Part shown: one piece after another, positions 1 through 33,588 of the stretch
Layout: each line of letters opens with the position of its first letter
Numbering within the stretch: the stretch's first letter is position 1
From: a virus
Virus record (IMG/VR): IMGVR_UViG_3300027782_000216
Span: 1 to 33,588 of that record
DNA: 33,588 nucleotides
Strand: one strand, 5' to 3'
Position numbers and translations under genes: made by a program
Notes under the pieces: model-generated
The model's database searches: none
Told to the model about the DNA's origin: nothing
What the model saw: the letters and a program-made list of their open reading frames with translations, nothing else

Positions 1-513
1 TCTGCGCCAACTTGGGTAGCAGGCCCTACAGGTGGTTTTACTCTAGGAACACCAGTTGCTACAACATCAGGTACAAGCATTGACTTTACTGGTATTCCAT
101 CGGGAACGAAGCAAATCATTATTACATTTAAAGGGGTATCAACCAGCGGTATAGACCCCAAGTGGATTCAGATTGGAGATTCTGGCGGCATAGAAGACAC
201 AGGGTATTCTGCGACATCAGCAGGAATATCTGAGTCAGCCGAAATAATTGCAACCAGTAGCCTAGCCTCATTTAATATTAAGTCAGTGAATAGCTCAGAC
301 TTAATTAACGGCAGCGTGACTCTAACACTTGAAAACTCAAGCACTTATACATGGGTAGCATCCGGTGTTTTAGAAAATTCAACTTCTACAAGCCGTGTGT
401 TCTTTGTCGCTGGAAGAAAAAGCCTTTCTGCCGTATTAGACAGGGTTCGGCTTACTACCCAAAATGGAACTGACACGTTTGATGCTGGCGAAGTCAACAT
501 TGCATACATCTAA
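1..513 (+). CDS. Tail fibre protein, 3' part (contig opened inside gene)
   Basis: The frame is open from base 1 to the TAA at 511-513 and gives 170 residues with no start. It is the same C-terminus as the complete fibre gene at 32190-33587, with two residue differences (Ile/Thr and Ser/Thr) and four silent changes. It begins with SAPTWV, the motif that follows the repeat-rich shaft in the full copy. It is Ser/Thr/Gly-rich and probably beta-structured, as expected for a receptor-binding end. It is best read as the contig overlap of a circular map, not a second gene. The tail fibre chaperone follows nine bases later, as expected downstream of a fibre gene. Confidence 0.85.
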   Translation, partial: SAPTWVAGPTGGFTLGTPVATTSGTSIDFTGIPSGTKQIIITFKGVSTSGIDPKWIQIGDSGGIEDTGYSATSAGISESAEIIATSSLASFNIKSVNSSDLINGSVTLTLENSSTYTWVASGVLENSTSTSRVFFVAGRKSLSAVLDRVRLTTQNGTDTFDAGEVNIAYI

Positions 514-514
514 G
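1..514. repeat. Terminal direct repeat, left copy (imperfect)
   Basis: Bases 1-514 align without gaps to 33075-33588. I count six differences, at 102, 150, 152, 199, 219 and 510. Four are silent and two change the fibre protein. Assembly of a circular or circularly permuted phage population gives this kind of overlap. An exact packaging repeat would normally be identical at both ends. Confidence 0.9.
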
Positions 515-522
515 GAATAATC

Positions 523-819
523 ATGCACACTACAACAGTAAATATCACCACTGGCGAGATTGTTCAGGTTTCATACACGACTGAAGAACAAGCCGAATAC
601 GATTTAAAGAAAGCGGCATGGGATGCTGGTGCAGACACCCGCAAGGCAGCAGAAGTTAGATCAGAACGTAACGCTAAGTTAGTCTCAACTGATTGGACTC
701 AGACTGTTGATGCACCTCAAGCCACTAAAGATAAATACGCCACTTATCGCCAAACTTTGCGGGATGTACCAGCACAAAGCGGTTTTCCAAACACTGTTGT
801 TTGGCCTGATGCGCCATGA
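523..819 (+). CDS. Tail fibre assembly chaperone (Phage_tail_APC-like)
   Basis: This 98-residue protein has the C-terminal block of the tail fibre assembly chaperone family (Pfam Phage_tail_APC): RSERNAKLVSTDWTQ, then YRQTLRDVPAQSGFP and VVWP. Members help fold or attach the fibre and are normally encoded just downstream of it, as here. The first 40 residues (TTGEIVQVSY, then an Ala/Lys/Glu helix) are variable in the family. The start has an AAGGAA-type site about seven bases upstream. The stop overlaps the next start (ATGA). Confidence 0.85.
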   Translation: MHTTTVNITTGEIVQVSYTTEEQAEYDLKKAAWDAGADTRKAAEVRSERNAKLVSTDWTQTVDAPQATKDKYATYRQTLRDVPAQSGFPNTVVWPDAP

Positions 820-1013
820 TTGAAGAAGCTCAAACCAAAATAGACGTTCACGTTGCCGTTTGTAGTGAACGGTATGCGGCTATTGAGAAGTCTTTTACCG
901 ATGGCGATAAGCGCATGACAAGGATTGAATATTTGTTGTATGCGGTGATTGTGTGTGTCTTGTTTGGGCCAGGGGTTGCTGGCGAGCTTGTAAAAAAGAT
1001 TTTGGGGCTGTAG
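816..1013 (+). CDS. Small single-TM phage protein (holin/antiholin candidate)
   Basis: This 65-residue protein starts by ATGA overlap with the chaperone. Residues 1-35 are polar and helical (HVAVCSERYAAIEKSF, then DGDKRMTRIEYLL). One hydrophobic segment, about residues 39-60 (LYAVIVCVLFGPGVAGELV), is followed by KKILGL. Short proteins with a helical head and a C-terminal membrane segment are common in phage lysis blocks, but this one matches no family I can name with certainty. Its TAG stop (1011-1013) is directly followed, in the same frame, by the next open frame, so limited readthrough would make a fused product. Confidence 0.7.
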   Translation: MIEEAQTKIDVHVAVCSERYAAIEKSFTDGDKRMTRIEYLLYAVIVCVLFGPGVAGELVKKILGL

Positions 1014-1553
1014 ATTGATCCGTTCACCGCTGCCCTTGCCGCTATTGCCGCTATCAAGCAGGCCGTATCTTTTTACAAGGATTGCAAAGCGGCTTCCAAA
1101 GATGTCACCAACATCACAATGGAAATTTCGAGTTACATCGGTAAATTTTTTGATGCTCACGAACAAGTCAAAACCGCCGCCGCTGAACAAAAGAAAAACC
1201 CGCCAAAGGGTAAGTCACTAAAATCCCAAGCGCTAGACAACATTTTTCAAGAGATGGAGCTGGAGCGTCAAGCGGTAGAGTTAAGGGAATTGTTAATTTA
1301 CGGCGTTGATCCGGCGCTAGGTGCGGTGTGGTCAAGGTTTCAAGAAGAGTTTGAAAGGCTGCAAGAGGAGCAAGAAAAGGAAAGATTAGAACAAGAAGCA
1401 AAGGATAGGGTCGCATCATGGCAACGGCGAAAAATGCTAAACCGGCTTCAAGACAGGGCGTTAATAATAGGGGCGGTGATGATCGTTACCCTATACCTCC
1501 ACCTTATGCTCCTAGCAATAAACCAAATGAAGATAGCGAAGTGGGGTTCTTGA
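1014..1553 (+). CDS. Coiled-coil membrane-anchored phage protein (probable ATT start)
   Basis: The first in-frame ATG is at 1119, but the frame is open and protein-like from 1014, reading (I/M)DPFTAALAAIAAIKQAV. That is a typical N-terminus for small phage proteins that begin with Met-Asp-Pro. An ATT start at 1014, with a GGGG run about seven bases upstream, would give 179 residues. Starting at 1119 would give 144. The middle (KKNPPKGKSLKSQALDN) leads into a long Glu/Gln/Arg-rich helix, and residues about 150-172 form a membrane segment. Its 3' 136 bases overlap the next gene in another frame. It lies in the lysis block. The function is unknown. Confidence 0.65.
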   Translation: MDPFTAALAAIAAIKQAVSFYKDCKAASKDVTNITMEISSYIGKFFDAHEQVKTAAAEQKKNPPKGKSLKSQALDNIFQEMELERQAVELRELLIYGVDPALGAVWSRFQEEFERLQEEQEKERLEQEAKDRVASWQRRKMLNRLQDRALIIGAVMIVTLYLHLMLLAINQMKIAKWGS

Positions 1554-1729
1554 TTGCTTTTCTTAGCATGGTGGTAGTGTTTGGATTGTTGTTGCCTATC
1601 TTAGCAATGATGTATTTTGATATATTAGAAACTAAGCAAGAAACTAAGCGCCAGCAAGAAGTAATGCAGAGATTAATTAACAAAACAAAGGAAGAAGATG
1701 ATTCCAATAGTCGCGTCACTCCTAAGTAG
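1418..1729 (+). CDS. Small one-TM protein with C-terminal coiled coil
   Basis: This 103-residue protein has a polar Pro/Asn-rich head (residues 1-41, with PIPPPYAPSNK). A membrane segment follows at about 42-65 (FLIAFLSMVVVFGLLLPIL), then a charged helix (ETKQETKRQQEVMQRL). The layout resembles an inner-membrane protein with a periplasmic coiled coil, as in i-spanins, but no lipobox partner was found, so spanin is only a guess. The first 136 bases overlap the end of the preceding gene. A GTG near 1541, just before the membrane segment, is an alternative start that would nearly remove the overlap. The 3' end overlaps the next gene by 32 bases. Confidence 0.65.
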   Translation: MATAKNAKPASRQGVNNRGGDDRYPIPPPYAPSNKPNEDSEVGFLIAFLSMVVVFGLLLPILAMMYFDILETKQETKRQQEVMQRLINKTKEEDDSNSRVTPK

Positions 1730-2210
1730 CCTAGCCCAAAACGGCCTAACCTTGCTTTCCAGTGCTATCCAAGCCAAGGGCAAGGAAGTTGTTGAAAACA
1801 CTTTGGGCGTGAAAATCCCTGACAATCCGACCCCTGAAGATGTCAGCAAGCTACGCCAGCTTCAATTTGAACATGAAGAGCGCCTACTTGAGCTTGGTAT
1901 TGAAAAAGCAAAAATGGAATTGGCTGAATTGCAATTATTTGCCGATGCCGCCAAGAATGAGGATAACAACGTTACCGACCGGTGGAAGTCCGACATGGGG
2001 TCAGACTCTTGGCTATCCAAAAACATACGCCCCATGAGCCTTGTGGCTATCTTCTTGGGCTATTTCTTGTTTGCCATGATGTCCGCATTTGGGTTAAACG
2101 CAAATGAAAGTTATGTGCAACTTCTTGGGCAATGGGGAATGCTGATTATGGGCGCTTACTTTGGTGGCAGAACAATTGAAAAATTAGCCGATATGAAAGG
2201 CAAAAAATGA
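1698..2210 (+). CDS. 3-TM holin (GTA_holin_3TM-like)
   Basis: This 170-residue protein resembles the 'holin of 3TMs' family. It has an N-terminal hydrophobic stretch (residues 1-25), a long charged helical region (EHEERLLELGIEKAKMEL), the characteristic DRWKSDMGSDSWLSKNIRP block at about 93-112, and two membrane segments near 115-135 and 143-160. Such holins permeabilise the inner membrane to release or activate the endolysin. An AAGGAAG ribosome site sits about five bases before the ATG. The endolysin lies two genes downstream, which supports a lysis role. Confidence 0.85.
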   Translation: MIPIVASLLSSLAQNGLTLLSSAIQAKGKEVVENTLGVKIPDNPTPEDVSKLRQLQFEHEERLLELGIEKAKMELAELQLFADAAKNEDNNVTDRWKSDMGSDSWLSKNIRPMSLVAIFLGYFLFAMMSAFGLNANESYVQLLGQWGMLIMGAYFGGRTIEKLADMKGKK

Positions 2211-2437
2211 AAGCAAAGCTAACTTTTCTTGTAACCCTAATGGTCAGCTTTACCTTGTGCATTGTTGTCGTTGGCATGGTGGGCGTTCTAATGGCTGGCT
2301 TATTTGATCCCCTTGTAGATAACGCAGAAATATTCAAGCTCATATCGCCAGCATTTCAAACTATTGTGGGCGGCTTTATTGGCTTGCTTGCTGGTGTGAA
2401 ACTGTCTCATGGCGAAACAGATGGAGAAGAAAAATGA
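2207..2437 (+). CDS. Small two-TM membrane protein (lysis block)
   Basis: This 76-residue protein overlaps its neighbours by ATGA at both ends. It has two hydrophobic segments, about residues 6-31 (TFLVTLMVSFTLCIVVVG) and 45-66 (ISPAFQTIVGGFIGLLAGV), and a charged tail ending DGEEK. Its position between the 3-TM holin and the endolysin suggests a second holin or an antiholin, but the sequence itself does not prove that. Confidence 0.75.
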   Translation: MKAKLTFLVTLMVSFTLCIVVVGMVGVLMAGLFDPLVDNAEIFKLISPAFQTIVGGFIGLLAGVKLSHGETDGEEK

Positions 2438-2778
2438 GCTTAAGCACCGAACAAGCGGCTTTTCTATTGGATGCTTGTAAGCTAATCCAATACGCCACCG
2501 ATCAAGGCTTTGTAGTGACCGGCGGCGAACTAGCTCGGACTCCTGAACAACAGGCTTTGCACTTTAAGGCGGGGCGTTCTAAGACCATGAACAGCATTCA
2601 CCTTAAGCGGTGCGCTATTGACCTTAATTTTTTTAGAGATGGCAAGATTATTTGGGATAAGTTGACTCTTGCGCCTCTTGGGGCTTATTGGGAAGCTCTT
2701 CATCCAAAGAATCGTTGGGGTGGAAACTTCTCCAATCTGATAGATTGTCCTCACTTTGAACGTGTGCCAAAACCATAA
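2434..2778 (+). CDS. Endolysin, M15-family peptidase (L-Ala-D-Glu type)
   Basis: This 114-residue protein is a peptidoglycan-cleaving zinc peptidase of the VanY/M15 group. The SxHxxxxxxD signature is visible as Ser54-Ile-His56 and Asp63 (SIHLKRCAIDL), and the second His is in CPHFERV (His107). Together these give the three zinc ligands. The RTPEQQ segment (35-40) is also typical of phage M15 endolysins. There is no signal peptide, so it needs a holin, and two candidates lie directly upstream. The length is on the short side but normal for phage members. The 3' 131 bases overlap a converging gene. Confidence 0.9.
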   Translation: MSLSTEQAAFLLDACKLIQYATDQGFVVTGGELARTPEQQALHFKAGRSKTMNSIHLKRCAIDLNFFRDGKIIWDKLTLAPLGAYWEALHPKNRWGGNFSNLIDCPHFERVPKP

Positions 2779-2845
2779 CAAAAACAATTAGTGTTCCCGC
2801 GCCAATGACAGCTCCAATGAATAGGGCAAATACGGTTGCAATCAT
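2648..2845 (-). CDS. Small membrane protein, overlapping the endolysin 3' end
   Basis: This 65-residue minus-strand frame has one N-terminal membrane segment (residues 3-27, VFALFIGAVIGAGTLIVFVMVL) and a polar acidic tail (NDSLDEELPNK). A strong AAGGAG site lies about six bases upstream of its ATG. It continues the minus-strand operon at the right spacing, which is why I accept it although its 3' 131 bases overlap the endolysin gene in antisense. It may have evolved by overprinting. The function is unknown. Confidence 0.6.
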   Translation of the reverse strand: MIATVFALFIGAVIGAGTLIVFVMVLAHVQSEDNLSDWRSFHPNDSLDEELPNKPQEAQESTYPK

Positions 2846-2854
2846 AGAAACTCC

Positions 2855-3070
2855 TTAGTTATTCTCTTGCTTATGTTGAAACAAACGGTGTTCAAGCCGT
2901 TCAATTCGTCTATCGTTAAATTTGATGGCAGCATCCGAATACTCGGCGGCGGTTTCTGCTTCTAGCTTTCTTAAATGGGCTTCTTGCAGCTCGGCGTAAA
3001 TTACCTCGGAAATAGTCTTGGCTCTGAGAATATCCTTTATATATTGAATTGTTGTTTGTCTAAAACTCAT
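2855..3070 (-). CDS. Hypothetical 71-residue helical protein
   Basis: I start this protein at Met-Ser-Phe-Arg (3070). An AAGGGGA ribosome site lies directly upstream, and the ATG overlaps the TGA of the preceding gene. A longer frame to 3112 exists but has no support. The product is almost all helix, with the charged stretch LQEAHLRKLEAETAAEYSD followed by RRIERLEHRLFQHKQ, and probably forms a coiled coil. No domain is recognised. Tight coupling in the minus-strand operon suggests co-expression with the recombination genes. Confidence 0.65.
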   Translation of the reverse strand: MSFRQTTIQYIKDILRAKTISEVIYAELQEAHLRKLEAETAAEYSDAAIKFNDRRIERLEHRLFQHKQENN

Positions 3071-3225
3071 TGCACTCCCCTTAATTGCCAGCCCATTAAG
3101 AAATAAATCCACCGTGTCTGAACGCTTGTATTGGTATATCGGTCTTTAACTTTGGTAAAGTCAGAGTAACCCCGAGCCACCATCATGGCCTCAAATACTT
3201 GCTGTGCTTTAGTCATGTTTTTCAT
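3067..3225 (-). CDS. Small hypothetical protein, 52 residues
   Basis: Translating the gap between the neighbouring genes gives MKNMTKAQQVFEAM, then VARGYSDFTKVKDRY, and a Trp-rich end (RWIYFLMGWQ). The pattern of an aromatic start and a W...GWQ end occurs in many short phage early proteins. Its 3' end overlaps the next gene (TGA/ATG) and its 5' end overlaps the 3' end of the 210-residue gene, as everywhere in this operon. The start could be 3225 or the Met at 3216. Neither has a strong ribosome site. The function is unknown. Confidence 0.6.
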   Translation of the reverse strand: MKNMTKAQQVFEAMMVARGYSDFTKVKDRYTNTSVQTRWIYFLMGWQLRGVQ

Positions 3226-3841
3226 CTATTGTGTAAAACCAATCATCCCCCGCTGACCATTTGCGTGTGCCATCCACCGACCACAAATGTTGCGCGGCTT
3301 GGAAATCGGGAAACTTGGTTTGTGCAGTCACAAGGCTTTGGTCATACCACAGGCAACGGTTGTTTGGTTGGCAAGCAAATTGACCATCTTCTAATTTAAT
3401 CCAGTTAAAACTCTTATGCTCCTCGGCGGTCTCTGTAAAGCTAGTGTCTAAATCCATGCCATCGGCACAAAAGTCAACGGTAAACAGGTATGTGCCAAAG
3501 TGCCATTGTTTATCTTTACCAAGAAACTTGACCCCCAAGTTACGCAAGCCAATCTTTTCAACAATGGTAAACCGATACCCCATGCAGTCCCACAATTGCA
3601 AAATGTCTACTGGCAGGTCACTAGCGCCCTCTTTCCACACATAAGCGTGGATGGGTAGTTTGTCGTATAAAGCGCCGTAATCGGTTAGCAGCGATTCAAT
3701 CCGAAACACTTGCCCTCTGAGGGCTTTAAGGCTGACCCACACGCAAGGCACAAGCTCGCCATGCCCTTTGGTGTGGTTGTACAAGAATTCAGCCTTTACA
3801 AAGCATTTAATAGGCGGCAAAGATGAAATAAGGTAACTCAA
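3209..3841 (-). CDS. Conserved-looking hypothetical protein, TTG start
   Basis: I place the start at TTG 3841: it overlaps the upstream TGA (TTGA) and has a GGGAG site five bases away. An ATG at 3874 would overlap the winged-helix gene more and has no such site. The 210-residue product begins (M)SYLISSLPPIKCFVKAEF. It is rich in Trp/Phe/His (DCMGYRF, KQWHFGTYLFTVDFCADG, CLWYDQS). There are no membrane segments and no motif I recognise. A compact alpha/beta protein is likely. Its place beside the ERF/YqaJ genes suggests an early role, but nothing more can be said. Confidence 0.7.
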   Translation of the reverse strand: MSYLISSLPPIKCFVKAEFLYNHTKGHGELVPCVWVSLKALRGQVFRIESLLTDYGALYDKLPIHAYVWKEGASDLPVDILQLWDCMGYRFTIVEKIGLRNLGVKFLGKDKQWHFGTYLFTVDFCADGMDLDTSFTETAEEHKSFNWIKLEDGQFACQPNNRCLWYDQSLVTAQTKFPDFQAAQHLWSVDGTRKWSAGDDWFYTIDEKHD

Positions 3842-4140
3842 ATTAACTCCCGTTGTACCGGCACAAATTGCCATTCTCTTTCTGCTCTACCTGAGTTGGA
3901 TTTGGTAGTGCGCCCCGTAAGCTCCACACGCCCATCTTTCTCAAGCTCTTTCATACGCCTAGCCACCTGGTTGCCATCAAGCCCCACCAGCTCGGCTATG
4001 CCATCCTTGCCCATTGGCCCAAAGCGGCGCAGACACTCTACGATCTTTTCAAAGTGCTGCTTGGCAAGGTCAATGGATTGGTCTGCTGCGGCGTGGCTAG
4101 TAAAGGGGTCTAGCCCCCTTGCTCTAAAAAGGGATGTCAT
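3838..4140 (-). CDS. Winged-helix phage protein
   Basis: The chosen start is MTSLFRARGLDPFTSHAAAD at 4140, behind an AGGGGC site; upstream Met codons lack one. The 100-residue product has an N-terminal 'DPxTSHxAA' block. A winged-helix fold follows: FEKIVECLRRFGPMGKDG, IAELVGLDGNQVARR as the helix-turn-helix, and DGRVELTGRTTKS as the wing. Similar small phage proteins are annotated as helix-turn-helix or MarR-like. It might bind DNA as a regulator or an accessory to recombination. It overlaps the next gene by four bases and the SSB-like gene by 17. Confidence 0.7.
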   Translation of the reverse strand: MTSLFRARGLDPFTSHAAADQSIDLAKQHFEKIVECLRRFGPMGKDGIAELVGLDGNQVARRMKELEKDGRVELTGRTTKSNSGRAEREWQFVPVQRELI

Positions 4141-4354
4141 CTCTAGCCCCTGTATTTGTCTTTTCCTCCAAGTCATAGCAATTAGCCCATCCATTCCAAC
4201 CACCCTCAACTAAAGGCGTGGAATCCATCTTAATCTTTAGGTTGTCGTTGTCGTCTAAAAACACAGAGCCAATATTTTGATAGCGTTTCTTTTCTTGACC
4301 ATCTTTGGTTTTGTATGTGCCAGTAATGACAACGATGTTTTTGTATTTCTTCAT
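4124..4354 (-). CDS. Mini protein with SSB-type C-terminal tail
   Basis: This 76-residue protein looks beta-rich: KNIVVITGTYKTKDGQEKKRY, then IGSVFLDDNDNLKIKMD and a WNGWANCYDL segment. It ends ARDDIPF, which is almost the acidic-aromatic tip used by bacterial single-stranded DNA-binding protein to recruit partners (DDDIPF). It sits directly after the exonuclease and annealase genes, a normal place for a phage ssDNA-binding protein. It is much shorter than cellular SSB (about 170 residues) and lacks an obvious complete OB fold, so it could also be an SSB mimic. The stop region overlaps the winged-helix start. Confidence 0.6.
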   Translation of the reverse strand: MKKYKNIVVITGTYKTKDGQEKKRYQNIGSVFLDDNDNLKIKMDSTPLVEGGWNGWANCYDLEEKTNTGARDDIPF

Positions 4355-4956
4355 GGCAAGCTTTCTAATTGTTGGATTTTTAGGTCTACATCACCCAAGA
4401 ACTGGATGACTGAATTCTCAAGCATATTAACCATTTCGGGGTCATAGTTGATGCGCTTGATGAATAGCTGATGTTTCTCGGGCAACCGAGGATCAAATGA
4501 AACAAAATCGCACCAAGGGCGGTCGGCGCAAGCCATTTGCCACATCATTTGCGTAATGTATTTGGTTGGCACGGTTTTGGTTAACAGCGTTTCAATGTGC
4601 GTGGCGGTGTTCGGGCATTTAATCTCCACCATGCCCTCGGAAGCCAAGCCGTCCGGTGATGCACCCGACATGGTGATCCAAGGGTGGTTAACAAATCCCA
4701 CCTCGGTGACTAAAATGTCCATCCTTGCCTCATAAGCGGCTCGGGCAAATGGCTCGGTATCCGTTCCCCAAGACATTGCTGCATTGCTGTAGGACTCGGC
4801 TGGCTTACCCGTTAACCTTTCGCAAACCAATTGAGCAAGGTAATTCTCACGGCTGGCGCTTGCCCCCGTCTTAGTCTTGGCAATGATGTCGGCTACCCTA
4901 CTTGCGGTGACCTTGCCACATCTAGCGGCAAACCATTCCTCTGTACGCTGTTCCAT
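4351..4956 (-). CDS. YqaJ-family exonuclease (lambda Exo-like)
   Basis: This 201-residue protein belongs to the YqaJ viral recombinase family, which digests one strand of duplex DNA to feed an annealase. The N-terminal EQRTEEWFAARCGKVTAS block is typical. The WGTDTEPFAR helix supplies Glu68. The PD-(D/E)XK core reads GASPDGL (Asp102), then VEIKCP (Glu111, Lys113). The following Gln/Trp-rich helix (YITQMMWQMACADRPWCDFV) is also family-like. Its start shares a base with the stop of the ERF annealase gene upstream, so the two are translationally coupled. Confidence 0.9.
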   Translation of the reverse strand: MEQRTEEWFAARCGKVTASRVADIIAKTKTGASASRENYLAQLVCERLTGKPAESYSNAAMSWGTDTEPFARAAYEARMDILVTEVGFVNHPWITMSGASPDGLASEGMVEIKCPNTATHIETLLTKTVPTKYITQMMWQMACADRPWCDFVSFDPRLPEKHQLFIKRINYDPEMVNMLENSVIQFLGDVDLKIQQLESLP

Positions 4957-5543
4957 TATTTGCCCTCCAATGTGGCTTTTTTAGCATCCTTTTTGGCAAT
5001 AACTTTGGCTTGCCATGCCTGCTCGCCATTTGTTGCCTTATATGCCTGTTTATAGGCTTCTTGAAGCTCTTTAAGCGTAGTTACCTCATCCATTGCCGCC
5101 AACAGGTCGGCTATTTGGCTTTCATTGACCGTGGACTTAATCTCGGTGCGGCGACTAGCGGCTACACCGTCATCATCTTCAGGGGCAAGGCCGGTGGCGG
5201 CTAAAATTGAATACCTCCTTGCGTAGGTTAATGCCGAGCCAAAACCCATTGCATCCAGTTTGCTTGCTGGCAAATGGAGCATTCCGCATTCCATGACTTC
5301 ACCCGATTCATGGATAAATACGGTTTCTAGCAAAACACCATCTTTGCATTCATAAGTGCGTTGCATAAGACCGATGCCATTGGCGTTCAAAGCCTCTATA
5401 ACCGCCTCAATGCAATTAGCCAGGTCAGCATACTTGGATTTAAAGTGAGGGTTTACAGACGTTTTAAGCGCAGGGCCAAAGGCACGTTGAGCTTTGACAA
5501 AAGCGGCAGCAATGTTTTTCCCAATGGGTGTAAAAGTTTCCAT
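4956..5543 (-). CDS. erf: ERF-family single-strand annealing protein
   Basis: This 195-residue protein is an ERF superfamily recombinase. The signature regions are NPHFKSKYADLANCIEAV at about 32-49, ALNANGIGLMQ, and FGSALTYARRYSILAATGLAPEDDDG at about 102-127. The C-terminal third is a helical region (LKELQEAYKQAYKA) ending in Lys-rich sequence. ERF proteins form rings that anneal complementary strands, in phage P22 to circularise DNA. Pairing with the YqaJ exonuclease makes a two-component recombination system. The GATTTTTCC region upstream gives an AAGGAAAA ribosome site on this strand. Confidence 0.9.
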   Translation of the reverse strand: METFTPIGKNIAAAFVKAQRAFGPALKTSVNPHFKSKYADLANCIEAVIEALNANGIGLMQRTYECKDGVLLETVFIHESGEVMECGMLHLPASKLDAMGFGSALTYARRYSILAATGLAPEDDDGVAASRRTEIKSTVNESQIADLLAAMDEVTTLKELQEAYKQAYKATNGEQAWQAKVIAKKDAKKATLEGK

Positions 5544-5552
5544 GATTTTTCC

Positions 5553-5792
5553 TTAGTGAAATTTAGGGCCACAGGTCACATCTACGATAGTCTCTGCGGT
5601 AAAGCCGTTAATTTTGCGTTTGCCAAACACAGTAATGGCACGAAGCCCCGAGGTTTCGCATTGCTTAATAGCGTCAATGACCTCGCTACGACCCATTGAT
5701 TGGATTTGTTTATCCATGATGAGCTGTTGTTCGGTTAATTTAGGTTCGCTGGCGCAACCAACTAGCGCCAAAAGTAAAAGGGCGTATTTCAT
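5553..5792 (-). CDS. Small phage lipoprotein
   Basis: This 79-residue protein starts MKYALLLLALVGCASEP, a lipoprotein signal with a lipobox (LVGC) and an acylated Cys at residue 13. The mature part has a charged helix (LTEQQLIMDKQIQSM). A small fold with Cys45 and Cys74 follows (CETSGLRAI, DVTCGP), and the two cysteines could form a disulfide in the periplasm. The AAGGAAT site upstream fits well. It lies in the early minus-strand operon, not the lysis block, which argues against an o-spanin. An envelope function such as exclusion is possible but unproven. Confidence 0.7.
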   Translation of the reverse strand: MKYALLLLALVGCASEPKLTEQQLIMDKQIQSMGRSEVIDAIKQCETSGLRAITVFGKRKINGFTAETIVDVTCGPKFH

Positions 5793-5800
5793 GTAATTCC

Positions 5801-6073
5801 TTAAAAATTGTTATTAGCTAAACCGTTGATGACAGATGCAACACGTTTGTGGCTTGGCGGCTCATAGCCTGCATATTTTTTTACCTCTGCCTCAATCCAT
5901 TTAAAATGAAGTTTGGGTAAATCGTAGGTAATATCTAAGCCATCTTTGAAGACAAAAATGTCAAAGTAGCCGTCCATTTCGTAATCTTCAGGCTCAGACC
6001 AAGACCATTTAACGGTGACTTCATCCCAAATCACATAGGTGATAAATTCACCTTCATCACCGTCATTTAGCAT
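5801..6073 (-). CDS. Hypothetical acidic 90-residue protein
   Basis: I start it at MLNDGDEGEF (6073): a GGAGAG site lies just upstream, and the start overlaps the stop of the 40-residue membrane gene. An earlier Met at 6154 would lie inside that gene. The product is acidic and aromatic (YVIWDEVTVKWSWSEPEDYE, FDIFVFKDG). Its basic helical end contains AGYEPPSHKRVASVING. No family is recognised. It is probably a soluble early protein. Confidence 0.65.
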   Translation of the reverse strand: MLNDGDEGEFITYVIWDEVTVKWSWSEPEDYEMDGYFDIFVFKDGLDITYDLPKLHFKWIEAEVKKYAGYEPPSHKRVASVINGLANNNF

Positions 6074-6189
6074 GATGCTCTCCAAACAAATAGGTCGAGA
6101 GCAACCACCACAAGGGCGGTGACCGATACAACGTATAAGGCGACTTGCGCCCAATCGGTAGGTTTTTTGTAAGTTTCTATTTCAAACAT
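6067..6189 (-). CDS. 40-residue membrane protein, first gene of the minus-strand operon
   Basis: Direct translation gives MFEIETYKKPTDW, then one membrane segment (about residues 15-36, AQVALYVVSVTALVVVALDLF) and a short WRASC end. A perfect AGGAG site lies five bases upstream of the ATG. It is the first gene after the divergent control region, so it should be among the earliest expressed. The function is unknown; phages often put small membrane effectors in this place. Confidence 0.65.
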   Translation of the reverse strand: MFEIETYKKPTDWAQVALYVVSVTALVVVALDLFVWRASC

Positions 6190-6236
6190 ATTTACTCCTA
6201 AAAGACCCTGTGCGAAATTGCTGGGGCATGGGTGCA

Positions 6237-6266
6237 TTGTTAAGCTAAATTAACAGTTATTTTATA
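6237..6266 (+). promoter_or_regulatory. Candidate rightward promoter for the cro-like gene
   Basis: TTGTTA at 6237-6242 (four of six matches to TTGACA), a 17-base spacer and TTTTAT at 6260-6265 form a modest sigma-70-like promoter. The predicted start is about 45 bases before the ATG at 6318. The operator-like palindrome covers the -35 and spacer. The opposite-strand promoter for the minus operon should lie in the same interval; I see an AT-rich TATAAA-like box there but no convincing -35. Confidence 0.35.
6238..6255. promoter_or_regulatory. Operator-like palindrome in the divergent control region
   Basis: TGTTAA (6238-6243) and TTAACA (6250-6255) are perfect inverted six-base arms around GCTAAA, an 18-bp site of the size bound by small Cro-type dimers. 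A further half-site TGTTAA occurs at 6292-6297. Both lie between the divergent operons and beside the gene for a Cro-like protein, which makes that protein the likely ligand. The rest of 6190-6317 holds no gene that I can support. Confidence 0.45.
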
Positions 6267-6317
6267 GGTGTTTTCCCTAATGCTGCTTATTTGTTAATTA
6301 GGCTTTACAATCCCCTA

Positions 6318-6473
6318 ATGACAAAACAAGAATTAGTGCATTTGGCAGGCTCACAGAGTGAGCTTGCTAGGATATTGAGGATTTCTAGGGCAGCGGTGTG
6401 TTTGTGGAAAAAAGTCCCCGAGCTACGCTTGCGCCAGCTTAGAGACTTGCGCCCCGAGTGGTTTGTGCTATGA
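6318..6473 (+). CDS. Cro/YdaS-like helix-turn-helix regulator
   Basis: This 51-residue protein, starting at MTKQELVHLAGSQSE, has a helix-turn-helix at about residues 10-32 (GSQSELARILRISRAAVCLW). The short 'VPELRLRQLRDL' tail is typical of YdaS/Cro-like phage repressors. It should bind the neighbouring operator and set the direction of early transcription. It sits in the divergent gap, opposite the minus operon and upstream of the replication gene, as Cro does in lambdoid phages. No CI-type partner was found. The ATG at 6318 is preferred over 6291 because homologous small Cro proteins begin with M-T/K-K. Confidence 0.75.
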   Translation: MTKQELVHLAGSQSELARILRISRAAVCLWKKVPELRLRQLRDLRPEWFVL

Positions 6474-6474
6474 T
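6447..6474 (+). promoter_or_regulatory. Extended -10 promoter at the 3' end of the cro-like gene
   Basis: TGCTATGAT gives an extended -10 (TG-N-TATGAT, hexamer 6469-6474). A weak -35, TTGCGC, lies at 6447-6452 with a 16-base spacer. The stop codon of the regulator gene overlaps the -10 box. The predicted transcript start near 6481 coincides with the first base of a possible structured RNA, so this could drive a separate small RNA or the replication operon. Confidence 0.45.
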
Positions 6475-6481
6475 TTTTTGA

Positions 6482-6549
6482 AACGTGGCTAGGGTAGCTC
6501 CCGAAAAGACGATTCTTCACCGTCCTGCCAATGTTTCTCATGTGAAGAT
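6482..6549 (+). ncRNA. Possible structured leader or C4-like antisense RNA
   Basis: The non-coding gap 6474-6570 can fold as two hairpins enclosed by TGGC/GCCA (6486-6489 with 6527-6530). Hairpin one is GGG/CCC (6492-6494, 6500-6502). Hairpin two is GACG/CGTC (6508-6511, 6521-6524). The loop of hairpin two, TCTTCAC (6514-6520), is perfectly complementary to GTGAAGA at 6542-6548, so a pseudoknot or loop switch is possible. Two hairpins inside a closing stem resemble the phage C4 antisense RNA class (Rfam C4). It ends just before the ribosome site of the replication gene. The stems are short, so this remains a hypothesis. Confidence 0.35.
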
Positions 6550-6570
6550 GACCGATGAAGTAAGGTTTTT

Positions 6571-7311
6571 ATGCACTATTACCAATTTAATATTGGCGAC
6601 TATCAGAGTCACACAAATCATTTAGACCCTCTTGAAGATTTGGCTTACCGCCGAATGCTTGATTGGTGTTATCTCCACGAAAAACCCCTACCATTAGATG
6701 CCAACGAAATTGCAAGAATCATTCGTTTGCGTGATCATGCCGCCATTATTAGGGATGTGCTTACCGAGTTTTTTAGCCGATATGGTGAGGGTTGGGTTTG
6801 TGATCGAGTGCTTGAAGAAATCCAGCATTACAAGGCAAAAATTGAACAAGCGTCTAGGGCTGGTAAAGCATCCGCTGAACGTAGGTCTAACGAGCGTTTA
6901 ACAAACGTTCAACCAACCAATAACCAAGAACCAATAACCAATAACCATATTAAAGAATCTAAAGATTCTTTGTCGGCAGGGTTGCCGACTTGCCCTCATC
7001 AGGACATTCTAAATCTTTACAAAAAGCATTTACCCCAATTAGCCCAGCCAAGGGTTTGGGATGGGGTCAGGCAAACCAACTTACGGCAAAGATGGTTACA
7101 AGCTGCCAAGCCGTCAATATTTAGCCCACAGGGGTACGCCTCGCAAACCGAGGGGTTAGCCTGGTGGGATTCTTTTTTTGCTTATATTGCCAACGATACC
7201 AAGCTGGCGCAGGGGTTTGAAACCAAGGATAGGACATGGCGACCTGATCTTGTGTGGATAGTGAATGCAACCAATTTTGCCAAGATAATTGATGGAAAGT
7301 ACCAAAAATGA
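6571..7311 (+). CDS. DUF1376 (YdaU-like) phage replication protein
   Basis: This 246-residue protein has the DUF1376 domain at its N-terminus: MHYYQFNIGDYQSHTNHL, then LEDLAYRRMLDWCYLHEKPLP and a winged-helix-like ANEIARIIRLRDH. A basic linker (KASAERRSNERLT) and an Asn/Gln-rich hinge follow. The C-terminal half is of the type seen in phage replication initiators (ILNLYKKHLPQL, LRQRWLQAAK, WWDSFFAYI). DUF1376 proteins are thought to open the phage origin, as lambda O does. No helicase loader was seen. A TAAGG ribosome site precedes the ATG. The stop overlaps the next start (ATGA). Confidence 0.85.
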   Translation: MHYYQFNIGDYQSHTNHLDPLEDLAYRRMLDWCYLHEKPLPLDANEIARIIRLRDHAAIIRDVLTEFFSRYGEGWVCDRVLEEIQHYKAKIEQASRAGKASAERRSNERLTNVQPTNNQEPITNNHIKESKDSLSAGLPTCPHQDILNLYKKHLPQLAQPRVWDGVRQTNLRQRWLQAAKPSIFSPQGYASQTEGLAWWDSFFAYIANDTKLAQGFETKDRTWRPDLVWIVNATNFAKIIDGKYQK

Positions 7312-7541
7312 CTTTTGCTAAACCTGAAACCAAAAAAGATGACAATTTTGATGCCATGCAACGCCTTATGTGCTCTGTGCATGGTTGCCCAAACCGTTGG
7401 TCGGTTCACATGGAGGGCGAAAAACCCAAGTGTTCTAAGCATCAATGGGAAAAACAAGACTACAAAGCGCCCGATTTAAAAGAAGTTTTTAAAAATTCAA
7501 GCCCTGTAAAGCATTGGCAAGATGATGGGGAGGTGTTTTGA
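7308..7541 (+). CDS. Small zinc-binding-motif phage protein
   Basis: This 77-residue protein carries four possible metal ligands in the order CSVHGC (22, 27), then CSKH (42, 45), with NRWSVHM between them. This motif often follows DUF1376 genes in phages. It may help load the replication machinery or bind DNA, but no activity is established. The gene overlaps its neighbours at both ends and shares the last base of its TGA with the ATG of the methyltransferase. Confidence 0.7.
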   Translation: MTFAKPETKKDDNFDAMQRLMCSVHGCPNRWSVHMEGEKPKCSKHQWEKQDYKAPDLKEVFKNSSPVKHWQDDGEVF

Positions 7542-8617
7542 TGAACAAGATTGAATTTGGTGATTGCCGCCAAACTATGCGTAGCTGGAAAGAGCAGGGC
7601 ATAAAGGCACAAACTTGCGTTACTAGCCCCCCTTATTTTGGTTTGCGTGACTATGGAACAGCAAAGTGGGAAGGTGGTGACGTTAATTGTGAACACTCCA
7701 TATCTATGCCAACCAAATGGAATGATCCAAAGCGTGGAACTAACGTTTTAAGACCCGAAACAGGACATAGAGGTGGATCATTTAAATATTGCCACAAATG
7801 TGGGGCAACAAGGATTGATGAACAAATTGGTTTAGAAGAGACACCCGAAGAATACATTGCAGCAATGGTTGAAGTATTTAGATGTGTGCGTGATGTGCTG
7901 GAGGATGATGGGACGCTATGGCTGAACATTGGTGACAGTTATTGCAATAGCAATGGTTTTGCTAGAGCCAGCCCTGAATATCAGCGTGAAGGCAGAAACA
8001 ATATGCCAGCTAATGATAGAAAGCTAGACAAACTGCATGAAACAGGATTAAAGACCAAAGACCTTATCGGCATCCCTTGGATGCTGGCGTTTGCACTAAG
8101 GGCTGATGGCTGGTATTTACGACAAGACATTATTTGGCATAAGCCAAACCCAATGCCTGAGTCGGTGCAGGACAGATGCACCAAAGCGCATGAATACATT
8201 TTTCTTTTGAGCAAAAAGCAGAAGTATTACTACGATGTTGAAGCCGTAAAAGAACCTGTTGAAAACATGGGTAAACCAAGAAAATTTAGAGATGGAGATG
8301 CCTCTGCAACATTAAGAAATGATGAGGGGCGAATGTACATTCCTAAAGAAGACAGGAACAAACGCAGCGTTTGGACAGTCAATACAAAACCTTACGCTAG
8401 CGCACACTTTGCAGTATTTCCAACGGAATTGATTGAGCCTTGCATTCTTGCTGGCGCACCAATTGGCGGCATAGTGCTTGATCCTTTTATGGGTAGCGGC
8501 ACTACGGCACAAGTAGCGCAAGACCTTGGGCGGCAGTATCTTGGCTGTGAACTAAACCCCGAATACAAACCATTGCAAGATAAAAGAATCAGCCAAATGT
8601 CTTTGGTACTGGAGTAA
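7541..8617 (+). CDS. DNA methyltransferase, N4-cytosine/N6-adenine (beta-type order)
   Basis: This 358-residue protein has the catalytic motif IV as TSPPYFGLRDYG (28-39). The SAM-binding motif I is DPFMGSGTTAQVA, beginning at about residue 314. The order IV before I marks the beta group. SPPY allows either N4-cytosine or N6-adenine, so the base is uncertain. A zinc-like insertion (CEH, then CHKCG) lies at about residues 50-88. LEDDGTLWLNIGDSY and GIPWMLAFALRADGWYLRQDIIWHK are typical of phage modification enzymes. No cognate endonuclease is adjacent, so it is probably an orphan that protects phage DNA. The ATG at 7541 has a GGGAGG site seven bases upstream. Confidence 0.9.
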   Translation: MNKIEFGDCRQTMRSWKEQGIKAQTCVTSPPYFGLRDYGTAKWEGGDVNCEHSISMPTKWNDPKRGTNVLRPETGHRGGSFKYCHKCGATRIDEQIGLEETPEEYIAAMVEVFRCVRDVLEDDGTLWLNIGDSYCNSNGFARASPEYQREGRNNMPANDRKLDKLHETGLKTKDLIGIPWMLAFALRADGWYLRQDIIWHKPNPMPESVQDRCTKAHEYIFLLSKKQKYYYDVEAVKEPVENMGKPRKFRDGDASATLRNDEGRMYIPKEDRNKRSVWTVNTKPYASAHFAVFPTELIEPCILAGAPIGGIVLDPFMGSGTTAQVAQDLGRQYLGCELNPEYKPLQDKRISQMSLVLE

Positions 8618-8619
8618 CA

Positions 8620-9189
8620 ATGTCAGCACAAGAAATAGCATCCAGTTTGGATGAATCAAATGATTTAGGAATAGTTCGACAAGCAAAAGTTGAAGACATC
8701 ATTTATGTTATTTCACTATCAAAAAAAGAAACTCACAGCTTGGGTTTTATTCCAAAAATGGCATACGAAGCGGCAATCACTGGAGTTAAGACAGGAGATA
8801 GGTGGAGCAATGTTTGTAATGACAAATTGTTTGTCATTGAGTGTAATGGTGATTTAGTTGGATTTTGTTTGGCTAGTTTTGGAATCCAAAACGCAATAAG
8901 CAAAAAAGGAAAGATTGCACAGATTTGTCTACAGACTGATGCAAGGAAATTTTTGCGTGGAAGATTGCTCCTAGACACTGTTGTTGATTATGGAAAAACA
9001 CAAGGCACTTTTGCGTTTAGCGCAGGATGTGCTGACGATCTTGAATCTAATTTATTTTGGAAAGCAATGGGTTGGGTGTGTATTGCAACTAGATTTGGCA
9101 TTTCTCACAAAAATACTTGGAAGCAAACAAGCAAAAGAGTAATTAATGTGTACAGATATGATCCAAGTGATTTTTTGATAATGGATTAA
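8620..9189 (+). CDS. GNAT-fold acyltransferase-like protein (possible Mom-like role)
   Basis: This 189-residue protein has a GNAT-type layout. The N-terminal strand-helix is IVRQAKVEDIIYVISLSK. A central strand is LFVIECNGDLVGFCLASF. The acyl-CoA motif region is AQICLQTDARKFLRGRLLLDTVVDYG (about 107-132). A helix then leads to SNLFWKAMGW and GISHKNTWKQTSKR. Its start is three bases after the methyltransferase stop, with a GGAG site. Phage Mu Mom, which modifies adenine in DNA, also has a GNAT fold, so a DNA-modifying role beside the methyltransferase is attractive but unproven. Acetylation of a protein is the alternative. Confidence 0.75.
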   Translation: MSAQEIASSLDESNDLGIVRQAKVEDIIYVISLSKKETHSLGFIPKMAYEAAITGVKTGDRWSNVCNDKLFVIECNGDLVGFCLASFGIQNAISKKGKIAQICLQTDARKFLRGRLLLDTVVDYGKTQGTFAFSAGCADDLESNLFWKAMGWVCIATRFGISHKNTWKQTSKRVINVYRYDPSDFLIMD

Positions 9190-9195
9190 AAATGA

Positions 9196-9465
9196 ATGAC
9201 CGACAACAAGCAAATAAACTTTTGGACCGACACAAAGAAACCGGTGAACTTAGCTACGCTGACACCACAGCAGCGCTTAGAGTTACTGGAGACATTGAAG
9301 ACGATGGAAGCTCGGGAGTGGGTGCAGAGATACCGCAAGAAAGCGAAAAACCTTGGGAAAATCCAAGCATCAACATGGTGGTCACGGGTTTACTTAGACA
9401 TAGAAAAACGGCGTGGATCAGCCGCCGCCGTTGACCTTAGAAAGCGAATGAATGAGACACGCTAA
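9196..9465 (+). CDS. Hypothetical basic helical protein
   Basis: This 89-residue protein reads TLTPQQRLELLETLKTMEAREWVQRYRK, then TWWSRVYLDIEKRRGSAAAVDLRKRMN. It is helical and strongly basic. Phage proteins with the same W...IEKRRG...AADLRRRMN ending occur beside VRR-NUC-like genes; the function is unknown. A second ATG-started frame at 9192 overlaps it but has atypical composition and is rejected. The 3' end overlaps the nuclease gene by 14 bases. Confidence 0.7.
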   Translation: MTDNKQINFWTDTKKPVNLATLTPQQRLELLETLKTMEAREWVQRYRKKAKNLGKIQASTWWSRVYLDIEKRRGSAAAVDLRKRMNETR

Positions 9466-9718
9466 AAGAGTGGATGCAAACCAAGACCAAATTGTGGTTG
9501 CTTTACGAGCCGCAGGCGCTTACGTTTGGATCATTAGCTTACCCGTTGACCTTTTGGTTGGCTACAAGGGTCACACGTTCTTGGTGGAGATTAAAACGGG
9601 CGCTAAAAAGCGTTTAACAAGCCTACAAGCCGACTTTTTTGAAAATTGGGGCGGTAGCACATTGGCAAGGATTGATAGCCCTGATGCGGCTCTACGCATG
9701 ATTGGAGTATTAAAGTGA
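9452..9718 (+). CDS. PD-(D/E)XK nuclease, small VRR-NUC/resolvase-like
   Basis: This 88-residue protein has a minimal PD-(D/E)XK core: PVDLLVGYKG (Asp33) and FLVEIKTG (Glu46, Lys48). The usual helix and the LTSLQADFFENWGG segment follow, then LARIDSPDAALRMIG. The N-terminal DANQDQIVVALRAAGA helix supplies the expected acidic/Gln residues. Such small phage nucleases are thought to cut branched or unusual DNA during replication and packaging. It lies in the early operon between two short helical genes. Confidence 0.85.
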   Translation: MRHAKRVDANQDQIVVALRAAGAYVWIISLPVDLLVGYKGHTFLVEIKTGAKKRLTSLQADFFENWGGSTLARIDSPDAALRMIGVLK

Positions 9719-10044
9719 AACCCGAAGAAGCCGCACAACAAATTCGAGACAAAGCCGCCGCATATGGTGAGGCTAAAGCCCAAAGGGTTTACCTTGAGGA
9801 ATTTCGCAAAAGCCAAAAAGCTTTGTTAATGCGTGATGCCCTAGAAATGGGCTTTGAGGCGGCAAACGCCCAAGAACGTGAAGCTTATGCCGACCCCATT
9901 TATGCTAAGTTGTTAAGGGGATTGGCGGCGGCAATTGAAAAAGAAGAAACGCTAAAGTGGGAGATTGAGGCGGCTAGGCTTGACATAGAGATTTGGCGCA
10001 CCCGTGAGGCAACCAATCGTATGCAAGACAAAGCGCACCAATGA
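9715..10044 (+). CDS. Helical coiled-coil early protein
   Basis: The GTG start overlaps the nuclease stop (GTGA) and has a GGAG site seven bases upstream. The 109-residue protein is nearly all helix: an Ala/Glu-rich first half with EEFRKSQKALLMRDALEMG, then NAQEREAYADPIYAKLLRGL and a long charged helix (KEETLKWEIEAARLDIEIW). The AQEREAYADP block looks like a conserved feature of phage proteins found beside this nuclease type. It may dimerise and bind DNA. The function is unknown. Confidence 0.75.
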   Translation: MKPEEAAQQIRDKAAAYGEAKAQRVYLEEFRKSQKALLMRDALEMGFEAANAQEREAYADPIYAKLLRGLAAAIEKEETLKWEIEAARLDIEIWRTREATNRMQDKAHQ

Positions 10045-10226
10045 AATGCCCCGAATGTGGGACTTGGACAATCGTTAAAGAAACGAGAACTTCAACGGGA
10101 AACACACGGCGGCGGCGGTTAGAGTGCGCTAACGAACACAGATTTACCACACTGGAGACAATAATTGTTCCAAAAACACCAATACATAAGAAGCAAAAAG
10201 CTATTAAAACTAGTGGCGGGGCTTGA
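10041..10226 (+). CDS. NrdR-like zinc-ribbon protein
   Basis: This 61-residue protein starts MKCPECGTWTIVKETRTS and continues RRRRLECANEHRFTTLE. That is the zinc-ribbon half of NrdR-type regulators: CPxC as the first ligand pair, C and H in CANEH as the second, and FTT as the family block. The ATP-cone of true NrdR is missing, so it is a stand-alone ribbon of the kind phages carry, probably a DNA-binding regulator. The 3' 62 bases overlap the next gene in another frame. Confidence 0.8.
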   Translation: MKCPECGTWTIVKETRTSTGNTRRRRLECANEHRFTTLETIIVPKTPIHKKQKAIKTSGGA

Positions 10227-10518
10227 TTGTCAAGCTTGCGGGTCGGGCAACATGGTGCAGGCAGCACACACCAATTGGGGCGGCGGTAAGGGTAAAGGGG
10301 TTAAAGCCGATGACAACTTGGTAGCGGCTTTGTGTCTTAAATGCCATTATGAGATTGACCAAGGCAAAGAGTTAAGCCGAGAAGAACGGCAAGAAAAGTG
10401 GCAAAAGGCGCATATGGCAACGGTAAAAAAACTTTACATACAAGGCAATTGGCCTGTTGACGTACCCATTCCTACGTTTACAATAGATGTGCAGTTGTCT
10501 CATTTGCAGGGGCATTGA
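10165..10518 (+). CDS. HNH-type phage nuclease-like protein, TTG start
   Basis: The 117-residue frame starts at TTG 10165, with GGAG seven bases upstream; there is no ATG that would keep the YIRSKKLLKLVAGLDCQACG start. Cys22/Cys25 and Cys57/Cys60 form a zinc site. His35 (QAAHTNW), Asn51 and His61 fit an HNH core. The GGGKGKGVKADDNLVAALC block is typical of phage 'nuclease domain' proteins related to recombination-linked HNH enzymes. It could cut branched DNA during recombination. It is the last gene of the early operon, and its stop codon lies in the loop of the terminator. Confidence 0.75.
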   Translation: MFQKHQYIRSKKLLKLVAGLDCQACGSGNMVQAAHTNWGGGKGKGVKADDNLVAALCLKCHYEIDQGKELSREERQEKWQKAHMATVKKLYIQGNWPVDVPIPTFTIDVQLSHLQGH

Positions 10519-10532
10519 CCCCTGCTTTTTTT
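10506..10532 (+). terminator. Intrinsic terminator of the early operon
   Basis: GCAGGGG (10506-10512) pairs perfectly with CCCCTGC (10519-10525) around a six-base loop, followed by seven T. The TGA stop of the HNH-like gene (10516-10518) is inside the loop, so a ribosome finishing that gene would cover the stem. This marks the boundary between the early operon and the packaging/structural operon. Confidence 0.85.
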
Positions 10533-10541
10533 AGGGTAAAC

Positions 10542-10898
10542 ATGAAAAAAGACGTTGCCGATTTTATCTCCACGTTGTTCCATAGCGCCACCGTGACGCA
10601 CTTTATGCACTTGAGCACCGATTCATATGCCGTGCATAAGGCTTTAGGTAAATACTACCCCGCCATTGTTGAACTAGCTGACAGTTATGCAGAGGCTTAT
10701 TCGGGTTGTTACGAGAAGATCAAGGATTTTCCTGAGAACTTTCACAATGCCAAAGACCCTGTTAAATACCTAACAAGTATCAAAGATTACGTTTATAAAA
10801 ACCGCAAGGCTTTGCCTGACGACACTGAGCTGCAAAATATTGTGGATGAAATAGCCGCATTGGTTGATAGCACAATTTATTTATTGTCATTTAAATGA
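10542..10898 (+). CDS. DUF5856 family protein (ferritin-like helical)
   Basis: This 118-residue protein (start MKKDVADFI at 10542, AGGG upstream) has the DUF5856 pattern: LFHSATVTHFMHLSTDSYAVHKALG, then YYPAIVELADSYAEAYSG and DTELQNIVDEIAALVDSTIYLL. The repeated His/Glu helices suggest a four-helix, ferritin-like fold that could bind metal. The function is not established; relatives occur in marine and freshwater phages. It begins immediately after the terminator. Confidence 0.8.
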   Translation: MKKDVADFISTLFHSATVTHFMHLSTDSYAVHKALGKYYPAIVELADSYAEAYSGCYEKIKDFPENFHNAKDPVKYLTSIKDYVYKNRKALPDDTELQNIVDEIAALVDSTIYLLSFK

Positions 10899-11575
10899 TT
10901 AGGATATTTGCTGGCTATGACCCTAGGGAAGCTGTTGGCTACCATGTGTTTTGCCAAAGCCTGATTGAGCGCACCAGCGAGCCGGTCGCCATAACGCCTT
11001 TGTACGGCTCACAGCGGGACGGCACAAACGCATTTACTTATCAGCGGTTTCTAGTTCCCTACTTTACAAACTTTACAGGTAGGGCAATATTCTTAGATGC
11101 TAGCGATATGCTGATGTTGGCAAACATAGACAATTTGAGTAAGCTATTTGACCCAACCAAGGCGGTGCAAGTTGTCAAGCATGAGTATCAGACCAAGCAC
11201 CCAAGAAAATATATCGGTACACCGATGGAAGCGGCGAATCGGGACTATCCCCGAAAGAACTGGTCAAGTTTAATACTTTGGAATTGCGATCACCTAAGAA
11301 ACAAGGTATTGACACCCGAATTTGTGGATGACCACACAGGCGCAGAGCTTCACCGATTCGGTTGGTTGCCTGATTCACTTATCGGTGACCTACCAAAAGA
11401 GTGGAATGTGCTAGTGGGCGAGCAAGAGAACAAGAACGCCAAGATAGCGCATTACACGTTAGGCATCCCTGAGTTTGATCACTACCAAAACTGTGACTTC
11501 AGCAAGCAATGGTTTAACACCAAAAGCCGTATGATGAATGGCCTGATTAAAATGAAAGAGGTGGTCGATGCCTGA
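10895..11575 (+). CDS. Glycosyltransferase-like protein (GT-A fold)
   Basis: This 226-residue protein begins MIRIFAGYDPREAVGYHVF, typical of phage glycosyltransferases related to GT8. The DxD-like nucleotide-sugar/metal site is FLDASD (Asp68, Asp71). NWSSLILWNCDH and IAHYTLGIPEF (conserved His, late in the chain) fit the acceptor side. It could glycosylate phage DNA, a virion protein or host surface. It overlaps both neighbours by a few bases, so it is co-expressed with the packaging genes. Together with the 20414-23210 island this gives the phage several sugar-related genes. Confidence 0.8.
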   Translation: MIRIFAGYDPREAVGYHVFCQSLIERTSEPVAITPLYGSQRDGTNAFTYQRFLVPYFTNFTGRAIFLDASDMLMLANIDNLSKLFDPTKAVQVVKHEYQTKHPRKYIGTPMEAANRDYPRKNWSSLILWNCDHLRNKVLTPEFVDDHTGAELHRFGWLPDSLIGDLPKEWNVLVGEQENKNAKIAHYTLGIPEFDHYQNCDFSKQWFNTKSRMMNGLIKMKEVVDA

Positions 11576-11966
11576 TTACCAAACAAAACCTGATTACAGC
11601 TTGTTAGCCCAAGCAATTAGCCGTAAGCCTGGCCTTGCGCCCTATGGCATGAGAAATTTAGAAACAGGGCAAGACATATCCCAAGGCACGGTAAAGGGCA
11701 AAGGATACTTTGGAGAAGTGCCAATGGATCAAGGCGGCGCTATGACCGAGTTCTCAAGCGCTTATGGACAAGACGGCAACCTAGTATCTAACCCATTGAT
11801 AGTGCCAACGCTTACTAAACAAGAGCTTGATTGGCTAAAGGCGGGGCTAGACCCAACGCCACAAATAATTAAGAAAGCACAAGACTATGCCCAAAAACGC
11901 ATGGGAGCAGGACAAAGCACATTTGCAACCCCGCAAGAGTTAAGATACCCTGTGCCAACAGAGTAA
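11568..11966 (+). CDS. Conserved phage protein of unknown role
   Basis: The 132-residue protein contains the segment KGKGYFGEVPMDQGGAMTE, then NPLIVPTLTKQELDWL and a helix (PQIIKKAQDYAQKRMGAG) ending at YPVPTE. This block recurs, in my recollection, in phage proteins, sometimes as part of large internal virion proteins, so it may be a minor virion component. It overlaps the glycosyltransferase by eight bases and lies just before the terminase genes. Confidence 0.65.
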   Translation: MPDYQTKPDYSLLAQAISRKPGLAPYGMRNLETGQDISQGTVKGKGYFGEVPMDQGGAMTEFSSAYGQDGNLVSNPLIVPTLTKQELDWLKAGLDPTPQIIKKAQDYAQKRMGAGQSTFATPQELRYPVPTE

Positions 11967-11980
11967 CGTAATGCTTTATT

Positions 11981-12298
11981 ATGAATAACGAAACTAAAGT
12001 AGTTAAAACTAGAAAGAAAGCGGGTGGTCGCATTGTAGGTACGCCTAATAAGGTCACAGCACAGGCTAGAGAGGCTATCGCAATGTTTGTGGACGGTAAT
12101 GCCCACCGACTAGCACAGTGGCTTGATGAGGTCGCTATGGGCGTTCCCGAGCATGACATCAAACCCAACCCCGCCAAAGCCTTTGAGTTATTCCAAAGCG
12201 TGGTTGAGTACCATGTACCTAAGTTGGCTAGAACAGAGATCACCGGCAAGGATGAGGGGCCGGTAGAAATGGTGGTGACATGGGGCGGCGTGAAGTAA
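11981..12298 (+). CDS. terS: Terminase small subunit-like protein
   Basis: This 105-residue protein directly precedes and overlaps the large terminase gene. The start reads RKKAGGRIVGTPNKVT, a basic DNA-binding type N-terminus. A helical core follows (REAIAMFVDGNAHRLAQWLDEVA), then AFELFQSVVEYHVPKLARTE. The latter ending is common in phage small terminases of this group. It should recognise the packaging site and regulate the motor. Confidence 0.8.
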   Translation: MNNETKVVKTRKKAGGRIVGTPNKVTAQAREAIAMFVDGNAHRLAQWLDEVAMGVPEHDIKPNPAKAFELFQSVVEYHVPKLARTEITGKDEGPVEMVVTWGGVK

Positions 12299-13599
12299 TA
12301 TTGCCCTATAGCCCAAGGGCGGCATTTATGCCATTCCATAACAGGACTGAGCGTTGGTCTTGTTTAGTAGCACACCGTAGGGCAGGAAAGACCGTAGCGG
12401 CAATTAACGACTTAATTAAGCGAGCTATTACCCAGGGCAACAGATCGGCTCAATATGCCTACATTGCACCATTCCGTAGTCAAGCCAAGCGGGTGGCATG
12501 GGATTACCTCAAGTATTACGCCGCACCGGTGACCAAAACCACAAACGAATCTGACCTATCTGTTGAGTTAATAAATGGCGCAAAGATTATGTTATTTGGA
12601 TCGGACAATGCCGATGCCATGCGGGGATTGGGATTTAACGGCGTTTACCTTGATGAATACGGCGACTTTAAGCCTAGCGTTTGGGGTAACGTAATACGCC
12701 CTACATTGTCAGACCGGTTGGGTTGGGCGGTGTTTGGTGGTACGCCAAAGGGCAAAAACCAATTTCATGACATCTACAAGGTAAGCCAAGTAGTGCCGGA
12801 TTGGTTTCTGTTAAGGCTACCTGCCTCGGTTTCTAAGCTATTGCCCGACTCGGAATTGCAAGCGGCGCAATCACAATTAAGCCAAGACCAATACGACCAA
12901 GAATATGAATGTAGCTTTGATGCGGCTATTCTTGGGGCGTTTTATGGTCAAGAGATGCGCCAAGCGCAAGATGAGGGCAGGATTCGTGAGCTACCCTTTG
13001 AGCCTGAGTCACCTGTTTACACCGCTTGGGACTTGGGTTATCGGGACGACACCGCTATTTGGTGGTATCAAGTTGTCAGGGGCGAAGTTAGGGTAATGGA
13101 CTATTACGCCGTGTCAGGGGCAAGCATTGAGGAAATAGCCAATGCGGTTAACGCCAAAGGCTACCGATATACCCGCCATTACCTACCGCATGACGCAAGG
13201 GCTAAAACGCTTGCATCGGGGGGTAAGTCTATTGTTGAGCAATTGGCTGCACACCTTGGCGGCATGAGCAAGTTAGCCATCGTGCCTGAAATTGGCATCC
13301 AAGACGGCATCCAAGCCGTGCGGATGATTTTGCCAAACTGTTATTTTGACTCTAGATGCGATGAGGGATTGGAAGCGTTAAGGCAATATCAGCGGGAATA
13401 TGATGAAGATAAGAAAACTTTTCGCCAAACTCCTCGCCATGACTGGTGCTCACACCCCGCAGATGCGTTTAGAATGCTTGCAGTAGCCTATAGACAAGAG
13501 GCAAAAGATCAAACACCGCCCAAGGGCAAGACCCTGCAAACCATCACACTTGATGAGCTGTGGGACTACGAGATACAACATAAAGAGGAGCGTATATGA
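12280..13599 (+). CDS. terL: Terminase large subunit
   Basis: This 439-residue protein is the packaging motor. The ATPase has Walker A AHRRAGKT (residues 31-38) and Walker B VYLDE (122-126; Asp125, Glu126). The RNase H-like nuclease begins at AWDLGYRDD (Asp251, Asp257), with later acidic residues around HDAR and HPADAFRM. The length is normal for phages with a compact TerL. It overlaps the small subunit by 19 bases and the next gene by four (ATGA). Confidence 0.95.
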   Translation: MGRREVILPYSPRAAFMPFHNRTERWSCLVAHRRAGKTVAAINDLIKRAITQGNRSAQYAYIAPFRSQAKRVAWDYLKYYAAPVTKTTNESDLSVELINGAKIMLFGSDNADAMRGLGFNGVYLDEYGDFKPSVWGNVIRPTLSDRLGWAVFGGTPKGKNQFHDIYKVSQVVPDWFLLRLPASVSKLLPDSELQAAQSQLSQDQYDQEYECSFDAAILGAFYGQEMRQAQDEGRIRELPFEPESPVYTAWDLGYRDDTAIWWYQVVRGEVRVMDYYAVSGASIEEIANAVNAKGYRYTRHYLPHDARAKTLASGGKSIVEQLAAHLGGMSKLAIVPEIGIQDGIQAVRMILPNCYFDSRCDEGLEALRQYQREYDEDKKTFRQTPRHDWCSHPADAFRMLAVAYRQEAKDQTPPKGKTLQTITLDELWDYEIQHKEERI

Positions 13600-13871
13600 G
13601 CCAGCCAGTAGCAGAAGTAGGTGCATATAAAAACATGACGGCATCAGGGGCAGTTACCACAGGCCCATGCCAATTGATTGGTTTCTACGTTAATAACACT
13701 ACCGCAGGCACAATGGTGTTAACTGATGGAGGCTCGGGCGGCACGGTTGTTTCGGGCACGATTACGCCAGCAGCAGGGTTTCACCGATTCCCCGCAAACA
13801 TTGGTACAAGCCTTTATTTCACTGAGGGTAATGTGCTTGATGTGACATTCTTCTTTGCCAGCGGTAACTGA
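13596..13871 (+). CDS. Small beta-rich virion protein candidate
   Basis: This 91-residue protein has no helix-forming stretch. It reads MTASGAVTTGPCQLIGFYVNN, then TMVLTDGGSGGTVVSG and RFPANIGTSLYFTEG, a beta-sandwich-like pattern seen in small decoration or head proteins. It lies between terminase and portal. The GAGGAG site six bases before the ATG is the best in this operon, so it is probably made in large amounts. The function is not known. Confidence 0.7.
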   Translation: MSQPVAEVGAYKNMTASGAVTTGPCQLIGFYVNNTTAGTMVLTDGGSGGTVVSGTITPAAGFHRFPANIGTSLYFTEGNVLDVTFFFASGN

Positions 13872-13873
13872 TC

Positions 13874-16177
13874 ATGTACGATGAAACCGGCGCATATGAG
13901 GGCGAGGACGCTGGCCCTTATTGGCACGATCAAATTGAAACCGCAATCAAGATATTTGATAAGTGGGAAAAGCGTGGTCAAAAGGTTGTCAAGCGTTATC
14001 GGGATGAGCGTGATGCGATAGAGATGCCAAGGATGAAGTTCAACATCCTTTGGTCAAACATTCAAGTGCTTTACCCCGCCTTATATGGTCGCCAAGCCAA
14101 GCCCGAGGTTTCACGCCGCTACATGGATCAAGACCCTGTGGGTCGCCTTGCATCCACCATGCTTGAGCGTGTCATGGAATATGAAACCACCCAATTCGGT
14201 GACTTTGATGCGGCAATGAGTGGGGCGGTGCAAGACCGATTGTTGCCTGGTCGAGGCACGGCATGGATTCGCTATGAGCCTGTCATTGTCAATGATCGAC
14301 CGAATGAAGATGACGTTTTAGATGAGACTGAAGAATCTCAGGTATATAACACCGTAGAAGACCCAACTGAGCGCATTGATGCGGCTCACAGCCCAATTGA
14401 TTACGTCTACTGGGCTGACTTCTTGCATTCACCGGCTCGGACATGGGACGAAGTTTGGTGGGTAGCCCGTGCCGTATACATGACCAAAGAAGAGGGCGTA
14501 GAGCGCTTTGGGGACGTATTTAAAAACGTCAGCCTGACTAGCTCTAACACCGACATGGACGGTAAGAATCCCATGACCGCCAAGATGACCTATGACAAAA
14601 AGGCGATGGTCTATGAGATTTGGAATAAGCGCACGGCAAAGGTTTGTTGGATTGCCAAAGGTTATCCACAAGCATTAGATGAGAGGGATGACCCGTTAGA
14701 GCTTGAAGAATTCTTCCCATGCCCCAAGCCGTTGATGGCAACCACCACCACCGGCACAATGATCCCCGTCCCCGACTATTGCGAGTACGAAGATCAGGCA
14801 CAAGAACTAGATAACTTAACGCAGCGCATTTACTTGCTGACTAAAGCCTGTAAAGCTGTGGGCGTGTTTAATGCCGAGTTTAAAGAGTTAGCTCGGATGT
14901 TTAGCGAGGGCGTAGATAACAAGCTATTCCCTGTGACCGCATGGGCGGCAATGTCGGAAAAAGGCGGTTTAAAAGGCGCTATCGACATGATGGACACCTC
15001 GCAGATCATTATTACCTTGCGCGAGTTGTATGCGGCAAGGGAGCAAGTTAAGCAGTCGATTTACGAAATCATGGGCATATCGGACATCTTGCGTGGATCG
15101 TCCAAAGCCCAAGAAACGCTTGGTGCTCAACAACTTAAAGCCAACTTTGGTAGCTTGAGGTTAAAGAGTAGCCAAGGCGATGTGGCTAAATTTGCTACCG
15201 ACATTTTCAAGCTCAAGGCGCAAGTTATATGTAAGTTTTACCCGCCCGAGTTAATTGTTGAAATGTCGGGTGTAATGAACACGCCGGATGGTCAAGACCC
15301 GCAGATGTTGCAAGCGGCGTTGCAAATGTTGTCTAACAGCACCATACGCGACTTTCACATTGCGGTTGAGGCTGACAGTTTGGCTCAGATTGATGAGCAG
15401 GCAGAAAAGCAAGGCGCACAAGAGGCAATAGGAGCTATCGGTGCATTCTTGCGTGAGGCAATCCCTATGGTTACCCAAGCGCCCGACACGTTGCCTATGG
15501 TTTCCGAAATGCTATTGTTCTTGGTGCGCCGATACAGGGCAGGTCGTAGTTTAGAAAGCGCAGTAGAAAAGGCTATGAAAGCCTTGCAAGATAAAGCAGA
15601 TGCGGCTAAACAACAACCGCCAAGCCCACCGCCTGAGATGATCCAAATGCAAGCAGATCAACAAGCTGAGCAGATGCGGATGCAGGCACAAGCGCAAACT
15701 GAACAGATGAAGATGCAAGCGCAGGCTCAAATTGAGCAAGGCAAAGCACAGCTTGAAATGCAAATGCAACAAGCCAAAACGCAAGCTGAAATGCAATTGG
15801 CGCAAATGAAAGCGGATTTTGAAACCGCTAAACAAAACAACGAACTTCAAATTAAAGCCCGAGAAATGGCTGGAAAGGAAGAATATGAACGATGGAAAGC
15901 AGAACTTGATGCAGCAACTAAGATCATGGTGGCAAGGATTGGTAGCAACCCTGGTGTCGATTTACCAGTTGTTGAAGCAGCGGCTGCACAAATAACCAAC
16001 GAGCTAGGCGGCACAATTGTGCAAGCAATGGACAAAATAACCGCCTTGCATGACAACATGGCAAACCTACATGGCGAATCAATGCAAAACATTGGCGCTG
16101 CCATGCAAAGGCTTAACGCACCCAAGAAAGTTATCAGGGGTGCTGATGGCTTAGTAATTGGCGTGGAGATAGCATGA
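13874..16177 (+). CDS. Portal protein
   Basis: This 767-residue protein occupies the place right after terminase. The N-terminus reads YWHDQIETAIKIFDKWEKRG, then RMKFNILWSNIQVLYPALYG, a pattern of P22-type portals. Core blocks include QDRLLPGRGTAWIRYEP, VYWADFLHSPARTW and IYEIMGISDILRGSSKAQETLGAQQ. Residues about 585-680 form a Gln/Met/Ala coiled coil (QAEQMRMQAQAQTEQMKM), as in the barrel/crown of long portals. It forms the dodecameric entrance of the head. It overlaps the next start by ATGA. Confidence 0.9.
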   Translation: MYDETGAYEGEDAGPYWHDQIETAIKIFDKWEKRGQKVVKRYRDERDAIEMPRMKFNILWSNIQVLYPALYGRQAKPEVSRRYMDQDPVGRLASTMLERVMEYETTQFGDFDAAMSGAVQDRLLPGRGTAWIRYEPVIVNDRPNEDDVLDETEESQVYNTVEDPTERIDAAHSPIDYVYWADFLHSPARTWDEVWWVARAVYMTKEEGVERFGDVFKNVSLTSSNTDMDGKNPMTAKMTYDKKAMVYEIWNKRTAKVCWIAKGYPQALDERDDPLELEEFFPCPKPLMATTTTGTMIPVPDYCEYEDQAQELDNLTQRIYLLTKACKAVGVFNAEFKELARMFSEGVDNKLFPVTAWAAMSEKGGLKGAIDMMDTSQIIITLRELYAAREQVKQSIYEIMGISDILRGSSKAQETLGAQQLKANFGSLRLKSSQGDVAKFATDIFKLKAQVICKFYPPELIVEMSGVMNTPDGQDPQMLQAALQMLSNSTIRDFHIAVEADSLAQIDEQAEKQGAQEAIGAIGAFLREAIPMVTQAPDTLPMVSEMLLFLVRRYRAGRSLESAVEKAMKALQDKADAAKQQPPSPPPEMIQMQADQQAEQMRMQAQAQTEQMKMQAQAQIEQGKAQLEMQMQQAKTQAEMQLAQMKADFETAKQNNELQIKAREMAGKEEYERWKAELDAATKIMVARIGSNPGVDLPVVEAAAAQITNELGGTIVQAMDKITALHDNMANLHGESMQNIGAAMQRLNAPKKVIRGADGLVIGVEIA

Positions 16178-16992
16178 GCCTTGTTTTAGCTGATCGGGTT
16201 AGACAGACCACCACTTCCACAGGTACTGGAACGATCACGCTAGACGGCTCTGTTGATGGGTTTCAGTCATTTTCGGTAATTGGCAATAACAATACGACCT
16301 ATTACACGATTTCAGGCGGTACGCAATGGGAAGTTGGGATTGGGACTTACTTTAGCGGTACGTTGGCTAGAACAACCATAATCTCTTCATCAACAGGCTC
16401 AATACTTAATCTTGCGGCAGGTGCAAAGGATGTGTTTGTCAGCTACCCTGCTGAAAAATCGGTTAATCAAGATGCCAATAACCGTGTTTTGATACCTTAC
16501 ACATCAGGCACAACCAATGTTGGCTCTTTAAATGTTGGTGACGCAACTTTACACACCGATTCAGGGGTAATAGCAGGATTTACGGCAAGTGAGCCTTTAT
16601 ACCTTTACACAAGCCTGCAAAACACAAGCGCCAGCAATACAAGTTATGCAAGCTATGCTGTTAATGACGGCGGTCATACGGCTTACAGCGAACTTGGAAT
16701 AAATAACGCAAATTACAGTTACGCGGCTGCTGGGTATCCAAACAATGGATTTTCTTTACCTTTAGCAAGTTTTGTCGAATCGTATGGTGGCCCATTGGTT
16801 ATGGGTAGTTGGGACAACCAAAAGATTAGTTTTATCATCAATGGCGCAATTAGCACAACAGACGCTGTAACCATTAACACCAATGGATCGGTAGCGTTTA
16901 ATGGTCAAGTGGGTACTGCGGGACAGGTTTTGCAATCCAATGCTACATCTGCCCCGACTTGGGTTGATGCCGCCGCTAAATGGGGGGCGTAA
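16174..16992 (+). CDS. Fibre-like virion protein between portal and scaffold
   Basis: This 272-residue, Ser/Thr/Asn-rich protein starts MSLVLADRVRQTTTSTGTGT and looks beta-structured throughout. Near its end, GQVLQSNATSAPTWV mirrors GQFLQSNGASAPTWV in the tail fibre gene (32190-33587). That motif marks the end of the shaft in many fibre proteins. A head fibre, head decoration or second receptor-binding protein are the choices. It starts with ATGA overlap to the portal gene, so it is part of the same operon. Confidence 0.7.
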   Translation: MSLVLADRVRQTTTSTGTGTITLDGSVDGFQSFSVIGNNNTTYYTISGGTQWEVGIGTYFSGTLARTTIISSSTGSILNLAAGAKDVFVSYPAEKSVNQDANNRVLIPYTSGTTNVGSLNVGDATLHTDSGVIAGFTASEPLYLYTSLQNTSASNTSYASYAVNDGGHTAYSELGINNANYSYAAAGYPNNGFSLPLASFVESYGGPLVMGSWDNQKISFIINGAISTTDAVTINTNGSVAFNGQVGTAGQVLQSNATSAPTWVDAAAKWGA

Positions 16993-17355
16993 GTGTTTGG
17001 TATATCAGCTTTTTGTCAAACGGCTTTTGCAAGCATTTCCGCCACCGCAGCGCCTATACCTGTTGAAATCCCTTTAGGTGGTCACTTTGGCTTTGACGAA
17101 AAGAAGCGTGATGAATTATGGGCTAAAGACCAAAAGCTAGAAGCACAGCGTAAGCTAAAACTGCAAGAGGCATTGTTTGGTTTACCGCCCGAGGTAAGGG
17201 AAGAGATCACTTCAGCACCCGCGCAAACAATAGAGGTTGCGGCTAGAAAACAAATTGATTATGATTCGTTAATGCAAAAGGTCAAAGACCTTGAAATGCG
17301 TGTTAAGCGAAAACGTGATGAAGAAGAAGTCGCAATGCTTTTGGAGTTAATGTGA
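16993..17355 (+). CDS. Small structural-region protein, GTG start
   Basis: This 120-residue protein begins FGISAFCQTAFASIS, a short motif common at the start of small phage proteins in the head operon. A Pro-rich link and a highly charged helix follow (KKRDELWAKDQKLEAQRKLKL), then MQKVKDLEMRVKRKRDEEEV, a probable coiled coil. The GTG directly follows the TAA of the fibre-like gene, and the stop overlaps the next GTG. It may assist assembly. The function is unknown. Confidence 0.7.
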   Translation: MFGISAFCQTAFASISATAAPIPVEIPLGGHFGFDEKKRDELWAKDQKLEAQRKLKLQEALFGLPPEVREEITSAPAQTIEVAARKQIDYDSLMQKVKDLEMRVKRKRDEEEVAMLLELM

Positions 17356-17780
17356 AAAGAACTTGGGTTTATCCATCAGACGGCAGCGAAGCCTATGAGG
17401 TTACAAGGGGTGAGTACCGAGACGAAGCGATGGCCTCGGTAAGAGGTGACATTGCGCCTTTCATGTCGCCCGATGGTGTAATGATTGAGGGCAGAAAGCA
17501 ATGGCGTGAGCACCTCAAGCGCACCGATACCATAGAGATGGGGCATTCGGACGTTAAGTATGCACAGCAAGAGTGGAACAAGAAGAAAGAAGCGCACCGA
17601 GACCGATTGCGTGGTCAACTGGCTACAGTGCAAGAGTTTGATCGACCAGGCGCACCGATTGCACCTGTTAAGATGTCTAACCTTAACGTAGAGATGGCAA
17701 ACCGGCTACACAACCGCCCGATGCCCGAGCGTAAAGAAATGATTAAAATGACTTTGGAACAAATGAAAAGGATGAAGTGA
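17352..17780 (+). CDS. Hypothetical head-operon protein, GTG start
   Basis: This 142-residue protein starts (M)KRTWVYPSDGSEAYEVTRGEY. It is basic and helical, with the segments FMSPDGVMIEGRKQWREHLK and YAQQEWNKKKEAHRDRLRGQL, and ends NRLHNRPMPERKEMIKMTLEQMK. The GTG overlaps the previous stop (GTGA) and its last base is the first of the scaffold ATG. Proteins of this size before the scaffold in related phages have no assigned function. Confidence 0.7.
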   Translation: MKRTWVYPSDGSEAYEVTRGEYRDEAMASVRGDIAPFMSPDGVMIEGRKQWREHLKRTDTIEMGHSDVKYAQQEWNKKKEAHRDRLRGQLATVQEFDRPGAPIAPVKMSNLNVEMANRLHNRPMPERKEMIKMTLEQMKRMK

Positions 17781-18832
17781 TGGAAAACGAAGTTGTCGCA
17801 CCCGACACAGTAGAAACACCAGCACCCGAAACCCAAGCGGTAGAAGCGCCCCAAACGGCAGCAGAGCCGCAAAGCCGAGCCGATACCATTCGTGAGGCAT
17901 TAACCAAAGCACCGACAAACCGTGGCAAACACGCCGCTACCCAGCCCCGAGAGGGGGGGAAGTTTGCTCCTAAGTTTCCAACCGACCAAACTCAAGCCCC
18001 CCAAATGGCTGAAAAGCCAAGGGCGGAAATGCCCAAAAGCCTACGCCTTGAGCTAAAAGAGCACTGGGAAAAAGCACCGGCAGAACTACAGCAAGCATTT
18101 GCCCAACGGGATGCCGATTACGAAAAGGGCATTAGCACCTACAAACAAAGGGATGCCGAGGCTCGGGCAATTACCGAGTTATTTCAACCCTATGAGTGGA
18201 TGCTAAGAAACGAGAACGCTACTCCGTCAACGGCGATTGGCCCATTGCTCCAAACGGCGGCATTGCTAAGAACAGGCACACCGCAACAAAAGTCGCAAGC
18301 GGTAGCGCAAATGATTCAAAAGTTTCAAATCCCTTTGGATCAAGTGGCTGCTTACTTTGGCGGCGAAGCACCACCGCAACAAGATTCGCACTACAATCAA
18401 TTGGCGCAACAAGTACAACAGCTAACGGCACACATCACGCAAAGCCAGTACGAAGCGCAGAAACAGAATGAAAACCGAGCACTCTCGGTAATCCAGCAGT
18501 TTGCAGGCGACCCCGCAAACGCACACTTTGAGGCAGTCCAAGATCGTATGTTGTCGCTTCTCCAAGCGCCACAGGTTCTAGGGGACATTAGTCATATGTC
18601 TGAACGCGAGAAATTGCAAGTGGCATATGACACCGCCGTAAGGCTTGATCCACAGTTGGCGCAAGGTTTATATGCTCAACAGCAACAAAACTATGCCACG
18701 CAAAATCAAGTTCAGAAAGCAAAACAAGCGGCTGTGCAAGTAAGGGGAGCGCCTGGCGCTGCCATCTCGGGTGCAGTCAATCAAACTGATCGCCGAGCCG
18801 TCATTGCCAATGCGCTGCGGCAGGTGAATTAA
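17780..18832 (+). CDS. Scaffolding protein
   Basis: This 350-residue protein lies directly before the major capsid gene. It has a Pro/Ala/Thr-rich start (PDTVETPAPETQAVEAPQ) and then basic and helical parts (RLELKEHWEKAPAELQQAFAQRDADYE). The middle is Gln-rich (QQVQQLTAHITQSQYEAQKQ) and the helical C-terminus reads RRAVIANALRQV. It would direct procapsid assembly and then be lost. A GTG at 17777 is possible, but the ATG at 17780 is better spaced from AAGGATG. Confidence 0.85.
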   Translation: MENEVVAPDTVETPAPETQAVEAPQTAAEPQSRADTIREALTKAPTNRGKHAATQPREGGKFAPKFPTDQTQAPQMAEKPRAEMPKSLRLELKEHWEKAPAELQQAFAQRDADYEKGISTYKQRDAEARAITELFQPYEWMLRNENATPSTAIGPLLQTAALLRTGTPQQKSQAVAQMIQKFQIPLDQVAAYFGGEAPPQQDSHYNQLAQQVQQLTAHITQSQYEAQKQNENRALSVIQQFAGDPANAHFEAVQDRMLSLLQAPQVLGDISHMSEREKLQVAYDTAVRLDPQLAQGLYAQQQQNYATQNQVQKAKQAAVQVRGAPGAAISGAVNQTDRRAVIANALRQVN

Positions 18833-18845
18833 AAAGGAGTAAATC

Positions 18846-19826
18846 ATGGCATACGCCAATAGTAATTACTCAGACGTTTTAGCAACCACCATTGAGTCAC
18901 GCTCCGGCATCGTTGCCGATAACGTGACCAAAAACAATGCGTTGTTGACTCGCCTGCGTGAGAAAGGCCGTTACAAGCCTTTCACCGGTGGTTCGACCAT
19001 TCTGCAAGAATTGTCATTCCAAGCAAACTCAACCGCTATGTACTACTCGGGCGCTGAAGTCTTAGACATTAGCCCTGCGGACGTTATCTCTGCGGCTCAG
19101 TTCCCTATCAAACAAGCAGCGGTGGCAGTTACCATTAATGGCTTGGAGATGCTCCAAAACAGCGGCGAAGAGCAGATCATTGATTTGTTTGACGCACGTT
19201 TGGACGTTGCCGAGGCATCAATTGAGAACTTGATCTCTACTGGTATTTATTCGGACGGTACAGCCAACAACGGCAAGCAGATCACTGGTCTGCAAGCTAT
19301 GGTGGTTGCATCGCCCTCTACCGGTGTGGTCGGTGGTATTGACCGCGCTACATGGTCATTTTGGCGCAATCAGACTTTTGACTTCTCTACCGACTTGGGT
19401 GCATCCGCATCTAGCTCAAACATTCAGACCGGTTTTAACCGCCTGTATGCAAAGACAAGCCGTGGCTCTGATGTAGTCGATTTGATCTTGTTGGATAACA
19501 ACTTGTGGGGCTTCTTTATGTCCTCACTGCAAAACATTCAACGTTTCCCTGGCTCGAGCAAAATGGCCGAATTAGGCTTTGTTGCTTCCAAGTACATGAA
19601 TGCCGATGTAGTTCTTGACGGTGGTATCGGCGGTAATATTCCGACATCTACCGGTTATTTCTTGAACACGAAATACATTTTCTTCCGTCCTCACGCAAAT
19701 CGTAACTTTGTTCCGATTGGTGATGAGCGTATGTCCACCAACCAAGATGCCATCGTGCGCTTGATCGGATGGGCTGGCAATATGACCGCCTCGGGACTCC
19801 AGTTCCAAGGCGTGATGACTGAATAA
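18846..19826 (+). CDS. Major capsid protein (HK97-fold type)
   Basis: This 326-residue protein follows the scaffold and has a near-perfect AAAGGAG site. It starts MAYANSNYSDVLATTIESRS. Blocks such as RLREKGRYKPFTGGSTILQEL, QFPIKQAAVAVTINGLEMLQN and LLDNNLWGFFMSSLQNIQRF are typical of capsid proteins of this podovirus-like group. FRPHANRNFVPIGDE lies near the end. An HK97-like fold is inferred from order and pattern. The codon choice here (more CGT/CTG/ATC) differs from the neighbours, as expected for the most abundant protein. Confidence 0.9.
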   Translation: MAYANSNYSDVLATTIESRSGIVADNVTKNNALLTRLREKGRYKPFTGGSTILQELSFQANSTAMYYSGAEVLDISPADVISAAQFPIKQAAVAVTINGLEMLQNSGEEQIIDLFDARLDVAEASIENLISTGIYSDGTANNGKQITGLQAMVVASPSTGVVGGIDRATWSFWRNQTFDFSTDLGASASSSNIQTGFNRLYAKTSRGSDVVDLILLDNNLWGFFMSSLQNIQRFPGSSKMAELGFVASKYMNADVVLDGGIGGNIPTSTGYFLNTKYIFFRPHANRNFVPIGDERMSTNQDAIVRLIGWAGNMTASGLQFQGVMTE

Positions 19827-19838
19827 GGAGCAAATATC

Positions 19839-20372
19839 ATGGCAGATTACGTCACAGACGGCAAAATCGGCATTGACTTGACGGCTACTTATGCGTCAAC
19901 AAGTGCAGGCTCTACAACATTGTTCCCCGTTACCCCTGGTACTCGGGTGAACACCTCCAACAACGGCGTGTATATGTTTGTACGAGCCGAATCCACCATC
20001 AACGCATTTGATGCGGTGATTATGAGCACTTACGCAGATTCAGCGAGCACCACTCCTGTAACCCGTGCCGTGCCTGTAACCACCACAAACGCTAAAGATT
20101 TGGGTTTCAACATGGTTGGCTTTGCACAAACCGCTATTGCCTCTAGCTATTACGGCTGGGTTGGCTTAAACGGTACGCTTAGAGTTAACTTGCTGGTTTC
20201 TTGCCAGCCTAAAGTGCCTTTGTACACCACTTCCACCGCTGGTGCGTTAGATGACACAACCGTGTCGGCTGGCTTCATCCAAGGTATTGTGGCTAACACA
20301 TCAGCTACTTCTGCATCAGCACCATTCTGTATGGTCAACAATGCAGGCTTGATCATGGTTGGCGCAGGCTAA
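19839..20372 (+). CDS. Capsid decoration or minor head protein
   Basis: This 177-residue protein has a TAAGGAG site and the same highly biased codon use as the capsid gene, so it is probably made in similar amounts. It is beta-rich (YVTDGKIGIDLTATYAST, then GVYMFVRAESTINAFDAVI and GTLRVNLLVSCQPKVPLYT). Decoration or head-stabilising proteins commonly follow the capsid gene, and a terminator follows this one. Confidence 0.75.
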   Translation: MADYVTDGKIGIDLTATYASTSAGSTTLFPVTPGTRVNTSNNGVYMFVRAESTINAFDAVIMSTYADSASTTPVTRAVPVTTTNAKDLGFNMVGFAQTAIASSYYGWVGLNGTLRVNLLVSCQPKVPLYTTSTAGALDDTTVSAGFIQGIVANTSATSASAPFCMVNNAGLIMVGAG

Positions 20373-20383
20373 TCAGAAACGAT

Positions 20384-20412
20384 GCCCCACTCAAAAGGTG
20401 GGGTGTCTTTTT
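20384..20412 (+). terminator. Intrinsic terminator after the capsid/decoration genes
   Basis: CCCCAC (20385-20390) pairs with GTGGGG (20398-20403) around a seven-base loop TCAAAAG, followed by GTCTTTTT. The next ATG begins two bases after the T run, so genes to the right are reached by readthrough or by a promoter inside the decoration gene. The effect would be high capsid and lower downstream expression. Confidence 0.8.
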
Positions 20413-20413
20413 A

Positions 20414-22045
20414 ATGAGTTCTTTACCTTTAAAAATTACTGGTAAATGTGTCGCAGAAGATGACATCTTATTTGCCAACATGGATGCGGCGATTGCTAGA
20501 GGTTACCCACAGGTTACAGAAGCGCAGGCAGCTAAGACCGGTGCAATCTTGTTGGTGGCAAGCGCCCCAAGCGTTAAAGGTCAGTTAGAGCTTATTAAAA
20601 AGATGAAAGCGGCAGGGTCGCCTATTGTGGCGATCAAGGGCGCACATGATTGGTTAATTGAAAACGGCGTAACACCTGATTACGCTTTAGCCATTGACCC
20701 GCAAGAGCACAGGATAGCGTTTTATAAACCGCAGCCATCTGTGCATTACATGATTGCAAGCCAGTGCCATCCAGCAATGTTTGACAACCTTGATGGGTAT
20801 CAAGTCACACTATGGCATCCATACGTTAAAAAGGGGCAAGACCGCCCTAAAAAGTCAATGTTGATAGGTGGGGGTACAACCTCGGGATTAAGGGCTATAT
20901 CGTTGTTTTACGTCCTTGGATACCGCCAGTTTGAGTTGTTTGGCTTTGACTCATGCAATGACGGCGAGTTACTCAGAGTTAACGGCGATGGGCTAAAAGA
21001 TGGCGATAAGTTAATTGAGGTCAAGATTGATCCTGATGGAGAAACCTTTGACTGCAATATGTCGATGGCTTTGCAGGCCGAGCACTTTCAAACTTATTAC
21101 GATTATTTGCCTGATGCCACGTTTAATGGGCATGGGCGAGGGTTAATCCAAGCCATCATCAAGAAGCGTGAGCAAAACATGATGGAGCTTGGGGGCATCA
21201 TTGATGGCAAAGGTGAGCTTAACGAGCGCACATCCTTTATTCATTGGGGTGACCATAATGCGGCAAGCTGGCGTTACCGAGCCAAAATTCCTGCGGGAGA
21301 TTGGGCAAGCCAAAACGATTTAACCGCTGACACCTTGATATTTGCTAAACCGCAAGCTAATGAGCTAATGGTTATGGCAAGAGCCAAAGCCCGAGGTGCT
21401 TGGGTGGTAGTGGATTTTTGTGATGACCATTTTGATTGGATGCACTACCAAGAAGCATTGCGCCTTGCGGATGCGGTAACTTGCTCCACCATTGAAATGG
21501 CAAAAAGAATTAAAGAGTTAGGGCGGGATGCTACTGTCATTTCCGACCCTTATGAGTACCCTGAGATGCCGCCGCATTGCAATGGGGTTAATTTGCTGTG
21601 GTATGGGCATCATGTCAACCGTGAGAGCCTGCAACGCATATTGCCCGATTTAGAGGGTTATCCCTTGCGGGTAGTGTCAAACTTTGATGGGGCAATTCCT
21701 TGGTCTAAAGAAACCATGTTGGAAGAATTTGCCCGAGCCGATATAGTGGTGATCCCTGCCACTGCTCCTTACAAGAGCGCAAACAGGGCAATTGAGGCAA
21801 TTCGGCAAGGGTGTTTTGTGGTTGCAGAGCCGCATCCAGCCTTGGAGGGTTTCCCGATTTACATCGGCAACATCAAAGAGGGCATCGAATGGACAAAACA
21901 GCAGAATATGAACGAACTTATATCCAAGGCGCAGAAGTTCGTGACGGCAGAATTCTCGCCTCAAACACTGATCGACAAGTGGAAGAAAGCTACGAAACGG
22001 CATACAACCTTGGATGCGGAAAAAAGAAATGGGACGGTTGGATAA
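20414..22045 (+). CDS. DUF115/MAF-like protein fused to a GT-B-like domain
   Basis: This 543-residue protein has two parts. Residues about 40-215 match DUF115 (the Rossmann domain of MAF flagellin glycosyltransferases): ILLVASAPSVKGQLELI, then GAHDWLIENGVTPDYALAID and MLIGGGTTSGLRAISLFYVLGY. Residues about 260-535 resemble a GT-B transferase: ADTLIFAKPQANELM, VVVDFCDDHFDW, ISDPYEYPEMPP, ARADIVVIPATAPYKSANRAIEAIRQGCFVV. The latter helix-loop is the donor-site pattern of GT4-like enzymes. It could add a sugar to a virion protein or modify a host surface glycan. The next gene starts inside its 3' end. Confidence 0.8.
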   Translation: MSSLPLKITGKCVAEDDILFANMDAAIARGYPQVTEAQAAKTGAILLVASAPSVKGQLELIKKMKAAGSPIVAIKGAHDWLIENGVTPDYALAIDPQEHRIAFYKPQPSVHYMIASQCHPAMFDNLDGYQVTLWHPYVKKGQDRPKKSMLIGGGTTSGLRAISLFYVLGYRQFELFGFDSCNDGELLRVNGDGLKDGDKLIEVKIDPDGETFDCNMSMALQAEHFQTYYDYLPDATFNGHGRGLIQAIIKKREQNMMELGGIIDGKGELNERTSFIHWGDHNAASWRYRAKIPAGDWASQNDLTADTLIFAKPQANELMVMARAKARGAWVVVDFCDDHFDWMHYQEALRLADAVTCSTIEMAKRIKELGRDATVISDPYEYPEMPPHCNGVNLLWYGHHVNRESLQRILPDLEGYPLRVVSNFDGAIPWSKETMLEEFARADIVVIPATAPYKSANRAIEAIRQGCFVVAEPHPALEGFPIYIGNIKEGIEWTKQQNMNELISKAQKFVTAEFSPQTLIDKWKKATKRHTTLDAEKRNGTVG

Positions 22046-22491
22046 ACGTAGACTTGCATTCCGACATTTCGGACATTAAATGCGACCTAAGAAAACTTGA
22101 AATTGCTAGTGATTCTGCTGATGCGGTGGCGGCAATTCACGTTTTAGAGCATTTTTATGAGTGGGAAGTTTATGACCTGCTAACCGAGTGGAAACGGGTG
22201 CTAAAGCCAGGCGGCAAAATGATCTTAGAGCTACCTTGTATGGATAAGGTGTTTGCCTATGTCCACAATTGCGTGATTAAAAAAGAGCCATTACAGCCGT
22301 TTATGACCCTAAATGCCTTGTACGGTGACCCTAAACATAAAGCCGAGGCAATGTGCCACCATTGGGGTTGGTTTCAGCGCCCATTGCAAGATATGTTGGA
22401 AACCGTTGGTATGCAAAACATTACGTTTTGTGAGCCTCGCTACCATTTCCCATTTCGTGACATGAGGGTGGAATGCTTAAAGGGGTCTTAA
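21889..22491 (+). CDS. SAM-dependent methyltransferase, class I
   Basis: This 200-residue protein has the SAM motif YNLGCGKKKWDGWINVDLHSD. It continues IKCDLRKLEIASDSADAVAAIHVLEHFYEW (motifs II-III) and LTEWKRVLKPGGKMILELPC. These are features of methyltransferase type 11/12 enzymes that act on sugars, lipids or small molecules. The ATG at 21889 has AGAGGG just upstream but lies 157 bases inside the preceding gene. GTG 21979 is an alternative closer to the SAM motif. It sits between the two DUF115 genes, so it probably methylates the same glycan. Confidence 0.8.
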   Translation: MDKTAEYERTYIQGAEVRDGRILASNTDRQVEESYETAYNLGCGKKKWDGWINVDLHSDISDIKCDLRKLEIASDSADAVAAIHVLEHFYEWEVYDLLTEWKRVLKPGGKMILELPCMDKVFAYVHNCVIKKEPLQPFMTLNALYGDPKHKAEAMCHHWGWFQRPLQDMLETVGMQNITFCEPRYHFPFRDMRVECLKGS

Positions 22492-23210
22492 CTAATGCCG
22501 AGCGCCATGAGCAGATGGCAAAGTCAATGCACTTGCCCATGCTCAAGAAAAAAGGCAAATTTAACAACCGGCGCATGACCATTGCTTGTTACGGCCCAAG
22601 CCTTGCAGACACTTGGCGGCAGCTTAAGCGCCCAATAATGACGGTCTCAGGGGCGCATGATTACTTGGTAGAAAGGGGAGTTATCCCCGACTTCCACGTT
22701 GATTGCGACCCAAGACCGCACAAAGCGCAAATGTTAAGCAAGCCGCAAAAGGAAACTAAATACCTGATGGCCTCGGTCTGCCATCCAAACTTTTGGGAAA
22801 TTCTTAAAGGTAAAAATGTTAAGGTATGGCATTTGATAAATGGCGATGATTTAGAAACGGTGGCATGGGTTGCTCAGCACCACAAAGAGGGAATGGAAAG
22901 CCTGATTGGTGGCGGTTCTAGTGTAGGCATGAGGGCAATGAATGTTTCGGCGGCTTTAGGGTTTCGCCGGTTTGACATTCATGGCATGGATTGTTCATTC
23001 ACAAATAACCGCCACGCAGGTGCTCATACTGGCAAAGATCAAGTTAAAATCATGGTCAATGTTGGTTTGAGAACTTTCCAAACAACACAGCAGATGCTTC
23101 AGGCGGCAATTGAAATGGAAAATTTCATTGAAACGCAGGATGCGGAAGTGGTGTTTTACGGTGATGGACTTATGCAGGAAACTGCTTTCAAACTCAAGGA
23201 ATTAGCATGA
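22473..23210 (+). CDS. DUF115/MAF-like protein, stand-alone
   Basis: This 245-residue protein contains a single DUF115-like domain: MTIACYGPSLADTWRQL, then VSGAHDYLVERGVIPDFHVDCDP and LIGGGSSVGMRAMNVSAALGFRRFDIHGMDCS. It aligns by eye with residues about 40-215 of the protein at 20414-22045 (GAHDxLxExGVxPD, LIGGGxxxGxRA, FGFDS/HGMDCS), so the two are paralogues. The N-terminus is basic. The start overlaps the methyltransferase by 19 bases and the end overlaps the next gene by four. It lacks the GT-B half. Confidence 0.8.
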   Translation: MLKGVLTNAERHEQMAKSMHLPMLKKKGKFNNRRMTIACYGPSLADTWRQLKRPIMTVSGAHDYLVERGVIPDFHVDCDPRPHKAQMLSKPQKETKYLMASVCHPNFWEILKGKNVKVWHLINGDDLETVAWVAQHHKEGMESLIGGGSSVGMRAMNVSAALGFRRFDIHGMDCSFTNNRHAGAHTGKDQVKIMVNVGLRTFQTTQQMLQAAIEMENFIETQDAEVVFYGDGLMQETAFKLKELA

Positions 23211-23794
23211 AAAACGAAACAGCGGGTTGGACAGATGAGTCATTTATGGAGAGCAATCGCGGCAAGATGGCGGTGTTTTTCCATGCGGTTCAAGTACAAA
23301 ACAACTTTTTGACGGCTCAAGAAAAGCGCCCAATTTTTCAAGAACGTATCTTTTTGAAGAAATTAGTGCCTGGCGATAACACTTTGACTATTGATCGCCC
23401 CATGCGTGAGCAAGACATAGAAGATTACCCAGTTGAATGGGCAAGGTTTGAGCAAAAGAAAGAAGCTACGGTAGCAGGCACACCAATTGAGGTTTGGAAC
23501 GCAATTTCTGAAACCCAAAAAGCTGAGTTCAAAGCGCTTAACATTTTTACCATTGATCAATTTGCACAGCTTGCAGACATTGCTGGCAACAAAATCATGG
23601 GCTTTAACGACTTGCGCGAAAAGGCGCGAGCATTTATTGCAGCATCTCAAGACTCGCAGATGTTTGACAAAATACGAGCCGAAACAGATAAAAAACTGCA
23701 AGCCCAAGATGTTGAAATGGCTGAACTCCGTGCGATGATTGCAGAGTTGACGGCTAAAAAATCCGGACGACCTAAAAAAGAATTGGTGGAGTAA
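23207..23794 (+). CDS. Phage protein with helix-hairpin-like part and AT-hook-like tail
   Basis: This 195-residue protein has a beta-rich first part (KMAVFFHAVQVQNNF, IFQERIFLKKLVPGDNT, DYPVEWARFEQ). A helical region follows (EFKALNIFTIDQFAQLADIAGNKIMG) with the pattern of a helix-hairpin-helix. A coiled coil ends in KKSGRPKKELVE, whose GRPKK core resembles an AT-hook. Proteins of this kind occur between capsid and connector genes in podovirus-like phages, and a DNA-binding role is possible. Confidence 0.7.
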   Translation: MKNETAGWTDESFMESNRGKMAVFFHAVQVQNNFLTAQEKRPIFQERIFLKKLVPGDNTLTIDRPMREQDIEDYPVEWARFEQKKEATVAGTPIEVWNAISETQKAEFKALNIFTIDQFAQLADIAGNKIMGFNDLREKARAFIAASQDSQMFDKIRAETDKKLQAQDVEMAELRAMIAELTAKKSGRPKKELVE

Positions 23795-24715
23795 ATGGCG
23801 AACTACACATTACTGCAATTGGTAGATCAAGTTTCAGGCGAGTTAGGCTTGACTCAGCCAGCTTCAGTAATTGGGTCAACCAACAACCAAACCATACAAT
23901 TATTGGCTTTGGCGCAGCGACTAGGCAAGGACTTGGTGCGCGACTATGAGTGGCAAAAGCTAGTCCAAGCCTACATTTGGCAAACTGAAACGGCGGTAAG
24001 CACAACCGGCACAATCACAGCGGGTTCTCGGGTCATTACGGCTATTCCTAGCACGGCGGCTTTACAGGTTGGCAACGTCATAACTGGCACTGGGCAAGCG
24101 CCTTATGCTGAGATTTTGACGATTGACAGCGCCACTCAGGTTACGCTAAATACGCCTGTTGCCACCTCAACTGCTGCGGTTTCAATGACGTTTGCCAAAC
24201 AGGATTACCCATTGCCTGATGGCTATGACCGCATGATTTCCGACACCAACTGGGACAGGACTGACCATTGGCGTAACCTTGGCACAAAGTCATCTCAAGA
24301 TTGGCAATTCTTGCAAGGCGGCATTATTTCAATTGGCCCAAGGGAGCGCTACCGCATATACAACGGCAAGTTTAGGATTTTCCAAGCGCTGACCACTGTC
24401 TACAACTTTTCGTTTGAATACGTTTCAAACTATTGGGTATGTGCAACCGGCTCAAGCGTTGGGTCTAAACCAGCATATACAGCGGATTCAGACACATCGA
24501 TTTTTCCTGATGATTTGATGATGGCTGGCTTGCGGTTTTATTTCCTTAAAGCCAAAAAGCTAGATTACGGCGCAGAACTAGCAGAATTTAATCGTGCATT
24601 GAGCTATTGCAAGGCTGGTGACGTACCTGTATCGGCTATGAGTTTAGCGCCTGTGGGCATGAATCAGCTTGTCGGGCCGTGGAGTGTGCAAGATGGAAAT
24701 TGGCCTAGTGTTTAA
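23795..24715 (+). CDS. Head-tail connector (P22 gp4/tail tubular A-like)
   Basis: This 306-residue protein starts MANYTLLQLVDQVSGELGL. A helical core follows (IQLLALAQRLGKDLVRDYEWQKL), then a beta insertion of about 75-130 residues (GTITAGSRVITAIPSTAAL) and FEYVSNYWVCA. The helical end reads DDLMMAGLRFYFLKAKKLDYG, then LAEFNRALSYCKAGD. This is the layout of phage adaptor proteins that dock below the portal. It fits the place between capsid and stabilisation protein. Confidence 0.8.
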   Translation: MANYTLLQLVDQVSGELGLTQPASVIGSTNNQTIQLLALAQRLGKDLVRDYEWQKLVQAYIWQTETAVSTTGTITAGSRVITAIPSTAALQVGNVITGTGQAPYAEILTIDSATQVTLNTPVATSTAAVSMTFAKQDYPLPDGYDRMISDTNWDRTDHWRNLGTKSSQDWQFLQGGIISIGPRERYRIYNGKFRIFQALTTVYNFSFEYVSNYWVCATGSSVGSKPAYTADSDTSIFPDDLMMAGLRFYFLKAKKLDYGAELAEFNRALSYCKAGDVPVSAMSLAPVGMNQLVGPWSVQDGNWPSV

Positions 24716-24724
24716 GGAGATGAC

Positions 24725-24883
24725 ATGAAATTAGATGGACTTTATGCAAATATTCAAGCAAAGAGGGCAAGAATAGCGGCGGGGTCGGGCGAAAAGATGC
24801 GTAAGCCTGGCACTGAGGGAGCGCCCACAGCTAAAGATTTTAAACAAGCTGCAAAGACCGCCAAGCCTGAGAAAAAGAAATGA
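24725..24883 (+). CDS. Small basic protein, 52 residues
   Basis: Translation of the gap gives MKLDGLYANIQAKRARIAAGSG, then MRKPGTEGAPTAKD and a Lys-rich end (KTAKPEKKK). A perfect AAGGAG site lies six bases upstream, and its stop overlaps the next start (ATGA). It resembles small basic head-associated proteins. It is probably a real gene, possibly a minor virion or DNA-binding component. Confidence 0.75.
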   Translation: MKLDGLYANIQAKRARIAAGSGEKMRKPGTEGAPTAKDFKQAAKTAKPEKKK

Positions 24884-25167
24884 CGGCGGCATGGACTCGC
24901 AAAGAGGGTAAGAATCCCGAGGGCGGTTTAAACGCCAAGGGCAGAGCCTCGGCAAAGGCAGAGGGCATGGATTTAAAGCCGCCTGTAAAGTCAGGGGACA
25001 ACCCTCGCAGGGCATCATTCCTTGCTCGAATGGGCAATATGCCTGGCCCTATGGAAAAGAACGGTGAGCCGACTAGACTTGCTTTGTCGTTAAAAGCGTG
25101 GGGAGCTAATTCTAAGCAAGAGGCTAAGGATAAATCCAAAGCCATATCCCGCCGGAATAAAGCCTAA
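24880..25167 (+). CDS. DUF6321-like small basic protein
   Basis: This 95-residue protein reads WTRKEGKNPEGGLNAKGRA, then DLKPPVKSGDNPRRASFLARMGN and TRLALSLKAWGANSKQEA. This is a strongly recognisable phage family (DUF6321), basic and Gly/Pro-rich. It lies between connector and stabilisation genes and is likely an accessory virion protein. It overlaps both neighbours by a few bases. No biochemical function is established. Confidence 0.8.
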   Translation: MTAAWTRKEGKNPEGGLNAKGRASAKAEGMDLKPPVKSGDNPRRASFLARMGNMPGPMEKNGEPTRLALSLKAWGANSKQEAKDKSKAISRRNKA

Positions 25168-26720
25168 TGTTAAATTCAATTGCACGGGGGGCGGGTTTAA
25201 GAACTCAAAGCTCAACGACCATTACAATCCCTGCGCCTATTGGCGGGTGGAATGCAAGGGATTCCCTTGGCGCTATGGCTATTGAGGATGCGGTAACACT
25301 GACAAATTGGTGGCCTGGCACTAACTCTGTGGTTTTGCGTTATGGCTACACCAAATTTGCAACGGGCATCACGGGTCAAGTTGAATCGGTAATTGCGTAT
25401 TCGGGCGTTACGGCAAACAAACTTTTTGCGGCGGCAACAACTAAAATTTACAACATCACGGCTGGCGGTGCAGTAGGTGCTGCCGATGTGTCAAGCCTTA
25501 CCAACGCCCGTTGGCAATACATCAATATGCGGACTTCATCTTCATATTTGATGATGGTAAATGGTGCGGACAAGCTACGGTTTTATGATGGCTCGGCATG
25601 GGCAAAAGATGGTGATGGCGCTGGTTATGACATCACAGGCGTAGATACGGCAACGTGCTCAAACATTACTTTGTTTAAAAACAGAGTTTGGCTAATCCAA
25701 GATGGCACATTAAAATCTTGGTATTTGCCAATTAATAGCATTGCTGGCGCGGCAGTAGCGTTAGATATGTCAAGCCTTGCTCAAATGGGCGGTTTCCTTG
25801 TGGCGGCAATGACATGGACGCTAGACGCTGGTTATGGCATGGATGACTATTTAGTGTTTATTACCTCAAATGGTGAAACACTAGTATGGCGGCTAACTGA
25901 CCCAACAACCCCAACAGGCATTTCATTAATTGGCATTTATCAACTAGGCGCTCCTATTGGTAAGCGCTGCTGGGTCAAGTACGGCGGTGACTTGCTTATC
26001 ATTACGCAAGATGGCGTAGTACCTATGAGTGGTGCATTGCAAAGCTCACGGCTTGACCCTAGAGTGTCTATTACAAACAAAATTCAATATGCAATGAGTC
26101 AAGCAATATCGACTTATTCAACCAATTTTGGCTGGGATTTGCTGTATTTTCCAAAAGAAAACCAGCTAATTTTGAATGTACCCATTGAGCAAGGCAGTCA
26201 GCAGCAACAGTATGTAATGAACAACATCACAAAATCGTGGTGTAACTTTACAGGTTGGAACGCTAATTGTTGGGCGCTTTACCAAGATGATCCTTATTTT
26301 GGTGGAGATGGCTTTGTGGGTTTGGCGTGGAACGGCACTGTTGATGACACATCAGACATAACAAGTTTTGGGCTGCAATCCTTTCAAACGTATGGGCAAG
26401 CCAATCAAAAACAGTGTCAGATGATTCGCTACCATTTGTTTACAGACGGCTTTCCATCGGTTTATGGCAATGTTAATGTAGACTACAATTTGGCTGACAG
26501 CAGCGCTTCCTTAAATTTTGCTCCAGTTAATTATGGTAATTGGGACAGTGCGCTTTGGGATGTTGCTTATTGGGGTGACAATTTAGTGGCTAGCGCGGAT
26601 TGGCAAGGGGTCACTGAAATTGGTTATTCGTTTGCGCCAATTCTAAAAACGTCTAGCCAAGGCACACAAATTCAGTGGGTGGCGGCTGATTTAGTGTTTA
26701 CTGGTGGCGGTACTTTATGA
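25167..26720 (+). CDS. DNA stabilisation/tail needle-hub protein (P22 gp10-like)
   Basis: This 517-residue protein begins with a basic linker and then IPAPIGGWNARDSLGAMAIEDAVTLTNWWP, the hallmark start of the P22 gp10-like packaged-DNA stabilisation group. Repeating four-strand units follow (YSGVTANKLFAAATTKIYN, LTNARWQYINMRTSSSYLMMVNG, ITLFKNRVWLIQDG), a beta-propeller pattern. The GYGMDDYLVFITSNGETLVW and RCWVKYGGDLLIITQDGVVPMS blades are clear. It probably plugs the connector and forms the tail core. Confidence 0.85.
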   Translation: MLNSIARGAGLRTQSSTTITIPAPIGGWNARDSLGAMAIEDAVTLTNWWPGTNSVVLRYGYTKFATGITGQVESVIAYSGVTANKLFAAATTKIYNITAGGAVGAADVSSLTNARWQYINMRTSSSYLMMVNGADKLRFYDGSAWAKDGDGAGYDITGVDTATCSNITLFKNRVWLIQDGTLKSWYLPINSIAGAAVALDMSSLAQMGGFLVAAMTWTLDAGYGMDDYLVFITSNGETLVWRLTDPTTPTGISLIGIYQLGAPIGKRCWVKYGGDLLIITQDGVVPMSGALQSSRLDPRVSITNKIQYAMSQAISTYSTNFGWDLLYFPKENQLILNVPIEQGSQQQQYVMNNITKSWCNFTGWNANCWALYQDDPYFGGDGFVGLAWNGTVDDTSDITSFGLQSFQTYGQANQKQCQMIRYHLFTDGFPSVYGNVNVDYNLADSSASLNFAPVNYGNWDSALWDVAYWGDNLVASADWQGVTEIGYSFAPILKTSSQGTQIQWVAADLVFTGGGTL

Positions 26721-27157
26721 TTGTTGCATATGAAAAATATGCAGATTGCGTTGCTGAAGCGGCGGTTTTAAATGCTCATCATTGGTTAGAATTGTATGGA
26801 AAAACTAAGTATCGATTTGACCACGGTGGATTAGTTGATTTAGAAGCTATCAATGGTTTTGTTTACTACACATTGCGCGAAGATGGCGAATTGTGTGGTC
26901 ATGTTGGTTTTATGTTAATCAAAGCGCCATACTTAGGACAATTAATTGCCTTAGATGCGTTTTATTACATTAAACCGGAATATCGCGGGACGTTGGAAAT
27001 TTGCAAGCTGCTTAAATTTGCTGGAAAGCATTTAATGGAAAATAAAATTGGGACGGTTGTAATAAGTCATAAAACTGGTGCGAATTTGTCTCCAATTTTG
27101 ATAAGAGCTGGCTATCAAGAATCGGGAACTACATTCTTTTTTAAGGAATCAAAATGA
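26717..27157 (+). CDS. GNAT-family acetyltransferase in the tail operon
   Basis: This 146-residue protein has a GNAT core: a first helix (CVAEAAVLNAHHWLEL), strands (NGFVYYTLREDGELCGHVGFMLI), motif A (QLIALDAFYYIKPEYRGTLEICKLLKFA) and motif B (NLSPILIRAGYQESGTTFF). The usual RxxGxG/A pyrophosphate loop reads YRGTLEI, so CoA binding may differ. GNAT genes at this point between stabilisation and internal proteins recur in related phages. It may acetylate a virion or host protein. Confidence 0.8.
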   Translation: MIVAYEKYADCVAEAAVLNAHHWLELYGKTKYRFDHGGLVDLEAINGFVYYTLREDGELCGHVGFMLIKAPYLGQLIALDAFYYIKPEYRGTLEICKLLKFAGKHLMENKIGTVVISHKTGANLSPILIRAGYQESGTTFFFKESK

Positions 27158-28830
27158 GCTTTTTATGTGAAGATGCGCCAGCCGCACCAGTTGCGCCTGA
27201 TCCGACAGCAACCGCCGATGCACAATCTGCCGCTAACATAAAGGCGGCTTTTACAACAGCCAAGATTAACAACCCAAACATTACTAACCCATATGGAAAA
27301 TCAACAACGCAATATGGGTTAAACGCTTTTTATGCCGCGAATCCTAATGCGGCGGCAGAGTTTGCAAGTAACAATCAAGGTATGTCGGCTGAAGATTATG
27401 CAAAAGCGTACACTGCTTTTCGACCAGGCATGACAAACCCATATGACGAATACACGCCATATGTTACGCAATCGCTTAACCCCATTTCGGCAAATATTTT
27501 TGATGCTCAACAAAAAACAAAAATGCAATTTGCGGATTTGGCAAACTTGGGTACAAGTAATGTAGCCAAAACACTAAGTTCCCCTTTTTCTTTTACCGGC
27601 GATCAAAAATACTCGCAAGTTGTTGGCGCTAATGGGTTAACACCCAACATCGCACGAGATTTGATGCAAAGGTCTATGACCGGTGGTGGTGCGCCTACTG
27701 CCGAATTCAATAAATATGGTGGGTACGACGCGGTCAAAGCCGTGTACGAAAGAAGCGGCGGCGATTATTCCGGTGAGGGAAAAGGATACCCAGGGCAAGA
27801 CGCAAACACAACCATTGCCAATGCGGGTGGGATTTCGCAAGGGCCGAATGCCGCAAACTTTATGGCGGGAACTGGCCCAAATGCAAGTGACTTTATGGCG
27901 GCGGGTGGGCCTAATGCGGCTAATTTTATGGCGGCGGGTGGGCCAAGCGCTGCTAACTTTATGGCAGACAGTGGGCTTGACCTTTCCAATGTGGCGGCTA
28001 TGCCTATAAATGCTGGCACAACGGGACAACAAGCAATCATGGCTCGGTTAGAGCCGCAAATTGCAAGAAATCGTGTAAGCACGGAAACGCAATTAATTAA
28101 TCAAGGGTTACGACCAGGCTCAGAGGCCTACAACAACGCAATTACTTTGTTAGCGCAACAAGAGAACGATCAACGCACCCAAGCGGTTTTACAAGGTCTT
28201 GGTTTAGACATGAGCGCAAATGCCCAAGGCTATGGTCAAGCGCTTACAACGGGGCAATTTGGAAACACCGCACAAGCACAAAACTTTGGGCAAGGTAATA
28301 TCCAGCAACAACTTTACAATCAAGCTCAAGGGCAAAACTTTGGGCAGGGTAACATCCAACAACAGTTGTTTAATCAAGCTCAAGGTCAAAATTTTGGTCA
28401 GGGTACTACCGCACAAAATACGGCAAACCAAGCGGCTGGTCAAAACTACACGCAAAATTACAATACTACGGCGTTTAACAATGCCGCCCAACAACAGCAA
28501 TTTAATCAAAACCAAGCAAGAGCTGCATTTGAAAATCAAGCGCGGCAACAAGCATTAGCAGAGGCTATTCAGCAACGCCAAATGCCATTAAACGAAATTT
28601 CGGCATTGATGACAGGTTCACAAATACAAAACCCAGTATTTCAACCCTTTACCGGCGCAAACGTAGGCGCTGCACCAATTGCTCAAACCATGCAAAACGC
28701 CTATATGGGTGCTCAAAACGCATACAATCAACAAATTGCAAGTGACAATGCGTCTATGGGTGGATTGTTTAGTTTAGCCGGATCAGCGTTTGGTGCGCCT
28801 ACTGGTACGTTTGATTTTCTTAAATTTTGA
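27154..28830 (+). CDS. Repeat-rich internal/tail virion protein
   Basis: This 558-residue protein has low-complexity and tandem repeats. Residues 230-273 are four 11-residue units (GPNAANFMAAG type). Residues 373-444 are four 18-residue units rich in Gln/Asn (AQGQNFGQGNIQQQLFNQ type). The rest is Ala/Asn/Gln-rich, ending in a helix and a hydrophobic Gly/Phe tail (MGGLFSLAGSAFGAP). Similar proteins in podovirus-like phages are thought to sit in the tail or be ejected with DNA. Its start overlaps the GNAT gene (ATGA). Confidence 0.7.
   Translation: MSFLCEDAPAAPVAPDPTATADAQSAANIKAAFTTAKINNPNITNPYGKSTTQYGLNAFYAANPNAAAEFASNNQGMSAEDYAKAYTAFRPGMTNPYDEYTPYVTQSLNPISANIFDAQQKTKMQFADLANLGTSNVAKTLSSPFSFTGDQKYSQVVGANGLTPNIARDLMQRSMTGGGAPTAEFNKYGGYDAVKAVYERSGGDYSGEGKGYPGQDANTTIANAGGISQGPNAANFMAGTGPNASDFMAAGGPNAANFMAAGGPSAANFMADSGLDLSNVAAMPINAGTTGQQAIMARLEPQIARNRVSTETQLINQGLRPGSEAYNNAITLLAQQENDQRTQAVLQGLGLDMSANAQGYGQALTTGQFGNTAQAQNFGQGNIQQQLYNQAQGQNFGQGNIQQQLFNQAQGQNFGQGTTAQNTANQAAGQNYTQNYNTTAFNNAAQQQQFNQNQARAAFENQARQQALAEAIQQRQMPLNEISALMTGSQIQNPVFQPFTGANVGAAPIAQTMQNAYMGAQNAYNQQIASDNASMGGLFSLAGSAFGAPTGTFDFLKF
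27841..27972 (+). repeat. Four 33-bp in-frame repeats
   Basis: Four consecutive 33-bp units encode GPNAANFMAGT, GPNASDFMAAG, GPNAANFMAAG and GPSAANFMADS. The DNA differs at many third positions while the protein is kept, so the units are old or under selection, not fresh slippage. Confidence 0.85.
28270..28485 (+). repeat. Four 54-bp in-frame Gln/Asn-rich repeats
   Basis: Units begin at 28270, 28324, 28378 and 28432. Each encodes about 18 residues of the AQGQNFGQGNIQQQLFNQ type. The first two are nearly the same protein, and the third and fourth drift (TTAQNTANQ, NYTQNYNTT). This looks like stepwise internal duplication followed by divergence. Confidence 0.85.
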
Positions 28831-28844
28831 TTACGGGAGGTTAA

Positions 28845-29858
28845 ATGCCTGATATTAATTTAGCTCCTACCAACTACGAGTTGGATGCAATCCAAAAGCG
28901 GCGCAAAATGGCTGAATCCTTAATTCAACAAGCTCTACAGCCAATAGAAATGCCGCAAGTTGCCGGTGCTCGCATTAGTCCAATTCAAGGGTTAGCCAAG
29001 CTTTTGCAAGGTTACATTGGTGGTAAGAATTTAGAAAAAGCAGGCGCAGAAGAAAAACAATACCAATCGGATTATTTATCCGACCTTGGTTTTCTTATGC
29101 GTAACGCTGGCAAGACTACGCCTGCAACTGAGGCTATTCCCGAGCAAGGGGGCAACCCCGCAGTCCCCGCCATGCCAGCGTCACCATTGTTGTCGCCCGA
29201 TTTGTTAAGTGGCACTAACGCTAACAATTACTTAAAGACAAGCCAAGGCAAGATGGCTTTGGCGCAGCTTTTGATGCAACAACAAGCCCAAAAGCAAGCA
29301 AGGGCGCAAAAACTAGAAGACGCAGATTTGGAAGTGCGTACCGTTGCGCCAGGCACGGCTTTGGTGCAAGGTGGCAAGCAAATTTATTCAAATCCCGCAG
29401 AGCCAAAATTGCGTGAAGTAAAAACAAATAATCCATTAACTGGGATGCCTGAAACTAGGTACTACCCCGAAAATGTATTGGTGGCTATGGGCGGCATTCC
29501 CGATCAATACAAAGGCTTTGCGGCTGAGCTAATTACTGCCAAGAATTTACCGGCAAACATTAAAAATGATCCGCAATTGCTTAATTTGGTTGGTTCGCAA
29601 TTGAACAAAACCGCCGGTTTAGTTACCGAAGAAGATGTAGCCCAATATATGTTGAAAGTGGCAGAGACTAGAGCCAAACTTGGCTATGAGGGAATTCCCT
29701 TTGCCGAGCCTAAACCATTGACGGCAGCGTCCAATCCTTTGATTAAACAAACATTGCCCAAAGGTGTTCCATTGGACGCAGTTCCAACGGGTAAATTTAC
29801 ACCCGAGGGTAAGCCCGTTTACAAATCGCCCAACGGCAAAACTTATGTGGAGGATTGA
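28845..29858 (+). CDS. Internal virion/ejection-type protein 1
   Basis: This 337-residue protein has a GGGAGG site upstream of its start. It reads NYELDAIQKRRKMAESLIQQAL, a helical start seen in phage internal proteins, then a Gly/Pro region (IPEQGGNPAVPAMPASPL) and a long basic Gln/Ala helix (LLMQQQAQKQARAQKL). It ends KFTPEGKPVYKSPNGKTYVE, a motif like the end of the next protein. The place between the repeat-rich tail protein and two similar genes suggests ejection with the DNA. Confidence 0.7.
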   Translation: MPDINLAPTNYELDAIQKRRKMAESLIQQALQPIEMPQVAGARISPIQGLAKLLQGYIGGKNLEKAGAEEKQYQSDYLSDLGFLMRNAGKTTPATEAIPEQGGNPAVPAMPASPLLSPDLLSGTNANNYLKTSQGKMALAQLLMQQQAQKQARAQKLEDADLEVRTVAPGTALVQGGKQIYSNPAEPKLREVKTNNPLTGMPETRYYPENVLVAMGGIPDQYKGFAAELITAKNLPANIKNDPQLLNLVGSQLNKTAGLVTEEDVAQYMLKVAETRAKLGYEGIPFAEPKPLTAASNPLIKQTLPKGVPLDAVPTGKFTPEGKPVYKSPNGKTYVED

Positions 29859-29861
29859 CAA

Positions 29862-30611
29862 ATGGGTGAATACATAGGTCAATTAGTAGATGCGCCCGTT
29901 GCAAAGCCTAAGGTACAAATTAATCCTGCTTTAGTGACCGCAATTACGCCATCTGCCGCCCCACCAATTCAATCGGCTCAACCTATTGTTGGAATGTCGC
30001 CTAAAGATCAAGCGGCTTTTAATTTATCTCAAAAAAATCGGGTGGCAGCAGAAGCTTTAGAAATAGAAAAAGAAAAACGTAAAGAAGAGAATCCACAAGG
30101 GTCATTAACGGAGGGTGAGCGTAAGGCTAGTACCTTATTAACAAGAATGCAATCTTCCACAAAACAATTGCAAGACGTTTTAGCAAAATATCCTGATGCC
30201 GCAAAACCTGAATATTTGTCAAGTTTTGTGCAAGGAATTAGTGAGCCTGCTGCTAATTTAATAAGGTCAACACCTCGCCAGCAAATAGAAACGGCGCAAA
30301 AAGATATTGTGGATGCGGCTTTAACCGCCTCTACTGGCGCTTCTTATACTGCACAACAATTTAAAGAATTTAAAGAATTTCTTTTTCCACAAATTGGGGA
30401 TGATTTACCAACCATAAAAGACAAGCAAAAACGGTTAGAGACTGCTATTGAGTCAGTAAGATTGCAGGCTGGTCGAGCCGCCAAACTTGTACCTGAAGCA
30501 AAAACGGGCAACAAACCGCCAACAGGCGCACCGCCTGATGCCAAACAAGCGCCCGATGGCAAATGGTATTCGCCTGATCCTGCTAGACCTGGCAAATATA
30601 TACAATATTAA
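29862..30611 (+). CDS. Internal virion/ejection-type protein 2
   Basis: This 249-residue protein has a disordered Pro/Ala start (AITPSAAPPIQSAQPIVGM), then strongly charged helices (AAEALEIEKEKRKEENPQG, RKASTLLTRMQSSTKQLQDVL) and a further helical block (FKEFKEFLFPQIGDDLPTIKDK). It ends APDGKWYSPDPARPGKYIQY, a tail motif found at the C-terminus of several phage virion proteins. The function is inferred from position only. Confidence 0.7.
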   Translation: MGEYIGQLVDAPVAKPKVQINPALVTAITPSAAPPIQSAQPIVGMSPKDQAAFNLSQKNRVAAEALEIEKEKRKEENPQGSLTEGERKASTLLTRMQSSTKQLQDVLAKYPDAAKPEYLSSFVQGISEPAANLIRSTPRQQIETAQKDIVDAALTASTGASYTAQQFKEFKEFLFPQIGDDLPTIKDKQKRLETAIESVRLQAGRAAKLVPEAKTGNKPPTGAPPDAKQAPDGKWYSPDPARPGKYIQY

Positions 30612-30621
30612 AAGGATTGAA

Positions 30622-32193
30622 ATGGCTGGCACACCTGTTGATTTTGACCCATTTGCATCTCAACCCAAGGCGGTTGATTTTGATCCTTTTGCACCTAAAA
30701 AGCGGTCATGGATGGATGTTGCTGGTGAATCGTTTTCTAGTATTCCCAAAAGCGCTGCTGCATTAGCGACTGGTGCTTTTGAGGCAATTACAGACCCTCT
30801 TCAGACTGCAAGAGGCATGGGACAAATGGTAGTTGGCGGCGCACAAAAATTGATGGGTGATCCATATTTTGAAAGCGATAGCGCAAAAGCTGTGCGTATG
30901 CAAGGCATAAAAGCATTAAGCGCCGGAGGGGATTATTTAAAAAATCGATTTGGTAGTGAAGAAGCAATTAAAAACACATTAGCTACCGATCCTGTGGGCG
31001 CTGCGGCTGATTTATCTTTGTTGTTTACTGGTGGCGGTTCTTTAGCGGCAAGAACGCCTATGTTGACAAGAGCTGCGCCTGTATTAAGAAAAGCGGCAAG
31101 CATAACTGACCCAATAAATTTAGCGGGTAAAGCCGCTGGAAAAACTTATGATTTGGCAGGAACTTTGGTTAAATCAGGTCTTGGAATGAAGACGGGTGTT
31201 GGAACAGAGGCAATTGAGCAAGCAACGCAAGCAGGTCGCCAAGGAAACACATCATTTCTTGAAAATATGCGTGGTGATGTACCTATGACCAATGTGCTTG
31301 ATGATGCACAAGCCAACCTTGCTCAGATGAATTTGAATAAGCAAAAAGACTATCGTTCCGGCATGGTTAACATTAAAAACGATAAATCCATACTTGACTT
31401 TAAAGGCATTGATCAATCTTTACAAAACGCAGAAAGCATGGTGTCTTTTAAAGGCAAGATTAAAGATCAAACAGCAGCATCTGTTGTTGAAAAAATGCGA
31501 GCCAAGATTGATGATTGGAAAAACTCTGATCCTGCCGAATACCATACACCTGAGGGTCTTGACAATCTAAAACAAAGCCTTTGGGAAGATTTTGGCAAAT
31601 TAGGCAGAGAAGAAAAAACAGCTTATTCTGCGGGCAAACAAATTTACGATTCGGTCAAAAACGAAATTGGCAAACAAGCGCCTACTTACGCAAAGGTAAT
31701 GAAAGAATACACCGATGCAAGTGAGTTGACTAAGGAAATTGAACGAGCTTTGTCGCTTGGACAAAACGCATCGGCTGACACGGCAATGCGTAAACTTCAA
31801 TCTTTGATGCGTAACAACGTAAATACAAACTACGGTCAAAGACTTAACCTTGCCCAACAGTTAGAAAGCGCTGGCGGCAGGGATTTAATGCCTGCATTAG
31901 CTGGTCAAGCGCTAAGCAGTAAATTGCCAAGAGGTTTGCAAAGCGCCGCTAATATTCCATCTGCTTATATGGCGTATGGGGTTGGTGGGCCAGCATTGGC
32001 GACACTTGATCTGTTGGCTTCTTCACCTAGATTGGCAGGCGAGGCATCATATAAGTATGGTCAGCTTGCAAATGCCTTAACACAAGGTGGTCAAGCAGTT
32101 TCTAAAGCCATACCTATGACAGCAAAACAAGCTAGATTAGCGGCTCTTTTAGGGTCACAATCTAATCCATACGCAATTGGAGAACAGCAATGA
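30622..32193 (+). CDS. Internal virion/ejection-type protein 3
   Basis: I place the start at MAGTPVDFDPFASQ (30622), behind AAAAGGA; the frame is open upstream but lies inside the previous gene. The 523-residue protein starts with a repeated VDFDPFA motif, then a hydrophobic Gly/Ala helix (SAAALATGAFEAI). A long helical part follows (KMRAKIDDWKNSDPAEYHTPEGLDNL, YAKVMKEYTDASELTKEIERAL), and the Ala/Gly-rich end is amphipathic. Such proteins are packed in the head and form a conduit when injected. Confidence 0.7.
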   Translation: MAGTPVDFDPFASQPKAVDFDPFAPKKRSWMDVAGESFSSIPKSAAALATGAFEAITDPLQTARGMGQMVVGGAQKLMGDPYFESDSAKAVRMQGIKALSAGGDYLKNRFGSEEAIKNTLATDPVGAAADLSLLFTGGGSLAARTPMLTRAAPVLRKAASITDPINLAGKAAGKTYDLAGTLVKSGLGMKTGVGTEAIEQATQAGRQGNTSFLENMRGDVPMTNVLDDAQANLAQMNLNKQKDYRSGMVNIKNDKSILDFKGIDQSLQNAESMVSFKGKIKDQTAASVVEKMRAKIDDWKNSDPAEYHTPEGLDNLKQSLWEDFGKLGREEKTAYSAGKQIYDSVKNEIGKQAPTYAKVMKEYTDASELTKEIERALSLGQNASADTAMRKLQSLMRNNVNTNYGQRLNLAQQLESAGGRDLMPALAGQALSSKLPRGLQSAANIPSAYMAYGVGGPALATLDLLASSPRLAGEASYKYGQLANALTQGGQAVSKAIPMTAKQARLAALLGSQSNPYAIGEQQ

Positions 32194-33587
32194 GTTACAA
32201 CGGTTCAGGCACATTTAACATTAACACCGCTGGGCAACCAGTTGTTGCTGGCACAGTCATCAGTGCCGCTAGTTTTAACGCACTGACGGCAGACTTAGCA
32301 ACGGGTCTGTCCACAGCCATTACCAAGGATGGTCAGACTGCTACAACGGCTCGCATACTCTTTGCCCAAGGACTTAATTCCACGCTGGTAACAGACGCTT
32401 CTAGTGTGTCTACAGGCTCAATTTTTACTGCGGGTGGCGTAGGCATTGCCAAAAAACTTTATGTAGGCACAGACGCAAACATTGCGGGAAATGCGTTAAT
32501 TACTGGTACTTTGGGGGTTACCGGTGTGGCTACCTTTAGCGCTACGCCTATTTATTCAAGTTTAACGGCTTCAAGTGCTGTAGCAACTGATGCCTCTAAA
32601 GCGTTAGTAAGTGTGGCAAATACCGGCACAGGCTCAAACGTATTAGCGACAACCCCAACATTAGTCACTCCAATTTTAGGCACTCCAACATCTGTAACAT
32701 TAACTAACGGAACTGGTTTACCAATTTCCACAGGCGTGTCAGGGCTTGGAACAGGTGTAGCTACTTTTTTAGCTACGCCATCATCCGCTAATCTTGTTGC
32801 CGCTGTTACAGATGAAACTGGAACTGGTAGTTTGGTATTTGCCACAAGTCCTACATTAGTAACTCCTATACTTGGCACTCCAACAAGTGCAACATTAACA
32901 AACGCAACTGGCTTGCCTTTATCCACAGGTGTAACTGGTACGTTGCCAATTGCTAATGGTGGAACTAACTCAACGGCAACAGCTACGGCTGGTGGCGTTG
33001 GTTATGGTACGGGTACAGCCCATGCTTACACAGCGGCGGGGACAACAGGTCAATTTTTACAAAGCAATGGAGCTTCTGCGCCAACTTGGGTAGCAGGCCC
33101 TACAGGTGGTTTTACTCTAGGAACACCAGTTGCTACAACATCAGGTACAAGCATTGACTTTACTGGTATTCCATCAGGAACGAAGCAAATCATTATTACA
33201 TTTAAAGGGGTATCAACCAGCGGCACAGACCCCAAGTGGATTCAGATTGGAGATTCTGGCGGCATAGAAGACTCAGGGTATTCTGCGACATCGGCAGGAA
33301 TATCTGAGTCAGCCGAAATAATTGCAACCAGTAGCCTAGCCTCATTTAATATTAAGTCAGTGAATAGCTCAGACTTAATTAACGGCAGCGTGACTCTAAC
33401 ACTTGAAAACTCAAGCACTTATACATGGGTAGCATCCGGTGTTTTAGAAAATTCAACTTCTACAAGCCGTGTGTTCTTTGTCGCTGGAAGAAAAAGCCTT
33501 TCTGCCGTATTAGACAGGGTTCGGCTTACTACCCAAAATGGAACTGACACGTTTGATGCTGGCGAAGTCAACATTGCATACATATAA
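32190..33587 (+). CDS. Tail fibre/receptor-binding protein, complete
   Basis: This 465-residue protein starts MSYNGSGTFNINTAGQPVV, a common fibre N-terminal attachment part. The shaft is Thr/Gly/Ser-rich, with two copies of TTPTLVTPILGTPTS and a GTLPIANGGTNST segment, all typical of phage fibres. After GQFLQSNGASAPTWV comes a C-terminal domain (about 300-465) with IDFTGIPSGTKQIIITFKGVS and NGSVTLTLENSSTYTWVAS, the likely receptor contact. The stop TAA is at 33585-33587. Bases 1-513 repeat the last third. Confidence 0.85.
   Translation: MSYNGSGTFNINTAGQPVVAGTVISAASFNALTADLATGLSTAITKDGQTATTARILFAQGLNSTLVTDASSVSTGSIFTAGGVGIAKKLYVGTDANIAGNALITGTLGVTGVATFSATPIYSSLTASSAVATDASKALVSVANTGTGSNVLATTPTLVTPILGTPTSVTLTNGTGLPISTGVSGLGTGVATFLATPSSANLVAAVTDETGTGSLVFATSPTLVTPILGTPTSATLTNATGLPLSTGVTGTLPIANGGTNSTATATAGGVGYGTGTAHAYTAAGTTGQFLQSNGASAPTWVAGPTGGFTLGTPVATTSGTSIDFTGIPSGTKQIIITFKGVSTSGTDPKWIQIGDSGGIEDSGYSATSAGISESAEIIATSSLASFNIKSVNSSDLINGSVTLTLENSSTYTWVASGVLENSTSTSRVFFVAGRKSLSAVLDRVRLTTQNGTDTFDAGEVNIAYI
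32649..32939 (+). repeat. Two 96-bp in-frame repeats in the fibre shaft
   Basis: Bases 32649-32744 and 32844-32939 encode two 32-residue copies starting TTPTLVTPILGTPTS and TSPTLVTPILGTPTS, 195 bases apart. Synonymous differences are frequent. This is the usual repetitive shaft of fibre proteins. Confidence 0.8.
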
Positions 33588-33588
33588 G
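33075..33588. repeat. Terminal direct repeat, right copy (imperfect)
   Basis: Right partner of the repeat at 1-514, offset 33074 bases, with six substitutions and no gaps. It supports a circular map of about 33.07 kb. The substitutions fall in the fibre's C-terminal domain. Confidence 0.9.

Follow-up and report, generated by a model that had tools for sequence, protein, structure and literature searches.

The window analysed here, that is, the whole stretch of 33,588 nucleotides, corresponds to the viral record IMGVR_UViG_3300027782_000216, a linear and possibly fragmentary one. Between positions 6474 and 6570 it contains a non-coding gap that separates a small Cro-like HTH regulator (6318-6473, plus strand) from a gene for a DUF1376 primosomal/replication-initiation protein of 246 aa (6571-7311, plus strand). 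The regulator fits P22_Cro with 29.4 bits (E 6.8e-7), slightly below the curated cut-off of 30.2, as well as a PHROG transcriptional regulator, and an alternative TTG start is possible at 6291. The product of 6571-7311 matches PF07120 (E 3.3e-21) and the PHROG primosomal and replication-initiation families. Two genes past it, presumably in the same operon, a N6/N4 DNA methylase is encoded (7538-8617; E 1.6e-53). Elsewhere in the window there are a 221-aa protein on the minus strand (3209-3874) that matches PHROG 3704 (labelled ferredoxin, auxiliary gene; E 2.2e-73) and has no Pfam match, and a MptE-like domain protein (22473-23207; E 3.7e-18) inside the structural gene block.

At the end of the regulator a putative promoter can be read (6447-6474, plus strand), composed of TTGCGC at 6447-6452, a spacer of 16 nt and the extended -10 element TGC-TATGAT (TG at 6466-6467, hexamer at 6469-6474). 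The hexamer overlaps the regulator stop codon TGA (6471-6473), as the initial annotation had described. A generic sigma-70 scan did not call the promoter at 6447-6474. Related to this, viral relatives carry -10-like hexamers mostly 2-7 nt 5' of the RNA described below, with a score of 3.55 against 3.00 in shuffled sequences, and the hexamer is strong in 44 of the 48 members of the DUF1376 group; in the elements from bacterial genomes such hexamers are not enriched upstream (2.75 vs 2.67). Judging from these promoter-like letters, transcription is predicted to start at about 6480-6482.

When the whole window was searched with cmscan, the single match above the curated cut-off was the int-alpA RNA (RF02996), located at 6482-6548 with 39.6 bits against a cut-off of 35.8 (E 5.7e-5 in the window). 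The RNA at 6480-6548 (plus strand) is a member of this family. It consists of a closing stem (6480-6489/6527-6537, with one bulge) that encloses two plus-strand hairpins: hairpin 1 (6492-6502), whose loop UAGCU (6495-6499) contains the palindrome AGCU, and hairpin 2 (6508-6524), with the specificity loop AUUCUUCAC at 6512-6520. The match extends over the full length of the model, sharing with it the closing stem, the CUAG motif, the GAAAAG linker and both hairpins. The segment called site 1 below also lies within the Rfam model, where the consensus AAGGG is paired by the loop CCUUU, whereas site 2, which is linked to the ribosome-binding site, falls outside it. A further difference is that the window RNA precedes a replication gene, with neither integrase nor AlpA in the window; the setting of integrase and alpA neighbours, which gave the family its name and is not a criterion of membership, is absent at this locus. 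Many bacterial int-alpA elements have an integrase-like open frame just 5'. The motif was reportedly described in one primary paper. The family is listed by Rfam as type 'Gene; sRNA', a literature search found no published function for it, and its mention in E. coli is a genome prediction (PMC12370729).

The folding energy of the element is not better than that of shuffled sequences (z +1.03 for 6481-6570 and +0.18 for 6482-6549), and this is what could be said for a chance fold in an ordinary intergenic gap. That the fold goes beyond chance follows from comparative evidence, namely the Rfam match, the covariation of the helices, the covariation of loop and flank and the -10-like hexamers of the viral members. 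Among relatives the helices accumulate 254 double-change cells, against 96.9+-7.3 in shuffled and 21-39 in slid versions, and the hairpin-2 loop co-varies with both of its sites in many of them. The chance explanation is refuted by this covariation, and its probability is practically nil. The observation of the initial annotation, two hairpins in a closing stem, is therefore confirmed, with a fold backed by relatives and not by energy alone. Its interpretation is supported in part, and the idea withstood the refuting condition named there, missing covariation in related phages.

Hairpin 2 is the part of the RNA that faces the downstream gene. Its loop bases UCUUCAC (6514-6520) are fully complementary to GUGAAGA at 6542-6548 (site 1, plus strand), with 21 bases between them, exactly as had been noticed at the outset. 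There is a second target, which had been missed: a small predicted hairpin (6550-6567, plus strand; GACC/GGUU) carries UGAAG at 6556-6560 (site 2) next to the Shine-Dalgarno sequence UAAGG at 6561-6565. The calculated duplex of the loop with site 1 is worth -7.7 kcal/mol and that with site 2, of only 5 bp, -4.2 kcal/mol. A longer example is found in L305, where the loop UCUCAUCAC is accompanied by the sites GUGAUGA and UGAUGAGA.

For each hairpin-2 loop, the fit to the gap of its own element was set against the fit to the gaps of other loop types, using 116 loop types and permutations that are tree-free. In the site 1 region the cognate score was 6.12 and the non-cognate one 4.10 (z 22), and in positions -20 to -1 of the next gene, where site 2 lies, 6.37 and 4.71 (z 17.7). 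The 40 nt upstream of the RNA gave z -0.8 against loop 2, the hairpin-1 loop against the gap z -0.3, and loop 2 against the first 20 nt of the gene z 2.2. Restricting the comparison to 29 loops more than 3 edits apart left z 10.4 for site 1 and 7.8 for site 2, both controls being null, and the cognate signal persisted without the DUF1376 genes and in bacterial genomes alone. Reversed loops were somewhat above permutation (z 3.7 and 3.1), which means that a minor part of the signal is composition. In the window-type alignment of 23 sequences, site 1 is paired in 91.3% of the cells with double-sided changes at 3 pairs, and site 2 in 98.9% with double-sided changes at 3 of 4 pairs. In contigs that hold two elements (L305, L227), the best overall fit of a loop is to the gap of its own element; the exception is L300, in which the very short loop of one element does not discriminate between gaps. 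Pairing of the hairpin-2 loop with both sites is therefore well supported by covariation, and the flank match first noticed appears to be functional, being one of two targets. Two further candidates, a target upstream of the RNA of the seqA/a1b1 type and an additional antisense role of the hairpin-1 loop towards the gap, were rejected on the z values of -0.8 and -0.3.

The median distance from the beginning of site 2 to the start codon is 12 nt, some start codons downstream of the elements having been assigned mechanically (e.g. in L033), and this places site 2 at the ribosome-binding site as judged by comparison. In the window the second target lies at the Shine-Dalgarno sequence of the replication gene, so that the neighbouring gene would be the target after all: the initial annotation was right in expecting a target other than an antirepressor gene, and incomplete in having only the flank match.

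The same annotation had thought of a C4-type antisense RNA. In C4 the b' loop occludes a ribosome-binding site; loops a' and b' are both used, and the RNA is cut from a longer transcript by RNase P (PMC5320573). The similar outline, with a closing stem and two hairpins, and the pairing of a loop near the ribosome-binding site speak for true membership of that family. However, the C4 model (RF01695) has no match at E<=10 in 6380-6680, whereas it scores the P4 cI and N15 regions, taken as positive controls, at 74.9 and 78.8 bits; the targets are on the downstream side of the RNA, unlike a1b1, which is upstream, and no antirepressor gene is adjacent. Conversely, the model built from int-alpA-like RNAs does not detect P4 or N15 at E<=0.05. 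By these tests int-alpA and C4 are separate families with outlines alike, and true C4 membership, which we consider extremely improbable, was rejected. What holds of the idea is the logic: as in C4 of P1/P7, a hairpin loop is complementary to a ribosome-binding-site region of the next gene, on the same transcript, which is a likeness of working and not of family. The window RNA belongs to another sequence and structure family, has one loop for two downstream sites, and its 5' end may be a transcription start instead of an RNase P product.

The RNA is found in many other places. Among 80 viral loci that encode relatives of the DUF1376 protein, most have it directly 5' of the gene, and a pattern scan of viral contigs added many more elements among the matches listed. 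A covariance model made from 29 sequences retrieved at least 199 elements, viral and bacterial. In bacterial genome contigs the loci given by a loose pattern scan were mostly chance and were excluded; the RF02996 search used instead gave matches above the cut-off in 39 of the 369 genomes from the class to which a Methylomonas MAG belongs and in 5 of the 289 from that of a Rhizobium genome; the 14 control genomes had none. The genes behind the RNA vary: besides DUF1376 there are another replication-type protein, primase-like proteins, nucleases of the HNH_3, NUMOD4 and GIY-YIG kinds, Phage_pRha and small genes of the late region. The E. coli case is a DUF551 gene, located in a prophage with lysis genes on one side and terminase genes on the other. 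Cultured phages that carry the element include Enterobacter phage Tyrion, Edwardsiella phage GF-2 and Pseudomonas phage IME307.

Several of these settings deserve mention on their own. In ten loci (L305, L223, L227, L316, L261, L251, L206, L294, L300 and L330) int-alpA-like RNAs stand before HNH/NUMOD4/GIY-YIG endonuclease-like phage genes, mostly with two complementary sites, and in L261 a group I intron (2658-2892; RF00028, 73.1 bits) lies shortly behind the HNH/NUMOD4 gene that the RNA precedes. In L326 (Tyrion) and L361 (the E. coli prophage) the RNA comes before small genes (DUF551 in E. coli) near the lysis/terminase genes, a moron-like place. A gene of the Rha family of regulators (L361:1320-1862) lies directly 5' of the int-alpA/DUF551 unit of that prophage, and L252 has a Phage_pRha gene that is preceded by an int-alpA-like RNA.

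The RNA and the gene behind it do not keep the same company. Between the window and L004 the gap is 58% identical and the gene 87-91%, and between the window and L033 the gap is 98% identical, the gene 67-82% and the regulator region 77%. Comparison thus shows the RNA cassette to be exchanged independently of the replication gene.

On these grounds we propose that the int-alpA-family RNA is probably an antisense brake on translation of the adjacent replication gene. A short RNA would begin at about 6480 with its hairpin-2 loop exposed, and read-through of the same strand would produce the leader of the replication mRNA, containing two copies of the loop complement. A loop sitting on site 2, beside the Shine-Dalgarno sequence, would hinder ribosome binding. 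The stronger site 1 could hold the own loop of the full-length mRNA, and closure of site 2 would then depend on the loops of other, shorter RNAs that have no site 1. As site 2 would be shut by the loops of separate short RNAs, repression would depend on RNA dose, which is what one would expect if the RNA served timing, copy control or the exclusion of another phage with the same specificity. We infer the short RNA, its action in trans and repression rather than activation from the exposed anti-Shine-Dalgarno loop, the viral -10-like hexamers, the U-rich run after the stem, the cassette exchange and the analogy with C4 and P4 CI. In the window the U-run that follows the closing stem is weak (UUUCUCAU) and a terminator scan called no terminator there; any 3' end given for the short RNA would thus be a guess. 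A domain search of the window found no Phage_integrase, Phage_AlpA or HTH_3 repressor; lysogenic immunity is therefore not an obvious purpose at this locus, and timing, copy control or like-phage exclusion would fit better. Roles in termination and in immunity are likewise conjectural.

The RNAs of the CopA/RNAI type, which are transcribed from the opposite strand, exert antisense control on plasmid replication, and their diversified loops define incompatibility. The window RNA would resemble them as a small RNA limiting a replication function in trans; it differs in sharing a strand with its target and lying upstream of it.

Another parallel is the CI immunity RNA of satellite phage P4, which pairs with seqA and seqC and stops transcription of the replication operon, its complementary sites flanking the CI RNA on both sides (PMC4825925). 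Here too the leader of a replication operon offers a single RNA two complementary sites, and it could be argued that transcription ends prematurely, short of the replication gene, when the RNA pairs with the nascent leader. Site 1 would then be the equivalent of seqC and any effect on translation secondary; that P4 CI acts at two such sites on its replication operon (PMC4825925) gives this some weight. However, site 2 tracks the Shine-Dalgarno sequence of very different genes, at the median distance given above, for which termination has no need, and P4 CI is a C4-family RNA that the model of int-alpA-like RNAs misses. Both sites of the window RNA are also downstream, unlike those of P4 CI, the 40 nt upstream being without cognate signal. 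We consider a termination mechanism of this type unlikely.

The cis-switching RNA that the initial annotation suggested survives as one of several readings. The gene would be on when the loop of an mRNA holds site 1 of that molecule and off when it holds site 2, a two-state pseudoknot switch that a ligand, a protein or translation upstream would read, with no separate small RNA. Both sites are on the same transcript, fit the loop and are mutually exclusive, and bacterial elements often begin 6-12 nt past an upstream stop codon without an obvious promoter, all of which favours a leader acting only in cis. Such a leader gives no evident reason for the fast diversification of the loops and the exchange of cassettes, nor for the palindromic hairpin-1 loops of viruses, and the viral -10-like hexamers point to a dedicated transcript, though a 5' leader needs one too. 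It seems to us a rather doubtful alternative, if one to be kept in mind.

The spacing just mentioned belongs to the elements from bacterial genomes (L324-L360), whose upstream frames are integrase-like or, by eye, antitoxin- or RelE-like. The window has an equal spacing, with the stop at 6471-6473 and the stem from 6480. Upstream translation might affect the folding of the closing stem.

Hairpin 1 shows a different trend from hairpin 2. In viral members its loops contain a palindrome of at least 4 bases in 35 of 48 types, with ten different cores, against 16.2+-2.8 in shuffles, whereas the viral hairpin-2 loops have fewer palindromes than shuffles (8 vs 21.3). These loops hint that two RNA copies could kiss through hairpin 1. 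The common bacterial hairpin-1 loop, GACG, has no palindrome, and a palindromic hairpin 1 is therefore not family-wide.

Returning to the translation brake, a wider reading of the family can be put forward tentatively, at somewhat less than an even chance. According to it, int-alpA would be a portable lock-and-key brake on translation, made up of promoter, RNA, site 1, and site 2 with the ribosome-binding site, and placed before unrelated phage, satellite and homing-endonuclease genes. The hypervariable loop would set the specificity and incompatibility of co-infecting elements, and palindromic hairpin-1 loops would dock copies by kissing.

Although int-alpA RNAs are listed in Rfam, no function was found published for them, and the comparative data give them a concrete job, the pairing of a loop with two sites in a leader. 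If the proposal is true, a second, separately built family would join the antisense control of phages by C4/CI-type RNAs, and the quieting of replication genes and of selfish nucleases would be explained. Naturally diverse RNA brakes, each with its cognate sites, would then be on offer.
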